From assembly GCA_001914405.1 (NCBI GenBank), contig MSDW01000001.1, positions 248,001-312,000 on the forward strand: DNA of 64,000 nucleotides. The letters are read 5' to 3'. The notes below the pieces were generated by a model. The model saw nothing but the letters and a program-made list of their open reading frames with translations. It was not told the DNA's origin and did no database searches. A program made the translations under genes and the position numbers. Shown here piece by piece: positions 1-64,000 of the stretch (position 1 is the first letter of the stretch; each line of letters begins with the position of its first letter). This DNA is from Candidatus Methanohalarchaeum thermophilum. Its GTDB lineage: Archaea > Halobacteriota > Methanonatronarchaeia > Methanonatronarchaeales > Methanonatronarchaeaceae.

Positions 1-226
1 TTACTATAAAGACAAGAACGAGATAGAAGGTATATGTCATTAGATAGGTAGGAAGATTGTGGGTGAGATGCTAAAGGGAATAACTATTTACTTTTGGTCA
101 GTAGTTTTTTAGGAATACAAAAACATGTGGAGAGAAGAAAATAGGTTTTAAGTTTTTGATATTTGTTTTTTAGGGCATAGCTATTTATTTAATAAATATA
201 AATTTTTTTAGGGGCGGGAGGGTAAA

Positions 227-2425
227 TTGTTGGTGTGTGGTAATTCTTTGTCTCGTTGGAGAAATGATATCTTGGTTTTGTTTGTAGATGGTGATTTAGG
301 TGTTAGAGAGGAATTTAGGGAGTTTTTGGAAGATGAAAGGGATGAATTTGAGGTTAAGTTTGTTTCTTCGGCTGAAGAGGGGTTAGAACTGTTAGATGAA
401 TTTTGTTTTGATTGTATTGTTTCTGATTATAGGTTAGTTGGGATGGATGGACTTGATTTTTTAGATGTTGTAAAAAGTGAGAATGGGATTAATATTCCTT
501 TTATAGTTTTTACGGGAGATGGTGGGGAAGAAGTTGCTATGGAAGCTCTGAATAATGGAGCGGATCGGTATATACAGAAGAAAGGTGGTTTGGTCTCTCA
601 GTATAGTGCATTGGCTGATGCGGTTATAGAGGAATATGAAGATAAAATGTTGGAAAAAGAGGCTGAAAGGGAAAGAGAAAGAATGGAGTCATTGATGGAT
701 CTTTCACCTGATCTTGTTTACTTTAAAGATGATGAACATAAGCTTGTTCGAGCTAATAGGGCTTATACTCAGTTAATGAGGAGTAGAGAGGAGGATATCC
801 TTGGAAAGACTGCTAGAGAACTATGGCCAAATGAAGCAGAGGATATAATTGAGGATGAGAAGATTGTTTTAGGTGGAGAACCGGTTGTTGGTAGAGAGAG
901 AAGGGTTACATTACCAAATGGGGAAGAACGCTGGTATTTGATCTATAAGATACCTATGTACGATGATCAAGGAAATGTAATCGGTTTTTTTAGTGTAGAT
1001 AGGGATATTACAAAGCGAAAAAGGTTTGAGAAGGAATTAAGGAGATCTGAGAGGGAAAAGTCATTGATTCTTGATAGTACTAAGGAATTGATTTCTTATC
1101 AGAGAAGAGATCATGAATTAAAGTGGGTGAATAAAGCTTGGTATGAGAAATTTGGGGGAGAAAATGAAAGTATTGAGGGAGAACGCTGTTATGAGTATCT
1201 CTACGGAAGTAATGAGCCTTGTGAGGGATGTCCGGTTGATAAGGTTTTTGAAACTGGAGAATCTATAAAAACGGAAATTACTGGCCAAGCAGGTAGAACT
1301 TGGTTAGCAAGTGTTAATCCAGTTAGAAACGATGATGAGGAGGTTAAAGGAGTTATTCAGGCAAGTCTTGAGATCACGGATCGAATTGAAAGAGAAGGAG
1401 AATTAAAAAGAAGCAAAAAGAGATTTGAAAATCTAATTAAAGAATCACCGGTTGGCGTTGTGATACCTGATTTCGAGGAAGATATTACATTTGTTAATGA
1501 GAGCTTTGCTCAGATGTTGGGTTATGAAAAGACGGAGCTAATAGGCAAAAATTTGAGTGAAATAACTACTGAAGAAGAATTTAAAAAAATGAAGAATAAA
1601 ACAAAGGAACGAAAAAAAGGTGAAAAAGAATCATATGAATCAAAATTCATAAAAAAAGATGGAACCATACTTAATGTCATAATAGGAGCCACTCCTCACT
1701 ATAACCTAAAAGGCGAAATAATTGGAACCGTGGTTTTCATCCAAAATATAACAGAAAGAAAAAAAGCCGAAGAAAAAGAAAATTTCCTCCACTCGATATT
1801 AAGACACGAAGTTAAAAACAAAATACAACTAATAAAAGGATACCTAGACCTCTGTAAAGACCACGACAAACCCCAAGAAGTTGAAAAATATTTTACAAAA
1901 GCAGATAAAGCTACAAAAGAAAGCATAAACCTAATTAAAAAAGTAAATACAATGAGAGAAATAGAAAAAGAAGAAATAAAAGAAGTTAATGTCGGTATAA
2001 TTCTAGACAAAATAATCAACGAAAACCGACCAAGAGCCCAAGATAAAAACATCACAATCGAATACGAAAAAATAAATTGCAGAGTACTAGGCGGATCACT
2101 ATTACGAGAAATGTTCTCAAATATACTAAAAAACTCATTAATACATTCAAAATGCCAAAAAATAAAAATAACAGGCAAAAAAAGAGAGAATAGATATTTA
2201 ATCACAATTGAAGACGACGGCATAGGAATCCCAAAAAAACAAAAAGAAAAAATCTTCAAAAAAGGATACAAAAAAGGAGAAAAAAGCGGACACGGACTTG
2301 GAATGTACCTAGCCAAAAAAATAATCAAAAACTACAACGGAAAAATAGAAGTAAAAGACTCAAAGCTAGGAGGAGCAAAATTCAATATCATACTAAAAAA
2401 ACCAAAAAAGACTAAAATAAATTAA
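227..2425 (+). CDS. Receiver-PAS-histidine kinase sensor protein
   Basis: A 732-residue cytoplasmic hybrid sensor. Residues ~15-125 form a response-regulator receiver whose likely phosphoacceptor is D67 (motif SDYRL). About three PAS domains follow (~150-265, ~280-390, ~400-515); the second carries a CEGCP cysteine motif. The kinase core has an H-box (LRHEVKN), an N-box (NILKNSLIHS) and G-boxes (DDGIGIP, GHGLGMYLAKK). No transmembrane segment is visible, so it probably senses an internal signal. I chose the TTG at 227 because a GGGAGGG ribosome binding site lies just upstream and the receiver begins soon after. Coding-strand composition shifts from G/T-rich to strongly A/C-rich towards the 3' end. 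The ligand and output partner are unknown. Family assignment is secure. Confidence 0.93.
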   Translation: MLVCGNSLSRWRNDILVLFVDGDLGVREEFREFLEDERDEFEVKFVSSAEEGLELLDEFCFDCIVSDYRLVGMDGLDFLDVVKSENGINIPFIVFTGDGGEEVAMEALNNGADRYIQKKGGLVSQYSALADAVIEEYEDKMLEKEAERERERMESLMDLSPDLVYFKDDEHKLVRANRAYTQLMRSREEDILGKTARELWPNEAEDIIEDEKIVLGGEPVVGRERRVTLPNGEERWYLIYKIPMYDDQGNVIGFFSVDRDITKRKRFEKELRRSEREKSLILDSTKELISYQRRDHELKWVNKAWYEKFGGENESIEGERCYEYLYGSNEPCEGCPVDKVFETGESIKTEITGQAGRTWLASVNPVRNDDEEVKGVIQASLEITDRIEREGELKRSKKRFENLIKESPVGVVIPDFEEDITFVNESFAQMLGYEKTELIGKNLSEITTEEEFKKMKNKTKERKKGEKESYESKFIKKDGTILNVIIGATPHYNLKGEIIGTVVFIQNITERKKAEEKENFLHSILRHEVKNKIQLIKGYLDLCKDHDKPQEVEKYFTKADKATKESINLIKKVNTMREIEKEEIKEVNVGIILDKIINENRPRAQDKNITIEYEKINCRVLGGSLLREMFSNILKNSLIHSKCQKIKITGKKRENRYLITIEDDGIGIPKKQKEKIFKKGYKKGEKSGHGLGMYLAKKIIKNYNGKIEVKDSKLGGAKFNIILKKPKKTKIN

Positions 2426-3079
2426 AAAAATATATACCCGTTCAAGATTAAATTAAAATCTTACAAATTCTTACAATTTAAATGAACTACAAAAAAAGAA
2501 AAACTCTAAATAAAAGAAATAATGTTAAAAATAAATCAAATCCACTTATAATTAAAAACTACCCCTAAAATCGAGCGAATAATAAAACTTTAAATATACC
2601 AACTAAACAAGAAAAAAATTTTTAAGATCACTTAATTTACCCTAAAACAAACAAATTTCTAAAAAATAATGTATAGTGATCTCTAAGATATCTAAAAATT
2701 TATTTAACTAATTTGAATAGAAAAATTAATTCTGTAAAATTAAAGGTTGGCTTAATTTTTTTGTAAAGTAATATTTTTTCAAAAATTAGATCTAATAACT
2801 TATTATTATCTTGGATCTTTGTTATTTGAGTTGAGTATAATGATCTTGGAAGTTTAGACGCCGGGGGCGAGAGTATATAATATTGGGGTAAAGTTGCTAT
2901 TTCCTCTAATTTGGAATATATTTTGGACTGAACCAAGATAGAAAGAGAAATTAATTAATTGATTAAGGGATCCAAAACACCCCATAAAAAAACAAAATAA
3001 TAGATAATCGATTATAAGACAAAAACTCACTACTATCTCCACTAATAACCATAAAAACCAAACCCAAAACACCTCTTAC
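2426..3079. other. AT-rich intergenic region, no supported gene
   Basis: This stretch separates a plus-strand kinase gene from the 3' end of a minus-strand pilin-like gene. The longest minus-strand readings (2854-3072 and 2700-2936) have no recognisable domain and biased hydrophobic composition, so I do not call them. Confidence 0.5.
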
Positions 3080-4834
3080 TCAGTTGTTAGAGTTGCTCCC
3101 TCCCTTACCTTCTACTGTTATTTCTATTGTATCTGTGTCAGTGGCACCATCATCATCTGTAACAGTCAATTTTATGGTGATCGTAATGTCAGTAGTTCCA
3201 TGTGGCTTACCTGTGTTTAATGTAGCAGTTTCATTGCTTGGATTACTTATATTAGGATCACTATTCCATGTACCTTCTCCATTGTCTATGATTTCCCAAA
3301 GATATCCTTCTAGATCTCCATCAGGGTCATTGCTTCCTGAACCATCTAGTTCTATATCGTTGTTAGCGCTATAACTATTGTTATTTCCTGCATCCGCTTT
3401 TGGTGCTTGGTTACCTTTTCCGTCTGTTTCCTGAACTGTTACTGTTTCTGTAGTTGTGTCTGTTGCTCCGTCGTCGTCTGTTACTCTTAAAGTAATGTTG
3501 TATTCTCCGCCTGAGTCATATGTATGTGAGGCTGTTTTTCCTGTTGATTCATATGTTTCGTTGTTTGTCCAATTCCATTCATAAGTTTGAATATTTCCGT
3601 CTTGATCGCTTGAACTTGAAGCATTTACATCAACAGTTAATCCTAATGTAGTGTTAGTGAAGTTTGCACTTGGTTCTGTGTTTGCTATTGTTGTAAAAGT
3701 ATATGTGGATGAGGTATCTGCTCTGCCATCAGTTACATTAACCGTCCAATCGTAACTTGTATCATGTCTTAGGCTTAAGTTATTCGTTGAATATGTTCCA
3801 TTATCTATATTCATCCATTTTTTGATTATAGTTCCATTGCTTGCCCATTTAATTGTTAAATTCATTGAATCACCATCTGCATCACTAATGTCTACACCTA
3901 AACCAGTATCAGTAGATACATCAACTGTCTGGTCTTCTGGAATTGGATCAGTTGTCTCTGGTATTTGATTTGTTTCTTTCGTTGTTGTTGTGAAGTTCCA
4001 TGTGTTTGATTTGTTGGTTTCTTGTCCGTTATCTGCTACGGCATACCAACTATATGTTTTTCCTAGTTGTAGGTTTAGATTGGATGTTATGGCTTTTGAA
4101 CCTGAGTCCACATCCTCAACTTCTTCAATCAAAGTTCCATCTTTCCAGTAGAAGCTAGTGTTTATTTTGTTGTTGTTTGGGTCGGTTACCTTTACAGCTA
4201 AGTCTGTATTAGTCGAGACATCTGTTTCTTTGTGGCTTGGGGTTGGGTTTGTTGTTTTTGGTGGTTGGTTTTGGTGGTATTTGAATTTGTTGTTGGTGGC
4301 TTTGAGTATTGTGTTTGAGCTGTCTTCGACGATTATTATTTGTCCTGTTTCTGTGGAGTTGGTTACTTTGACTTTTAGTGTTTCTCCTGGATCCAGGTCT
4401 TGGTTATTTCCTGATACTGTTAATGTAGCGTTCTCGTTCAATTTTGAGTTTTGACAGTACAATATGAGGTTACTAGAAACATCAGCAATCGAATCCCCAG
4501 TCACATGCTTGATATAAAATGTGTTATCCCTGTCATCAACGCCTTTAATTGATAATTCAACTAATGGCGAGTTATTAGGTTCTTGAATCACTTCAAATAC
4601 AAAGCCAGCAACTATTGTTGCCATAATAACAGTAATAGCAACTAATAAAACAACACCAATAACAGGTGACACACCATCCCTATCTTCAAAAAAATCACTA
4701 AACCCCAAACTAAACCACCCCACAAAAACAAACCAATAAACAAAATAGGAATATCCCCAAAGAAACAAAAAACCCAACCAATAAAAAAACAAATTACCCC
4801 AAAAACCTAGCTTTACAGACAATCCTAAAGACAC
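3080..4834 (-). CDS. Archaeal type IV pilin-like protein with PKD/fibronectin-like ectodomain
   Basis: The N-terminal region has an archaeal pilin signature (DRDGVSPVIGVVLLVAITVI), a short charged leader before a hydrophobic helix, as processed by the PibD-type peptidase. Next come two ~95-residue fibronectin-III-like repeats (each opening with PxTxxPxP and DVSTxT) and two PKD domains ending in VTDDDGATDT. The ectodomain is rich in Asp, Asn and Thr with many N-x-S/T sequons, as expected of an exported glycoprotein. The open frame starts at 4834, but a TTG at 4708 preceded by GGGGTGG gives a leader of normal length and is the likelier start. A pilin helix on a ~500-residue modular body is unusual; it may act as an adhesin or minor pilin tip. 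It has no operon partner. Confidence 0.8.
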   Translation of the reverse strand: MSLGLSVKLGFWGNLFFYWLGFLFLWGYSYFVYWFVFVGWFSLGFSDFFEDRDGVSPVIGVVLLVAITVIMATIVAGFVFEVIQEPNNSPLVELSIKGVDDRDNTFYIKHVTGDSIADVSSNLILYCQNSKLNENATLTVSGNNQDLDPGETLKVKVTNSTETGQIIIVEDSSNTILKATNNKFKYHQNQPPKTTNPTPSHKETDVSTNTDLAVKVTDPNNNKINTSFYWKDGTLIEEVEDVDSGSKAITSNLNLQLGKTYSWYAVADNGQETNKSNTWNFTTTTKETNQIPETTDPIPEDQTVDVSTDTGLGVDISDADGDSMNLTIKWASNGTIIKKWMNIDNGTYSTNNLSLRHDTSYDWTVNVTDGRADTSSTYTFTTIANTEPSANFTNTTLGLTVDVNASSSSDQDGNIQTYEWNWTNNETYESTGKTASHTYDSGGEYNITLRVTDDDGATDTTTETVTVQETDGKGNQAPKADAGNNNSYSANNDIELDGSGSNDPDGDLEGYLWEIIDNGEGTWNSDPNISNPSNETATLNTGKPHGTTDITITIKLTVTDDDGATDTDTIEITVEGKGGSNSNN

Positions 4835-5414
4835 CTTTCCTCCTTAAACTCCTGCAATCCACGAAAAATAAAATTTTTCACTACCTTATTCTAATGATAA
4901 TAACAAACAAAGATACACATAAATCTCAGCTGAACCCCAAAAAATACCCCAAAACACCCAAAACAAGACAAAAAAACTATAAAACCCTTAACCAATACTA
5001 TGGCACTAACCAACCAAATTTAACCAAAAATTAACAGAAACCAATTTAATACACAACTCTACGATAAATTAGACCTAAATAGAATTATAATAGAAAACAG
5101 AAAACATTTTTATGTAGAAAAATGCTCAACTAAGAGATCAAGTTAAAAGGCATAAATAGCTTATGCCACATAAGTCAGCTAAGAAGAATCGAGTCAGGAG
5201 CGAAACCAGAAAGAAGTATTTAAGATTTATGAAGCCACTACTATGACCTTGAGGAGTATAAGGCAAAAACTGAGTAACTAAGTTAGGTTATTAATTTAAT
5301 AATGTTAGTTGTTAGTAAAATGAATATTTATTTTAAGTTTTTTTAAATTGGTGTTGTTTTATTAGTTATTGGTTCTTAGATCTACTATATGGATAGTAGG
5401 AGCTGTGTTTAGGA
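4835..5414. other. Intergenic region with a possible decayed ORF
   Basis: Mostly A-rich sequence between divergent genes; it should hold both promoters. From about 5170 to 5275 a short plus-strand reading (QERNQKEVFKIYEATTM...) ends in a stop without a start. It may be the tail of a lost gene, but I recognise no family. Confidence 0.35.
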
Positions 5415-5756
5415 TTGAGGAATAAGTGTTTTTTGGTTCTTGTTTTAGTTTTTGTTATTTCTCTAGGTTTCTGTGGTTGTATTGGTACTGACCAGGTTAA
5501 GGGGAACCTGACCTATGTGGGTGTTCCTTGTGAGAAAAGGGGTGAGTGCCCTGATCTTGCTGTTCCTAAGGTTGATGATTATTATTTATTAAAGGAACCC
5601 TATGAGGGGTACAGTAGTTATTTACCTCATTTAGAAAAAAATTATTATAATAAAGAAATTGTGGTTAGTGGCTCAAAAACAACTTTTGAAGTGGATAACA
5701 CAACTTACAAAGCAATAATCTCCTCCAACGAAAACATAAAACAAGTAACAGATTAA
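5415..5756 (+). CDS. Small putative lipoprotein
   Basis: A 113-residue protein with a hydrophobic signal peptide (residues 5-20) followed by a lipobox-like GFCGC, then a charged domain containing CEKRGECPDLAV and YYLLKEPYEGY. It is probably exported and lipid-anchored at C20 or C22. The start is TTG at 5415. The first third is extremely G/T-rich and the last third A/C-rich on the coding strand. I do not recognise the domain; a small OB-like fold is possible. It has no operon partner. Confidence 0.6.
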   Translation: MRNKCFLVLVLVFVISLGFCGCIGTDQVKGNLTYVGVPCEKRGECPDLAVPKVDDYYLLKEPYEGYSSYLPHLEKNYYNKEIVVSGSKTTFEVDNTTYKAIISSNENIKQVTD

Positions 5757-5825
5757 AACTAACTAAGTTATATACGATTATTGATGAATTGTGTAATTTT
5801 CATTTCTAATTTTGGGGTATGGTTT

Positions 5826-6285
5826 TTATGGTATGATTAGTTTGGCTGTGGTGTCGGTGATGTTAAGGGGTTTTTCTCCTATATCCCAGTTTTCTCCTGT
5901 TGTTTCTAGGTAATAGTATCTTGTTGCCGTTGTATTTGTAGTAGGTTCCTTCTATTGATGGGTCTTCTTTGACTATTGAGATTATATGGTTTTCGTTTGT
6001 TAAGACGGCTAGTCCTGCTTTGTAATCCATTTCATTTAGTAGGGTTGTCATTAGGATTGCAGTGTCTTCGTAGTCTCCTCCTTGGTCAACTAAGGTTTCT
6101 ATTGAGTACCTGAGGTATTCATCGTATTGGGTTGTTACTTTGTCTTCTGTATATTTTAGGCTGTGTACAAAGTCTATAATCATCTCAGTGGTCTCTATCT
6201 TGTTATAACTATTCTTTTGAGCGTATTCTTGGAATGAATTTACTAGGTCGGTGATTATAGTGATATGCTTGGGCGGTACATTCAT
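5826..6285 (-). pseudogene. Decayed transglutaminase-like cysteine protease
   Basis: Translation from 6285 matches the archaeal transglutaminase-like pattern: DFVHSLKYTEDKVTTQYDEY, then ETLVDQGGDYEDTAIL. The family normally has DQGGDCEDT, so the catalytic Cys is Tyr here (TAC for TGC). The open frame ends at 5863 with an arginine-rich tail, but one frame over, from about 5912, the family-like end YYYLETTGENWDIGEKPLNI runs to a stop at 5826. That indicates a frameshift. The 5' end joins directly onto an integrase fragment of the opposite strand, so the N-terminus (usually a membrane anchor) is missing. Lost nucleophile, frameshift and truncation together make this a dead gene. Confidence 0.75.
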
Positions 6286-6495
6286 TTGGCTAATGAGGGC
6301 TTTGAGGATGCAGTAGCAGAACTACATGGTTTAAGCCAAAAACAAGAGGAAAGAAATAATTTTGTTCCTAAGAGCTGTTCTAAGTGTGGTAATGAGAGTA
6401 TAGCTCCTATTCAGCGCTGGTGTGGGAGATGTGGTGGGCCACTTGATCCGGATGCGGTTGAGGAAGTTGAGTATGATGAAAAGGGATCTAACTGA
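6265..6495 (+). pseudogene. C-terminal remnant of a tyrosine recombinase (integrase)
   Basis: The reading RYIHLANEGFEDAVAELHGL resembles the end of archaeal XerC/D-type integrases, where the catalytic Tyr sits in R-Y-x-H-L. It is followed by a zinc ribbon (CSKCGNES...CGRCGGPLDPD) typical of archaeal family members. Only the last ~75 residues remain; the Arg/His catalytic part is absent, cut at about 6270 where the neighbouring pseudogene begins. It ends 100 bp from the 3' end of tRNA-Ser, a usual integration target, so this is probably the scar of an integrated element. Confidence 0.7.
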
Positions 6496-6596
6496 TTTCG
6501 TGTTCGAGAACCCGGATCTTAGAAAACAGTTCTTAGGGTTTAAGGAAAGAAATAAAGAATAGGAGTAGACGAGTATATCATACCCGTATATTATAG

Positions 6597-6683
<87 letters not shown>

Positions 6684-6693
6684 TTTATTAGAT

Positions 6694-7011
6694 CCCGGTA
6701 GAGCACCCGAGGTAGACAGGTCCTCTATAACTGGCTGCTAGGGCCTCTCCTCATCCCCGCGACCCCCTGAGCACTGTACGTCTACGGGTGATCTGCTCCC
6801 TTCCGGGCCTGGATCACTACCCGTAGTAAGGACATGGGAACCAGTCCTCCGACCGGCTTCCATGTCACCGCCAGTCCCAGGGGACGAGGAATCGACGTCA
6901 AGGCCCTGGTCCTGGTTTATAGAGGAATCTGCCTTCCTCTGGGCTTCGTCCCCCACATTACGGCGTTTTTGGGTTACAGAGGACGCCGGGCCCTCCGGAC
7001 TATCTACCGGG
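6694..7011 (-). ncRNA. Signal recognition particle RNA (archaeal 7S RNA)
   Basis: About 318 nt, far richer in G+C than its surroundings. The minus strand contains the SRP helix 8 signature GGCCCGGAAGGGAGCAG. The ends pair (CCCGGTAG with CTACCGGG), closing helix 5, and GCGTCCTCTG pairs with CAGAGGAC further in. The transcript would scaffold SRP19 and SRP54 for cotranslational targeting. Short open frames on both strands here are shadows. Boundaries are set from the terminal helix and could be off by a few bases. Confidence 0.93.
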
Positions 7012-7100
7012 ATATTATGTATATTCTTACTAAGAAATAAATCTTGTTGCTTGTTTTTAGGAACAGGTTTTTATGGGGGATAAGCTGGTATTTATTATAT

Positions 7101-7355
7101 ATGAGCGTTGATGAACTTGAAGGATTTATATTGAGTAATAATAAGAGGAGAGATGTGGTAAGTGTTTTAGAAAAGGAGGGATTGGCTTCATTTTCGGTTA
7201 TTTCTAAGAAGAAGAGGATACCTGAGCGTATTCTTGAGTCAATATTGGAGGAATTGATAGAGAAGGATATTGTTGAGCAGGAGGAAGGTGATTTTTGTTT
7301 AACCGATTTGGGAGAGAAGATTGTGGCAAATTCACATGAATTTGATTCTGGTTAA
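7101..7355 (+). CDS. Small winged-helix DNA-binding protein
   Basis: An 84-residue protein starting MSVDELEGFIL. The pattern SNNKRRDVVSVLEKEGLASFSVISKKKRIPERILESILEELIEKDIVEQEEGDFCLTDLGEKI, here spanning residues ~12-77, is a winged helix: two helices, a recognition helix and a wing ending in the common phrase LTDLGEKI. I prefer the ATG at 7101 over an in-frame start at 7044 because the upstream stretch reads like untranslated hydrophobic sequence. It is a single gene between SRP RNA and a convergent tRNA-Val. The target is unknown. Confidence 0.7.
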   Translation: MSVDELEGFILSNNKRRDVVSVLEKEGLASFSVISKKKRIPERILESILEELIEKDIVEQEEGDFCLTDLGEKIVANSHEFDSG

Positions 7356-7410
7356 TGTCTTTGGAGAAGAGGGAGGGATAATATGATAAAAGGTGTTGTG
7401 TTTTATTGAG

Positions 7411-7484
7411 TGGGCCCGACCGGGTTCGAACCGGTGATCTCCGCCATGTCAAGGCGATGTCATAGCCACCTAGACCACAGGCCC
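7411..7484 (-). tRNA. tRNA-Val (GAC)
   Basis: A 74-nt cloverleaf with acceptor GGGCCTG pairing CGGGCCC, anticodon stem-loop TCGCC-TTGACAT-GGCGG (GAC), T-loop GGTTCGAACC and discriminator A. A T-run follows the 3' end region. It is closely similar to the tRNA-Val (TAC) gene at 40.9 kb. Confidence 0.95.
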
Positions 7485-7630
7485 TTTTTTTATTTTTATA
7501 GTTATTTATTGTGTAGTCTTGAGGTAACTTATTTTTTACCTATTGGGTAAGTTGTTTAGGTTTCATCTAGTTGGAGGTTATTTTTGGTTTTTTTGTGTAT
7601 AGTTTTTTTGTGGTTTTTTGGGTTTTTTGT

Positions 7631-9010
7631 TTATTTTGGAATTAGTTTGTCTATGTTTTCTTTTATTATTGTATTTAGTGGCTTATTAATTCCTTTAATA
7701 GTGTATTTGGCGTTTATTATTTTTTTGTTTGTTTTTATTATGTTTTTTAGGTTTATTGGTGTTCCAGATATTATTAGATCACAGTTAGAGTTATTTATTG
7801 TTTTTTCTAGGTCTCTTATTTGTTCTTTGGAGTAACCTATTGCTGGTAAAGCATTTTTTATGTGTTCGTATTTGTCTAATGTTTCTTTTATGGAGCCAAC
7901 AGCATTTTTTCTTGGATCTAAGATCTTTTTTGCGCCATATTTTTCTGCAGCTATCTCTCCTATACCTTGATCTCTTTCGCCATGAGTTAAAGTAGGCCCA
8001 TCTTCGACTACTAGAACTCTTTTATCCTCTATCTTTGATGGATTATCTACTTTGACATTGGAATTAGCATGTATTAATTTAGCAGAAGGATTTATTTTCA
8101 TTTTATTTTCTTTTATTGTATTAATATCGGTTTTATTAGCTGAATTCTCCTTGTTTATTACAATGTAGTCAGCTAGTCTAAAATTTACTTCACCTGGATG
8201 ATAACTTACTTCGTGGCCCGGTCGAAGAGCATCTGCTAAGACCACATGCACATCTGGCCTGAAAAAGGGGATTTCGTTGTTTCCTCCTTCCCAGATTATT
8301 AAGTCAGCTTCTTTTTCTACTTTTCTAAGTATTAACTCATAGTCCTCTCCAGAATAAACAATATTACCTTCATTCAAATGCTGCTCGTATTCTTCCCTTT
8401 CCTCAACAGTTAAACCAACCAAATCCTCTTCTTTCTCAAACCTCTGAATTCTTTGCTTTTTAAGATCCCCATAAGGCATAGGTTCCCTAACAACTACCGG
8501 ATCCATATCCATCTCTTTTAGCAATCTAGTAAACTGTATTGATAGCTGTGACTTACCACACCCCGTTCTAACAGCATCAATAGCCAATACTGGAATATTT
8601 GAATCCAACATAACATCTTCAGGACCTAATAACGAAAAACTTGCTCCCGCAGCCAAAACTTTAGAGGCTATATTCATCACTTTATTATGAGAAACATCAG
8701 AATAAGAAAAAAATACCTTATCCACATTTAATTCATTAATTAAATCACTTAAACCACTTTCATCATAAATAGGTATCCCACTAGAATAAAGCTCGCCAGC
8801 TAACTCCAACGGATATTCTCTTCCTTCAGCTCCTCCTACCTCACCGAGATTCTGATCTCCAGAATGCGTAAATGCAACAACCATATAATCACTATTATCT
8901 CTAAAAAAGACATTAAAATCATGAAAATCTCTTCCAGCAGCCCCCATAATAATAACTCTCTCGTCCAATCTAATCCTCCTCCCCATCAAAAATAAAATTA
9001 GATCTGCCAT
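7631..9010 (-). CDS. Cyclic 2,3-diphosphoglycerate synthetase-family GTPase
   Basis: A 459-residue protein. The N-terminal motif IIMGAAGRDFHDFNVFFRDN and the central P-loop-like stretch AVRTGCGKSQLS, followed by VVREPMPYGDL and WEGGNNEIPFFRPD, are hallmarks of the family annotated as cyclic 2,3-diphosphoglycerate synthetase (cpgS) or related GTPases. In thermophilic methanogens that enzyme makes the compatible solute cDPG, but many family members have no proven role, so the substrate is uncertain. Residues 1-17 precede the conserved start and an internal ATG before GAAGRD could be used. It is a single gene with a lysine-rich C-terminus. Confidence 0.75.
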   Translation of the reverse strand: MADLILFLMGRRIRLDERVIIMGAAGRDFHDFNVFFRDNSDYMVVAFTHSGDQNLGEVGGAEGREYPLELAGELYSSGIPIYDESGLSDLINELNVDKVFFSYSDVSHNKVMNIASKVLAAGASFSLLGPEDVMLDSNIPVLAIDAVRTGCGKSQLSIQFTRLLKEMDMDPVVVREPMPYGDLKKQRIQRFEKEEDLVGLTVEEREEYEQHLNEGNIVYSGEDYELILRKVEKEADLIIWEGGNNEIPFFRPDVHVVLADALRPGHEVSYHPGEVNFRLADYIVINKENSANKTDINTIKENKMKINPSAKLIHANSNVKVDNPSKIEDKRVLVVEDGPTLTHGERDQGIGEIAAEKYGAKKILDPRKNAVGSIKETLDKYEHIKNALPAIGYSKEQIRDLEKTINNSNCDLIISGTPINLKNIIKTNKKIINAKYTIKGINKPLNTIIKENIDKLIPK

Positions 9011-9497
9011 AACTTAATTTAAACGAATCAAATTGCAATTAGCCAAATAGTAAGGAACCTCTCACTCAGCTAACCTCAAAAATTAAACTTTCCTAACAAC
9101 CATAAAAATCTGTTCTATCTGTTCATTTAAAAATCGATATAAAAGCTTTTTGTCATAAAGATAAAGACACTAAAAAACTCACATCTCTTGAGATCCAAAT
9201 ATCGCTACGATACTACTCTTAAAATAATCCTACGATAATCTTAAAAGAATAATAAGTTCCCTAAAAGAGATAAAGACTTAAATCAAAAATTTATTAATTA
9301 CATTTAGCTCAAAAATTAAACAAAAAGAGAAGAACCAATAGTAATTGCCTTTAGAATCTATATATAAGTATTAATCGATAAATAGGTTTTTAAATTAAAT
9401 AAAACCCATAAAAAGACATTAAATTACTTCTTAAGGAAATAAAGATCTAATAACCTCTAAATAAAAGAAATTCATATCTCCTTATGAGGTGGATTTC
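9011..9497. other. AT-rich divergent promoter region
   Basis: It separates two divergently transcribed genes and should contain both promoters. I see only A/T-rich sequence with several possible TATA-like tracts, no hairpin ends and no coding sequence. Confidence 0.5.
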
Positions 9498-10091
9498 TTG
9501 GTAGCTATCATTGAAAGCGAAATATTTTCTTTGATCTTATTACCAGCTTTAATCTTCTTAGCCAGAGTTATCGATGTAAGTATGGCAACATTAAGGACAA
9601 TATTAGTAGTAAGAGGAATAAAAATACTATCAGCTCTAATCGGTTTTTTCGAAATCTTAATCTGGTTATCAGCAATCACCCAAATAATGGCCAACCTGAA
9701 CGACCCAACTAACTACATAGCCTACGCAGGAGGCTTTGCAACCGGCAATTACATCGGTATTTGGATAGAAAACAAAATAGCGATAGGATATCAATTGATC
9801 AGAGCAATAACAACTGAAAAAGCAGACGATATAATAAATAAACTACAAAAAGAAGACTATAAACTAACACGGTCAAAAGCAATAACTAATGGAAAACAAG
9901 TTGATATTTTATATATACCAGTAAAAAGAAAAGAACTCAGTAATGTACTAAAAATAATAAGAAATCACGATCCAGAGGCTATATACACAATACAGGATAT
10001 AAAAGCTTTAAGCAAAGAAGCATTACCTAGTAAACCAATAACTAAGAAAAATAAAACCAAGGTCTTCGATCATAAAAGAAAAGGAAAATAA
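9498..10091 (+). CDS. UPF0316 membrane protein
   Basis: A ~197-residue protein. Residues ~8-90 hold three hydrophobic helices with the family phrases FLARVIDVSMATLRTI and FATGNYIGIWIENK. A soluble domain follows (DUF2179-like, with YTIQDIKALS near the end) and then a basic tail. The open frame starts with GTG at 9489, but the GAGGTGG at 9486-9492 overlaps that codon and is well placed for the TTG at 9498, which I prefer. The family is widespread and has no established biochemical role. Confidence 0.85.
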   Translation: MVAIIESEIFSLILLPALIFLARVIDVSMATLRTILVVRGIKILSALIGFFEILIWLSAITQIMANLNDPTNYIAYAGGFATGNYIGIWIENKIAIGYQLIRAITTEKADDIINKLQKEDYKLTRSKAITNGKQVDILYIPVKRKELSNVLKIIRNHDPEAIYTIQDIKALSKEALPSKPITKKNKTKVFDHKRKGK

Positions 10092-10538
10092 CACATAAAA
10101 ACAACTGAAGCCAATATATGATGCCACTGAACAAAAAACTAAAAAACACTAAATTCGATTTTCTTCATCAAAAAACCAAAGATATTTTTTTAGTTTTCTT
10201 CGATCTAAATAAGTTAACCGAAATATATAATTGTTAAAAATGTCCTATTTTATTGAAAAAAATATTTAAGATGTATTTTTTTATCTCAGGAAAAAATAAA
10301 TCCTTATACCTAAAATATTCCACAAGAACACTTCGAAGAAATAACTTAATTCACTTATTTTTTTTTTAGTTTCATCAAACTGTTTTACATCTAAAGCTTT
10401 TTACTTAAATTTTGATGTAAAATAAGTAAAAAAAATGTCTGATCGGTTTTGATATCTTTTGTATTCCCTTTAAAATTTCTAATTTTTTTATTGATTTTTA
10501 GGGGGGGTTTTAGATGGTGTTGGTTGTTTTAGGTTGTT
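10092..10538. other. Intergenic AT-rich region between convergent genes
   Basis: Both flanking genes end here. I see T-runs consistent with bidirectional transcription termination and no gene or repeat. Confidence 0.5.
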
Positions 10539-11213
10539 TTATTTATCGGGGAAGTAGGGGCATTTTATTCCATGGCATTCATCGTTTTCTCTGTAAACTT
10601 TGCATCTGCCTTCAACATCTGATAGGGGGATGCTGTAGCCTATTTCTTTTAGGATTTCTTCGGCTAAGTCAAGAGTAGTGTAAGTGCTTAATGTGCAACA
10701 TCTTGGCCCTCCTAGTTCTGCTATTCGTTTGTAAGCTTTGGAATTAGCAGTTAGTGCTTTTGTTCTCTTTTCATCGTGAAATGGAGTACCTCTTGTGGCG
10801 ATGCTAACTGCTATTCCTAGTCCGGACGCTGCTCCACATGATCCATGAAATCCACATGCTCCTCCAGGAATCATTAATCCTCTTTCTAAAGCCTCTTCGA
10901 TATCTTCTTCAGAAAAACTATATCCATTGTTCTTAAGAGAGGTTACTAATATTCCTCCAACAAGGCCGTGGTGCCATGGTCCATGAACCGGGATTTTTTC
11001 TGAAGCTACCCATCTAGACCTAAGTTCTTCGATAGTCTTTTCGTATAACTTGACAGGATCCTTTTCTTCTCTTTCCGGTACTACCTCAAAAATGTTAGAC
11101 ATGAACTCCTTGTATTCTTCTAAAGAAACAGATGTAGATGCTTCCATAAATTCATCGTAGTCACTAATTTCCTTACAATCTTCAAATTTCTCGGGATTCA
11201 TAATCTGATACAT
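10539..11213 (-). CDS. DUF5714 domain-containing protein
   Basis: A 224-residue cysteine-rich protein. HGPWHHGLVGGIL, then ERGLMIPGGACGFHGSCGAASGLGIAVSI, and later LGGPRCCTLSTY are the conserved blocks of DUF5714; the clustered Cys and His suggest a metal site. The C-terminus has a further CHGIKCPYF motif. No function is established; DUF5714 genes occur in methanogens and acetogens. No other gene is in the unit. A TTTAAATA-like TATA element lies roughly 25 bp upstream, so the mRNA leader is very short. Confidence 0.8.
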   Translation of the reverse strand: MYQIMNPEKFEDCKEISDYDEFMEASTSVSLEEYKEFMSNIFEVVPEREEKDPVKLYEKTIEELRSRWVASEKIPVHGPWHHGLVGGILVTSLKNNGYSFSEEDIEEALERGLMIPGGACGFHGSCGAASGLGIAVSIATRGTPFHDEKRTKALTANSKAYKRIAELGGPRCCTLSTYTTLDLAEEILKEIGYSIPLSDVEGRCKVYRENDECHGIKCPYFPDK

Positions 11214-11839
11214 CCTACAAATGGTAAGTATTTAAAAAATCATTTTTCATAAAGAAAATATTTAAATATTATCTCAATACTTAGGAAGTTTTTTTCATGT
11301 TGGTTGTGGTGTTGTATAGGTGCTGGAACGGATCAGCTTAAGAAAGCCTTAATTGTTTGTGTGGATTAAGTTTGGTTTTCTGATATTTGGTTGGATTTGT
11401 CAGCTTTTTTTAAACAAAAAGCATTTCCGTTTTGGGTTGCATGGAGCACTCAAAATCTATGGACTATGCTTTGAGGCAAAATCCAAGTATATAAAGAGTT
11501 GTAAGTCAGAAGCTTCTTTGGTTAGATATGGTTTAAATGTCTAGTCGTGGGATAACCGAAACGAAGGTGAATAAGCGGAACCATCTAAGGGTAATATATG
11601 GGTTTTTTTACTTTTCCTCTAATCCATTTTTTCACTCAGTGCAATAATTCCTCTTGTTGGTTGCAGTGAGGGAAGTTTAACGGAAAACCCCAACTCCTTT
11701 TCTTTGAAATAAGGGTCGTATAGAAGCTTACTTCCATTAGGAAGTGAATCACTTCACGTTAAACTTAACTTGATTAAATTTTTAGAAAGAGTACAAAATT
11801 AGAGTAGGAAGATACAGAAAAAGGTTAAATATAGTTTTT
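11214..11839. other. Noncoding stretch with possible degraded transposon end
   Basis: No convincing reading frame. At 11743-11760 a GAAGTGAATCACTTCAC palindrome resembles the right termini (ending TCACTTCAC) of the class A elements elsewhere in this window, so the region may be a degraded element of the same superfamily. The 63-codon open frame at 11353 has no recognisable features. Confidence 0.35.
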
Positions 11840-11962
11840 TTAATTGTGGTTGTGGTGTTCTGTATCTATTTTTCTGGCTATTCTGCTTATTCTTGCTTCT
11901 AGTGAATCGTGAGTTTCTAAGCAACATAAGTCCATTTTCTTTTCTAACTTTTCTTCTAGCAT
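11840..11962 (-). CDS. Small charged protein, 40 residues
   Basis: The reading MLEEKLEKKMDLCCLETHDS continues to a His-rich end. AGGTGAT lies 6 bases upstream of the ATG and an AT-rich promoter-like tract precedes it, which is why I list this very short gene. It is predicted helical with an adjacent Cys pair. I recognise no family; an antitoxin-like or regulatory peptide is one possibility. Confidence 0.4.
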   Translation of the reverse strand: MLEEKLEKKMDLCCLETHDSLEARISRIARKIDTEHHNHN

Positions 11963-12086
11963 TTATAATCACCTTGTATTATTTAATTGAGTGTTTGAGG
12001 TATATAAAGGGTTCTATAGGATTAAAAATAATTATAATTATTTATAATAAAGAATTAGGTTGAATAGATTAAACCAGATTTATTTT

Positions 12087-12439
12087 AACTTATTTGGTGA
12101 GAAATCACCCTTCCTCAAATCTCTGATTTTAGGTAGGGGAGATGAATCGGCACTAAGATGTTTGTATTTGGGAATCGAATAGGTTTTTGTTGAGAGGTTC
12201 TGAGGCCTATGGGCTGAGTTTGAGTAGCCGAGTTCCGCGGGAATTTAGGTTCTTCCGCAAAGGGATACGTGGAAGACCTTGGGATGTGGTCCTAGTGACC
12301 GGACCGGGCCCGTAACCCGGGCATATGATAGTGATGGATATAGGTGATGTTCTGGGAAAACAGTTTAAGTTTTTGTAACTTGCTAACTAGACCTGAGCCG
12401 TGCTCGGCATACACCCCTTGGTAGGAGCAGATATCTCAC
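12087..12439 (+). mobile_element. Class C noncoding transposon-end element, copy 1 (right end damaged)
   Basis: It begins TTATTTGGTGAG plus an imperfect hairpin followed by GATGAAT, as at 18.97 and 57.6 kb. The core shares many blocks with copies at 34.5 kb (minus) and 57.6 kb: GAGAGGTTC, GGGATACGTGGAAGACC, GATGGATATAGG and GGCATACACC. A stem reads GGTCC/GGACC here and GGTTC/GAACC in the 34.5-kb copy, a compensatory change supporting RNA structure. The usual right-end hairpin is missing; sequence passes through a TCAC into a truncated surface-protein gene. Confidence 0.65.
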
Positions 12440-12456
12440 AATACTAAGCACCAGCT

Positions 12457-13473
12457 GTGGAAGATGCAGACTTTGTAGTAAACGCCAGTTGGTCTAATAA
12501 TCCTGAAGATAAAACTGTTGATGGTGTTGATTTCACTAGTGATCAAACGTTTGATAATATCCAAAGTGCAGTTGATGAGGCCACTAACGATGATACTACT
12601 GGTGACACTATATTAGTACTACCACCAATAGATAGTGGTGGATCATATGGTCAAGTAATTATCGCTGATGATGGTTCTAGTGACCATAATGTAGAGGATT
12701 TGACTTTGGCTTCTTTGGCAGGACTAACAGAAACAACAATAGAATATGATTCAGGGGACAATGCTCAACCAACTGTTTCTATTGGAATGTTAGATGGATC
12801 AGGTACAGTTAAAGGATTCACAATAGAAAGAACAGGTGATTCATCTAATGTTGATGAGGCAGTTGGTGTTGCTGGTTCAAATGTAACACTAAAATACAAC
12901 ATCCTAAAAGGAAACCCAGACGCAACTTCGAGCGATAATGATATAGATAATGATATAGGTTTATTAATTTCTGAGGACCCACATTACACTGACGACGTAG
13001 TAACTAGTGTTGTTGATACTACGAATGTTGTTGTTAGTGATGTAAATGTCAGTGGCTTCCAGAACGGTATTGGTGTAGCTAAAGAAGGCAGTAATTCTAA
13101 GGATGTTTCTGCTACTATAAGTGATGTAACAGTTAAAAACAGTGATTTTGGAATTTCACCTCTTCGATTAAGCTCTGGTGGAGATTTAACTGTTGATGTT
13201 GATGGAGCCAATTTAACTAGCAATGATGTTAACCTACAAACATATTCCTCATATAGTTTAGAATCTGGTGATGTATTTACGATAGATAATTCGGTTTTCC
13301 ACACACCAAACGGTGCTCATATTGAGGATGGAGCAGATTTCCTTGATTTGGAAGAGATTCGTGAAGACAACACATTTGAAGGTCTTGTCTACTATGGAAA
13401 CTCTGTCTATAGTAGGGTAAGGGGGAGAACCTCGCGGCTTGCCGTGGGGGTGAATCCCGTTAAATTTAAATAA
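12457..13473 (+). pseudogene. Fragment of a surface protein with right-handed beta-helix repeats
   Basis: An acidic reading with DNIQSAVDEATNDDTTGDTI, then periodic Val/Asn/Asp repeats typical of parallel beta-helix (NosD/pectate-lyase-like) archaeal surface proteins. It lacks a signal peptide because a class C element ends just upstream, and its last ~20 codons from 13411 are translated from a class A element, so no native C-terminus remains. Both ends are therefore cut by noncoding elements. The GTG at 12457 is only the first available start; expression is doubtful. Confidence 0.7.
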
Positions 13474-13769
13474 TAAAACTACTAGGTATTCTTACTCTCG
13501 AAAGTGTCCCTTTTGGGTACAAAGTTTTAGATGCTCCACCTTTCAAGAAACCGTTAGGTTGAGATGAGGTGGCGTCGGTAGCGTGAAGCTACGAAGGACC
13601 TGTAACAGTCCTGATATGTTAGGAAGACCAAAACTAACCTGCCACCTATGCAGGATGGTTCCGTCCGAAGCGTAAGTTCTCTGCTGACCGGGGTGTATGA
13701 GAGAATCCCGATGGAAAGGTAGAATTGCCCGCAGGGAAGCCCCACAGCTTTGCTGTGGGGTCACTTCAC
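13411..13769 (+). mobile_element. Class A noncoding element, copy 1
   Basis: It runs from AGTAGGGTAAGGG, through a left hairpin (CGGCTTGCCG) followed by GGTGAATCCCG, a ~280-nt structured core, to a right hairpin CCCCACAGC-TTT-GCTGTGGGG ending TCACTTCAC. Copies 2 (35.6 kb) and 3 (50.6 kb) match over nearly the whole length. The last core helix pairs TTCCCTG/CTCTGC-like upstream bases with GCAGGGAAG right before the terminal hairpin. No protein is encoded. It is inserted into the end of the surface-protein gene and against an integrase fragment. Confidence 0.8.
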
Positions 13770-13775
13770 GACAGA

Positions 13776-14360
13776 TGCTTCAACTCAGATATAGCAAAGA
13801 GCTTTGAAATCCCTAAGAAACAACCTAAACCTAAGAAAATACCAAAGAAAAAAGAATTAAAAAAGGTTTTCAATAACTTAAGGACTAAAGAACTTTAAAC
13901 CGCTTTCCTTATGTTAGCTTCCTCTGGATTGAGAAGAGGAGAGCTGATGAAGCTAACTCCCTCACAGATTGATTTCAATAACAGAGCTATTTACCCAAAA
14001 TCAAATAGACATACAACAAAGGGACAATGGGTTACATTCTACAACAAAGAAGCTGAAAACTTACTCAAAGAATTAGAACCAAGAAAAGACTCAGGAAAAG
14101 AAATTTTTGATTTCGTTCCGAGGACACTTACTAGAGATATGAGGAAAACCAGTAAGAAAGAGGGAATTATGAAAATCACTCCACAGGTATTGAGAATATG
14201 GTTCTGTAATGAGATGAATGACCTTGGAGTTGCAGACAGATACATCGATGCATTTTGTGGAAGAGTTCCCAAGTCAGTTTTGGCAAAACATTACACTGAT
14301 TTTACTCCGAATCGGCTAAAAGAGATCTATGACAAAGCAGATATCGAGGTGATAGTGTGA
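13776..14360 (+). pseudogene. Tyrosine recombinase (integrase) pseudogene
   Basis: The main open part (from 13911) has the catalytic Arg region LASSGLRRGELMKL, the second Arg in TPQVLRIWF, and the end CGRVPKSVLAKHYTDFTPNRLKEIYDKA with the nucleophile Tyr in KHYTDF, matching an archaeal integrase family. Upstream codons in the same frame (SFEIPKKQPKPKKIPKKKELKKV) carry the preceding linker, interrupted by one TAA at about 13896. The N-terminal domain is missing; a class A element abuts position 13770. An in-frame stop plus truncation make it inactive. Confidence 0.8.
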
Positions 14361-14417
14361 AAATGTGCATTCTTCACAGAAAATACAAAATGTGTTTAAA
14401 ATTGAGTGAAAAACACA

Positions 14418-14600
14418 ATGACCAAAACAGTTAAAGCCCGAGAACACCACGGAGCAGACTAACTAGACATAACCATACCAGTCGATGTAGTCCGAGAACA
14501 CGAAATTAGCAAAGGAGACATATTTGAGTTAGAAGTAAAAAAAGACGAAGAAAACGAAAATGTGATCATAGAATACAAAAGAGTCTATAAAAAACAATAA
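14418..14600 (+). pseudogene. AbrB/SpoVT-type DNA-binding protein with an in-frame stop
   Basis: The frame reads MTKTVKAREHHGAD, stop, LDITIPVDVVREHEISKGD and onward, the swapped-hairpin AbrB pattern. Codon 15 is TAA. A restart after the stop would lose the first beta strand, so I regard it as decayed. It sits directly after the integrase pseudogene on the same strand. Confidence 0.55.
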
Positions 14601-14635
14601 AATAATTTCTATCTATTTTCTCTGTTTCTTTTAGG

Positions 14636-14690
14636 TTATTTCTTTTTTAGGAATAGACCAACACTTTGATAACTAAAACCTATGTAACCC
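14636..14690 (-). pseudogene. Remnant of an AbrB-like C-terminal tail (first of three)
   Basis: The minus strand reads GYIGFSYQSVGLFLKKK, stop. Similar tails occur at 16.0 kb (DKIDFSYESGGLFLKKE) and 17.1 kb (DEIDFSYQSGGLFLKKN). Only the tail is left here. Confidence 0.5.
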
Positions 14691-15223
14691 TAGATTTTTT
14701 GGGATTCTTTAATCTCTAATGTTTTTTGATTAATTATAACAACTTCATTTAAAGAGGAAAAACCTAGGTTAAAATCTTTTAATTTCTTAAAATCTCTATC
14801 TGTAGTGATTATTTTTTCACAATTCTTTAATTCTGCTGTAGCGATATGAATTATGTCTTTTCCACCAGGAAAGTTAGTGTTGTAGTCTTTATAGAAATCT
14901 TTGGATCCATAAATGAACTTATTAATTATATCAGATGTTTTAAGATCAACTTTCTTTGGATTAGGATCCAAAAACTTGAAAAAAGATAGGTGGCTCTCAA
15001 ATTTATCCCATATTTCCTTAAAATTGTTTTTTAAGACACTTTCTTCCGAAATAACATTTTTAACTTCTCTAGTAGCTAATTTGTGCAGAAATTCTTCTTT
15101 GACATATAAAGAATAACAAGGTACAATTTCATCGTTTTCAGAACTATAAACCTCTATTTCTTTTTCCTCCATAAAGTCTAATGTTAGAATAAGAGTATCA
15201 AAAAAACATTTATGAGTGTTCAT
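14690..15223 (-). CDS. PIN-like domain nuclease, putative toxin
   Basis: A 177-residue protein with the acidic pattern of PIN-domain RNases: an N-terminal Asp in CFFDTLIL, GGKDIIHIATAEL in the second half and ITTDRDFKKL near the end. PIN proteins cut RNA using Mg and three or four acidic residues. It directly follows a coiled-coil gene (stop and ATG are adjacent at 15223/15224), so the two are translated together. The arrangement suggests a toxin-antitoxin or other paired defence function, though the partner is larger than usual antitoxins. The neighbourhood is a decayed accessory island. Confidence 0.65.
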   Translation of the reverse strand: MNTHKCFFDTLILTLDFMEEKEIEVYSSENDEIVPCYSLYVKEEFLHKLATREVKNVISEESVLKNNFKEIWDKFESHLSFFKFLDPNPKKVDLKTSDIINKFIYGSKDFYKDYNTNFPGGKDIIHIATAELKNCEKIITTDRDFKKLKDFNLGFSSLNEVVIINQKTLEIKESQKI

Positions 15224-15958
15224 TTAAAACCCTGGAGCATTTACAACTGCCTTAATTTCTTTTCTATTGAACTTTAGGTCTTTTAACCCAGTTTTTTCTT
15301 TGTATTCTTCTCTAAACATCCTTGAAAACAGATAAGAAACATCATCTAATATCTCTCTATAATTCATTATGTAATCAAGATCTTCTTCTCTTGATGCGAT
15401 GAGAAGGGAAGAAACAAGGTATGGTTCTAGTGTAACAAATACACCTAGTTTGAAAATTTCAGGTAAACCTTCTTTTTTCTTTATTTCTCTATATTGTCCA
15501 CTTAGATCTATGTCTTTATCATATGATTCAATTTTTTCATAAACTATTTCTGCTATTGTATGGTGTTTTTTTGCCATAAAGTAAATATTAGGTTCTATTT
15601 CTCTTTTATCTACTATAGGTTTCTTAACTTCTATTTTTTTACCTATAGATGCATGATTTTTTTTCATTTCGTTTACTGTTTCTTCTATTTTTTCTTTTTT
15701 AAGCTCATTTTCGTCGATTTCCTCAAAATACTCTTTAGTTTTTGAATCGAAGTTTTCTATTAGCTCTTTTGAGGTACTGTAGATTTCTTCCAGATCTCTT
15801 TCAGTTTGTCTTCTTTTAGATCTAGTTTTTTTATGTAAATCAAAGATTTTTTCAATTTTTTCTGGTAATTCAATTTGAATTCCTACATCTGATTTGATGA
15901 ATGAAGGGGTTGACAAAGCTGAAAAAATTAAGTTTGGAATTGCGATATTCTTATTCAT
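15224..15958 (-). CDS. Coiled-coil protein paired with PIN domain gene
   Basis: A 244-residue protein I do not recognise. Residues ~30-115 are a strongly charged Glu/Lys-rich coiled coil (KIFDLHKKTRSKRRQTERDL onward). The second half is mixed helical, with GVFVTLEPYLVSSLLIASRE and a basic end. There is no signal peptide or membrane helix. It is the first gene of a two-gene unit with the PIN protein and may act as its inhibitor, targeting subunit or substrate-binding partner. It is too long and lacks a DNA-binding fold to be a classical VapB. Confidence 0.5.
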   Translation of the reverse strand: MNKNIAIPNLIFSALSTPSFIKSDVGIQIELPEKIEKIFDLHKKTRSKRRQTERDLEEIYSTSKELIENFDSKTKEYFEEIDENELKKEKIEETVNEMKKNHASIGKKIEVKKPIVDKREIEPNIYFMAKKHHTIAEIVYEKIESYDKDIDLSGQYREIKKKEGLPEIFKLGVFVTLEPYLVSSLLIASREEDLDYIMNYREILDDVSYLFSRMFREEYKEKTGLKDLKFNRKEIKAVVNAPGF

Positions 15959-15998
15959 TTTTCGCTATAATAAATTAGATTAAGTTTTCATAAAACTT

Positions 15999-16106
15999 TT
16001 ACTCTTTTTTAAGGAATAATCCTCCAGATTCATAACTGAAGTCTATTTTATCTCCTTTATTGATTAAAATAGATATAAATCCATTTGCATTATTTTCTAG
16101 TATCAT
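15999..16106 (-). pseudogene. Remnant of an AbrB-like C-terminal tail (second of three)
   Basis: A 35-codon frame ends INKGDKIDFSYESGGLFLKKE, clearly related to the 17.1-kb fragment, but the preceding strand lacks the usual N-terminal hairpin. It is probably a non-functional remnant, although a short peptide could be made. Confidence 0.45.
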
Positions 16107-16124
16107 TTTCCATATTCCTTATAT

Positions 16125-16802
16125 TTACTTAGTGAAATTCCCAATGAGAGAAAAGCAACTCCTACAGTAACTTTTTGCTAAGGCAGTTGAAAGTTCTATT
16201 GATTCTATTTGATTTTTCACATGTCTTGGAGAAATATGAACACCTTCAGTTCGAGATAAGATAGGGTTTAATTTAGTACCTAATACAAAACTATCACCAT
16301 CAGAAGTATTGATCCTTAAATCTGTTTCCCTAGTAAATACAACATCTCCTTCAAGATAAATAGTGTTGTTACCCAGAAAATGAGCTTTTAGCATTCCATT
16401 GTTAACCTTACTTACAACACCTTCCTTGAGAGAATTAGATAAATCCTTATTTGCCTGGTCTGGCGGTTCTGAATTTTCTATATACATAAAATTTAAATCA
16501 GGATTTTTTTTTTCAATCAAATTTTTAATAATATTATATCTTTCTTCAGGTATTTTTATTGTTAATTCTATTGTTATGTTTTCTCCAGCTATGAATCCTT
16601 CTCCATTAGTTTTATATTGTCCATTTAGCCGCCATATCTCATCTGGATTAAATTCTTCACCAGTCATAATTGAAGTTTCAAAATGAGTTACCTTACTTTC
16701 TTCATGCCATAAACCAAAACAAGCCCATAAAATTAAAAAAATAAAAACCAAATAACAACCAATCCTAACTATTTTTAAACTCCTTTGCTTATTCTTCTTC
16801 AT
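16125..16802 (-). CDS. Membrane-anchored protein of unknown function
   Basis: A 225-residue protein with a basic N-terminus (MKKNKQRSLK), one hydrophobic helix at ~11-32, and a large extracytoplasmic domain of mixed strands (ENITIELTIKIPEERYNI, LGNNTIYLEGDVVFTRETDL). The C-terminus has CRSC. No family is recognised. It starts a unit on the same strand as the coiled-coil/PIN pair, separated by the AbrB remnant. Confidence 0.55.
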   Translation of the reverse strand: MKKNKQRSLKIVRIGCYLVFIFLILWACFGLWHEESKVTHFETSIMTGEEFNPDEIWRLNGQYKTNGEGFIAGENITIELTIKIPEERYNIIKNLIEKKNPDLNFMYIENSEPPDQANKDLSNSLKEGVVSKVNNGMLKAHFLGNNTIYLEGDVVFTRETDLRINTSDGDSFVLGTKLNPILSRTEGVHISPRHVKNQIESIELSTALAKSYCRSCFSLIGNFTK

Positions 16803-17039
16803 TAAATATAAGTTCGATAATTAATTAGCTTTAAATTTTTGTTGTAAAATCTGTTAAATGATTTAATAATGTATTAAATATTTAATTACGATAAAAAACA
16901 ATCAAAGAACAAAAAAGAAATAAAAAAATATAAATGAAGGCGGGGTTCTCTAGTTTTTTCTATAGATGGTTACCTAGAAATTTATTAGAGGAAAAATTCA
17001 GGATCGAATTGATTTAATTGATGAGGAATCAGAGGATGA

Positions 17040-17170
17040 TTAATTCTTTTTTAGGAATAACCCACCACTTTGATAACTGAAGTCTATTTCATCGCTTTTC
17101 TTCCATCCAAGACCCTCTACCATATCTTTTGGTAAGATTATTTGGTAACTTCCATCCTTCTTTTACTGCA
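17040..17170 (-). pseudogene. AbrB/SpoVT DNA-binding fragment (third of three)
   Basis: The minus strand reads GSYQIILPKDMVEGLGWKKS, then DEIDFSYQSGGLFLKKN, stop, the central and final part of an AbrB-fold protein. The first strand is out of frame upstream (KIAVKEGW reading), so it appears frameshifted. Confidence 0.5.
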
Positions 17171-17290
17171 ATTTTCGGGCACCCAATTCTAACACCATCA
17201 TTTTCTATATAGATAATGATATAAGAAAACAGTGGTTTTAGTGTGAAAAAGAAGAATGAGGGAAAAAAGAAACGAACCCATATTCAAGAG

Positions 17291-17375
17291 TGCGGGGGAG
17301 GGGATTCGAACCCCTGGACCCCTACGGGAGGAGATCTTGAGTCTCCCGCCTTTGGCCTAGCTCGGCAACCCCCGC
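17291..17375 (-). tRNA. tRNA-Leu (CAA)
   Basis: An 85-nt class II tRNA with acceptor GCGGGGG pairing CCCCCGC, anticodon loop CTCAAGA (CAA), a long variable arm and T-loop GGTTCGAATCC. Its 3' end faces the decayed island at 12-17 kb that contains an integrase remnant, making it the likely attachment site; I found no second copy of the tRNA end within the window. Confidence 0.95.
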
Positions 17376-17474
17376 CTCTTTTATTTAAATGACCCGAGAT
17401 TACCTAAATCTTTTTGAGGGAGCAATGATTTCTTCTGTGGCCTTTAAGTATTTTTTCTTTAAGGTAGCTGGTTT

Positions 17475-17795
17475 TTTATCTTAGTGGTTGAGAAGACTCT
17501 TTCCTAATTTTTGATTAGGGGGGTGAATTAACCTGAGGAGGTAAATGATTTTGTGTTTTAAGTTTTGGGTGTGGGGTAGGGGTTGTGGCCGAAGTTTATA
17601 GCCCTTGACGCGAGAGTCTCTGTACATATCTCCTTGGGTATTTAAAGTTCCGTGGGAATCAGGGGTTTTCTCTAATAAGCTTCCTAGATAAGGGCCGCCT
17701 GGGGCTGAGATGAATGACGGTGGCAGGAAGTAAAACCTCCTTTGACTCTGGAAGCCCACTCCAAAATCTCTGACTATGGTAGAGGAGGAAGTCAC
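17475..17795 (+). mobile_element. Class B noncoding element, copy 1
   Basis: A left end TTTATCTTAGTGGTTGAGAAG plus hairpin (CCTAATTTTTGATTAGG) and TGAATTAACC, then a G/C-richer core and a right end GAGGAAGTCAC. It matches 45818-46136 strongly, including GGGGTTGTGGCCGAAG, GCTTCCTAGATAAG and GGAAGTAAAACCTCC blocks. No protein is encoded. Ends resemble IS200/IS605 hairpin termini. Confidence 0.7.
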
Positions 17796-17848
17796 ATATT
17801 TTTAGAGGAAAAATAGGTATTTATGTATTAAAATATTATTTAATTTTG

Positions 17849-18808
17849 ATGTTTTTTTCAGTTTTTATTCCGTTTTTGATTTTCCTTGTGGGAGTTTTGG
17901 TCTTAATATATAGTGTTGAAGAGCTTGTTGAGAATATTACTAAAACTGCTATCCTAGGTGGAGTTTCAACATTTATTCTGGCGGTTATTTTTGCTGGCAT
18001 GGATTTTGAAAATTGGGTATTTGGAATAGCTAGCATTCTAGGAGGTCTACCTGGGATAGCAATAGGTTCAGCATTTGGTTCAGCATATTTTTTAGTAGGC
18101 GTTGCAGTAGCAGTTGCTGGATTAATTTCGCCATTTGAAGTAGAGGTGGATAAAGATTACTTATTTCTGATGTTAGCTTCACCACTCCTTGTTTTGCCTT
18201 TTCTATTAAATGGTTCTCTAACGCGCTTGGATGGAGGTCTCTTACTCCTTATTTTTGGATCTATAATATATTACATCTATAGGGAGGAAAGAAAAGGTAG
18301 GGAAACATTTAGAGATGAAGAAACCGAAGAAGCTATAAAAGAGATAAGAAAAGAAGAACATGGGAGATCGTATTACTTACTCCTTGTTGCTATCTATTTG
18401 GTTGGAATAATAATAGGATCTGAATTAGCAGTTAGAGGAGCCAAGGGCATTGTCTCCGTTTTAAAGCTCTCACAAACAATTTTTGGTATGACATTTGTAG
18501 GAGCCGTAATGTCTCTAGAGGAAATATTGCTAGTTCTTGAACCAGTTAGAAAAGAAAGACCAAGTATAGCTGTAGGAAATATTTTAGGAAGCCTGATATT
18601 CTTTTCAACTGGTAACATTGGTTTAATTGCAATAACGAAATCTTTTTATATAGATCCCCTTGTTCTAAGTTTTTATTGGCCAATTTTATTAATATCAACA
18701 GTTATAACAGCTATATTTTTATACAAAGGAAAAATTAAGCGCTTAGAAGCTCTTTTATTAGGTATATTATATGTTATCTACTGGATCGCTAATTACAACT
18801 TTCTATAA
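17849..18808 (+). CDS. Sodium/calcium exchanger-family membrane protein
   Basis: About 319 residues with ten predicted membrane helices in two related halves. Each half holds a degenerate alpha repeat: LPGIAIGSAFGSAYFLVGVA in the first and VGAVMSLEEILLVLEPVRKERPSIAVGNILGSLIFF in the second, with a cytoplasmic charged loop (~150-175) between. This is the CaCA (YrbG-like) architecture for cation/Na or cation/H antiport. The first repeat lacks the usual GTS-x-PE ion ligands, so ion specificity is unclear. ATG at 17849 is chosen over an overlapping TTG three bases upstream. It is a single gene. Confidence 0.75.
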   Translation: MFFSVFIPFLIFLVGVLVLIYSVEELVENITKTAILGGVSTFILAVIFAGMDFENWVFGIASILGGLPGIAIGSAFGSAYFLVGVAVAVAGLISPFEVEVDKDYLFLMLASPLLVLPFLLNGSLTRLDGGLLLLIFGSIIYYIYREERKGRETFRDEETEEAIKEIRKEEHGRSYYLLLVAIYLVGIIIGSELAVRGAKGIVSVLKLSQTIFGMTFVGAVMSLEEILLVLEPVRKERPSIAVGNILGSLIFFSTGNIGLIAITKSFYIDPLVLSFYWPILLISTVITAIFLYKGKIKRLEALLLGILYVIYWIANYNFL

Positions 18809-18965
18809 AGAACAGTTGGAAAAACAAAAAACCTTAAAGAAACTTTACCAATATCAAATATAAAATAAAAACAAATAGCGAACCTCTTAATTATATTAAT
18901 ATGACTAAATTTTTACCCTTTAAAAAGTATCTATAAAAATCACCTAAAATAGTAAAAAATATTTT

Positions 18966-20302
18966 TTAACTTATTTGGTGAGAGTTCCTCTTTCTAGATC
19001 TCTGATTTGGGTGGGGGATGAATTGCTACAACAGTTATTATAAATGAGATAATGTTGCCTATGTAGGTAATGAAGATAGAAGCCATTACTACTAGGGGGG
19101 ACGGAGCTAGGTGGTTAGGAGAAAACTACATTAATTTCTCTAGGTTGGTTTGGGAAAGACTGGATGAAGAAGTAGAGAGATGGGGGCTGGAAAGAAAAGA
19201 CGATTGTTTGGGGGATATTGGAATTCACAGAAAGAAAGGAGGGATTATTGATTAAAGGATTAAGTAATGCCAATGGGTATATCTAGGGATAAACAACTGA
19301 TTTGTATTCAGCAACAAAATGGGCGATGGACATAATATATATAGAAAGACAAGCTCAGGGAAAAGTATACTTGTCTGTTGTTTTTGAGAAACGATGTGTT
19401 CAGGGTAGGGAAGCCGAAAGCACTAAGGAATTTGATTACTGGGTTAGGATACCTGTTTGTGGTGTTTGGGGTGGTTTTTGGGTTCCGATAAAACTGCATG
19501 AGCCGATAAAAGGAGAATATGAGGTGGAGGGTGGTAAGGTTGTTTGGAAGTTGTATGGTTTTTGGGTTAATATTTATTGGTTGGTTTTGATGTAGTTCTA
19601 CAAGCTCCGAAAAATGTCTTTGCTGTTGGTTTGGGTGACGGGGTTATGGTTGGTGGCCGTGTCCACAGCCAATAATGGGAACCCAAACCTATATGGCAGA
19701 GATGTTAGAGGGATTAGAAGACACTACGCCTACCTGAGAAGGAGATTACAGGAGATTTGAGAGCCAAAGGTAAAAGAAGTTGGAGACAAGGAGGGCAGAG
19801 TTGTTGTGGACACTTTGTATAAGATATCTAGGGGGATAGTTGTTAGGGTGGATGGGGGGATGTGTTGGTTGTTTGGGGCTGTTTTGAGGGTTTAGGTGGT
19901 GGAGGCACGGGTAAGGGAGCTGGGATGAATTGGGTAGCTAACACTATGCCCTACCACAAGCTAACTGTGATGATTGTTTATAAGGTTGAGGAGAGGGGAG
20001 TTAGAGTGGTTGGGGTGGGTGAGCGCCTTAGTTCAAAGACTTGTCATTGTTGTGGTAGTGAGGATACAGGTAGACTTTCTTTAAGGTAGGTTTGGTTGTA
20101 ATACTTGTGGCTTAGAGAGACTATAGTGCTGATTTGGATGGAGCTAAGAAAATCCTTTATAGGTTTCTCGCCTACTTGGTGGGGGATGGGGCCTCCGTGA
20201 ACAGGCTCATAATCAAGGTATCGGTAGCGAAGCAAGATTATGATACAGAACAAGTCCTTGGATGCCCTTTCCTAAGTCTCTGATTAGGGAGGAGTAGTTC
20301 AC
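18966..20302 (+). mobile_element. IS200/IS605-family element with tnpB only (inactive)
   Basis: About 1.34 kb. The left end begins TAACTTATTTGGTGAG with a hairpin and ATGAATTG; the right end has hairpin CCTAAGTCTCTGATTAGG followed by GAGTAGTTCAC. No tnpA is present. These ends match those of the class C, D and E noncoding elements, so this lineage is the likely source of their termini. Confidence 0.75.
19070..20283 (+). pseudogene. tnpB: TnpB pseudogene 1
   Basis: Pieces of the RNA-guided nuclease TnpB lie in several frames: an N-terminal part (from 19070 and 19302), a RuvC-I-like FAVGLGDGVMVGGRVHS, the zinc-finger segment ERLSSKTCHCCGS and, one frame over, FGCNTCGLERDYSADLDGAKKIL with the final catalytic Asp region. 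The C-terminal frame continues to a stop at 20283 inside the right terminal hairpin, as in intact elements. Multiple frameshifts and stops make it inactive. Confidence 0.8.
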
Positions 20303-20836
20303 GAGTACCAGTTAATGGTAAAATAGTGGAATAGGATCTGTAGACCCTTTCTCATACAGTGGATAACTATTGTATTGAATTCATCTTCATTTATGAAAGA
20401 GGTAGTTCACCAATCTCTGGGGATTTTAAATAGTGAGGTCATCATCCACCTTACTCACATTCTTTTGTGGGGAAGGGAGGTTATACCACTAGGAGAAAGT
20501 GCTAATTGTAAAATTTTAGGGCCACATAATAGGAGAAAGATCTTACATTTAAAAACCTGAAATTTCTACTTTTGTTTAACTATTTGTAAATTAATAATTA
20601 AAGCTATCTAAATTCAAACTAAAGAAAAAAAGGATTTAGAACAATAAATCCAGTTTAAATGCAGAAAAAAAATTATCACGTTAATTTAAAGCTAGGTATT
20701 ATAATTTAAAATGAAAAAATTGAATTGCTCTAGAATTACCTTATAGATTAGAGATAAAATTTAAGAATACTAGAACAGTTTATCTTAGAGGAAAAAAGAC
20801 AAAATGAATTTTTTTAAAATTTTAATCAGCATTTTA
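20303..20836. other. Intergenic region with a stray transposon right-end motif
   Basis: A GAGGTAGTTCAC sequence at 20399-20410 matches right ends of nearby elements, but no full element surrounds it. The rest is AT-rich and leads to the promoter of the first methyltransferase cassette. Confidence 0.4.
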
Positions 20837-20850
20837 GTTAGTTGCGTTAC
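20837..20850 (+). promoter_or_regulatory. Methyltransferase-cassette box 1 (GTTA-N6-TTAC)
   Basis: GTTAGTTGCGTTAC lies 46 bases before the corrinoid-protein ATG. Related boxes lie at nearly the same distance before the other three corrinoid genes. The half-sites are inverted (GTTA/TAAC in the best copies), as for a dimeric regulator. Confidence 0.55.
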
Positions 20851-20895
20851 CTTTATTAACGGTGATTAATTTAAGTTTAGTTGTGGTTGAATGTA

Positions 20896-21552
20896 ATGAG
20901 TGATGATTTGTTTGGTGAGTTGACGGATGCGGTGGTTGCTGGTGATAAGGATCGGTGTCGTGGTTTGGCTGAGCAGGCTTTGGATGAGGGTGTTGATCCG
21001 TATAGGGCGTTGATGGAGGGGTGTGCTGAGGGTATGAATATTATGAGTGACAGATACGATGAGGGGGAGGCTTATGTGCCGGATATTTTGTTGTCGGCTG
21101 AAGCTCTCTACGAAGCAATGGATGTGCTGAAACCGCATATTGATGTTGAGGATACAGGAGTATCAGGGAAGGTTTTGTTAGGAGTGGTGGAAGGTGATAT
21201 ACATGACATAGGAAAGAATGTCTTGAAATCGATTTTTGATGCTGCCGGCTTCGACGTCATAGATTTAGGAAGGGATGTAAGGCCTGAACAGTTCCAGGAA
21301 TCTATTGAAAAAGAAAAACCTGACATACTTGGACTATCAGCGCTAATGACTACTTCGATGACTGGTATGCCTAAGATAATAGAAAACTTACAGAAAGCTG
21401 GGTTGAGGGAAAGAGTAAAGGTGATGGTTGGTGGGGCTCCAATTTCAGAGGATTATGCGGAAAAGATAGGAGCTGATGGTTACGCACCAAACGCACCACA
21501 AGCCAAAAAAACAGCCGAAAAACTACTAAAACAAAAGAAAAAGGAGGCATAA
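20896..21552 (+). CDS. Methyltransferase corrinoid protein, copy 1
   Basis: A 218-residue MtaC/MtbC-type protein. Residues 1-85 form the helical cap domain and ~90-215 the B12-binding Rossmann domain with the cobalt-ligand motif D101-x-H103-x-x-G106 (GDIHDIGKNVLKS), LGLSALMTTSM and VMVGGAPIS. It carries the methyl group between a substrate methyltransferase and coenzyme M methyltransferase. Copies 2 (25.1 kb) and 3 (28.9 kb) are essentially identical except at the ends. ATG at 20896 is preferred to an in-frame TTG at 20881. The methyltransferase gene follows after 4 bases, with GGAGG in this gene's last codons. Confidence 0.92.
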   Translation: MSDDLFGELTDAVVAGDKDRCRGLAEQALDEGVDPYRALMEGCAEGMNIMSDRYDEGEAYVPDILLSAEALYEAMDVLKPHIDVEDTGVSGKVLLGVVEGDIHDIGKNVLKSIFDAAGFDVIDLGRDVRPEQFQESIEKEKPDILGLSALMTTSMTGMPKIIENLQKAGLRERVKVMVGGAPISEDYAEKIGADGYAPNAPQAKKTAEKLLKQKKKEA

Positions 21553-21556
21553 ACAA

Positions 21557-22621
21557 ATGAAAGACGAGATGACATCGATGGAGAGATGGAAGGCTCTATT
21601 GAATGGTGATCCGGTTGATAGAATACCCGTAGTCCCATTTGCTTCTGGTTTTGATGCTAGTGTAAATGGTTATGAAACAATGGGTGATTTTTTTGCTAAA
21701 CCGGAGGTACAGGTCAAGTGTCAGAAGAGATCTAGAGAAATGATCGGCTATGATGAGCCTCCTCATTTAATGCCTCCAGGTTATTGGGCTGAACAATGGG
21801 GATCTGAGGTGGAACTTCCATATAGAAAAGCTATGTCATCTCCATCGGTTACAGATCCTGTAGTTAAAACGGCGGAGGATTTAGAAGAACTGGAAATTCC
21901 AGATCCAAAGGAGACTATGCAGGATTTTCATAAAATGGTGGAACTAGCAATCGAAGATGATTTATATCCATTGGTTACTATCTGGGGAGGTTGTATCTCG
22001 GCTGTAGCTCCGCATATGGTCAGTATTGAACAATTCATGAAATGGTTGAGAACCGATCCAGGATTGTGTGAAATGGCTTTAGATAAATCAGCTGAGTTTA
22101 CTATAAGCGTTGCTGAATGGTTTGCTGAAGATTTTGGCACAGATACTTGGATACCATGGGATCCTCTTCCTACTGATGCAAATGTATTGATTTCTGCTGA
22201 TAACTTTGGTGAGTTAGTTGTTCCTCGGTTAAAGAAGGTGCACCAAAAGGTTCTAGATCTTGGTTTGCCTATGTGGTTTACTCACTGGTGCTCAGATCAT
22301 AATAAAAACATTGAGGCTGGCCATGTGGATAAGATTCCTCATGGTGATCCTGGAGTAATCTATTTTGGTCCTGAGGTTGATGTTGAGCGTTCTGTTGAGT
22401 TATTTGGGGATGAACATATTATTACTGGGAATGTTGATCCTCCATCGGTTCAAAACAAGTCATATGAAGAAGTGTTACAACTTTGCAAGGAGAATATCGA
22501 GAAGGGGAAAGATTCTCCAAGAGGATACACCTTAACATGTGGCTGTGGAGTTCCTCCAAGGGCTCCTCCAATAAATGTTTATGCATTTGTTAAAGCTTCT
22601 AGGAAATACGGTAAATACTGA
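21557..22621 (+). CDS. UROD-family corrinoid methyltransferase, copy 1
   Basis: A 354-residue protein of the uroporphyrinogen decarboxylase superfamily to which MtaA, MtbA, CmuA and VdmB belong. The zinc ligands fit H243-W-C245 (FTHWCSDH) and C328 (LTCGCGVPP). It should transfer a methyl group to or from the cognate corrinoid protein encoded just upstream. Whether it acts on a methylated substrate or on coenzyme M cannot be told from sequence. The N-terminal ~20 residues and last ~95 are nearly identical to copy 3, while residues ~215-250 match copy 2 at the DNA level. A T-rich terminator-like run follows the stop. Confidence 0.85.
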   Translation: MKDEMTSMERWKALLNGDPVDRIPVVPFASGFDASVNGYETMGDFFAKPEVQVKCQKRSREMIGYDEPPHLMPPGYWAEQWGSEVELPYRKAMSSPSVTDPVVKTAEDLEELEIPDPKETMQDFHKMVELAIEDDLYPLVTIWGGCISAVAPHMVSIEQFMKWLRTDPGLCEMALDKSAEFTISVAEWFAEDFGTDTWIPWDPLPTDANVLISADNFGELVVPRLKKVHQKVLDLGLPMWFTHWCSDHNKNIEAGHVDKIPHGDPGVIYFGPEVDVERSVELFGDEHIITGNVDPPSVQNKSYEEVLQLCKENIEKGKDSPRGYTLTCGCGVPPRAPPINVYAFVKASRKYGKY

Positions 22622-22622
22622 A

Positions 22623-22660
22623 ACAAAAAGTATAAAAACCTTTTTATTTTTTTAAACTTG
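22623..22660 (+). terminator. T-rich terminator after cassette 1
   Basis: ATAAAAACC followed by TTTTTATTTTTTT occurs immediately after the stop; the same sequence follows cassette 3 (30.69 kb) and a similar one cassette 2. Archaeal termination commonly uses such U-rich tracts. Confidence 0.55.
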
Positions 22661-22700
22661 CATATAAAAAAGTAATGGTCTTATATAGATTAGCAGAAAG

Positions 22701-24839
22701 GTGGTTTTGATTTCTAAAATAATTAGAACTGTCTGCCAATCCTGTCATTCAAACTGTGGGGTAAAAGTTCATATAAAAGATAATAAGGTAATGAAATTAG
22801 AAGGCGATTCTGAAAATCCCTTTAGCGAGGGATATATCTGTCCAAAGGGCAGAAACGCATATAAAGTCGTAAACCATCCAGATCGGATTAAGCATCCTCT
22901 TAAGAAAAAAGAAGATGGTGAATGGAAAAAAATTAGTTGGGAAATTGCATTTGATGAGATAGCTGAAAAGCTTACTAAAATAAAAAGAGAACAAGGTTCA
23001 GAGTCAATAGCAACACTTTGCGGTGCTGGTGGACCCAGACAAACTGCTTATATTCTGCCATTATTAGCAAGAGCTCTTGGAACACCAAATCATATAGCCT
23101 CTGCCTCCCATGTGTGCGCAGTCCCCTCGATACTTGGGGACAAATTTACAGTAGGTCAGGGCCTAAGAAAGGAAGCAAACCCGGATTTCATTAATTCTAA
23201 ATGTATAGTTATCTGGGGAGGAAATCCCACGTTTTCTCATCCTCCTCTAAGTAAAAAAGTTATCCAAGCAAAGAAAGAAAACAACGCCAAACTTATAATA
23301 ATTGATCCAAAGAAAACTCCGTTAGCACAACAGGCAGATTTCTGGTTAAAGATAAGACCAGGTACTGACGATGCCTTGGCTTTAGGTTGGTTAAATATTT
23401 TAATAAATAAAGGACTCTACGATAAAAAATTTGTTTATAATTACTGCCAAGGGTTCGAGGAATTAAAGAATAGAGTTAAAAAGTACACTCCAAGAAAAGT
23501 AGAAGAAATCACTGATATACCTGCAAAAAAAGTCCAAGATTCTGTTGAAGTATACGCATCTAATAATCCAGCAGCTCTATATCAAAGAAATGCTATAGAA
23601 CATCATACTAATTCTGTTCAAACTACTAGAGCAATTGCTTGTTTAATAGCTCTTACAGGAAATATTGATATAAAAGGGGGAAATCTATTTACATCCAGTC
23701 CCCAAGGGTTTATATCTAGAACTCAAATTCGCGGATTTAAGAAAGAAAAATTTAAATCAGGGATAGAAGAAAAAAAGATAGGAAATAATTTATTCCCTCT
23801 AATGTCCTTTGTATATGGGCCTAAAGCATTTAAAACTATGTTAAACGACGAACCTTATCCCTTAAATGCAGTTTATGTTGCGGGAGGAAATCCAGTTGTC
23901 AATTGCCAAGACAGTAAATTAACAACTAGAGCACTCAAAAATCTAGATCTCTTGGTTGTAACAGATTACTTTAAGACTCCTACTGTTGAATTAGCAGATT
24001 ATGCTCTTCCAGCGGCTACATGGCTTGAAAGAAATGAATGCTGTGAAGCTAACTATGGTAATTTTATTACAGCTAGACAAAAAGCAGTTGAACCAAGAGG
24101 AGAAGCATTACCTGATTTGGAGATACTAATTAGGTTAGTTAAAAAATTACCTTGGGCAGATAGAGAGTTTATCTCTTGGGAAAGTATGAAAGAATTTAAC
24201 GACTGGAGACTAAAGGATATGGGACTAAATTTCAAAGACCTAAAAAATGAAAAGTTCATTGTAAAAGAAAAAAAATACAAGAAATATCAAAAAAATGGAT
24301 TTAAGACCCCAACTGAGAAAGTTGAGTTATACTCCTCTACTCTTGAAGAATATGGATACGATCCGTTACCCAATTACAAGGAACCTCCAGAAAGCCCAAT
24401 TAGTACTCCTGAGCTTTTAGATGAGTATCCACTGATTTTAGTAACGGGAAACAATAATATGTTTTATTATCATTCCCAATTTCAACAAGTTGATGAACTA
24501 AGAAAAAATAGACCCTATCCAGTGGCGGAGCTCCATCCAAGTACAGCGAAGAAAAGAAATATTTTAAACGGAGATTGGATAAAGATAGAAACTCCAAGGA
24601 AAAAAAATGAATCAGTACTATTCAAAACAGAACTAACCGAAAAAGTTAAAAAAGGAACATTGATTACTGATCATGGTCGATGGTTCCCTAGAGATCCTCC
24701 TCCTGAAAGAGGAGCATTTAGATCTAATATAAATGTCATTACAACAATTAAACCTCCAAGAGATAAAATTATAGGGTCCCTGCCACTAAAGGGTAGTCTT
24801 TGTAAAATTAAAAAAATTGATAAAAAGAATAAAAAATAA
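22701..24839 (+). CDS. Molybdopterin oxidoreductase (DMSO-reductase family)
   Basis: A 712-residue catalytic subunit. C12-x2-C15-x3-C19...C47 is the N-terminal [4Fe-4S] site; SASHVCAVPS places a Cys (C139) as the probable Mo/W ligand; VIWGGNP, VAGGNPVVNC and PAATWLERNE are pterin-binding blocks. The Cys ligand and overall form fit polysulfide/thiosulfate reductase, formate dehydrogenase or nitrate-reductase-like relatives. There is no Tat signal, so it is probably cytoplasmic, and no Fe-S or membrane subunit is adjacent, so its electron partner lies elsewhere. Start is uncertain among GTG 22701 and TTG 22707. It lies between cassettes 1 and 2, probably with its own promoter (CATATAAAA upstream). 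Confidence 0.85.
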   Translation: MVLISKIIRTVCQSCHSNCGVKVHIKDNKVMKLEGDSENPFSEGYICPKGRNAYKVVNHPDRIKHPLKKKEDGEWKKISWEIAFDEIAEKLTKIKREQGSESIATLCGAGGPRQTAYILPLLARALGTPNHIASASHVCAVPSILGDKFTVGQGLRKEANPDFINSKCIVIWGGNPTFSHPPLSKKVIQAKKENNAKLIIIDPKKTPLAQQADFWLKIRPGTDDALALGWLNILINKGLYDKKFVYNYCQGFEELKNRVKKYTPRKVEEITDIPAKKVQDSVEVYASNNPAALYQRNAIEHHTNSVQTTRAIACLIALTGNIDIKGGNLFTSSPQGFISRTQIRGFKKEKFKSGIEEKKIGNNLFPLMSFVYGPKAFKTMLNDEPYPLNAVYVAGGNPVVNCQDSKLTTRALKNLDLLVVTDYFKTPTVELADYALPAATWLERNECCEANYGNFITARQKAVEPRGEALPDLEILIRLVKKLPWADREFISWESMKEFNDWRLKDMGLNFKDLKNEKFIVKEKKYKKYQKNGFKTPTEKVELYSSTLEEYGYDPLPNYKEPPESPISTPELLDEYPLILVTGNNNMFYYHSQFQQVDELRKNRPYPVAELHPSTAKKRNILNGDWIKIETPRKKNESVLFKTELTEKVKKGTLITDHGRWFPRDPPPERGAFRSNINVITTIKPPRDKIIGSLPLKGSLCKIKKIDKKNKK

Positions 24840-25073
24840 AAAGCGAATTGGTAGAACATTTTCACGAGTTATAAGAAAATAGATAGAAAGGGATAGAACA
24901 GTTTTATTATGACTAAGAGATTGGATTAGATTTTAATATTTTTTAAATAGGTATCAAGAAATATATTTAAGGTTTTTGATTTAATCAACATATAGCATCC
25001 CGAAGAGGGAGAAAGAGGGTTCTATTTTCTTTTTATTGAAATGAAAATTCGAATTTTCTATAGGTTTAGGTTT

Positions 25074-25087
25074 GTTAGGTGCATAAC
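25074..25087 (+). promoter_or_regulatory. Methyltransferase-cassette box 2 (GTTA-N6-TAAC)
   Basis: GTTAGGTGCATAAC, a perfect GTTA/TAAC inverted repeat, 43 bases before the corrinoid ATG. The surrounding ~70 bases are identical to those at box 3. Confidence 0.6.
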
Positions 25088-25129
25088 TTTATTAGTTTTG
25101 TTTTGTATAGAGTACTTTATGGTGTGAAT

Positions 25130-25789
25130 ATGGGAGAAGAGGATTTGTTTGGTGAGTTGACGGATGCGGTGGTTGCTGGTGATAAGGATCGGTGTCGTGG
25201 TTTGGCTGAGCAGGCTTTGGATGAGGGTGTTGATCCGTATAGGGCGTTGATGGAGGGGTGTGCTGAGGGTATGAATATTATGAGTGACAGATACGATGAG
25301 GGGGAGGCTTATGTGCCGGATATTTTGTTGTCGGCTGAAGCTCTCTACGAAGCAATGGATGTGCTGAAACCGCATATTGATGTTGAGGATACAGGAGTAT
25401 CAGGGAAGGTTTTGTTAGGAGTGGTGGAAGGTGATATACATGACATAGGAAAGAATGTCTTGAAATCGATTTTTGATGCTGCCGGCTTCGACGTCATAGA
25501 TTTAGGAAGGGATGTAAGGCCTGAACAGTTCCAGGAATCTATTGAAAAAGAAAAACCTGACATACTTGGACTATCAGCGCTAATGACTACTTCGATGACT
25601 GGTATGCCTAAGATAATAGAAAACTTACAGAAAGCTGGGTTGAGGGAAAGAGTAAAGGTGATGGTTGGTGGGGCTCCAATTTCAGAGGATTATGCGGAAA
25701 AGATAGGAGCTGATGGTTACGCACCAAACGCACCGAGGGCTAAGGAAATAGCTGAGAAACTTCTAAAACAGAAAAGAGAGGAGGATTAA
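25130..25789 (+). CDS. Methyltransferase corrinoid protein, copy 2
   Basis: Same protein as copy 1 apart from the first few residues (MGEEDLFGEL) and the last ~20, where it matches copy 3 exactly (APRAKEIAEKLLKQKREED). It carries the cobalt-ligand motif GDIHDIG. GGTG sits just upstream of the ATG at 25130. It is followed after 4 bases by its methyltransferase gene, with GGAGG in the last codons. Confidence 0.92.
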   Translation: MGEEDLFGELTDAVVAGDKDRCRGLAEQALDEGVDPYRALMEGCAEGMNIMSDRYDEGEAYVPDILLSAEALYEAMDVLKPHIDVEDTGVSGKVLLGVVEGDIHDIGKNVLKSIFDAAGFDVIDLGRDVRPEQFQESIEKEKPDILGLSALMTTSMTGMPKIIENLQKAGLRERVKVMVGGAPISEDYAEKIGADGYAPNAPRAKEIAEKLLKQKREED

Positions 25790-25793
25790 GCAG

Positions 25794-26864
25794 ATGAGTG
25801 GCGAAATGACATCGATGGAAAGATGGAAAAATTTATTAGAGGGAAATCCGATTGACAGGGTAGCTGCGGGTTTTGATATATTAGGTCATACAGCTATTGT
25901 AAATGGTTATGAAGCCTTAGGAGATTTTTATGCTAAGCCAAAGGTTTCGATAGGATCTCAGTTGAAGGCAAAGGAGATGTATGGCTATGATCAACCTCCT
26001 ATAGTGATTTCACCTGGATATGGTGCAGGAGAGTGGGGTTCGGAGGTTGAACTACCTTATAGAAAAGCTATGGGTGCTCCATCTGTAACTGAATCTGTTG
26101 TTCAAAACAAAAAGGATCTTGAAGAGTTAGAAGTTCCTGATCCTAGTAATGCTCCGTATAGTGATGAATTTTATAGGACTGTTGAACTTGCTATTGAAGA
26201 AGATTCTTATCCTCTTGTTACAGTTTGGGGTGGATGCGTTTCATCTACTGCTCCAATGATAGTAGACATGGAAACTTTCATGAAGTGGATGAGGACTGAC
26301 CCAGATCTATGTGAGATGGCTCTAGATAAATCAGCTGAATTTGCAATAAAAACTGCAGAATGGCTTGTTGATGAATTTGGTGCAGATAATTGGATACCTG
26401 TTGATTGGTTACCTACCGATGCAAATGTATTAATAGATAGTGATACCTTTGGTGAGTTAGTTGTTCCTCGGTTAAAGAAGGTGCACCAAAAGGTTCTAGA
26501 TCTTGGTTTGCCTATGTGGTTTACTCACTGGTGCTCAGATCATACCCAAAACATTGAAGCCGGTCATATTGATGAAATCCCTATGGGTGATCCTGGAGCT
26601 GTCTTTTTTGGGCCCGAAGTTACTATGGAAGAAATAGTTAACAGGTTTGGTGACAGTAATATAGTAATTGGTAATGTTGATCCACCTAGCTTTCAAAATA
26701 AGCCCCAAGAAGAAGTTCTTAAGCTTTTAAAGGATAATATAGAAAGAGGAAAAGATTCACCAAAAGGATTTATTGCCTCATGTGGCTGTGAACTTCCACC
26801 CAGGACTCCTCCAGTTAATACCTATGCTATAGTGAAAGCTGCAAGAGAATACGGGCAATACTAA
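25794..26864 (+). CDS. UROD-family corrinoid methyltransferase, copy 2
   Basis: A 356-residue paralogue of copies 1 and 3 with the same zinc-ligand motifs (FTHWCSDH and CGCELPP). Residues ~20-200, the part that shapes the barrel entrance, diverge from the other two (AAGFDILGHTAIVNGYEALG). Bases ~26450-26545 are identical to copy 1, while the 3' third diverges from both, showing a mosaic history. It is probably the substrate-specific methyltransferase of cassette 2. Confidence 0.85.
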   Translation: MSGEMTSMERWKNLLEGNPIDRVAAGFDILGHTAIVNGYEALGDFYAKPKVSIGSQLKAKEMYGYDQPPIVISPGYGAGEWGSEVELPYRKAMGAPSVTESVVQNKKDLEELEVPDPSNAPYSDEFYRTVELAIEEDSYPLVTVWGGCVSSTAPMIVDMETFMKWMRTDPDLCEMALDKSAEFAIKTAEWLVDEFGADNWIPVDWLPTDANVLIDSDTFGELVVPRLKKVHQKVLDLGLPMWFTHWCSDHTQNIEAGHIDEIPMGDPGAVFFGPEVTMEEIVNRFGDSNIVIGNVDPPSFQNKPQEEVLKLLKDNIERGKDSPKGFIASCGCELPPRTPPVNTYAIVKAAREYGQY

Positions 26865-27757
26865 AACAAAAAATTTTTATAAAAACTTTTTTTCTTTTTT
26901 TAAGGTTTTTTGTAATGTTAAAAAAGGGAATAAAGATATTTAATCAGGTTAAAAAATATTTAAGATAGTTTTCTAATTTAAAATTAATTACTTAAATTAT
27001 CTTGGCATTATGTTTAGCTAGGGCTATTTATTGATATTATTGTCGTGGGTGGCTCAGAAACACTGGAAACTGATTTTGGATTCGTAAGCCTTTAACTGTT
27101 AAAAATTTTTGAAATATCTACAGAAAAAGGATACCTACTATGTATTCTGTTAATAACTTTAAAAGAAGAAATCAACTTTGTAAAGATGATAGTAGTTTTA
27201 ATAGGTTATATTATGGTTGTAATGGAAGACAAGTTGGTTAAACAGAAACATTTCTATTAAAATCTAAGAAATTGAAGGTAAGGTAATCAGGTTAATTAAC
27301 TAATAGAAAGGATAAACAACGGCAAGTGTTATCCTTCGTTTTAGATTCGTTTTTAATTCTCAAAATTTTTATTTTATTTAATTACCTATGTATGTTAGTT
27401 GCGTAACTTTTTTAACGATGTTATAGATATTAGTGTGCATGTGGTATACACATGGGATTCGAGTATTTGCTTGAGGCTTTTATAGCCTCATTGATGGGGG
27501 TAACTTAATCCTATGCTAATTATATTAATTTGACGACTAAGTTTAAAGGACTTAAGGATCCAGAATATCGGTTTAATCGCATAATATTGTATTTTGTTAT
27601 TTTTTGGTTAGTTTTTGATGTATTTATGTGTTTTTTGGGTTTAATCTATATTTAAATATTGTTTTGGTGGTTGTTTTTAATTTTAATTTGGTTTTATTAG
27701 GTTAAAATCCGAAAACTTTTTATAAGGCCTTTTATTTAATAAGTCTTGGGATTGAAT
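26865..27757. other. Long leader region with an orphan cassette box
   Basis: It contains a terminator-like T run after 26864, then ~800 bases without a supported gene. At 27394 there is a cassette-type box with no corrinoid gene behind it; a 17-codon reading MGFEYLLEAFIASLMGVT starts at 27452. Two TATA-like tracts (TTTTTATAAGG and TTTTATTTAATAAG) immediately precede the transporter gene. Confidence 0.45.
27394..27407 (+). promoter_or_regulatory. Orphan cassette box (GTTA-N6-TAAC)
   Basis: GTTAGTTGCGTAAC, followed by TTTTTTAACG as at box 1. The nearest gene downstream is the YaaH-type transporter, 350 bases away. It may control that gene through a long leader or mark a lost cassette. Confidence 0.45.
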
Positions 27758-28291
27758 ATGGGTGATTCTAATATTGGGAATCCGGTTATTATAGCGCTTT
27801 CTTCTTTTGCCACTGCTCTCCTCGTTTTGGGGATTGTTGAGGCTACTGGGATGCATAAGTTTGCTCCAGCTCTACTTTTTGCAGTCTTTTGGGCTGGTGT
27901 AGCTCAGATACCTACAGCCTTGATTTCTGCAATTAGGGGTGATGTATATGTGGGCTCAGTTGTTGGAACCTTTGGTAACTGGTTGCTTGCATTCTTTTTG
28001 CTGCAGTTTGTAAGTGCAACTGGAGCAGTTCCAGTAGATCCTGCAGCTGTAGGGCTTTTCTCTCTGATTTTAGTACCTGCAATTTTGATATTATGGATTC
28101 CAGCTATAAAAGCAGGAGATACACCGTTTAATGCGGCTTTTGCTGTCTTGACTGTAATGATCCTATTTTTGTCTTCAGGAGAGATATTAGGCAATCCAAT
28201 GTTTATAAAGATAGCAGGAGTATTAGCACTCATTGCAGCGGCAATAATATACTATGTGATGTATGAAAACACAATGCATCTATGTACATGA
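27758..28291 (+). CDS. GPR1/FUN34/YaaH-family small-solute transporter
   Basis: A 177-residue protein with six hydrophobic helices; GNPVIIALSSFATALLVLG near the N-terminus and AVFWAGVAQIPTALISAIRG fit the acetate/succinate (SatP) family. Such channels move small organic molecules across the membrane. Located among methyltransferase cassettes, it might import acetate for carbon assimilation or a methylated substrate; the sequence does not decide. ATG at 27758 is chosen over TTG 27746. Confidence 0.75.
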   Translation: MGDSNIGNPVIIALSSFATALLVLGIVEATGMHKFAPALLFAVFWAGVAQIPTALISAIRGDVYVGSVVGTFGNWLLAFFLLQFVSATGAVPVDPAAVGLFSLILVPAILILWIPAIKAGDTPFNAAFAVLTVMILFLSSGEILGNPMFIKIAGVLALIAAAIIYYVMYENTMHLCT

Positions 28292-28907
28292 TATTTAAAA
28301 ATTCAATTGATTAATATACGAAACAATTTTTACTTTTTTATTTTTTATAAAATTGGTTTAAATTACCTTCACTGAAGTTTTAGGTCATTCTAAAGGTATC
28401 ATTGTTTTGATATCTATTTTACTATAAAATCGATCCATGCTATACTTATCTTATTGCAAAAATAAAGATTTAATGGATAAAATGTTAATCCAAATGAGAA
28501 AATATTCATTGAGGGTTTTAAGAAGGATGTTTTTATGATTAATTTAAACTTTATCTTTAAATAATTAAATTTATTTAGGTTTTTAGTAAAGAATTAACTA
28601 TTTTATAGTTTTTGAAATTAGTTTAACGATAATTTAAGCTAGCATCGAAAGAACACACTTTGGATACAGGATTAAACCTGTTTTTAGGTCTCAAATCCTC
28701 TTATTTTCTCCGTACTTATAAATTTTTCTTTTTTTAGTAAAAATAAGATTTTTTATTTCATTAAATTTTGACATCAATTAAGATCTATGTCTTTTAGAGT
28801 TTTATCTTAAATTTGTTCCTTAAGTTAAAATTTTTGGATGTTTGAAAAACAACTTTGAGTCTTTTAATTTCATTTAATTTTCATTTTTAGGCACCCTTTC
28901 TAGGTTT
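28292..28907. other. AT-rich intergenic region
   Basis: No gene, hairpin end or repeat seen; T-runs follow the transporter gene. Its last bases lead into cassette 3's promoter. Confidence 0.5.
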
Positions 28908-28921
28908 GTTAGGTGCATAAC
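28908..28921 (+). promoter_or_regulatory. Methyltransferase-cassette box 3 (GTTA-N6-TAAC)
   Basis: GTTAGGTGCATAAC, 43 bases before the corrinoid ATG, identical in sequence and spacing to box 2. Confidence 0.6.
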
Positions 28922-28963
28922 TTTATTAGTTTTGTTTTGTATAGAGTACTTTATGGTGTGAAT

Positions 28964-29623
28964 ATGGGAGAAGAGGATTTGTTTGGTGAGTTGACGGATG
29001 CGGTGGTTGCTGGTGATAAGGATCGGTGTCGTGGTTTGGCTGAGCAGGCTTTGGATGAGGGTGTTGATCCGTATAGGGCGTTGATGGAGGGGTGTGCTGA
29101 GGGTATGAATATTATGAGTGACAGATACGATGAGGGGGAGGCTTATGTGCCGGATATTTTGTTGTCGGCTGAAGCTCTCTACGAAGCAATGGATGTGCTG
29201 AAACCGCATATTGATGTTGAGGATACAGGAGTATCAGGGAAGGTTTTGTTAGGAGTGGTGGAAGGTGATATACATGACATAGGAAAGAATGTCTTGAAAT
29301 CGATTTTTGATGCTGCCGGCTTCGACGTCATAGATTTAGGAAGGGATGTAAGGCCTGAACAGTTCCAGGAATCTATTGAAAAAGAAAAACCTGACATACT
29401 TGGACTATCAGCGCTAATGACTACTTCGATGACTGGTATGCCTAAGATAATAGAAAACTTACAGAAAGCTGGGTTGAGGGAAAGAGTAAAGGTGATGGTT
29501 GGTGGGGCTCCAATTTCAGAGGATTATGCGGAAAAGATAGGAGCTGATGGTTACGCACCAAACGCACCGAGGGCTAAGGAAATAGCTGAGAAACTTCTAA
29601 AACAGAAAAGAGAGGAGGATTAA
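28964..29623 (+). CDS. Methyltransferase corrinoid protein, copy 3
   Basis: Identical in protein sequence to copy 2, including the leader MGEEDLFGEL and the tail KREED. The upstream ~60 bases are identical as well, so the duplicated or converted block includes the promoter. Cobalt-ligand motif GDIHDIG. It is followed by a third, different methyltransferase. Confidence 0.92.
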   Translation: MGEEDLFGELTDAVVAGDKDRCRGLAEQALDEGVDPYRALMEGCAEGMNIMSDRYDEGEAYVPDILLSAEALYEAMDVLKPHIDVEDTGVSGKVLLGVVEGDIHDIGKNVLKSIFDAAGFDVIDLGRDVRPEQFQESIEKEKPDILGLSALMTTSMTGMPKIIENLQKAGLRERVKVMVGGAPISEDYAEKIGADGYAPNAPRAKEIAEKLLKQKREED

Positions 29624-29627
29624 GCAG

Positions 29628-30692
29628 ATGAGTGGCGAAATGACATCGATGGAAAGATGGAAGGCTCTATTGAATGGTGATCCGGTTGATAGAATACCCG
29701 TAGTTCCATTTGCTATGGGTCAGTCGGCTATAGTGCATGGTTATGAGAATTTAGGGGATTTTTATTCGAAGCCTGAGGTGAGTGTTAAGTGTCAGCTTAG
29801 GGCAATGGAAATGTTTGGGTATGATCAGCCTCCAATTTTTTTATCACCAACTTATAAAGGAGCTACCTTATTTGGTTCTGAAGTTGAATATCCTTATCGA
29901 CCTGCACAGGGTTCTGTTACGGTAACTAAACCTGTAGCAGAAACTCCAGAGGATCTTGAAAGCCTTGAGATACCAGATCCTAGAGGAGATGAAAAACTTC
30001 ATAACATGATTGAGATAGCTTTAGATAACGATGTTGTCCCTATAGTGTATATGACAGGTGGGGCTGTTTCCTGTACCGCTCCAATAATTGTAGGAATAGA
30101 AACTTTCATGAAATGGATGAGGACTGACCCAGATCTATGTGAGGTAGCTCTAGATAAAACTGCAGAATTTGCTAAAAGAAAAGCAGAATGGCTTGTTGAT
30201 GAATTTGGTGCAGATAATTTAGTGCCGTGGACATCTTATCCAGCTGATGCAAATGTATTGATTTCTGCCGAAAACTTTGGAGAACTAGTACTACCCAAGG
30301 TTAAAAAACATCATCAAAATCTTCTTGACTTAGGTTTCTCTTCGATATTAGCACATTGGTGCTCAGATCATAATAAAAACATTGACGCTGGTCATATAGA
30401 TAAGATTCCTCATGGTGATCCTGGAGTAATGTATTTTGGTCCTGAGGTTGATGTTGAGCGTTCTGTTGAGTTATTTGGGGATGAACATATTATTACTGGG
30501 AATGTTGATCCTCCATCGGTTCAAAACAAGTCATATGAAGAAGTGTTACAACTTTGCAAGGAGAATATCGAGAAGGGGAAAGATTCTCCAAGAGGATACA
30601 CCTTAACATGCGGTTGCGAACTTCCTCCAAGGGCTCCTCCAATAAATGTTTATGCATTTGTTAAAGCTTCTAGGAAATACGGTAAATACTGA
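29628..30692 (+). CDS. UROD-family corrinoid methyltransferase, copy 3
   Basis: A 354-residue paralogue. It starts like copy 2 (MSGEMTSMERWK) then matches copy 1 (ALLNGDPVDRIPVVPFA), diverges over ~30-235 (SPTYKGATLFGSEVEYPYRP), and from ~250 is again nearly identical to copy 1. Zinc motifs read LAHWCSDH and CGCELPP. Divergence in the first two thirds suggests a different methyl donor using the same corrinoid partner. A T-rich terminator like that of cassette 1 follows. Confidence 0.85.
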   Translation: MSGEMTSMERWKALLNGDPVDRIPVVPFAMGQSAIVHGYENLGDFYSKPEVSVKCQLRAMEMFGYDQPPIFLSPTYKGATLFGSEVEYPYRPAQGSVTVTKPVAETPEDLESLEIPDPRGDEKLHNMIEIALDNDVVPIVYMTGGAVSCTAPIIVGIETFMKWMRTDPDLCEVALDKTAEFAKRKAEWLVDEFGADNLVPWTSYPADANVLISAENFGELVLPKVKKHHQNLLDLGFSSILAHWCSDHNKNIDAGHIDKIPHGDPGVMYFGPEVDVERSVELFGDEHIITGNVDPPSVQNKSYEEVLQLCKENIEKGKDSPRGYTLTCGCELPPRAPPINVYAFVKASRKYGKY

Positions 30693-30722
30693 AACAAAAA
30701 GTATAAAAACCTTTTTATTTTT

Positions 30723-30770
30723 TATTCAGTCTGTATTTTATGTTTTATTTAGTCTGTATTTTATGTTTTA
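30723..30770 (+). repeat. Tandem duplication of ~24 bases
   Basis: AGTCTGTATTTTATGTTTTA occurs twice in direct succession just after the cassette 3 terminator. It may be a replication-slippage product. Confidence 0.7.
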
Positions 30771-30787
30771 GGGTTTATTTTTGTTTT

Positions 30788-30801
30788 GTTAGGTGATAAA
30801 C
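30788..30801 (+). promoter_or_regulatory. Methyltransferase-cassette box 4 (degenerate)
   Basis: GTTAGGTGATAAAC, 49 bases before the fourth corrinoid ATG; the second half-site is shifted relative to boxes 2 and 3. Confidence 0.45.
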
Positions 30802-30850
30802 CTTTTATTTAGTTTTTACATATTAGTGTATGGGAGGTTATCTATTTCAG

Positions 30851-31542
30851 ATGTCAGATGAAGATATCTTGGAGGATTTGAAGAAAGCCGTGGTAGAGGG
30901 TGATGATGACCTTGCTAAGAAAAAAGCTGAGAGGAAGTTATTGATGCAGGTATAGATCCTTACAAGGCTATAATGGAGGGATGCGGCAAAGGAATGAATA
31001 TTGTTAGTGATAAATACGATAAAAATGAGTATTTTGTTCCAGAGGTTCTGGTATCTGCTAGAGCTATGGAAGCAGCGGTTAAAGTATTAAGATCTCATAT
31101 TTCTGTTGAAGAGGCGGAAGAATCTGGAAAAGTTGTTTTAGCTGTAGTTGAAGTAGACGTACACGATATAGGGAAGAATTTAGTCAAGATCCTCCTCGAT
31201 TCTGCTGGCTTTGAGATCTTGGATCTGGGTAAGGATGTTTCTAGCTCTAAATTGATAGAAACCATTAGGGAGGAAAAACCCCAGATTGTTGGTTTATCTA
31301 CTCTGATGAGCCCAACATTAGAGATTATGGAAGATACTCTGAAGGCTTTTGAGGATAAAGGAGTTAGAGATAAAGTTAAAGTTATGGTTGGTGGAGCTAT
31401 TGTAGATGAAGATTTTGCTGGTGAGGTTGGCGCTGACGGTTACGCCGAAGATGCCTCTAAAGCCGTTGGTTTAGCAGAAAAATTAATGGGAGGTGAGGAA
31501 TTTGAAGCCCAAGGATCGTGTAAAAGCTGCAATACAGAATAG
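30851..31542 (+). pseudogene. Fourth corrinoid protein gene, frameshifted
   Basis: MSDEDILEDLKKAVVEGDDD opens from the ATG at 30851. A 2-base AG duplication in GCTGAGAGGAAGTT (about 30930) shifts the frame; the remainder from VIDAGIDPYKAIMEGCGKGM runs open to 31542 and keeps the cobalt-ligand motif DVHDIGKN, LGLSTLMSPTL-type and VMVGGAIVD motifs plus a C-terminal CKSC. It is clearly divergent from copies 1-3. It could be a recent mutation, an assembly error or a functional frameshift. The following gene starts inside its 3' end. Confidence 0.75.
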
Positions 31543-32578
31543 AGAACCTGATAGAGTTCCTGTTACTGTACTTGGTAGTTCTGCTGACTATAAATTAGCT
31601 GGAGTCGATTTTGAGGAAGCAATGATGGACCCAGACCTAGTTGTAGAATGTATTGACAAAAAACAGGAAATTTTCCCAGATAACGATATTATTCAGCCTA
31701 TAGCACCAGGTCAGATGGTTTCGGCTTGGAAAGCGATGGGAGCAGAAGCTGATATTCTCTCTACTGGATGGTTTGATGTAACTGAACCCGGAGTAGAAAA
31801 TAAAGAGGAATTAGAGGCTCTAGACTTCGATAAAGTTCTCGAAAATGTATTGGAGAGCCCCTTATTTCAAACTGGTTTAGAGGCTATCGAAAGAATCAGC
31901 GATAGATATGGGGACGAATACCTGATTTCTAGTGCTTGGGAATCAGGTTGGACTACTGCAGGAAGAGTAATAGATACAGAGAAGCAGATGATCTTGCTTA
32001 AAGACGAACCCGAGTTCGTGAAAGAACTTGCTAATTTTATGAACCAGATTTGGATAGAAGCAGGCAGAAAATATATAGAAGCAGGCTTAGATATGGTAAT
32101 GACTCCTGACCCAAACTCAATGACAGCTTTGATCTCACCTGATATCTATAAGGAAGTTGTTTGGCCATTACAGATGGAGATGGGTAAAGACATTAAAGAA
32201 TCTGGAGCTTACTGGCACCTCCACATATGTGGTGATGCAGAACCTCTAGTTGAACTAATTGGGGAAACAGGGTGCGATATGTTTAGTTTCAACCAAAGAA
32301 CTAGGATGTCAGAAGTAGTTAGAAAAGTAGGTGACTGGGTAACCTCATGTGGAAATGTCAACCCTGGAAGAATACTAAGAGGAAATCCAGAAGAAATAAA
32401 AGAGTTAGCCAAAGAATGCATCAGAATAGCTGCTCCTGGAGGAGGCTACATACTAATGCCAGGATGCGACACAGCAGAAAACACCCCTAAAGAAAACTAT
32501 CAAGCCCTCATAGATGCAGCACTAGAACATGGTGAATACCCAATTGATCGAGTAACGGGAAAAACGAGCGTAGAATAA
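31502..32578 (+). CDS. UROD-family corrinoid methyltransferase, copy 4 (divergent)
   Basis: About 358 residues. The zinc-ligand motif is the classical HLHICGDAEPL with a later MPGCDTAENTP, closer to MtaA/MtbA-type enzymes than the three neighbours with HWCSD. This may therefore be the coenzyme M methyltransferase shared by the cassettes, while copies 1-3 act on substrates; that is inference. GGAGGTGA at 31489-31496 suits the TTG at 31502 better than the GTG at 31493. It overlaps the preceding corrinoid gene by about 40 bases. The 3' end is strongly A/C-rich. Confidence 0.85.
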   Translation: MKPKDRVKAAIQNREPDRVPVTVLGSSADYKLAGVDFEEAMMDPDLVVECIDKKQEIFPDNDIIQPIAPGQMVSAWKAMGAEADILSTGWFDVTEPGVENKEELEALDFDKVLENVLESPLFQTGLEAIERISDRYGDEYLISSAWESGWTTAGRVIDTEKQMILLKDEPEFVKELANFMNQIWIEAGRKYIEAGLDMVMTPDPNSMTALISPDIYKEVVWPLQMEMGKDIKESGAYWHLHICGDAEPLVELIGETGCDMFSFNQRTRMSEVVRKVGDWVTSCGNVNPGRILRGNPEEIKELAKECIRIAAPGGGYILMPGCDTAENTPKENYQALIDAALEHGEYPIDRVTGKTSVE

Positions 32579-32720
32579 AAAACCAAAAATCCAATTAATT
32601 TTAATTTATACTAATTCAATGACTTTGTGGCCTAAGATAATAAAAAAATACAGTAATCCGGACTAATTGAATAAATAAAAGTAATGGCATGCCCTAATTT
32701 TTTGGAAATTAGGTAAAAAT

Positions 32721-32811
32721 GAGAATAGCTGATGAATATACACCAAAAGCACTAAAAGTCAAAGAACAACCGAAAAACTACTAAAAAGGAAGAATAAGGT
32801 ATAAACAAATT
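32721..32811 (+). pseudogene. Decayed 3' end of a corrinoid protein gene
   Basis: The bases align with the end of copy 1: ATAGCTGATGAATATACACC matches its GADGYAP segment, CCGAAAAACTACTAAAA is identical, and TATAAACAAAT equals the spacer before the methyltransferase start. Only ~30 codons remain, with stops. It is evidence of a lost fifth cassette. Confidence 0.6.
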
Positions 32812-32940
32812 AATAGTAAAATTAAATCAATCAAAGTAAATATAGAAGTTTTTTTTAAGCGGTGATATATTATAAGGTGCCTGTTATCTCACTTGTGTTA
32901 GGGTAGAGTTTCTGATCTGAGGTTATAAGACCCAGATAAG

Positions 32941-33387
32941 TTTTATTTTATTACTTGAGAAGACTCTCTTCCTTAAATATCTGGATTTAGTATGAAAAAA
33001 TGAATTAATCTAAAAGTTAAGTGTTTTGAGTAAATAGCTTATAGTTTATCTGGCAGTTTTTTGAGTTTTCTTGTCTTTTATTTTTCAAAAATTGGTCCTA
33101 TGTTTTTTCTGGTTGGCCAAATCCTGAGTTTTGTATCGAATAGGTTTATGGTATGATCATGCTTGAAGCCGTTTTCTGGTGGTAGGAATGTAGTGGTTTG
33201 GTGTGGATCTGGCCAGAGGATAAAAAGGGAGTTATAGTGAGCTATTTTATGTCAATTATTGCCAGATCCAAGTTTTTTCTTAGGAGTGTATATTTCCCGT
33301 GTTGATAGGATATAGTGAGACAAATCTTGGATATTTAGACAAAAAACCCCTCTTTGGATTAATGCTTGTATAGGGCCCTTTTTTCAC
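32941..33387 (+). mobile_element. Class D noncoding element, degenerate copy
   Basis: The left end TTTATTACTTGAGAAGAC resembles other D/B ends, the interior shares CTGAGTTTTGTATCGAATAGG-like and GGTATGATC blocks with class D copies, and the right side reads GTGTTGATAGGATATAGTGAGACAAATC, parallel to the conserved GACGGTGTATATGAGACAAG. It ends near a TTTTCAC. Heavily decayed. Confidence 0.5.
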
Positions 33388-33719
33388 GAGCGAAAATGAA
33401 TAAGGTAGAGGATATCTCATTTCTTGGCTTAATATTAAATTATAATGTTAGAGGAAAATCCTATTGGTATCTAAGAGATAATTTTTCTTTTAAGTTGAAT
33501 CGATTAATTCAATAACTTAAAGGAAACCTAGATATTGATTAATACTTTTTTATATGCTGTAAATTTTGTTTTTCGGTTTATTAAGTACTCTCTGGGTTTT
33601 TTTTTAAATAGAAATCTTTAATTGTTAGTGAATTATACAAAAAGTTTTTATCACTTAGTTTTATATTTTTTGATCTATTTTTATTAAATATGGTTTTAAA
33701 AAATTTAGAGGTGTTTTGA
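33388..33719. other. AT-rich upstream region
   Basis: No gene seen; contains the promoter of the permease gene at 33720. Confidence 0.45.
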
Positions 33720-34229
33720 ATGGATCTTGGTTTGGTTTTTGGGAAGAATTGGGGTCATAGAATAATTATTTTTTTAACTATCTTGATTTATGGGTATCTT
33801 TTTTTGAAGAATCCTAATGAAGCTAAGAAAGGACTTTCAAGTGGTTTAAAGACTTTTATTAGTTTATTTACTTTGATTGTTGCTGCATTACTTTTGTCAA
33901 GTGCTATTGAAGTATTATTACCGGTTTCATTAGTTCAAGAATATTTGGGAGTAGAAGCAGGAGTAAAAGGATCAATAACAGGAGGACTGATAGGAGGTAT
34001 ATTACAAGGAGGTCCGTTTGCTGCATATCCAATTATAAGAACATTAAACAAAGAAGGAGCCAGTATAGCTGCAGTAATATCTATGATAATAGGCTACAAT
34101 GCAATAGGAACTGGAAGAATACCCTATGGATTGGCCTTCTTCGATCCAGAAATCGTAGGCATAAGAATAATCGCAGGAACACTCCTGACAATACTAGCAG
34201 CAATAGGACTATACTTAATCTTTGGATAA
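33720..34229 (+). CDS. Predicted permease (DUF318/COG0701-like)
   Basis: A 169-residue membrane protein with four to five helices. LVQEYLGVEAGVKGSITGG, then GGILQGGPFAAYPIIRTLNKEGAS and GYNAIGTGRIPYGLAFF match one half of permeases of the COG0701 type. Full-length members are about twice as long, so it may act as a dimer. The substrate is unknown. It is a single gene, with G/T-rich start and A/C-rich end. Confidence 0.65.
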   Translation: MDLGLVFGKNWGHRIIIFLTILIYGYLFLKNPNEAKKGLSSGLKTFISLFTLIVAALLLSSAIEVLLPVSLVQEYLGVEAGVKGSITGGLIGGILQGGPFAAYPIIRTLNKEGASIAAVISMIIGYNAIGTGRIPYGLAFFDPEIVGIRIIAGTLLTILAAIGLYLIFG

Positions 34230-34282
34230 AATTTCTATAAATCTAGATATCGAAAAATACAGGAAAAAAATATTTTAATAAA

Positions 34283-34345
34283 CTAACTTATTTGGTGAGA
34301 ACTTTCTCTTTCCTCAAATCTCTAATTTTAGGTAGGGGTTGAGTT
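34283..34345 (+). repeat. Solitary class C left end
   Basis: AACTTATTTGGTGAG, hairpin CAAATCTCTAATTTTAGG-like and GGGTTGAGT match the first ~60 bases of class C and tnpB element 1, but no core or right end follows in this orientation. Confidence 0.6.
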
Positions 34346-34508
34346 ACTGGAGTTTGGAGCAATATTAAATTAAGGGACTAGAGCAAAATAAGATATCTAG
34401 GAAAATTGTTCTGGATTTATCTTAATAGGTCGCTAAAGGCTCTCGCCCTTTGAGGCAGGGATGCAGCGACTCTTATATTCAACAAACATGAATGTGGGTT
34501 TAATAAAC

Positions 34509-34908
34509 GTGACCTCCTCACCTACCAAAATCAAGATTTTGGAAGGTGCTTCTATCCATTCCGGTATCCGAGATTAGTGCCTTGTTGCACGATAGTCTTC
34601 TAAGGCGAACACGGTTCGCCATTCCTTGCAGGTTCCCAGGGCTTACACTTGTTTTCAGGACTCATCACCTGTATCCATCACTATTTTCTGCCCGGGTTTG
34701 GGGTTCGGTCACTTGAACCCCGTTCCAAGTCTTCCCACGTATCCATTGCGGAAGAGCCTATTGCCCAAACACTCGGCTGTTCGGACTCGACATATAGACT
34801 TGGAACCTCTCTAAGCAATGGGATATTTTGTTTCTCTACTACATAAAACAACCCCAATTCATCACCCACCTAAATCAAAGATTTAGAAAGGTAACTTCTT
34901 GGTTAATA
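34509..34908 (-). mobile_element. Class C noncoding element, copy 2
   Basis: Read on the minus strand it has the left hairpin (CTAAATCTTTGATTTAGG) with GATGAATTG, core blocks shared with 12.1 and 57.6 kb (GAGAGGTTCC, GGATACGTGGGAAGAC, GTGATGGATACAGG, GAAAACA), and the right hairpin CCAAAATCTTGATTTTGG followed by GAGGAGGTCAC. The stem GGTTC/GAACC replaces GGTCC/GGACC of copy 1. Confidence 0.7.
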
Positions 34909-34924
34909 GGTTAAATCTAAGTTG

Positions 34925-35310
34925 GGTCGTGGTGACAAGTCTTGGGACAAGGCGGTTCTCTGAGTCCTCTTTCTCATAGGGGGGTGTACTATGAGGGTTC
35001 TTAGGTGTTGAATACTCCAGTAGGCTGCATGACAGGGTTTCTGTGGCAGAGTCCTCCATTTTTTGGACTTTCCTCGGCGAATAAGGTCTAAGTTGGGGAT
35101 ATGAAAATCCTTAGCTAGGACCTAGGCCTCTTCCTATTGGTTTTTTGGTTCCTGTTGTGTGGAAGCGGCGATGTGGATCGGGAGCCGTCGTTAATGCATA
35201 TGCACAGGTCGGTGACCTGTTAAGGTACTTTCCTCGGTACTGTCTTTAGCCGTGGGCTGAAAGGACGGGGATGGAGGGAAGTTCCGTTCTTTTGGGGTGG
35301 AGGGGATGTC
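34925..35310. ncRNA. GC-rich structured RNA candidate, family unknown
   Basis: About 385 bases clearly richer in G+C than the surroundings, with several self-complementary segments: CTCATAG/CTATGAG, ACAGGTC/GACCTGT, and CCGTGGGCTGAAAGGACGG. It has no transposon-type end hairpins. The minus strand contains GAGGAAAGTCC and CCACAGAAACC, reminiscent of RNase P RNA conserved regions, but I could not build the P4 helix or find a closing P1, so I do not call it RNase P RNA. Strand is undecided. Confidence 0.4.
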
Positions 35311-35626
35311 GTAGGGGATAATAAAAATGTATAAAAGAGCTTAGTAAAATTTACAGGTTATAGAGCTAATAGAAAAAAAATCTATTTAATCTAAAGTTAA
35401 ATAAATTTTAGAACCGTTAATAGATTTTATAAGGATGAAGGTGGAAAGACTCGTGTTTTTAAGGTGCTGAATGAATATTGTTTTTTAAAAAATTTAGTTG
35501 TATAAGTTGTAAAAATGTATATTGTTAGGAAATGAAAGGGGTTTTTGAGGTATAGTTTACGAGGATTAAATAAACAAGAAGACGAGATACTAGAGAATAT
35601 GAATCACAGATACAGAGCCTCTCTAT
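35311..35626. other. AT-rich region before class A copy 2
   Basis: No supported gene or hairpin seen; it separates the GC-rich RNA candidate from the class A element. Confidence 0.4.
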
Positions 35627-35978
35627 AGTAGGGTAAGGGATAGAACCCCACGGCTTGCCGTGGGGGTGAATCCCGTTAAATTTAAATAATAAAACTACTA
35701 GGTATTCTTACTCCCGAAAGTGTCCCTTTTGGGTACTTTAGATGCTCCACCTTTCAAGAAACCGTTAGGTTGAGATGGGTGGCGTCGAGTAGTGTGAAGC
35801 TACGAAGGACCTGTAACAGTCCTGATATGTCAGGAAGACCAAAAAACCCCTGCCACCCACGCAGGATGGTTCCGTCCGAAGCGTAAGTTCCCTGCTGACC
35901 GGGTGTATGAGAGAATCCCGATGGAAAGGTAGAATTGCCCGCAGGGAAGCCCCACAGCTTGCTGTGGGGTCACTTCAC
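35627..35978 (+). mobile_element. Class A noncoding element, copy 2
   Basis: The best preserved copy: left hairpin CCCCACGGCTTGCCGTGGGG followed by GTGAATCCCG, the structured core with AAGTTCCCTGCTGACCGG near its end, and right hairpin CCCCACAGCTTGCTGTGGGG ending TCACTTCAC. It is near-identical to copy 1 with small indels. It stands alone in intergenic DNA. Confidence 0.85.
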
Positions 35979-36291
35979 AACGAAGTATCTTACGAAATTA
36001 GGTAACGTTTCTTCAATAAGAAGGAATATTTAAATAATTATAATTTTTATAAACACTTGAAGGATACGAAAAAGAACTGTAGAGTCTTAAATTTTGTTCT
36101 TTAGGTGGGATAGTTTATATAATATATTTTTGCTTGTTTTAATTTCTTTAAGTTTTCAGGTTTTTATTTATTTTTTTGGGAGATAGGGAGGTTATTAGTC
36201 TTTTTTTTGGATATAGGTAGGTGGATAGAAAATTTCTTTATCTTGTATAATTATTTTTAATCGAAAAATAGTTTTTTTGTGGTGTTGTTTA

Positions 36292-37545
36292 ATGGGAAGA
36301 GTTTCGGTTGGAGAGGTAAATAAAGATACAGCTGATATGAGCTTTGAAGAGAGAGTTTTATGTTTTAGAGATCAGGTTGATGAACTTATTGAGTCTTTAG
36401 AAGGAGGTTCTAATGTAGTTTTGGATTTGTGTGATAGTGATAGGGTTATGTTAAAGCCCAATGTTTGTGTGGGGGAAGGATATGAGACTGGTGCTATAAC
36501 GGATCCTGCGTTGGTTAGAGCAATTGCTGGTTTTATTGAAGATAGGGGTGGTTCACCCTTTATAGCTGAGGGCCCTGTAGTTGGTAACACTGGGGAAGAG
36601 GTCTTTCGTCAAAGTGGATATGATGAAATAAGTGATATAGAACTTGTTGATCTATATGAGTGTGATTTTGTTGATAAGGAGGTACCAGATTCTGTCAAGA
36701 AAGAGATAGATCAACTTGAAGTTTTGGATCAGGGATGTAGATTTGATTCTATTGAAATTGCAAAGGAGGCCTTAAAATCTGATTATATCATTAATATTCC
36801 AAGCCTTAAAACGCATGTTCTTACAAAGGTTACTCTTTCATTAAAGAACATGAAGGGAATTATTAGTGAAAGGGAAAAAAAGAAGTTTCACAAAAAAGGA
36901 TTGGTTCAAGGTATTGTTATTTTAAATCAATTAATTTCTCCTGATTTGTCTATAATAGATGGTCTAATTGGTCAAGAGGGATTAGGGCCAATTAATGGGT
37001 CTTCAATTAATTCTGGATTATTGATTGCTGGTTCAGGATCCACTATAACTGATATTGTAGGATCTAGGTATATGGGAATTGAACCGAATAGTAGCGATGT
37101 AATAGAAGTTAGTAGGAACCTAATAGCCGACTCTAATATTATTGAGATAGGTGAAGCAGAGTATAGAGATTTCAAAGAGCCTGGAGAAGCTAAAGATTAC
37201 GAAAATGTGGAAATTTGTAGTGAAAATGCGTGTAGTGGATGTACGAGTGCAGTTTATAGCATATTAGCTAGATTAGATAGTGAAGGCGAATTAGAAGAAA
37301 TATTATCTCGATATGATGATTTAGTGGTATATGTGGGTTCAGCCGTAGAAGAAAAGGATGAAGAAGGATTTGAAGTGGCTGTAGGACGCTGCTGTGCTCA
37401 TCTAAAACAAAATGTCGATTTATATCTACCTGGATGCCCTCCAATTGAAATGTTATCTGAAGATGCAATAAGAACTAAGGCCCTAGATAAAGAACCTAAG
37501 AATACAACTGAAAATGAAGTTAAATCCTTCCTTAAAGATAAATAA
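36292..37545 (+). CDS. DUF362-domain protein with Cys-rich C-terminal region
   Basis: About 417 residues. VMLKPNVCVGEGYETGAITDPALVRA, here residues ~50-75, and YIINIPSLKTHVLTKVTLSLKNMKG plus IIDGLIGQEGLGPINGSS (given in parts) are DUF362 blocks. The C-terminal ~110 residues carry CSENACSGCTSAVYS, GRCCAHLK and LPGCPP, a likely iron-sulfur or metal site. DUF362 proteins are common in anaerobes, some with ferredoxin domains, but their reaction is unknown. ATG at 36292 is preferred to an upstream TTG because GGTG precedes it. It is a single gene. Confidence 0.75.
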   Translation: MGRVSVGEVNKDTADMSFEERVLCFRDQVDELIESLEGGSNVVLDLCDSDRVMLKPNVCVGEGYETGAITDPALVRAIAGFIEDRGGSPFIAEGPVVGNTGEEVFRQSGYDEISDIELVDLYECDFVDKEVPDSVKKEIDQLEVLDQGCRFDSIEIAKEALKSDYIINIPSLKTHVLTKVTLSLKNMKGIISEREKKKFHKKGLVQGIVILNQLISPDLSIIDGLIGQEGLGPINGSSINSGLLIAGSGSTITDIVGSRYMGIEPNSSDVIEVSRNLIADSNIIEIGEAEYRDFKEPGEAKDYENVEICSENACSGCTSAVYSILARLDSEGELEEILSRYDDLVVYVGSAVEEKDEEGFEVAVGRCCAHLKQNVDLYLPGCPPIEMLSEDAIRTKALDKEPKNTTENEVKSFLKDK

Positions 37546-37558
37546 TCCACTCAGATAG

Positions 37559-37615
37559 TCAACTACCCCTACCTAAATCAAAGATTTAGGAAAGGGGCTT
37601 CTCAAAAATGAAAGA
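37559..37615 (-). repeat. Solitary transposon left end
   Basis: On the minus strand it reads TTGAGAAGCCCC, hairpin CCTAAATCTTTGATTTAGG and AGGGGTAGTTGAC, matching ends of the class B, D and E elements. No core follows. Confidence 0.55.
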
Positions 37616-37729
37616 TAAAAAATAACTTATTTTAGTTTTTAATAAAATGCAAATTTTATCTTGGTGGTTGATTCACTCCACTACTTATACCTCACTATGT
37701 CCGGTTTGAGGGAACTTTTCGGTTATAGG

Positions 37730-37757
37730 TTAAATTAAATTAAATTAAATTAAATTA
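37730..37757 (+). repeat. TAAAT pentanucleotide repeat
   Basis: About five and a half uninterrupted TAAAT units just after the convergent transporter gene's stop; a simple repeat prone to slippage. Confidence 0.8.
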
Positions 37758-37764
37758 GATTGTG

Positions 37765-39087
37765 TTAAATTAATGTTAGTACTAGTATAATTACTATTGA
37801 GAGGTATACTGTTGTCAATAAAGCGTATTCTATGTATTCCTTCCAGTTGAATCCTTTGATTCCTAGTATTCCTATGAAAATAAATCCTAGCCAGATATTT
37901 GATATTCCAGCGGCGTACATTGTTGTTATAAGTGAGTTTAAAACTCCAGCGACTTCTGAAAGTGGACTCAGTAAGAACCAGAGAGAGCCAGGATCGGGAA
38001 TGAGTATACCGGCTCCTAAGGCGATTAGGTAAGAACCTATAACTGGGATTCCATTTAATAGGTTTTTTATGGGAGTGTATAGCGTGGCTTTGGTGAGAAG
38101 TGAATAGGTTCCTGCGTATAATAAAAATGGAATAGCTAGATGTAAGGACCATTTTGTTGAATCTGCTCCTTTTTCCATAAATGCAACTGGGTTTTTTTGG
38201 CTGATTAAAGCGAGCATTAGTATGGCAAAAAGTATTCCCAACATGGTGATATTACCGTGGATCCAAGCCCAGGTTATTGATGTAGTACCGATTAAGAATG
38301 CTATGATGGAGAGAAGGGAAGAGTATTCTAGGTAGTCGGCTGGAACCCAACTGTCTTTAGGTGGGATATTATGGTGTTTAAGTTTTTCTTTGATGCTTGT
38401 ATTAATAATTAAGTCTCTTTCACTTATCTCTTTATTTTCTTTACCAGTGGAGTGATAATAGAGTAGTGGAAGCAGTAGGAACATTGATGAAAATATAATT
38501 AGATTCTGTACATTTAGAGCAAAGTTAATTATTGATATATTGGTTATTTCTAAGTAATTTTCAGTTAATATAAGTGCACCAGGACTCGTTATACCTATAT
38601 TACCACTGATTAAACTCAACAAACTAATAAATAATATGATATGATAGTTTATTTTATTTCCATTGTTTTTGGCCTTAATACATAGCTTTTGTCCAACTAA
38701 TATAGAAGTTATTAGTCCGAAGGCCCAGTTGACCCATCCTAAAAAGAATGCGAGAATAAAAGTGATTAAGACGATATATTTCTCTTTAGGAGGGATCTTT
38801 TCAGTTATTTTATCTAGGATAATTCCTGTTCTTTCTGATTCTACGACAATTGCTGGAAGCATCCACCAGAGTATCAAGGACATTTGTAGTTCTAAGAAAT
38901 TGAAGAAACCAGTCGAGAATAACTCTAGCGCTTCAAGTAATTTGATTGAAGTTAGTGAACCTAATAAAACAATAATTGAAAGTAAAACGGCTAGAGTCAT
39001 TGATTCAGGAAAGTAACCCCCGAGAAATGTCACAAAACTAGTGTTATATCCTGAATCATTATCTTCTGTTCTTGTATTGTTTTTCAT
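37765..39087 (-). CDS. AtoE-family short-chain fatty acid transporter, second gene
   Basis: A 440-residue protein with ~11-12 hydrophobic helices (GYFPESMTLAVLLSIIVLLG, ALNSL-type and LIPDPGSLWFLLSPLSEVAG segments), related to but divergent from the gene upstream. Its start overlaps that gene's stop by 4 bases (ATGA), so the two are cotranscribed and translationally coupled. It might form a heteromeric complex or a second specificity for acetate, butyrate or similar acids. Confidence 0.7.
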   Translation of the reverse strand: MKNNTRTEDNDSGYNTSFVTFLGGYFPESMTLAVLLSIIVLLGSLTSIKLLEALELFSTGFFNFLELQMSLILWWMLPAIVVESERTGIILDKITEKIPPKEKYIVLITFILAFFLGWVNWAFGLITSILVGQKLCIKAKNNGNKINYHIILFISLLSLISGNIGITSPGALILTENYLEITNISIINFALNVQNLIIFSSMFLLLPLLYYHSTGKENKEISERDLIINTSIKEKLKHHNIPPKDSWVPADYLEYSSLLSIIAFLIGTTSITWAWIHGNITMLGILFAILMLALISQKNPVAFMEKGADSTKWSLHLAIPFLLYAGTYSLLTKATLYTPIKNLLNGIPVIGSYLIALGAGILIPDPGSLWFLLSPLSEVAGVLNSLITTMYAAGISNIWLGFIFIGILGIKGFNWKEYIEYALLTTVYLSIVIILVLTLI

Positions 39088-40487
39088 AATAATACCCCCA
39101 TCAGTAGGGTTCCTATTGCCAATAAAGCTCCACTAAAAGCAAATAGGATCACGCAGTAACCCATAATATCTCTTATTGACAGACCTGCAATACTTATAAC
39201 GGGGATCGCCCAGAATGGCTGGATCATATTGGTCCACTGATCACCCATCCCAAATGCTATGATCATTAAATTCATATCGGCTCCAGCAATCGCCTGAGTA
39301 GCTTCGGAGAGAACCTTTCCAGTAACAACCCATTGGCCACCTCCGGAAGGAACAAAGAAATTAACTATCCCAGAAGCAAGGAAAGCAAAAAAATACCATG
39401 TGTTACTTGTCGCAAGATCTGCAGCAGTCTGAGCAATTAATGTTCCAAGCCCAGACCAAGCCATTATCCCCATTATTCCTCCATAAAACTGAAATTGAAT
39501 TATGATTTGGCTTGCTCCTTCTAAGGCATCTCTTAAGACATCAATGTAATTTCTTAAATTACCGTGAAGTACTAGGCCAGAGCCGAATAAGATAGATATA
39601 AATATATTTAAATTAAATACCTGCATGAAAGGATTAGTTAAAAAGAGATACAGGAGATAGCTCCAAACAAGCCCTCCAGCTGATATCGCAAGTATTTTGC
39701 TATCTAGTAATAAAGATTTAAATCTACCTTCTCTCTTTTTATGTTCACTGTGGGTTTCATCTCTGCCTCTTATCTTAGCCTCTTCGAGTTTAGACTTTGA
39801 AACAGATACAATGTTTTCTTTTTTGTCTGGAGACATTAAAGGCATAACAATTACTGAGAGAACGACAACACTTAAAGCGATCAAGATGTTTGCTGGATGA
39901 AAAATTGTTTCAGAGACAGGAATAATTCCTATCAAGTTAGATAAGAAATGTCCTTCAGTTGCTACTAAAAGAGGAGCTGCTGCCGAAAGCCCTTGGTGCC
40001 AAGGAAGAAGACCCGCATATCCAGTAGCAACTAAAAGTGGATAATGCACGGATACATCTTTCTCTTCCATCTCTATACCAACATTTCTAGCGAAGATAGC
40101 ACTACCTATTAAAACAACGCCCCAGTGAAATAAACCTAGTAGTTGTCCTACAACTGCTGTAAGAAATATAGCTTGAGTCTGATTACTTGGTAATTTTGCA
40201 AATTTATTTAAAACTCGTTTTACTGGAGGAGAATCAGCTAAGATCCATCCAGTGATCAATGCTAAAGAAGATTGCATTGAAAACTTAAGTACAAACCAAA
40301 AACCCTGGCTCCAATGCCTAGCTACATCAAAGACCCCTTTACTGGTAAACACAACGGCTAAGACCATAGTAAGAAATGTCAAAAGCAATGCAAAAATAAA
40401 CGCATCAGGAAGATAACGCTGAACAATATCACTTGAAAAATCCCCAATCCTTGTGAAAAAAGAAGAAACCGAATTAGACATCTCCAA
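39084..40487 (-). CDS. AtoE-family short-chain fatty acid transporter, first gene
   Basis: A 467-residue membrane protein with about 12 helices. ARHWSQGFWFVLKFSMQSSLALITG, here residues ~55-80, and the C-terminal IVNFFVPSGGGQWVVTGKV and MGDQWTNMIQPFWAIPVI are signature blocks of TIGR00366/AtoE. It presumably imports short-chain fatty acids. Acetate is a carbon source in methyl-reducing methanogens that lack CO2 fixation, a possible role here. It is the leading gene of the pair. Confidence 0.88.
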   Translation of the reverse strand: MEMSNSVSSFFTRIGDFSSDIVQRYLPDAFIFALLLTFLTMVLAVVFTSKGVFDVARHWSQGFWFVLKFSMQSSLALITGWILADSPPVKRVLNKFAKLPSNQTQAIFLTAVVGQLLGLFHWGVVLIGSAIFARNVGIEMEEKDVSVHYPLLVATGYAGLLPWHQGLSAAAPLLVATEGHFLSNLIGIIPVSETIFHPANILIALSVVVLSVIVMPLMSPDKKENIVSVSKSKLEEAKIRGRDETHSEHKKREGRFKSLLLDSKILAISAGGLVWSYLLYLFLTNPFMQVFNLNIFISILFGSGLVLHGNLRNYIDVLRDALEGASQIIIQFQFYGGIMGIMAWSGLGTLIAQTAADLATSNTWYFFAFLASGIVNFFVPSGGGQWVVTGKVLSEATQAIAGADMNLMIIAFGMGDQWTNMIQPFWAIPVISIAGLSIRDIMGYCVILFAFSGALLAIGTLLMGVLL

Positions 40488-40927
40488 TTCCCTCCTTTAA
40501 GTCAACAAATATAATTGACACAGTTTTTACCATTTAAAATAAGACACCTCAATAAAAAATAACTATAACCTACTTGTATATAAGCAACTATACTTACGAT
40601 AAAAGAAAACTAAATAAATCTTTTAATCTCCACTCATAACCTATACCACAAAAATCTATGTACCTTTTACAATGACTAGGCAAAGACATCACCATCATAT
40701 GTTATACACCATAAGACCCCTAAACTACTTATCAGACCGATTATTTCCTAAAAAGCCATAATTCTCCTGCCTTAAATAAGTAACCCTCATTCACTAGACC
40801 AAATAAAATAACAAAATAAAACCAAAGAAACAATATAACATAAATTACTTGGCCTAGAAATAAACTTTAAAAATCCAGTAGTTTGCCAAAAAATGGATCT
40901 AATTAAAATAAAATACAACAACCCGAA
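40488..40927. other. Intergenic AT-rich region
   Basis: Upstream region of the transporter operon; A-rich, no gene or repeat seen. Confidence 0.5.
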
Positions 40928-41001
40928 TGGGCCCGACCGGGTTCGAACCGGTGATCTCCGCCTTGTAAGGGCGACGTCATAACCACCTAGACTACGGGCC
41001 C
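40928..41001 (-). tRNA. tRNA-Val (TAC)
   Basis: Acceptor GGGCCCG pairing CGGGCCC, anticodon loop CTTACAA (TAC), T-loop GGTTCGAACC and discriminator A. Its body is nearly the same as tRNA-Val (GAC) at 7.4 kb. Confidence 0.95.
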
Positions 41002-41269
41002 AAAAATAAATGTAACAATTAATTGATTTCTATTAATAAAAAAATTAACCATTAAAAGGAACTTGATCTCCTCAGCCAAACAAATTTCTTTCCTCTACAA
41101 ACAAATATTACCTCATCATCTAAATACATCCCCAGAAAATAAACTAATTTAAATAAGCTCAAGACTGATGGAGTATAGTAAATGAAAATACCTCTATTCA
41201 TTGAATATTTGTTTTTAGGTATGTTATCAATTAAAAATAACTCTTAAATAACTTCAATACCCTTTAAGG

Positions 41270-41547
41270 TTATCTAGCCCCTTAGTTGGCTTGCCCGCCT
41301 CGGATAAAAAGCGATCCCATGATCTTTAGATAATGGATAAAACCTTCGATCAACCTCGAGAGATGTTAGGTAATCTCGAAATCGTTTTTGGTGTAGAATC
41401 TTAGAGGTTGATGTAGATCTGTTTGGAGAGAACACATAAGATCCACTTGGCGGAAATATAACACTTTTTGCGTCCTTATCCAAGTCTTCTTTTGGAAAGC
41501 AAATAGCACCCGATCTTGACTTTGGTAAATGGGAGAAACCCGATGGC
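41270..41547 (+). mobile_element. Class D noncoding element, truncated copy
   Basis: GTTGGCTTGCCCGCCT...AAAAAGCGATCCCATG parallels GTTGGTTGGGAGTCTGCCTT...AAAAAGCAATCCCATG of the 60.6-kb copy, continuing with TAATGG and CCTTCGA blocks. The usual left hairpin and conserved right part are missing, and a class E element begins directly after. Confidence 0.5.
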
Positions 41548-42003
41548 TTTATCTTAGTGGTTGAGAAGACCCCTTTCTAAAATCCCTTGATTTTGGTAGG
41601 GAGTGAATCAACCTATGCTAGGTTAGGGTAGGATGTGGGGGGAGAGCAAATTCTCCCATAGGGTTTAAACCTCCCCTTTGTTGGCGTTATAAGCCATCTC
41701 AGCGTAGACGCGGGTCAGAGCCCCCATTGCCAATGTTGGGGGAGGCATAGGGGTCCAAGGCGATGTTGCACAGCCTGGGGGATGACGTTGTGAGGTCGTC
41801 CGCCTGGACTTCCAGAGCCTGGTGGCTTGGGAGGTACCCCAGGGTGTATTGTCAGACACTCGGCCCCGAACGTAGCTCACCTTGCCCCCACCCTCGGCCT
41901 CTCGGCCCTTTGAGGGGGCATTGCATTAGGATAGTCTCCTATCCCTTCTACAGAGGCTTTTTCAAGCGCCTTCCTAATCTCTGATTAGGGAGGGGTAGTT
42001 GAC
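41548..42003 (+). mobile_element. Class E noncoding element
   Basis: A left end TTTATCTTAGTGGTTGAGAAG plus hairpin (AAAATCCCTTGATTTT) and GAATCAACC, as in class B, and a right end CCTAATCTCTGATTAGG followed by GAGGGGTAGTTGAC, as in tnpB element 1. The interior is very G+C-rich and unlike the other classes. It is the only copy in the window. No protein reading is convincing. Confidence 0.6.
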
Positions 42004-42095
42004 CTGGGGTTTAATTTGCAGGGTTATTTAAATACTCAAAATCTTTAAGTTTTTGTAGGAAAATCAAGGTATGAATTAATTTCTAGTTCTAAATT

Positions 42096-42171
<76 letters not shown>

Positions 42172-42616
42172 TATGTCCTAGTTTTGTTTCGCTTCATGTT
42201 TTTATATTACTTTTTTCCTTGGCTTTTCAGCAAAGAAATCTTCTTTCTGGATCCTTATATAAGTGAATAAGGAATTAAAACATACTTTTTAGCAAAAAAT
42301 AAATTATTTATCTGGTAAAGGGTTTTTTATCTTAATGAGTGAGGAGGTTTTTTCCACATCTCATAATGTTTGGAGTGGGATGGTTTTTCGGTGGTAATTT
42401 TAGAAGTGTCTTTTTTGAATTTTTATTTTAAAGTTGGAGGATATGCTTGGCTTGGTAGTTAAACGGAAATATAGATTTTATTGGTATGTGATTTAGTGGG
42501 ATTTGGTGCTTTTTGAAAATTTATTTAGTATTTTAGATTTAAAAGATTTTTAGGGGCATTATATTGGTTTGTGGTTATCTAATAGTTTAGATAAAAGTTT
42601 TTTGGATTTTGAGGGA
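42172..42616. other. Noncoding region with a weak transposon-end match
   Basis: Near 42330 TTTTTTATCTTAATGAGTGAGGAGG with a degraded hairpin resembles class B left ends. The rest is T/G-rich sequence after the convergent methyltransferase gene. Confidence 0.35.
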
Positions 42617-43135
42617 TTATTGGATTGTGTATATGTAAATGTTTCTTTTTCCTTCTTTCAATATTTTTTCTTCTTTTAGGTTTGGAAATTTGTATGTGTA
42701 GGATATAATCTGTGCTCCTTTTAATTCGTTTGAGAGTTTTTTCTCTAGTTGTTTGTTTGCCTTTTCTGATAAGTAGACGAATACTAGATCTGCGTCTGAG
42801 AGATCTAAGTTTAGATAGTTGCCAAATATTACTTTTATGTTATTGTTTGTAGATATTTGGGCTCTTATTTTTGATATAAAGTATCTTATGGGATCTATCT
42901 CGATTCCAATAACTTCTTGTCCATGTTCTGCGTAGCTTGTTAATACTCTTCCATCTCCGCAACCTAGTTCGTAGATTTTGTCTATATCTTGAACATTAAG
43001 GGATTCTATCAGTAGTTTTATGTCGTTTTTAGGTGTAGGTGTCCATCCTGCTGTCCAGAATTGAAGATAACCGAGCCAGAAGATAGATAATATGGCTGCT
43101 ATTATGAGAATGTATTCAATAGATAGAAATTTCAT
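42617..43135 (-). CDS. Membrane-anchored class I SAM methyltransferase
   Basis: A 172-residue protein with an N-terminal hydrophobic helix (5-27) and a Rossmann domain: motif I ELGCGDGRVLTSYAE, the acidic end of strand 2 in IGIEIDP, and LVFVYLSEKANKQLEKKL. The short domain and anchor resemble archaeal and bacterial proteins of unknown target. It lies ~120 bases after the acyltransferase-like gene and may be the last gene of that unit. Confidence 0.7.
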   Translation of the reverse strand: MKFLSIEYILIIAAILSIFWLGYLQFWTAGWTPTPKNDIKLLIESLNVQDIDKIYELGCGDGRVLTSYAEHGQEVIGIEIDPIRYFISKIRAQISTNNNIKVIFGNYLNLDLSDADLVFVYLSEKANKQLEKKLSNELKGAQIISYTYKFPNLKEEKILKEGKRNIYIYTIQ

Positions 43136-43255
43136 AGTTTATCAACCATTCATGATGAGGTAACTTATCCTTTTTCTATCTTTAGCGATGAGATAAACCT
43201 TTTTTGGGTGAGTAGGTATCTTGATTTGGGGATTTAGTTTTTTCTTTACCTGTAT

Positions 43256-44008
43256 TCAGATTAGGTTTAGGTTGAAACCTGCTATATATAGTATTAAAAT
43301 GATTATCGGTTGGTGTAATAAATAAATTAGGAGAGATTTTTTTCCTGCGTAACATGTTGAATAAATCAAGGGGTTTTTTGGCATATCAGGTATTTGGATC
43401 TTTCTTTTGTATTCGCTGTACATTAGGTTTCCTGTGAATATCCCTAAGGTTACAACTCCAAACCAGGGGAGGAGAGGAAAGTAATCTAATGTATAGAAGT
43501 TTAAGGGTTTTAATCCGATCCAAAGGAATAAAGAAGTGTTTAGGGTTATATTATTTATGTAAGTAGAGGCCAGTAGTATAAGTATAGATAATATTAGATT
43601 TAATTTAGTGTACTTTAAAAGTGGGTAGGCGAGTATAATAGATAACCCGATTAAGTGAAGAACTCCAAATATGATAAATGCTTCTGGAACCACAATTCGG
43701 GTAATTAATGTGATTAAGAGACCCCAAGAGAATATCTTTATTCCTCTTTTCAGGTATTTTGATCTGAGATTTTTTCTTCCTTTTAGGACTGCTCGTGAAT
43801 AACTTAAAGTTAAAGAGACTCCTACCAAGTAAATAAAGATAAACGCAATAGATCTTGCTAATATAGGCCATATACCCTGTTCTAAATTTAATTTAATTAG
43901 ATTAAAGTAATCTAAATCAAAAATAAAATGGTAAGCAACCATGAGAAAGATGGCTACTCCTCTTAAAAAATCTATTTCCCAAAATCTTTTATCTAGATCC
44001 TTCGCCAA
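43256..44008 (-). CDS. DUF1624/heparan-alpha-glucosaminide acetyltransferase-like membrane protein
   Basis: A 250-residue protein with seven predicted helices. RFWEIDFLRGVAIFLMVAYHF at the start (with the conserved R-G and His), a GVLHLIGLS block and PLLPWFGVVTLGIFTG fit DUF1624, a branch of membrane acyltransferases. The likely role is acetylation of a sugar or lipid at the membrane; the substrate is unknown. Only 2 bases separate it from the upstream Nnr stop, so they are cotranscribed. Confidence 0.7.
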   Translation of the reverse strand: MAKDLDKRFWEIDFLRGVAIFLMVAYHFIFDLDYFNLIKLNLEQGIWPILARSIAFIFIYLVGVSLTLSYSRAVLKGRKNLRSKYLKRGIKIFSWGLLITLITRIVVPEAFIIFGVLHLIGLSIILAYPLLKYTKLNLILSILILLASTYINNITLNTSLFLWIGLKPLNFYTLDYFPLLPWFGVVTLGIFTGNLMYSEYKRKIQIPDMPKNPLIYSTCYAGKKSLLIYLLHQPIIILILYIAGFNLNLI

Positions 44009-44010
44009 TT

Positions 44011-45414
44011 TTACACCTGTTCGGCCCTTACTTTGGGTATCTCTTTGAGTAAATCAGTAGCAATGATTCCATCAACACCTAGGTCTTTCTTTATTTGATC
44101 ACCGGCTTTCCCAACAATAAATGAAGCAGCAGCTGTTAATCTAAAATCATAGTCCTTTCTAGCTACTAAAGAAGAAACCACCCCAGCTAATATGTCTCCA
44201 GTTCCACCAACGGTCATACCAGCATTTCCGCTTTCGTTAATTTTAATAGTATCTCCATTGCTGATAATATCATTTTTTCCTTTTTTGAGGATAATACAGT
44301 TATATTGATCTGCAAATTCTTTGATTAATTGCTTAGAAGGTTTTTTTCCAAATAGTGATTCAAATTCACCTGAATGTGGAGTTATAATTGATTTCCTAAG
44401 AAGTGTTTTTGTTTTTTTACAAGCGTGAAGTGCATCTGCATCAAGAACTTTTTTAATATCTAATTTATCTATTAATCTTCTAATTTCTTCCATAGATTCA
44501 CTATTTCTACCTAAACCTGGGCCTATAAGTGCTGCATCAAATTTACTGCTACTTTTATAGATTTTATCACTATCAAAGCTTTTAATGTCTCTAACTATCA
44601 GGTTGGGTGAAAAACCTGATATTGTGTCCTTATTTCCCTTGGTATATATGACTGGTAAGTCACATCCCGAACGGAGAGCAGCTAATGCCGATAGGGCTGG
44701 AGCACCAGTATACTCTTCTCCACCAATAACCATTAGCCTTCCATTTTCTCCCTTATGAGAATTCTCTTTTCTTTTTGGCAGAAAAAAGAGATCTCCTGGC
44801 CCGACATGTGTTTCAGCTTTATCTGGTATGCCTATATCAACTAATTTTGCTTTATTTAGCCCTTTCTTCTTTTTGTGAAATGTTATGGTTGTATCTGATT
44901 TAACGCCGTATCCCTTGCCCGTATCGGGATCTATTCCAGTGGGTACATCAACTGATACTATGCGGCTTTTTTTTGCTCTATTTATAGCTTGAACTGCTGA
45001 TTTTACTGGTTCCCTCAATCTTCCCTTGATCCCAACACCTAATATTGCATCCACCACAACATCTGAAGTGATCTCTAAATCATTGTAAAACTCCTTCCTA
45101 GGACCCTCAATAAGAGTAACATCCAAATTCTTCAACTTCAACCAGTTATCTCTAGCTACATCAGTTCCAATAGACCTCTCCTTACCAACTAAAACAACTT
45201 TAACATCACATTCTTTCTCAAATAAATACCTAGCAGCAACAAACCCATCTCCACCATTATTTCCCTTACCACAAAACAAAGTAACAGACCTATTCGACTC
45301 AATCTCGCTAGCAACCTTTCTACCAGCTTCCTCCATAAGCTCCCAAGGCTCAACTCCCCAATACTCAGCATTTCTATCAATAACAGCCATCTCTAAAGAA
45401 TCTATCTCATTCAT
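44011..45414 (-). CDS. nnr: Bifunctional NAD(P)H-hydrate epimerase/dehydratase
   Basis: A 467-residue metabolite-repair enzyme. Residues ~1-210 are the YjeF_N epimerase domain (EEAGRKVASEI, FCGKGNNGGDGFVAARYL, VDVPTGIDPDTG). Residues ~225-460 are the ribokinase-like dehydratase (MVIGGEEYTGAPALSALAAL, ALIGPGLGR, ITPHSGEFESLF, NAGMTVGGTGDILAGV), which restores NADH from its hydrated form using ADP or ATP. Length and order are normal for the fused protein. It leads a unit with the acyltransferase-like and perhaps the methyltransferase genes. Confidence 0.9.
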   Translation of the reverse strand: MNEIDSLEMAVIDRNAEYWGVEPWELMEEAGRKVASEIESNRSVTLFCGKGNNGGDGFVAARYLFEKECDVKVVLVGKERSIGTDVARDNWLKLKNLDVTLIEGPRKEFYNDLEITSDVVVDAILGVGIKGRLREPVKSAVQAINRAKKSRIVSVDVPTGIDPDTGKGYGVKSDTTITFHKKKKGLNKAKLVDIGIPDKAETHVGPGDLFFLPKRKENSHKGENGRLMVIGGEEYTGAPALSALAALRSGCDLPVIYTKGNKDTISGFSPNLIVRDIKSFDSDKIYKSSSKFDAALIGPGLGRNSESMEEIRRLIDKLDIKKVLDADALHACKKTKTLLRKSIITPHSGEFESLFGKKPSKQLIKEFADQYNCIILKKGKNDIISNGDTIKINESGNAGMTVGGTGDILAGVVSSLVARKDYDFRLTAAASFIVGKAGDQIKKDLGVDGIIATDLLKEIPKVRAEQV

Positions 45415-45649
45415 TCAAACCACCTACACCCAAATAATAAAAAAACACCAAATTCAAGGACATTAACCTAACTCAAAAACTCCCATGCCTAAATCATCCT
45501 CAAACCCTAACTAACCACTCTAACATATGCCCTCCCTAATCATAAAACCATAAATGAACAAATCGAATTTAACTTATTAGAAAAAAGCTCTCCCCTTAAA
45601 GTTTTTGATTCATAATAATATATTAAATAAAATTGTTTTAGAAGAAATG
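45415..45649. other. Upstream region of nnr
   Basis: A/C-rich then AT-rich; the nnr promoter must lie here. No gene seen. Confidence 0.4.
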
Positions 45650-45754
45650 AGGCAGAAGCCCTGTGTCCTTTAGGGTATAGGATGAATGCTGAAGAACTTA
45701 AGTAACTAAGTACCTAGGTAAGTAAATAAATTAGAGGTGAAGAGGATTAATGTC

Positions 45755-45784
45755 CTCTTCACGGACGAAAAACACGGAGCACTC
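45755..45784. repeat. Perfect inverted repeat
   Basis: GTGAAGAGGA, a 6-base loop, then TCCTCTTCAC. It lies inside the decayed tnpB element and may be another element's end. Confidence 0.6.
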
Positions 45785-45817
45785 AAAGAACAAAAAGAAG
45801 AGCGGACATGGAGATCT

Positions 45818-46136
45818 TTTATCTTGGTGGTTGAGAAGACTCTTTCCTTATCTTTTGATTAGGGAGGGGATGAATCAACCTATAAGGCTTAAATGACCTC
45901 CGTGTCTTAGGTTTTGTGTGTGGGGCAGGGGTTGTGGCCGAAGGCTAAAGCCCGTGGACAGATTGAGAGTTCTGGTTACCAAGCTCGCTGGCTGAATCGG
46001 GAAACTCCCCATAGAAAGCTTCCTAGATAAGCGCCGCCCAGGACTGAGATTGGATGACAGCGGTAGGAAGTAAAACCTCCTTTGACTCTGGAAGCCCCCT
46101 CCAAAATCCCTTGATTTTGGTAAGGGAGGAAGTCAC
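45818..46136 (+). mobile_element. Class B noncoding element, copy 2
   Basis: It matches 17475-17795 from TTTATCTTGGTGGTTGAGAAG to GAGGAAGTCAC, with shared blocks GGGGTTGTGGCCGAAG, AAGCTTCCTAGATAAG and GGAAGTAAAACCTCC. The right hairpin differs in sequence (CCAAAATCCCTTGATTTTGG against CCAAAATCTCTGACTATGG) but keeps its stem. Confidence 0.7.
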
Positions 46137-46189
46137 CTTATCTCTAAAGGAGAAAAGATAGGTTAAAAAAACGATAAAAGCTAAGATAC

Positions 46190-47269
46190 ATAAACCGACA
46201 AAGACAAAGAAACAGAGACTAAACCACTTATATAGAGAATAGAACAAGAATATAAAGAGCTACCTAAGAGGGCAGAGCTATAAGAGTAGAAAGGAACCCT
46301 AAAACCTCCATTCTGTCTACATCTAAGATACAAAACAATTAAAGATGAAGGGAAAACTTGGAGAACAACCGGTTTACTTGAGGTCACAGGCACTAAAGAT
46401 AAAGGAAACATCGAATGAATTAACCAATTGGTTTGCCTCCATACCGATCTAACCATATGAAGGAATTTGGTTGCAAATCAAAGTACCGAGCAAACAAGAA
46501 CAAACTCTAAAAGATGGAGAAATAAAGGATTCAAAAATAACCAAAGACGAAGAAGCTCTCTATTTTAACCTCACAGTAGAGTTTTCCAAGGAAACCTATG
46601 AGCCAAATATTCGTTTTAGGTATTGATCCTGGAAGTAGGTGGTTGGGTGTTGGAGTCTGTGGCTCCGACAACAAAACACTCTTTATGGGAGAAAAAATAC
46701 GAGAAGTAAGAGGAAAATACCAATATTTGATAGAACAAGTCCAAGTAAAAGAAAAAGGGAGGAGAGACGGAAAAAGTATCGATGAAGTGTTAGGGGGGAA
46801 AGAAGGCAATAGGGTGAACGACCTAGTTCATGAAATCACTAAGTGGATAGCGAGATACGCCAAAGAGAACAGGTTAGCGGTTGTAATGGGAGACATCAAA
46901 GGAATTAACGAAGACACGGGAAAGGGCAAGGAGTTCAATCGGAGAGTTAACACGATGCCTATACACAAGTTTAAGAAATACCTATGATCTAAGTGTAAGG
47001 AGGGTGGTGTTCCATTTTTACTTGTCAGCGAGGCCTATACCACGCAAACCTGTAATAGATGTGGTAAAAAGGGTTGGAAGACCAAGTAGTAAAGAGTTCA
47101 GGTGTTCAGAGTGTGGTCTTGAGGTACAAGCTGACCGCAATGGGGCTGTAAATATTAAAGAACGAGGCTTGGACAAGCTCGATATAGAGCCTCTGTCCAA
47201 GTCAGGGGCATCCTTGGCAATGCCCGAAACTCCTGAACCCGACATTAACCTCGCTAGAGCAAAACAATG
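46190..47269 (+). pseudogene. tnpB: TnpB pseudogene 2
   Basis: The RuvC-I segment reads VLGIDPGSRWLGVGVCGSDN from 46598, with VVMGDIKGINEDTGKG where intact TnpB has the catalytic Glu, then a stop at 46985. The zinc finger ([16 protein letters not shown]) follows in frame but stops, and EFRCSECGLEVQADRNGAVNI with the last Asp is in another frame ending at 47269. The N-terminal third (46190-46590) has several stops. The Glu-to-Asp change, if real, would also weaken catalysis. Confidence 0.8.
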
Positions 47270-47373
47270 AATTGGGCACATAGCAATGGATGTGTTCTCA
47301 AGTAGGGGGGAACCTTAAAATCCCTTGTAGGGAATTCCTTGGCCTTTGGGCCAATGAGAGGATGTCAAAAAGT

Positions 47374-47846
47374 AGATTGAAGGAAAATCTCAGTTAATTG
47401 AACTTATCTTATCTTCTATACACAAAAAACAATCCTACGATCTCATATGTTTGAGTTTGATAAAACTTGAGTCCTGTATCGAAAAGATATATAGAGATGC
47501 TTATAATCGGTTTTTGATTAAAGAGATTGGTTGGATTGAACTGGTAGAAGAAATATTGGGAGAGTTATTGCAGAGGTTTATATATGATACTTGCTGGCGG
47601 ATCACGGTTTTCCCTAAGAAGTAAATAATTCCATTTTTGTTGTGTTATTGAAAAAACGTAATGCTAAACCAACTCCACGTAGAATAAGGCTAACAAGGTA
47701 AATTCTATTATCTTTTCGAACGAATTTAAGTAAGTTATAGATTAATATACGGATTTTTAAAAAAACCTTATTTGGTGTTTGAGTGTAACCTGTTCTCTTA
47801 AGTTTCGGTAAAAAATAATATGGGTTCAAAGAAAAATTAGCATTTA
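47374..47846. other. Noncoding region with a weak class D remnant
   Basis: TTGAGTCCTGTATCGAAAAG and ATATATAGAGATG near 47465-47500 echo class D interiors (33.1 and 62.6 kb). No end hairpins are visible and no gene is supported. Confidence 0.35.
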
Positions 47847-48302
47847 ATGAGTTTAAAGAAAGCCAGATCCATTGCAAGCTACCAATTTGGAGCTGGATTA
47901 GGGAATAAATTGTTTCCAGATGGAGCTGAGGTAGAACTCCGGAAAAGTGGTTTTATTGAATCGGTTCGATTTGATGGGGAGAGATTAGCAAATTTTAGAT
48001 TAAATGATGGTCTTTTTACTCTAGCTATACAGGGAGCTATGAACCTAAAAGAAAAAACTAATAAACCTAAAAACAGAGTAATAATGAAAGAAGAAATAGA
48101 TGAATTCATTAAGGATGGAAAAAACGCTTTCAACAAACATGTTGTAGATTTAGATGAAGATATAAGAAAGGGAGATGAGGTTATATTAGTCAATGAAGAA
48201 GATGAATTACTTGGGAGTGGAAAGGCAACTTTAAGTTCAATTGAGATTAAATCATTTGAACGAGGTACAGCAGTAGAAGTAAGAAATGGAATAAATAGGT
48301 GA
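47847..48302 (+). CDS. PUA-domain RNA-binding protein (archaeosine TGT-related)
   Basis: A 151-residue protein: residues ~1-70 match the pre-PUA part of archaeal tRNA-guanine transglycosylase relatives (YQFGAGLGNKLFPDGAEVEL, NFRLNDGLFTLAIQGA), and ~75-148 form a PUA domain (NRVIMKEEIDEFIKDGKNAF, GDEVILVNEEDELLGSGKAT). It probably binds RNA; the catalytic barrel is absent. It is followed after 5 bases by the NAC gene, an arrangement I recall from other archaea, which suggests a link to translation. Confidence 0.8.
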   Translation: MSLKKARSIASYQFGAGLGNKLFPDGAEVELRKSGFIESVRFDGERLANFRLNDGLFTLAIQGAMNLKEKTNKPKNRVIMKEEIDEFIKDGKNAFNKHVVDLDEDIRKGDEVILVNEEDELLGSGKATLSSIEIKSFERGTAVEVRNGINR

Positions 48303-48307
48303 TATAG

Positions 48308-48667
48308 ATGTTTCCTGGAGGAAGAGGAGGATTAAACCCTCAAAAGATGAGTAAAATGATGAAACAGATGGGAATAGACATAGACGAACTTGAAGATGTC
48401 GAAGAGGTAGTGATTAAACAAAAAAACAAGGAACTCGTTTTTAATAAACCAAAAGTAGTTAAAATGGATGCAAAAGGACAAGAAATGTACCAAATAGTTG
48501 GAGAACCAGAAGAAACCGGTGAACAGATAGAAGAAGAATACGAACCAAATGAAGAAGATATATCCTTAGTTGTTGAACAAGCAAACTCAACTGAAGAAGA
48601 AGCAAAAGAAGAGCTGAAGAAAACGGATGGAGATATCGCAAAAGCAATAGTCAACCTAAAAGACTAA
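48308..48667 (+). CDS. nac: Nascent polypeptide-associated complex protein
   Basis: A 119-residue archaeal NAC. A glycine-rich N-terminus (FPGGRGGLNPQKM) leads into the NAC beta domain (IDIDELEDVEEVVIKQKNKE, VVKMDAKGQEMYQIVG), then an acidic linker and a C-terminal UBA domain (ISLVVEQANSTEEEAKEEL, DGDIAKAIVNL). It forms a homodimer at the ribosomal exit tunnel. Cotranscribed with the PUA protein. Confidence 0.93.
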   Translation: MFPGGRGGLNPQKMSKMMKQMGIDIDELEDVEEVVIKQKNKELVFNKPKVVKMDAKGQEMYQIVGEPEETGEQIEEEYEPNEEDISLVVEQANSTEEEAKEELKKTDGDIAKAIVNLKD

Positions 48668-49186
48668 CATCAATAACACATAAACCAAATAAAAAGAAAA
48701 GGTAAAGTAAAAAATAGAAAATCAAATTTATCAAAAAAATCCAAAAAAAACTACAATTATCAATGCAGCTTATTTAACTCTAAAATATCATAGATCAATT
48801 TTAGGCTAAGGCTTTATTAGCTATAGTGATCTCCTGCCTCTAATTTAACCAAGACTTCTTTCTCTTAAAGATAAAATACGCTGAATTACTAAAACCTAAG
48901 TAGTTTCAAATACAATTTAAGAGTTAATTAGCAGTTTAATCGGTTAATCTGGTCTCTCAAGCAAAAAACACACAATTCTTACTTATATTTATCAACGCCC
49001 ATTAGAGAGATTAATCTGGAGAATGAAAAAATAGGAAAACTGTACTTAGAATATCTGAGATATGTACATAGATCTCCATTGAAACAGATTATTTTAGATC
49101 TTTAATTCTTTTGTAATGATTTTTTAAAAAAGGTGTAAAGGTTTGGGAAATTGATTTTATTATTCATGTCAATAAATTAGTAAAAA
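48668..49186. other. Intergenic AT-rich region
   Basis: Separates nac from pyrB; holds the pyrB promoter. No repeats or genes seen. Confidence 0.5.
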
Positions 49187-50116
49187 ATGAAGTTGAAGGA
49201 TAAAGATATCGTTTCAGTTGAAGATTTATCTAAGGGAGATATATCTAAGATACTAGAAACCACTAAAAAGATTGATGAAGGTGATTTGAAGGCTGATATG
49301 TCGGGTAAGGTATTGGCAAATGTCTTTTTTGAGCCTAGCACTAGAACTAGGCTTTCTTTTGAAACTGCGATGAAGAGACTGGGAGGGGATGTTATTTCAC
49401 TTAATTCTACTCAGGCTTCTTCTATATCTAAGGGAGAAAGTTTAGCAGATACAGTACGTGTGTTGGAGGGTTATTCGGATGTTATAGTGTTGAGACATCC
49501 TAAGGAGGGTGCTCCGAAGATGGCGAGCCAATTCGTTGAAAAACCTGTGATAAATGCTGGCGATGGATCAAATGAGCATCCAACGCAGACATTAACGGAT
49601 TTATACACTATTTGGAGTGAAAAAGGAAGTATTGATGGATTAAAGATAGCTATACTTGGGGATTTAAAATATGGTAGGACTGTTCACTCACTTGTACAGC
49701 CTCTTGTGGAATATGATATACAGCTTTACTTGGTTTCGCCTTCCCAGTTGAGTATCAGGAGGAGTATTTTAGAGGATCTCGGTAAAAAATCAGGTGAAGT
49801 TATTCAAAAGGCCTCAATTGAGGAGATAATAGATAAATTGGATGTACTTTATGTCACTAGGATCCAAGAAGAGAGATTTGCAGATAAAGAAGAGTATGAG
49901 AAAGTTTCAGGAAGCTATGAAATAAATAAGGAACTACTTGATCAGGCGGATGATGATTTGATCGTAATGCATCCTCTTCCCCGGATAGACGAGATATCAC
50001 CGGAAGTAGATGGCCTAAAGCAGTCAAAGTACTTTGATCAATCTAAAAATGGCGTTAAGATCCGAATGGCTTTACTTGAATTGATTTTAGGTGATAATGA
50101 TGGAAAAAGAACTTAG
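49187..50116 (+). CDS. pyrB: Aspartate carbamoyltransferase catalytic subunit
   Basis: A 309-residue enzyme that condenses carbamoyl phosphate with aspartate in pyrimidine synthesis. The carbamoyl-phosphate motif FFEPSTRTRLSFETAM lies at ~47-62, HPKEG-loop and GDGSNEHPTQTLTDLYT follow, and HPLPRIDEI near the end binds aspartate. Length is normal. Its last 17 bases overlap pyrI. Confidence 0.96.
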   Translation: MKLKDKDIVSVEDLSKGDISKILETTKKIDEGDLKADMSGKVLANVFFEPSTRTRLSFETAMKRLGGDVISLNSTQASSISKGESLADTVRVLEGYSDVIVLRHPKEGAPKMASQFVEKPVINAGDGSNEHPTQTLTDLYTIWSEKGSIDGLKIAILGDLKYGRTVHSLVQPLVEYDIQLYLVSPSQLSIRRSILEDLGKKSGEVIQKASIEEIIDKLDVLYVTRIQEERFADKEEYEKVSGSYEINKELLDQADDDLIVMHPLPRIDEISPEVDGLKQSKYFDQSKNGVKIRMALLELILGDNDGKRT

Positions 50117-50567
50117 AGTTAGGCCTATAAAGAATGGAACAGTTATAGATCACCTAACAGCGGGTTTAGCTTTGAAGGTTGTAAAAATCTTAGGTATCGA
50201 TGAGACTATAAAAGAAGTTGTTTCTATAGTGATGAATGTGTCTTCTGAATCTATGGGCAAAAAAGACATAGTTAAGGTTGAAAATAGAGAATTAAATTCC
50301 GATGAAGTTGATAAAATTTCTCTAATAGCTCCAAAGGCAACAATTAACATAATTCGTGATCATGAGATAGTAGAAAAACATAGAGTAAGTTTACCAGATA
50401 CAGTTGAGGAGTTTATAGAGTGTCCTAATAGTAAATGTATAACAAATACTAATGAACCGATAAAGTCAAAATTTAAGGTAATAAATGAAAAAGAAGTAAA
50501 ATTAAAGTGTGAATATTGCCAAAGAACGATAAAAGGAGAGATAACTGGTTACATAAAAAAACCTTAA
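50100..50567 (+). CDS. pyrI: Aspartate carbamoyltransferase regulatory subunit
   Basis: A 155-residue allosteric subunit that binds nucleotides in its N-terminal domain ([20 protein letters not shown]) and zinc through CPNSKC and CEYCQR in the C-terminal domain, where it contacts PyrB. I place the start at ATG 50100 because AGGTGAT ends four bases upstream, inside the end of pyrB; a GTG at 50091 is the alternative. The overlap implies translational coupling. Confidence 0.95.
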
Positions 50568-50596
50568 AATTTAGGAAACATTTTAGCTACATCTAT

Positions 50597-50959
50597 AATA
50601 GGATAAGGGAGAGAACCCTATTGCTCGCCGTGGGGAGGGGGTGAATCTCGTTAAACTTAAATAAATACTACTATTTGTTATTATTGCTCCTAGAAGTGGG
50701 CTTTTTTGGGTGCTTTATATGTTCCACCTTTCAAGAAACCGTTAGGTTAGGGTGAGGTGGCGTCGAGTAGTGTGAAGCTACAGAGAACTTGTAACAGCCC
50801 CTAGTACGCTAGGTCGATCAAAATACCCTGCCACTCATGCAGGGTGGTTTCGTCCGAAGTGTAAGTTTCCTGCTGACTGGGTGCACATGAGAGAAGCCCG
50901 GTGGGAAGGCAGAATTGCCTATAGGGGAGCCCCACAGCTTTGCTGTGAGGTCACTTCAC
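50597..50959 (+). mobile_element. Class A noncoding element, copy 3
   Basis: It matches copies 1 and 2 from AATAGGATAAGGG to TCACTTCAC but is more diverged (left hairpin degraded to CTATTGCTCGCCGTGGGG). Core blocks such as CACCTTTCAAGAAACCGTTAGG, GAGGTGGCGTCGAGTAGTG and GAGAGAAGCCC are retained; the final stem uses CCTGCTGACTGG and TAGGGGAG. It lies 30 bases after pyrI. Confidence 0.75.
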
Positions 50960-51076
50960 ATACACTAGATTCTAGTAAGATCTTAAATGCACCGTTAGAT
51001 GTCTTAAGTTAGGTTAAAGTAAAGTAAAATAAAATAAGTTGAGTGATTTAATAAGGGATAGTGAAGTGATTATAGT

Positions 51077-52333
51077 TTAGTTGATGTTTTTTAGGATTTC
51101 CTGTGCTTTCTCTGAGGTTATCTCTCCTGATTCTACTAGTTTTTTAGCTACTTTATCAATCATTCTTCCTTCAGCACCGGCCATCATAGCTATGTTTTTA
51201 GCGTGAAGTGACATGTGTCCCTTTTGAATTCCTTCTGTTGATAGGGCTCTGAGAGCTGCAAAGTTCTGTATTAATCCAACGGAGGCCAAAACTTCACCAA
51301 ATTCCTGTGAGGAGTCAACATTTAGAATTTTTAAGTTGGCCTTGGCAGTTGGATGAACGCCAGTCGCTCCTCCAACTGTTCCTACAGCAGTTGGTAATTC
51401 AATGCTACCTACTAGATCTCCTTTTTCATTTTTTTCGTAATATGTTAGTGGTTTATATCTTCCATCAATTGAGGCATAGGAATGTGCACCAGATTCAATA
51501 GCTCTTGTATCGTTTCCTGTTGCTAAAGTAACGGCTGTTATTCCATTCATAATTCCTTTGTTGTGTGTCGCGGCTCTGTAGGGATCTTCCTTTGCTAAGT
51601 AGTATGATTCAAGTATCTTATCGACCACATCTTCTCCACCCAGCTCTTCTTTAGGGAATACGGCCTTGGCTCTGCTTAGTCTCTTGTCTGCTAAATTAGA
51701 AATAATCCGTAATCGTGGTTCTCCGCCTGTTAGATCTGATAAGTACTCTGAAACAGCTTCACACATGCTGTTAACTGCATTAGCTCCCATTGCATCTCTA
51801 CAATCAATGTAAAGATGAACTACTATGTTTTTTTCATCTCCTAAATCTATGACCCTAACATCTATATCTCTGGCTCCTCCTCCGAACTTGACCAAGGTTC
51901 GATCCTGTTCATTAGCTAATTCGAATATTTCTTCTTTAGCATCAATTATATCCACTTTTTGGCCATATGGGTCTTTGATATTGGTTAATTGTATCTGTCC
52001 AATCATGACGGGATCAGTACTATTAGCTTTAATACCTCCTCCTTCTCTAGCTATCTTAGCTCCTTTGCTAGCAGCAGCAATTACTGAAGTTTCTTCAATT
52101 GCCATCGGAATCAGGTAATCTTTATCATTTATTTTGAAATTAGTGGCGACTCCAACAGGGATCTCCAGAGATCCCACGACATTTTCTACTAATCTATCCG
52201 CAGTTTCGTCACCTAATGAACCTGTATCTCTGAGGTTATCTGCCTCTTCCTCGTCTAATCCAATGATCTCTTTTATTTTATCAAGTCTTTCATCTATAGA
52301 AAATTTATAAAAACCAGATATTCTTGAATCCAT
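51077..52333 (-). CDS. hmgA: Hydroxymethylglutaryl-CoA reductase, class II type
   Basis: About 418 residues. It makes mevalonate for archaeal lipid synthesis. [15 protein letters not shown] at the start, [47 protein letters not shown] and [11 protein letters not shown] are conserved; the opening phrase and compact domain are those of class II enzymes, found in some archaea in place of class I. GGAGGT sits 8 bases before ATG 52333, so I prefer it to the TTG at 52348, which overlaps that site. It is the last gene of the mevalonate operon. Confidence 0.92.
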
Positions 52334-52352
52334 AACATAAACCTCCAATATT

Positions 52353-52748
52353 TTAATTAACTGGAGTAAATTTTATTCCATAATAAATTAAGCCTTCTTC
52401 ACTTTCTTCTCCCAAGCGACGGAAAACCGGTTTAACTTTTATTCCTATCTCAACATCATCTATATCACAATCGATAATGTAAGAAGTTAATCTGCTTCCT
52501 TCTTCAAGTTCAACGATACCTAAGATATACGGGGTTTCCTTTTCATGTATATCTGCGGCAGAACGTATAACTGTGTAAGTAACCAGCTTACCAGTCCCAT
52601 TAAACCTATATGTTTCGATATCTCCCTTTCTTCTACAGCTGGGGCAAAGGTTTCTAGGTGGAAAATAAAACTCACCGCATTCCTCACACTTAGTCCCTAA
52701 TAAGTTATATCTATTAACTATTTTACGCCAGAATCTTGGTACAGTAAT
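52353..52748 (-). CDS. DUF35 OB-fold/zinc-ribbon partner of thiolase-HMG-CoA synthase
   Basis: About 132 residues: a rubredoxin-like zinc ribbon (CEECG...CPSC) and an OB fold ([21 protein letters not shown]). In archaea this protein joins thiolase and HMG-CoA synthase in one complex and shapes the shared CoA site. The open frame reaches 52802 inside thiolase, but family alignment expects a start just before VPRFWR. GGAGG overlaps the thiolase stop and precedes ATC 52751 and ATT 52748; no ATG, GTG or TTG is in frame there, so a rare ATT or ATC start is the best reading. Confidence 0.85.
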
Positions 52749-52752
52749 GATA

Positions 52753-53922
52753 TCAAACCTCCCTAGATAGAATATGAACAGTAGCAGTTCCTCCTGATCC
52801 ACCTACATTATGGCAGATCCCAATCCCGGCTTCACTGACCTGTCTCTCTCCCGTTTCTCCTCTGATTTGTTTAGTTATCTCTACCGCTTGTTTAATCCCA
52901 GTAGCTCCTACTGGATGTCCACAAGCCTTGAGTCCTCCACTCGGGTTAACAGGTAGCTCTCCATCAAGTTCGGTAGCTCCCTCATCAATTAATTTTCCTC
53001 CTTCACCCTTTTCACAGAAACCAAGATCTTCAATAGCCAGGATTTCGGCTATAGTAAAGCAGTCATGTACCTCGGCTACATCAATATCATCGGGACCGAC
53101 CTCAGCCATCTCATAAGCTTTTTCAGCAGCTTTAACAGTTGAATTTAATGTACAAATATTTTTTCTGTCGTGAACTGATATTGTGTCACTTGCTTGTCCT
53201 GATCCCTTGATGTAAACTGGGTTATCACAATACTCTTCTGCTTTTTCACCTGAAACTAAAACTATTGCTGCTGCTCCATCCGTTATTGGTGAGCTATCAA
53301 ATAGGGTTAACGGATCAGCTACTTTAGGTGAGTTAAGAACTTTTTCCACTGTGATTTCGTTCTGAAATTGTGCTTTATCGTTCATAGTTGCATTATGGTG
53401 GTTTTTAACTGCAACTTTTGCCATGCTCTCTCTAGTCGTACCAAATTTAAATGAGTGTCTGTTTGCAATCATTGCGTATAAACCAGGGAAGGTTGCACCG
53501 TAGAAGGCCTCCCATTCTCTATCTGAAGCAGCTGAGAGAATTTCGACTGATTCTTGGTTTTCTACATCAGTCATTTTTTCAACTCCTCCTACAACGACAA
53601 CATCATTTATTCCTGAAGCTACTGACTGGAAGCCTTGTCTTAGAGCTAATCCACCTGAAGCACATGCTGCTTCAACTCTAGTAGAGGGAACATGGATATT
53701 TGCTAGGCCAGAGTAGTCTGCAATTAAAGCTCCTACATGTTCTTGAGCAATAAACCTGCCAGCACTCATGTTGCCAATATATATCTCGTCTATGTCTCTT
53801 GCACCAATTTCTGCATCTTCAAGTGCGGATATTCCTGCGTTAGTAAAGATGTCTCTAAAGGATGAATCCCATTTCTCGCCAAACTCAGTTATTCCTACTC
53901 CTGCGATAGCTACATCTCTCAT
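52753..53922 (-). CDS. Acetyl-CoA acetyltransferase (archaeal thiolase)
   Basis: A 389-residue enzyme condensing two acetyl-CoA. The nucleophile is C87 in [23 protein letters not shown] and [17 protein letters not shown] carry the catalytic His and second Cys. It overlaps the HMG-CoA synthase stop (TAATG) and has AAGGTG just upstream. The archaeal form works in a channelling complex with HMG-CoA synthase and the DUF35 protein. Confidence 0.93.
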
Positions 53923-54959
53923 TATTTCACCTTGCCTTTGTGACGTGCATAAGATCCGTAAGATAGATGTTTTTCTTCTTTAAGGAAGGATTCTAGCTTG
54001 GGTTCTTCTTTTTGTATGTCTTTGATGTTTTCGGTTACTTTAAGTTTAAATGAGTCGCTGCCCGCTCCTGAACCATATGATGTAACTAATATGTCATCTC
54101 CTGGATCTGATTTATCTAAAACTGATGCTAACCCAATTAAGGTTGAACCTGAATATGTGTTACCTATCTCAGAAACCAATAAAGCATCTTTAAACTGTTC
54201 TTTTTTAAATCCAAGTTTTTTAGCTGCTCTTGTAGGAAACTTTCCATTTGGTTGATGAAAGACCGCGTAATCATAGTAACTTGGATCCGTTTCTGTTTTA
54301 TTCAATAGGTTCTTTGTAGCAGCTATTACATGTTTAAAGTATCCGGGTTCTCCAGTGAACCTTCCTCCATGTTCGGGGTAGTCTTTTCCTTCTCTACGCC
54401 AGAAATCAGGTGTATCTGTCGTGTATGAAACAGTTTCTTCGATTTTGGCTACAACATCTTTTTTTCCGATGAGATATGCTCCTCCTCCCGCTCCTGCACT
54501 GTACTCTAGTGCATCTCCAGGAGCTCCTTGTGAAACATCTGCACCAACGGCCATTCCATAGTCTATCATGTCTGATTTTACAAGAGCTAGATTAGTTTGA
54601 ATTCCTGCTGTACCAGCTTTACATGCAAATTCATAGTCTGCTGCAGTTAAATCAGGTGTAGCACCTATTGCTTCAGCTACAATTGTTGCCGTAGGTTTAA
54701 CTGCGTAAGGATGACTTTCTGATCCAACATAGACTGCTCCAATTTCGCTTGCACTCATCTTTCCTCTTTTAACTGCATTTCTAGCTGCTTCTACTGCTAT
54801 TGTTGCAGTATCTTCGTCTGTATCAGGAACAGATTTCTGTTTTATCTTAAGACCATTTTTTATAGATTCTGCGTCCTCATCCCAGACCTCGGCAATTTCT
54901 TCTACTTCTATCCTGTATTTTGGTATATAAACTCCATAACTACAAATTCCAACTTCCAA
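53922..54959 (-). CDS. Hydroxymethylglutaryl-CoA synthase
   Basis: A 345-residue archaeal HMG-CoA synthase: [18 protein letters not shown], the catalytic Cys in [13 protein letters not shown] (~112), a His in [11 protein letters not shown] and [16 protein letters not shown]. It draws acetoacetyl-CoA from the neighbouring thiolase. The start is TTG at 54959 behind GGAGGTGAT, which itself overlaps the regulator's stop, giving tight coupling. Confidence 0.94.
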
Positions 54960-54963
54960 TTGA

Positions 54964-55704
54964 TCACCTCCCCATATCTGAGAGATCCGAAATTAAGTTG
55001 CTTAATTTCTCATTTGTTACAACCAAGGGGATCTTTTCGACTTTAGCAATTTTTTTAGCAATTTTGCTTACTTGATCTAAGCCGTGTAAGACAACTAATC
55101 TAGGTTTCAAGCTTGTTACTCTTATAGCTACTAAAGGAGATTTTCCAGTCGTAACACCTGTAAATATTAGAGCTCTTTCCGAACTCCATCCGTAGAGTTG
55201 TTGAAATTCTCCGTGTGACAGTTCTATTATTGCTTTAAGGCTATCAACTACGGTATGTCCATGTATGTTTTTTTCTTCGCTTTTGTTAGTTACTATATCT
55301 CCATTGATTGTTTCACAAAATTCATCGAAGCTTATTGGTGTTTTATATTCGTTCATATCAAGTATTGCATCGAAGTCGATGGTTGACCCTAGTATTTTAC
55401 CGTAATTTTTTACTTTTTCCCCTCCTCGTTCCGTATCGATCTCTATCATTCCATTTATTAATCTTTTTAATATATTTATTCCTGGTGAACTTCTTCTTCC
55501 GCTTTCGTAGTCGCTTACTACTGATGGAGAAATGTTTAATTTGTTAGCTAATTCTATTTGGGTGATATCAAAGTTACTTCTCCATTTTTTAATGGTTTTA
55601 CCTGGTTCATCGGATAGAGCTATCTCTCCTGCGATTCTTTCGGCTAATAGATCTTTTTTTCTCTGGTATGCATATTTGTCGCTATTAATCTTAGAATCAA
55701 CCAT
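54964..55704 (-). CDS. XRE-type regulator of the mevalonate operon
   Basis: A 246-residue protein. Residues ~35-90 form a helix-turn-helix ([20 protein letters not shown]); the C-terminal ~140 residues ([33 protein letters not shown]) match archaeal regulators of the COG1709 type that often lead HMG-CoA synthase genes. It probably senses a metabolite and controls its own operon; a near-perfect palindrome lies 35 bases upstream of its start. Confidence 0.85.
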
Positions 55705-55738
55705 ATTATCACTTTTTAGGCCGATTAACTTAAAAAAC

Positions 55739-55759
55739 TATCGAAACAAGTTGTCGATA
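55739..55759. promoter_or_regulatory. Palindromic operator candidate for the mevalonate regulator
   Basis: TATCGA, a near-symmetric AACAAGTTG core, and TCGATA. The position fits a promoter-proximal operator for the adjacent helix-turn-helix protein. Confidence 0.6.
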
Positions 55760-55921
55760 ATAGTCGAACAAAAGTGAGGTTTCAGAAAAAAATTAACAAA
55801 ACCATTACCCAACTTATCCAACTAGACAATAAACAACAAATATATAAACCTCTCCTAGAAATAAAAATAACTACTTCACACATAGTAAAATACTAAAATC
55901 TATATAAAATATATACCCAAG

Positions 55922-56938
55922 ATGGTAAAAATGGAATCAAGAAAGATATACAAGAGCGGTGGCTCCACATATGTAATGTCCCTACCTAAAGAATGGGTAA
56001 AGAAAATGGAATTAGAAGAAGGAGACTCCATTTTTCTCTCTAAAAGCGATAAATCAATAAATATATACCCTGAAAGAGGAGGATCAACAGTAAAAAAAGC
56101 AACAATAGATTCCTCTAAGATCCCATCCCCAGAAGCTCTACAGAGAGTAGTAATAGCATATTACCTAATAGGAACAAGCACAATAGTAATTGAATTCAAT
56201 TCAAACAATAGATCCGAACTCAAACAAAAAATTGAAAAAGCAATAAATAACCTAATGGGCATAGAACTCGTAGAAGACATAGGAGACGAAATAACACTAG
56301 AGATATTCATAGACTACAAAAGAATGACATTACCAAAAGTACTAAAAAGAATCTACAATATTGTAAACTCCATGCTAAACGACTTAGAAAAAGGAACAAA
56401 ATTCAAAAAACAACAAATGATAGAAGACGCATTAAAAAGAGAAAACGAAGTAGATAAACTATACTTCCTAGCAATAAGAGAACTAAAATACGCAACATCA
56501 TTCCAAGCAATCCAAGAACAAGTGGGAATAGAAAACGCAAGAGATGTCCTCGGGTACAGATCCCTAGTAAAAAGCCTAGAAAGAATATCAGACCACATCG
56601 AAGACATAGCCACCGACTACATAGAACTAATGAAACAACACAAAGAACTACAATTCTCAGAAGAAATCCACAAACTAACAGAAAACCTCAGAAAACACCT
56701 CAAAAAAGCCTGGAAATCAAGAATAACAGGAAACATCAACGAATACGACCAAGTTTTCAAAAACCTAGAGAAATATGAAAAAAAATTAAATCAAACCAGA
56801 GAAAAACTATTCCAAGAAATAACAGAAACCTCAAAAGTCCGAAAATACACTGACATAATGATATCACTATCAAGAATAGCTCAATACACAGCAGACATGG
56901 TAGAAATCGAAATAAACCTAAATACAGAGAAACTATAA
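55922..56938 (+). CDS. AbrB-PhoU domain regulator
   Basis: A 338-residue protein: an N-terminal SpoVT/AbrB DNA-binding domain (IYKSGGSTYVMSLPKEWVKK, residues ~7-50) joined to two PhoU-like helical bundles (LPKVLKRIYNIVNSML, YRSLVKSLERISDHIEDIA). Such archaeal proteins are thought to regulate phosphate transport genes, though no pst genes are nearby. TATA-like TATATAAAATATATA lies just upstream, so the mRNA is nearly leaderless. Coding strand becomes extremely A/C-rich after ~56100. Confidence 0.85.
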   Translation: MVKMESRKIYKSGGSTYVMSLPKEWVKKMELEEGDSIFLSKSDKSINIYPERGGSTVKKATIDSSKIPSPEALQRVVIAYYLIGTSTIVIEFNSNNRSELKQKIEKAINNLMGIELVEDIGDEITLEIFIDYKRMTLPKVLKRIYNIVNSMLNDLEKGTKFKKQQMIEDALKRENEVDKLYFLAIRELKYATSFQAIQEQVGIENARDVLGYRSLVKSLERISDHIEDIATDYIELMKQHKELQFSEEIHKLTENLRKHLKKAWKSRITGNINEYDQVFKNLEKYEKKLNQTREKLFQEITETSKVRKYTDIMISLSRIAQYTADMVEIEINLNTEKL

Positions 56939-56939
56939 A

Positions 56940-57437
56940 ATGTACATACAAATAACCCTAAAACAATTCCTAGTTATCCTATTAATAAACTTAGGACTAA
57001 TAACCGCAATAACAATATACTACTCATACAAAACCCAAAAAAATATAGAAAAAAAATACGAAAAAAGAAAAGAAGACCTAAAAAACGAACTGGAACAATC
57101 CATCAAAAAAGAATACCAAGCAAAACTACAAAAATGGAAAAACAAAGAAGAAAAAAAGATCAGAAACGACGCAGTAAACAGAAGCAACTTCGTACTAAAA
57201 GGAAAAGTAGCCGAAAAATTTACACCCCTACTAAAAGAATTCAACCACGATGTAAAGAACACAAAATTCCTCGGAGACCCAATAGATTACATAGCATTCG
57301 ACATAACAGAAACAAACCCCAAAATATATTTCATAGAAATAAAAACAGGAAAATCATCACTAAATAAAACCCAAAAAACAATAAAAAAAGCAATAAAGAA
57401 AAACAATGTCTACTGGGAAACACACAGAATACAATAA
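56940..57437 (+). CDS. Membrane-anchored Holliday-junction-resolvase-like nuclease
   Basis: A 165-residue protein: an N-terminal helix (~8-28), a Lys/Glu coiled coil (~30-75), then a nuclease-like fold with GDPIDYIAFD and IYFIEIKTGKSSLNKTQ, the D...ExK pattern of COG4741 endonucleases. It starts one base after the AbrB-PhoU stop and is surely cotranscribed. Function in cells is unknown. The gene is A/C-rich throughout. Confidence 0.75.
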   Translation: MYIQITLKQFLVILLINLGLITAITIYYSYKTQKNIEKKYEKRKEDLKNELEQSIKKEYQAKLQKWKNKEEKKIRNDAVNRSNFVLKGKVAEKFTPLLKEFNHDVKNTKFLGDPIDYIAFDITETNPKIYFIEIKTGKSSLNKTQKTIKKAIKKNNVYWETHRIQ

Positions 57438-57506
57438 AAAACACAAACAAAATTAAAGAATTCAAACAAAAAAAGAAGCACCAAAACCAAACTAACTATA
57501 TATAAA

Positions 57507-57579
<73 letters not shown>

Positions 57580-57605
57580 CTAAATAAAAACCAAGTTTAC
57601 CTGAT

Positions 57606-58030
57606 TTAACTTATTTGGTGAAAAACCCCTCCTCAAATCTCTGATTTTATGTAGGAGAGATGAATCAGCACTATGATATCTGTATTTGGGAAACGAATAG
57701 GGTTTTGTTGAGAGGTTCCGAAGCATATAGGCCAAGTTCGAGCACCCAATTACCTCGATAATTTAGGTTCTCCCGCCAAAGGGATACGTGGAAGACCTCG
57801 AAACGGAGCCCCAATAACCAGACCAGGCCCCATAACCAAGGCACAAGATAACGATGGACATAGGGGGCCGTCCTGGGAAAACAGTTTAAGTCCTTGGAAC
57901 CCGCTAACTAGACCCAAGCCATGCCCGGCATACACCCCCTGGAAGGAGCTATGAGCCTCGAAACCTGAAAGCACTCCAAATAAGTGGAAGCACCTCCCTA
58001 AATCTTTGATTAGGTAGGTGAGGAGGTCAC
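57606..58030 (+). mobile_element. Class C noncoding element, copy 3 (complete)
   Basis: It has both ends: TAACTTATTTGGTG with left hairpin and GATGAATC, and right hairpin CCTAAATCTTTGATTAGG with GTGAGGAGGTCAC. The core follows copy 1 closely (AGGGATACGTGGAAGACC, GATGGACATAGG, CCTGGGAAAACAG, GGCATACACC) with scattered A/C-for-G/T substitutions. It lies 27 bases after tRNA-Pro. Confidence 0.75.
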
Positions 58031-58060
58031 TAATCCAATCTTTTGAAGGGTTTTTCGCCC

Positions 58061-58384
58061 CTATTTTCTTTTCTTTTTTTGGTTTTTGCTCGTTTGTTTT
58101 TCTCCTTTTTCTTCTGTTGAATTGATTGAATAACCTGTTTTGCTAACTTCTGTAGGATTTTTTATGAAATAATAGACTGCAACACCAAAAATAGTGAATG
58201 CATATAAAATACTCCAAAAAAATATAAATGAGACAATTAAAAGAGCTATCCCGGTCAACCATGGAATTAACAATTTTATTAGAGCAGTTAAAGTAGGGTA
58301 GTACAAAATAAATAAAATAGAAACTACGAAAAATATCATTAGCCCTATTATAGCTGCTAAACCTGCTCTAGAAAATTTCTGCAT
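58061..58384 (-). CDS. Small membrane protein, unknown
   Basis: A 107-residue protein with two or three hydrophobic helices (10-30, 36-55, 52-75) and a basic C-terminal tail. No family recognised. It follows the AIM24-family gene by 42 bases on the same strand and may share its transcript. Confidence 0.55.
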   Translation of the reverse strand: MQKFSRAGLAAIIGLMIFFVVSILFILYYPTLTALIKLLIPWLTGIALLIVSFIFFWSILYAFTIFGVAVYYFIKNPTEVSKTGYSINSTEEKGEKQTSKNQKKKRK

Positions 58385-58426
58385 TGTTCGATTCCTTTAT
58401 CCAGGTTTAATTAATTTAAATAAGTT

Positions 58427-59104
58427 TTATTGGGAGGTAGGTAGATATTGAGATATTCTTCCTGCGAGATCCTTTATAGGTAGAGATTGTACCCATACCT
58501 TGCCTGGTCCTTTTACAGTAGCTAGGAAAAGGCCTTCTCCTCCCCAAATCATGTTTTTGATTCCCTTTATTCTATCTACAGAATAATCCATTCCTTTTTC
58601 AAATGCAGCTAAACAACCTGTATCTATTCTAATCTTTTGATCCTCATCAAGATCTATTTCAGAAACTTCTCCACCAAAATTTAAAAAGGCTTGTCCTGGC
58701 CCGGTTAATCTAACCAAAATCAGTCCTTCACCACCAAGAAAACCTGCACCTATCCTTTCTGTAAATTCGGCGTCTATATTCCCTTCCTCAGAACACAAAA
58801 AAGCATCTTTTTGTGCTATAATCTCTTCATTAGCCCCAAGATCCATTGGAACAATTTTTCCTGGAAGTTCAGAAGCAAAAGAAACTATTCCTTTCTCTCC
58901 TTTTGGAGTGAAATCTACTAAAAAAAGAGATTCACCTGAAAGCTTTCTCTTTATCGAAGAAAAAAGTCCACCTTTAGCAATAGTCTCCATCTCCATGTTG
59001 TCACTCATATAAGCCATTCCACCAGATTCAGATGTGATGGTTTCCCTCTGCTCTAATTCTATAGTCAAAAACTGCATCATATCTCCTGATAATTTCCATT
59101 CCAA
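58427..59104 (-). CDS. AIM24/TIGR00266 family protein
   Basis: A 225-residue all-beta protein. GGLFSSIKRKLSGESLFLVDF, then PGKIVPMDLG, GIKNMIWGGEGLFLATVKGPG and VWVQSLP are the family's conserved phrases. The fold resembles tryptophan-RNA-binding attenuator protein, but no role is established in prokaryotes. It probably forms a unit with the small membrane protein downstream. Confidence 0.88.
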   Translation of the reverse strand: MEWKLSGDMMQFLTIELEQRETITSESGGMAYMSDNMEMETIAKGGLFSSIKRKLSGESLFLVDFTPKGEKGIVSFASELPGKIVPMDLGANEEIIAQKDAFLCSEEGNIDAEFTERIGAGFLGGEGLILVRLTGPGQAFLNFGGEVSEIDLDEDQKIRIDTGCLAAFEKGMDYSVDRIKGIKNMIWGGEGLFLATVKGPGKVWVQSLPIKDLAGRISQYLPTSQ

Positions 59105-59125
59105 AATAATCTACCTCTATTATAT

Positions 59126-59448
59126 TTTATCTAAATGGTTGAGAAGACACCTCCCTAAATCTTTGATTTAGGTAGGTGATAATCAACCACTAAATGTTAA
59201 ATGGTTCTAAGACCAATTAAGGGTTGGCAGTTGGTTGGGAGTCTGCCTTGAACAAAAAGCAATCCCTTTTTAAAGACAAATATATAGGGTAAGCCCGAAA
59301 CAGTTTTGGAGTAGGAGGTAGTGGTGGTGTGAACACGCCAAGGAGAATAAGGAAACCCTTTGGGTTAGGATGCGGCTCAGATAAGAGCCTAATTTAAACT
59401 TCTCCTGAAACCCCTTCCTAATCATTTGATTAGATAGGGGTAGTTCAC
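59126..59448 (+). mobile_element. Class D noncoding element, internally deleted
   Basis: The left end TTTATCTAAATGGTTGAGAAG and hairpin CCTAAATCTTTGATTTAGG lead to GGCAGTTGGTTGGGAGTCTG and GTAAGCCCGAAAC blocks shared with 60.6 kb; the conserved 3' core is missing, and a right hairpin CCTAATCATTTGATTAG with GGGGTAGTTCAC closes it. Confidence 0.65.
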
Positions 59449-59500
59449 ATCCTGGATTTTATTTGAGTTGGTTTACTTAAATAGCGAAAATTTTTATTGA

Positions 59501-59785
59501 TTATATAGGGATTCTTTTTATTTTTCCACAGTTTAAACAGGTTATTGTAACTTTTGAGTTGTTTAAACGAATTCTGCATGTTTTATTTGGAACTAAAAAG
59601 ATCTTACATTTTCTACAGAATCTTCTTTTCCACTTTTTTGGGAACTTAACTCTTGTTTTAAGTTTTATTCTCCAGGCTAGTCGTGCATACCTATGGCTTC
59701 TTTCTGGGTCTTCATCAAAGATTTCCTCTGCTTTTTCCATTAAAATCTCTATTCTCTGTTTGGCTAGATCTTCAGTGTATGACAT
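59501..59785 (-). CDS. rnp4: Ribonuclease P protein component 4 (Rpp21)
   Basis: A 94-residue protein with an N-terminal helical pair (AKQRIEILMEKAEEIF, ARLAWRIKLKTRVKFPKKWK) and a zinc ribbon (CRKCKIFLVPNKTC...CLNCGKIKRIP). It is a subunit of the archaeal RNase P holoenzyme for tRNA 5' maturation. Single gene. Confidence 0.9.
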   Translation of the reverse strand: MSYTEDLAKQRIEILMEKAEEIFDEDPERSHRYARLAWRIKLKTRVKFPKKWKRRFCRKCKIFLVPNKTCRIRLNNSKVTITCLNCGKIKRIPI

Positions 59786-59903
59786 TTATGGAAAACTCCT
59801 TTAGGAGGATGATCTAAGTGATATTGAAGATATTTCGTGTTTTAGTTTTTTTTCGACTTTATGGTAATTAAATTTTATTTTTTTATGTTATAACGAATTA
59901 TTA

Positions 59904-60509
59904 CTATTTTTGAGTATTTATTTTGTGTTTTTGGTTATCTTGGTTGTTTAATTTAATTATATTATTGGCTAAGTTTAGTTCTTGCTTTGTGTTAATGTTT
60001 ATTCCTGCTAAAGGATTTGTTGTAAATTTAAATTCGTTTTCTTTGGTTTTTCCAACTATATTTATTCCACATGGAACGGATTCTATTTCTTTCACTCTAA
60101 TTGAGTTATCAATTTTAAATCCTCTGGGAACCAAGAACTTGGGCGTGATTAATGTTAAACTGTTTTTAGTTTTTTCTTTAATTAGTTTATTTATCTCTTC
60201 TGTAGTTATAAAGGGAATATCTGAGGCAGCAGTTAAAAATGGATTATTGAACTCCTTTGATATGTTTTTAAGGTCTTTGTGATAGCTTTCTCCTTCTGTT
60301 TCTATTATATTTAGGTTATTTTGTTTACAATACTTCCATGTGTTTGGGGAATTATCGGAAACAGCTATAAAAACTTTGCTCAGGGCTGAATCCTTTAAAG
60401 CTCTTAAAACTCTATCAATTAACTTTTTGTCACCTACTTCTTTTAGCTGTTTTTCTTTTTCTCCTTCGAATCTGGTTCCTTTTCCGCCGGCAAGAATAAC
60501 TCCTTTCAT
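59904..60509 (-). CDS. NTP transferase, probable adenosylcobinamide-phosphate guanylyltransferase
   Basis: A 201-residue nucleotidyltransferase: GVILAGGKGTRFEGEKEKQL at the start and AASDIPFITTEEINKLI midway, the CobY/MobA-like fold. The C-terminal PLAGININT phrase resembles archaeal CobY (TIGR00454), which activates cobinamide phosphate with GTP in B12 synthesis. That would suit an organism with many corrinoid proteins. MobA-type activity is an alternative. Confidence 0.7.
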   Translation of the reverse strand: MKGVILAGGKGTRFEGEKEKQLKEVGDKKLIDRVLRALKDSALSKVFIAVSDNSPNTWKYCKQNNLNIIETEGESYHKDLKNISKEFNNPFLTAASDIPFITTEEINKLIKEKTKNSLTLITPKFLVPRGFKIDNSIRVKEIESVPCGINIVGKTKENEFKFTTNPLAGININTKQELNLANNIIKLNNQDNQKHKINTQK

Positions 60510-60607
60510 TTACTTCAGAAAAAATAATTAATTTTTTACCATTAATTGCTTTCTGGTTTAGCTATCAGGCATGCTCTAGGATCTCTTTTATGTAGGTGGA
60601 TATATAC

Positions 60608-61069
60608 TTGTGAAGTGACCCTTTCCTAAATTAAATGATTTAGGAAGAGAGGCTTCCCTGTGACCTTATCCTCGAAAGGGAGTTTGTTTTCCACGGTGCT
60701 TGTCTCATATACACCGTCAACAGGGAACTTGCGCTCTGAGTGAAGTCTGGACTTAGGGAACAGTTCCCATATATTAGCTACACAATGGCTCCCTTATTCA
60801 CTCTGGTTGCTCCACACAACCACTACACCCTACTCCCGAAGTTTCGGGCTTACCCATCTACCTTACTACTTACCATACACCTATTCGATGTAGAGTCCGA
60901 GGCTTTAGCCATTACCTCAAGGCATGGGATTGCTTTTTGGTAAGGCAGACTCCCAACCAACTGCCAAGTCCATTATTTGTCTTAGAAACACTTAAAATAT
61001 CTGTAGTTGATTCATCACCCACCTAAATTAAAAGATTTAGGAAAGTGTCTTCTCAACTAATTAGATAAA
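60608..61069 (-). mobile_element. Class D noncoding element, best copy
   Basis: On the minus strand: TTTATCTAATTAGTTGAGAAG, hairpin, GATGAATCAACTAC, a ~350-nt core, then AAGTTCCCTGTTGACGGTG, TATATGAGACAAGCACCG, TGGAAA and ACAGGGAAGCC before the right hairpin and GGGTCACTTCAC. This 3' core block aligns with the end of class A (AAGTTCCCTGCTGACCGG...GCAGGGAAGCC), tying the classes together. Confidence 0.75.
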
Positions 61070-61454
61070 TGGGATCTAAGTAATTTTAAAATTGCCTAGG
61101 ACATAACTAACGGTTTTTAGCTTATATTTATGTTTTAATAAAAATTAATTCTTTTTATTGGGCCTACTAAAGCTATATTTAAGATTTGTTGATGATTAAG
61201 TAGATAGAGTGAGTAAGTGAAGTTATCTTGAATTTTTATGGTATAAGAAGACCTATTCTTATATTTTATTATTTGAATGGAGATAACTTCCTGATCTCTG
61301 ATTAGACAAGGGGTAATTTGACTTTTGTATGGGTTGAAATATCTTGGGCTTAACTTAATTGATGGAGAGGAGATGTTGTGTAACTTAATCTTCTTTTTGG
61401 GGTGGGGATGGAATATGTTTTCCCCTTAAATTGGAGGTGTTCTTTATTTCTTTT
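61070..61454. other. Noncoding region
   Basis: A weak hairpin CCTGATCTCTGATTAGACAAGG with GGGTAATTTGAC near 61290-61323 may be a lone transposon end. Otherwise AT-rich. Confidence 0.35.
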
Positions 61455-61892
61455 TTAGCTGGGCCGGATTGTTAATACGGGTTTATCTGATGTTCTTACT
61501 ACTTTTTCTGTGACGCTTCCTAATAATAGTCTTTTAGCTCCTCCTCTCCCGTGTGTGCTCATGAGTATTAGGTCTACGTCTTTTTCTTGTGCATAATTAG
61601 TGATTTGAATATCTGGTATTCCCTCTAAAATGGCTGATTCACACTTTATGTCTCTTTCCTTGGCTTTTTCTTTTAATTCGTTGATTTCTTTCTGTCCTTC
61701 TTCTTTATGGATTTTTTTGAGTTTTCTTCCAGTTGATTCTCCAATTTTTGAAGGATAAAGCCCTTCGATCACATAGATTACATGCAATTCTGCATCAACA
61801 TTTTTCACGAAATTGAAACATGATTCTGATGCCTTTTTAGCCGCTTCACTTCCATCTGTAGGAAATAATATAGAATCAATTTTTTCGAGCAT
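61455..61892 (-). CDS. Universal stress protein A family protein
   Basis: A 145-residue UspA domain: ILFPTDGSEAAKKASE at the start and STHGRGGAKRLLLGSVTEKVV, the G-x2-G-x9-G(S/T) ATP-binding loop, near the end. It likely binds ATP. Target process unknown. Single gene. Confidence 0.9.
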   Translation of the reverse strand: MLEKIDSILFPTDGSEAAKKASESCFNFVKNVDAELHVIYVIEGLYPSKIGESTGRKLKKIHKEEGQKEINELKEKAKERDIKCESAILEGIPDIQITNYAQEKDVDLILMSTHGRGGAKRLLLGSVTEKVVRTSDKPVLTIRPS

Positions 61893-61967
61893 ATTTTAGT
61901 TTATTGAACTAAAACATTTATTTTTTTGCTTAGCCATATGCTGAGTTAAGAATTTTTTGAATATTTT

Positions 61968-62037
61968 ATCTTAGTCGTTGGGAAGAACTCTTTCAAACCG
62001 AATATCGTGTGATATAGTGGGAGGATGGATCGATTTA
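61968..62037 (+). repeat. Solitary transposon left end
   Basis: TTTTATCTTAGTCGTTGGGAAG followed by a degraded hairpin matches class B/E left ends. It runs straight into the right end of the next, oppositely oriented element. Confidence 0.45.
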
Positions 62038-62500
62038 GTGAAGTAACTCCTCCTAAATCAGAGATTTGGGAAGTAGGCTTCCCTGTGTACCTTGTTCAAG
62101 AGGAGTTTGTCTTTCCATTGAGGTTGTCTCATTCACTCGACCAAAAAGAGGAACTCTTTGCTCTGGGAGAAGGCTTGGATTAGGGCAAAAACAAGGGTTT
62201 ATGTATTAGCTACGAAATTTTTCCGCTTATTCTCCTCTGTTTGCCCTTCCACCAGCCACCAAAGACCTGTACTCCAAATGCTTTGAGCTTACTTCATAAA
62301 ACTATTTGATGTAGGGTTCTAGGGAGTATTTAGCCAATCCTTAAGACATGGGATTGCCTTTTGTTTAAAAAATGTAGACAAGCTAACCAATTGCTAATTA
62401 AGTTTTAATTGTCAGTGAAAACTACTTTACTACTGTGGTTAATTGATTCTTCTACCCAAATCAGAGATTTAGGAATAGGTCTTCTTAACCTAAAAAAATA
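62038..62500 (-). mobile_element. Class D noncoding element, diverged copy
   Basis: On the minus strand it keeps the left hairpin (CCTAAATCTCTGATTTGGG), GGCTAAATACTCC-like and GCAATCCCATG blocks, the 3' segment GAGTGAATGAGACAACC, TGGAAAGACAAACTCC, CACAGGGAAGCC and the right hairpin with AGTTACTTCAC. The stem replaces several base pairs relative to 60.6 kb. Confidence 0.65.
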
Positions 62501-62530
62501 AACTTAAATGGTTTGAATAAGTTAAATTGA

Positions 62531-62645
62531 GGTAATCTGGCAGTTGGTTGTCTTTGTCTGTCTTGGACGAAGGACGATCCTATTGTTTTTTCTGGATTGG
62601 CTGAGTTTTCGGATCGGTATATAGAGAGGTGTTTGGTAAATCTGT
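62531..62645 (+). repeat. Class D fragment
   Basis: GGTAATCTGGCAGTTGGTTG, CTGTCTTGGACGAA and GAGTTTTCGGATCGGTATA resemble the first half of class D interiors (compare 33.1 kb). No ends remain. Confidence 0.45.
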
Positions 62646-62675
62646 TGTCTTTTTGGGTGGAGTTTTAGTAATATT

Positions 62676-63780
62676 TCAGATTGCTTTTTTGAGGTAGATT
62701 TCGAATCTTGCTCCTCCTAGCTCTGAGTCTTTTACTTCTATTTTTCCGTTATAGCTATTTATTATTAATTTGGATAGGTACAATCCTAGTCCTGCTGATT
62801 TTCTTGTTTCAGTATATTTTTTATCGAATATTTTGTCTTTTTTGCTGTCTGGTATTCCTTTTCCATTGTCTTCGACTATAATAGTAATCTCCTTGTCCTC
62901 AATTATTTTGACTTTGATTAAGTCCGCACTTCCGTGTCTTATTGCATTGTCTATTTTATTAGATATTACATCTTTCAATAAGCTTCCGGCTCTTACTGGT
63001 GTACTTAAATCTGTTTCAGCTAGCTTTATACTGACATTGTCTCTTTCATTTTCTTTTATTGCTTCTTGAATAATTTCTTTTAGTTCATTTGGGGCTATTT
63101 TTTTCTCTTCAAAACTGCTTTTAGAAGAAACTCTTACTTTTTCAACGAGATCTAATGTTCTATTTATCCTGGACATGACTATTTCAATTTTTTTTTGTTT
63201 TTTTCTGGTCTTTTAACTCTTCTTTCAAGATCTCCAAATAACCTAAAACAACTTGAGAGGTATTCTTTATGTCATGGGTTAAAAGAGAATTCAGCATCTT
63301 TCTTTTTTCTTTTTCTTTTGATATCTTGGTTATATTTTTCATGTTAGTGGTATTGAATATACCTATCAGCAGACCACTCAAACCACCTATTGAAATGTTG
63401 TTTAAAAAAACTAAGCCTTTATTTGCCATTATTACGCCTTTTTCGAGTTGATAATATAGGTTATTTATGGTTATTAATCCAGAAAAAGTTAATCCTATAA
63501 TAAACCAAATAAAGATTCTTGATAGATGTTCTGGCTTGTTTTCTTTCTTAGATATACGATAAGTTAAATATATTATAAATATTGTAAAAACTAAAGGAAT
63601 AGAAGTAATTAATATTGATTGTATGCTTTTTGTGTTACTTGTTACTGATCTAAATATAAATATAAATTTTATAAAAAATATTATTACAGCTATAGAAGTA
63701 ATTGAATATAATTCGATTCTTGATAGTCTTTCATTTTTTAAGAAGATTCTGGCTTTCTCTAAAATCTCATCGCTTAACAT
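62676..63780 (-). pseudogene. Membrane histidine kinase split by a frameshift
   Basis: The first frame (63780-63184, 198 residues) has four membrane helices and the phosphoacceptor H-box LLTHDIKNTSQVVLGYLEIL, then runs into DQKKTKKN and a stop. The second (from about 63184 to 62676) continues the dimerisation helix (SRINRTLDLVEKVRV) and has the ATPase: N-box ISNKIDNAIRHGSAD, DNGKGIPDSKKDKIF and SAGLGLYLSKLI. The join lies at a run of nine A; one base fewer gives an uninterrupted kinase. It may be a sequencing error, a mutation, or slippage-dependent expression. Confidence 0.8.
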
Positions 63781-63840
63781 AATTTTAACTTTAACCGGAT
63801 GGTTAGTTTTCTACACAATTTGTTTATTTTCAAGGATATA

Positions 63841-64000
63841 ATAGAATGGGTGTGAAGTCCGCTCTACTTTACTCAGAGTCGTTCGTGGGGGAGGGGTTTT
63901 TTCCGTTGTGACATTTAATCCTGAGAGGAGTTTGCTCTAAAATATGAGCTTATTTCATTGTACCCAAATTCATCATTTGGGAGCTATTTGCTCCCTAAAA
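63841..64000. other. Possible edge of another hairpin-ended element
   Basis: CCCAAATTCATCATTTGGG near 63963-63981 is a hairpin like the element ends; GTGTGAAGTCC at 63851 could be a reverse right end. The window stops before it can be resolved. Confidence 0.3.

Follow-up and report, generated by a model that had tools for sequence, protein, structure and literature searches.

Near-constant corrinoid carriers paired with diverging URO-D-fold methyltransferases in Candidatus Methanohalarchaeum thermophilum

The window, a stretch of 64,000 nucleotides from the genome of the halophilic methanogen Candidatus Methanohalarchaeum thermophilum, contains cassettes in which a homogenized corrinoid carrier gene is followed by a mosaic URO-D-fold methyltransferase gene with an intact zinc triad and with variation at the predicted active site. 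On balance, we favor the view that these cassettes are methyl-entry modules for methyl-reducing methanogenesis, with differing pockets, a common carrier and probably different methyl donors. The features of the array are as follows.

20896..21552, + strand: corrinoid carrier protein of cassette 1 (218 residues; PF02310 and PF02607)
21557..22621, + strand: URO-D-fold methyltransferase of cassette 1 (354 residues; PF01208, 1.3e-36; triad H243-x-C245...C330)
22701..24839, + strand: FdhA/PhsA-like molybdopterin oxidoreductase, flanked by cassettes 1 and 2 (PF00384, 7e-57)
25130..25789, + strand: corrinoid carrier protein of cassette 2 (219 residues)
25794..26864, + strand: URO-D-fold methyltransferase of cassette 2 (356 residues; PF01208, 4.5e-36)
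27746..28291, + strand: membrane protein of the GPR1/FUN34/YaaH family, flanked by cassettes 2 and 3 (PF01184, 1.3e-13)
28964..29623, + strand: corrinoid carrier protein of cassette 3 (219 residues)
29628..30692, + strand: URO-D-fold methyltransferase of cassette 3 (354 residues; PF01208, 8.8e-38)
30851..31542, + strand: divergent corrinoid protein gene of cassette 4 (frameshift near 30930; reading frame open over 30973-31542)
31493..32578, + strand: URO-D-fold methyltransferase of cassette 4 (361 residues; PF01208, 1.5e-51; HICG zinc motif)

Cassettes 1–3 span 20896-30692, and in each of them the UROD-type methyltransferase ORF starts 4 nt after the carrier gene, in agreement with the preliminary description of this DNA. 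The E-values of the methyltransferases against PF01208 (1e-36 to 1e-52) and of the carriers against PF02310 (9e-31) indicate that the observation is not due to chance. The core of the array as first described holds, with details corrected; in particular, the set is larger, since a whole-genome search located three further carrier/methyltransferase cassettes (C1:90379, C1:1139786 and C1:1273080), for a total of six in the genome, three of them in the window. Relatives of the cassette methyltransferases were recovered by the whole-genome search only, as two contig scans (queries A1 and A2) gave none, and plasmid records returned only distant matches (23–26% identity).

The carriers are 96–100% identical among the six copies, which bears out the statement that three cassettes encode essentially the same protein. 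A 300-nt carrier core is 100% identical across cassettes 1, 2 and 3, and cassettes 2 and 3 have 762 identical nucleotides in common, beginning upstream of the carrier gene, although repeats of this kind in a draft assembly could reflect a misjoin. Carrier pS is 0–0.32 (residues 1–195), compared to mostly 0.5–0.9 for the methyltransferases. Synonymous sites thus show old, mosaic methyltransferases and homogenized carrier genes, the latter apparently held nearly constant by gene conversion. Purifying selection alone was rejected as the source of carrier identity for copies 2 and 3, because these have zero synonymous differences and their DNA is also identical ahead of the start codon. Carrier 1 scores 220.6 bits against TIGR02370 (methyltransferase cognate corrinoid protein), above the cut-off of 215.3. 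Gene conversion in multi-copy MT1/carrier sets is known from Methanosarcinales (PMC6053082), where the carrier paralogues of mtmB/mtmC and mtbB/mtbC are likewise kept alike; however, the methyltransferases are homogenized there too, whereas here they diverge. A second constant-carrier case is found in the same genome, with carrier genes identical over 671/671 nt beside MttB-family partners that are 60% and 69% identical.

The six cassette methyltransferases share 60–71% identity with copy 1. Their differences had been placed mainly in the first ~200 residues, which is true of copies 1 and 3 only: these two are 86% identical over residues 201–354 and nearly identical over residues 251–354 (pS 0.05–0.08), a patch shared through gene conversion, while copies 2 and 3 differ evenly along their length (about 61% and 62% identity). 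Active-site positions were assigned by alignment to E. coli HemE, using what we take to be its catalytic residues. Among the six paralogues, columns with at least four residue types account for 18/45 around the active site versus 39/300 elsewhere (p=4e-5); the same count for 18 single-copy orthologues is 0/45 versus 39/303. Divergence inside and outside the active-site columns is 0.50 and 0.38 for the cassettes, and 0.12 and 0.23 for the orthologues. The observed active-site difference was matched by 1/353 shifts and 76/20,000 random placements. The predicted URO-D active site is therefore the most variable part among the paralogues and the least variable among the orthologues, a pattern that favors different substrates over isoenzymes and indirectly supports the earlier proposal that copies 1–3 act on different donors. 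An AlphaFold2 model from four window sequences was poor, with a pLDDT of 56.

Copies 1–3 retain a complete H-x-C...C zinc triad, in the form HWCS. Copy 4 had been singled out for a more classical HxCG zinc site; HICG is indeed present there, but copies 1–3 have the triad too and only the residue after the cysteine differs. In an alignment that included MtaA (4ay7) and MtaA-type proteins of M. acetivorans, the ligands H243, C245 and C330 are found in all six cassettes, copy 4, MtaA, MtpA and MtsD/F/H. The best match among solved structures is MtaA (4ay7, 1.5e-19), with CdmB at only 0.007, such that the cassette methyltransferases do not fall with the CdmB/MtvB/MtoB type by closest structure. 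CdmB is zinc-free (PMC13222342), and at 429 residues it is about 70 residues longer than the cassette enzymes (354). In a tree where MtpA represented the MtsA/MtpA type, the cassette methyltransferases fall into a separate clade that contains none of MtaA, MtpA and MtsD/F/H (separating branch 100/99), and substrate transfer by homology is therefore unsafe. MtpA groups instead with the C1:655832 protein of this genome. Copies 1–3 score at most 83 bits against TIGR01463 and at most 66 bits against NF040654, below the MtaA/MtbA cut-offs (NF040654, 400; NF041608, 600; TIGR01463, 235). A corrinoid/URO-D/MFS set on contig C4 has the gene order of MtpCAP, but was rejected as such; in the tree MtpA and the URO-D protein of this set stand apart, and the latter has H-x-H where H-x-C is expected.

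Cassette 4 is divergent, with a methyltransferase 24–26% identical to the others and a carrier about 51% identical to those of cassettes 1–3. A one-base frameshift near 30930 leaves only a 189-residue fragment of this carrier open, and the gene is either a pseudogene or affected by a sequencing error. The methyltransferase scores 161 bits against TIGR01463 (mtaA_cmuA; cut-off 235) and 118 bits against NF040654 (cut-off 400), and sits off the MtaA/MtbA branch in the tree. Additionally, an MtaA equivalog is encoded elsewhere (C1:825958; 488 bits against NF040654, above the cut-off of 400). The scores, tree and frameshift argue against copy 4 as an MT2 (CoM methylase), contrary to the suggestion that it passes methyl to coenzyme M, and the initial interpretation as a whole is supported in part.

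Mcr is present in the genome, and a genome search found MtrH absent. The genome also encodes two distinct PylS, a feature known only from HMET1 and M. luminyensis (PMC9071458), and two RACo-type activases (C1:849187 and C1:861887); no activase adjoins the cassettes within the window. Mcr, the lack of MtrH and the PylS pair agree with Ca. Methanohalarchaeum thermophilum HMET1 as the most likely host. The preliminary description noted that the usual non-UROD partners are missing. This is correct locally, but the genome elsewhere contains MtaB, five MTTB-family proteins and Pyl methylamine enzymes. MtaB was rejected as the true partner because its own corrinoid gene adjoins it; the other enzymes have corrinoid genes nearby as well, so that the case of MtaB-type genes elsewhere as the real partners was not borne out. 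The generalization that methanogens usually use a non-URO-D MT1 leaves out the known URO-D donor enzymes MtsA, MtpA, MtsD/F/H and MtoB (PMC7374477, PMC10762971, PMC8630106).

We propose that each cassette is a self-contained module feeding methyl groups to methyl-reducing methanogenesis. After reductive activation to Co(I), the carrier would be methylated from a small donor held by the partner methyltransferase. The methyl group would then pass to coenzyme M, either at that enzyme's own zinc site (MtsA-type enzymes likewise perform both half-reactions) or via the MtaA of the genome, and Mcr would convert methyl-CoM to methane. The six methyltransferases would offer six different substrate pockets, hence probably for different donors. 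With interchangeable carriers, kept near-constant by gene conversion, a new methyltransferase could be added without altering the rest of the pathway. Since copies 1–4 all retain the complete zinc triad, as thiol/CoM methyltransferases do, we favor MtsA/MtpA-like enzymes that load one carrier with methyl from small donors that differ between enzymes and may be methyl-sulfur acids. For the donors, our leading guess is methylated sulfur compounds or short methylated acids; halides and methoxyarenes are less likely. More tentatively, this may be a modular system of constant carrier and variable methyltransferase, in which gene conversion copies the carrier, pockets diversify, and several donors, some not yet recognized as methanogenic, feed one carrier chemistry, with the MttB family behaving likewise.

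Methanosarcina carries several mtaCB operons for methanol, a precedent for isoenzymes. All six cassettes could similarly serve one donor, with regulation, salt or affinity setting them apart, consistent with the 60–71% identity to copy 1, the leaders that differ from one cassette to another and the gene-converted multi-copy sets of Methanosarcinales (PMC6053082). Isoenzymes should, however, preserve the active site, whereas the predicted site varies most among the six and least among orthologues, and we regard this explanation as unlikely. A non-catabolic role, be it in the turnover of methyl-sulfur or methyl-selenium compounds as for type 1 mlp clusters, in detoxification or in biosynthesis, is improbable: mlp clusters do combine a single corrinoid protein with several URO-D enzymes, some of them in methanogens (PMC10418091), but they contain three different Mlps per cluster and a Ram-type activase next to them, whereas each cassette is one enzyme with its own carrier and no adjoining activase in the window, and six copies suggest a bulk pathway.

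O-demethylases or haloalkane dehalogenases similar to MtoB, MtvB or CdmB are very improbable. URO-D MT1s are known for methoxyarenes and chloromethane (PMC8630106, PMC13222342), and MtoB1 and MtoB2, 57% similar, use the common carrier MtoC (PMC8630106). Against this stand the much closer match to MtaA, the shorter chain and the intact triad, since neither CdmB nor the Moorella O-demethylase contains zinc, even if certain other O-demethylases do (PMC13222342). Most doubtful is the idea that copies 1–3 (or 4) are coenzyme M methylases serving carriers loaded by other methyltransferases. The fold and zinc triad are those of such enzymes, but the genome already has its MtaA equivalog, all scores lie under the MtaA/MtbA cut-offs, each enzyme has its own carrier without an adjacent MT1, and six enzymes with diverging pockets for one acceptor make little sense.

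The cassettes resemble several known systems in part. MtsA/MtsB of Methanosarcina barkeri and MtpC-MtpA-MtpP of M. acetivorans likewise lack a separate MT1 and couple a URO-D enzyme to a corrinoid protein of its own; mtpCA has the same gene order, corrinoid then methyltransferase, and MtpA the same triad. The cassettes differ from this type in clade (100/99), in having no adjacent MFS gene and in their one homogenized carrier. The corrinoid part also precedes the URO-D part in MtsD/MtsF/MtsH, several paralogues that overlap in their methyl-sulfide substrates (PMC7374477) and whose carrier domains are among the best matches to the cassette carriers (47–48% identity); these are fused proteins, however, with URO-D parts in a different clade. 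Type 1 mlp clusters (PMC10418091) differ in that the cassettes have a carrier copy per enzyme and activases elsewhere, and the cassettes are not assigned to them. MtoB1/MtoB2-MtoC of Methermicoccus places two diverged MT1s on one carrier, as here (PMC8630106), but MtoB is described as nearest to the zinc-free CdmB (PMC13222342). The nearest relatives found are uncharacterized single-copy URO-D proteins of Methanosarcinaceae (36% identical for the G022 copy), with the same triad in C1:987383 of G383, inferred to be M. acetivorans. Corrinoid genes adjoin the orthologue in G060 and two relatives in this genome (h_L005 and h_L013); the Methanosarcinaceae protein usually occurs once per genome and often has no carrier gene beside it, and its active site is conserved across species.

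If correct, this reading means that a methyl-reducing methanogen broadens its diet by altering the first enzyme alone while one carrier is kept, which suggests a plug-in route by which one methane pathway could take in new food molecules. Carrier docking with many partners would be uncoupled from the specificity pocket, where usually both change together, and both would be testable through carrier swaps and chimaeras. Six enzymes, one carrier and one assay would provide a direct route to unrecognized methanogenic methyl donors in hypersaline lakes.

Two neighboring genes deserve comment. The molybdopterin oxidoreductase scores 383 bits against Fdh-alpha, below the cut-off of 666, and its functional link to the cassettes is unproven. 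The YaaH membrane protein possibly transports a methyl donor that is a small carboxylic compound, this one gene serving as the substrate hint. A YaaH-type protein 28% identical to it is encoded inside a further corrinoid/URO-D operon of this genome (L046).

The window encodes four pairs of genes, each made up of a corrinoid protein (the carrier) and a URO-D-fold partner enzyme (the methyltransferase), with two further genes located between the pairs:

20896-32578, + strand: four corrinoid/URO-D gene pairs
22701-24839: molybdopterin oxidoreductase, FdhA/PhsA-like, between the pairs
27746-28291: YaaH-family membrane protein, between the pairs

The carriers of pairs 1-3 are 96-100% identical to each other, and in each of these pairs a URO-D methyltransferase of 354-356 residues starts 4 nt after the carrier gene. 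The methyltransferases of copies 2 and 3 share 66% and 71% sequence identity, respectively, with that of copy 1. Pair 4 is divergent from the other three, and its carrier gene (30851-31542) contains a one-base frameshift near position 30930 of the window, representing either a pseudogene or a sequencing error; the assembly has draft status, and it contains long exact repeats. No obvious partner subunit for the molybdopterin oxidoreductase was found among the neighbouring ORFs listed. An ArsP_1-like permease at 33720-34229 is short (169 residues, covering profile positions 14-135 of 294), and is probably a fragment or a half-size protein.

The genome contains 15 URO-D matches, including three further cassettes of the same kind dispersed on contig C1 (C1:90379, 1139786 and 1273080); the carrier is the same in each of them. 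The methyltransferases of cassettes 1-3 and of the three dispersed cassettes (hereafter the six) form one clade in the tree with support of 100/100. Outside this clade, they are closest to a Methanosarcinaceae URO-D protein that occurs as a single copy (36% identity in one comparison with copy 1) and to two further proteins of the same genome that are paired with a carrier; together with these relatives, the six are set apart by a 100/99 branch from MtaA, MtbA, MtpA, MtsD/F/H and copy 4. A search for relatives in the sister genus and in the other family of the class found none.

The two genes of the cassette differ markedly in their divergence, as measured by the proportion of synonymous differences (pS). 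For carrier residues 1-195, pS is 0.00-0.01 among the window copies and 0.12-0.32 in any comparison that involves a dispersed copy; values for the methyltransferase segments are mostly 0.5 to 0.9. A stretch of 762 nt is identical in cassettes 2 and 3, and since this identity extends into the DNA upstream of the start codon, purifying selection on the protein is ruled out as the cause of the identity of these two carriers. The methyltransferases also carry patches that stem from gene conversion, as in copies 1 and 3, which have residues 251-354 in common (pS 0.05-0.08). The constant-carrier pattern recurs in the MttB family, which is unrelated to the URO-D family: two carriers are 100% identical over 671 nt, and the MttB-family proteins next to them show 60% and 69% identity. 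The two loci of this second case, both with non-Pyl MttB-family partners, are:

L050:9028-11144 (C1:635k)
L048:11199-14921 (C1:853k)

Variation among the methyltransferases was mapped on an alignment of the six, 18 single-copy Methanosarcinaceae orthologues and E. coli HemE, with R27, D77, Y154, T209 and H327, which we take to be the catalytic residues of HemE, as reference points for the predicted active-site columns. At least four residue types occur among the six in 18 of the 45 columns around the catalytic equivalents, versus 39 of 300 elsewhere (p=4e-5). In the 18 orthologues, none of the 45 columns and 39 of the 303 others reach this number of residue types. The observed contrast was reached by one of 353 shifted placements and by 76 of 20,000 random placements; the width of the column span was not preset, and widths from 3 to 8 gave an agreeing result. 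This concentration of variation around the predicted active site in the six, but not in the orthologues, is the main argument that the six methyltransferases would take different donors.

The zinc ligands of MtaA (H-x-C...C) are kept in all of the six, as well as in copy 4, MtpA and MtsD/F/H. CdmB is without zinc (PMC13222342), and MtsA is described as performing both half-reactions, from donor to corrinoid and from corrinoid to coenzyme M (CoM) (PMC10762971, citing Tallant et al. 2001). Taken together, these points make an MtsA-like mode the most economical reading for the six, by analogy: the methyl group would pass from the donor to the corrinoid carrier and then to CoM, with both steps on the same URO-D enzyme. 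Alternatively, the MtaA encoded at C1:825958 could act as the CoM methylase. In either arrangement, the carrier may be reactivated by the two RACo-type activases of the genome.

The PylS content and the kinship data for the genome make the obligately methyl-reducing halophile Ca. Methanohalarchaeum thermophilum HMET1 the most probable host. Mcr is present in the genome, and MtrH was not found in it. MtaB is encoded, with a corrinoid gene adjoining its gene, as are five MTTB-family proteins (two with an in-frame TAG) and two PylS proteins, both above the curated cut-off. Two PylS have been reported only for HMET1 and M. luminyensis (PMC9071458).

Two other loci of this genome also combine corrinoid and URO-D genes:

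L046:8506-10839 (C1:654k): three consecutive genes, for a corrinoid protein, a membrane protein of the YaaH family and an MtpA-like URO-D protein
L051:12702-15730 (contig C4): a corrinoid, a URO-D and an MFS gene, arranged as in mtpCAP

The YaaH protein of the first locus, an operon, may stand in for the MFS transporter MtpP. With the YaaH protein of the window, it gives a hint of small carboxylic donors, such as methylthiopropionate. The URO-D protein of the second locus differs from MtpA in having H-x-H in place of H-x-C, and falls outside the MtpA group.

A corrinoid gene lies directly after the Methanosarcinaceae orthologue in genome G060 (L142:7227-9052), and a protein resembling the RamA activase adjoins that in genome G383 (L140:10193-11884). 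At L091:7419-10593, also from a Methanosarcinaceae genome, the gene of a URO-D protein precedes those of a DUF7479 protein and an HMPTM-type radical SAM enzyme.
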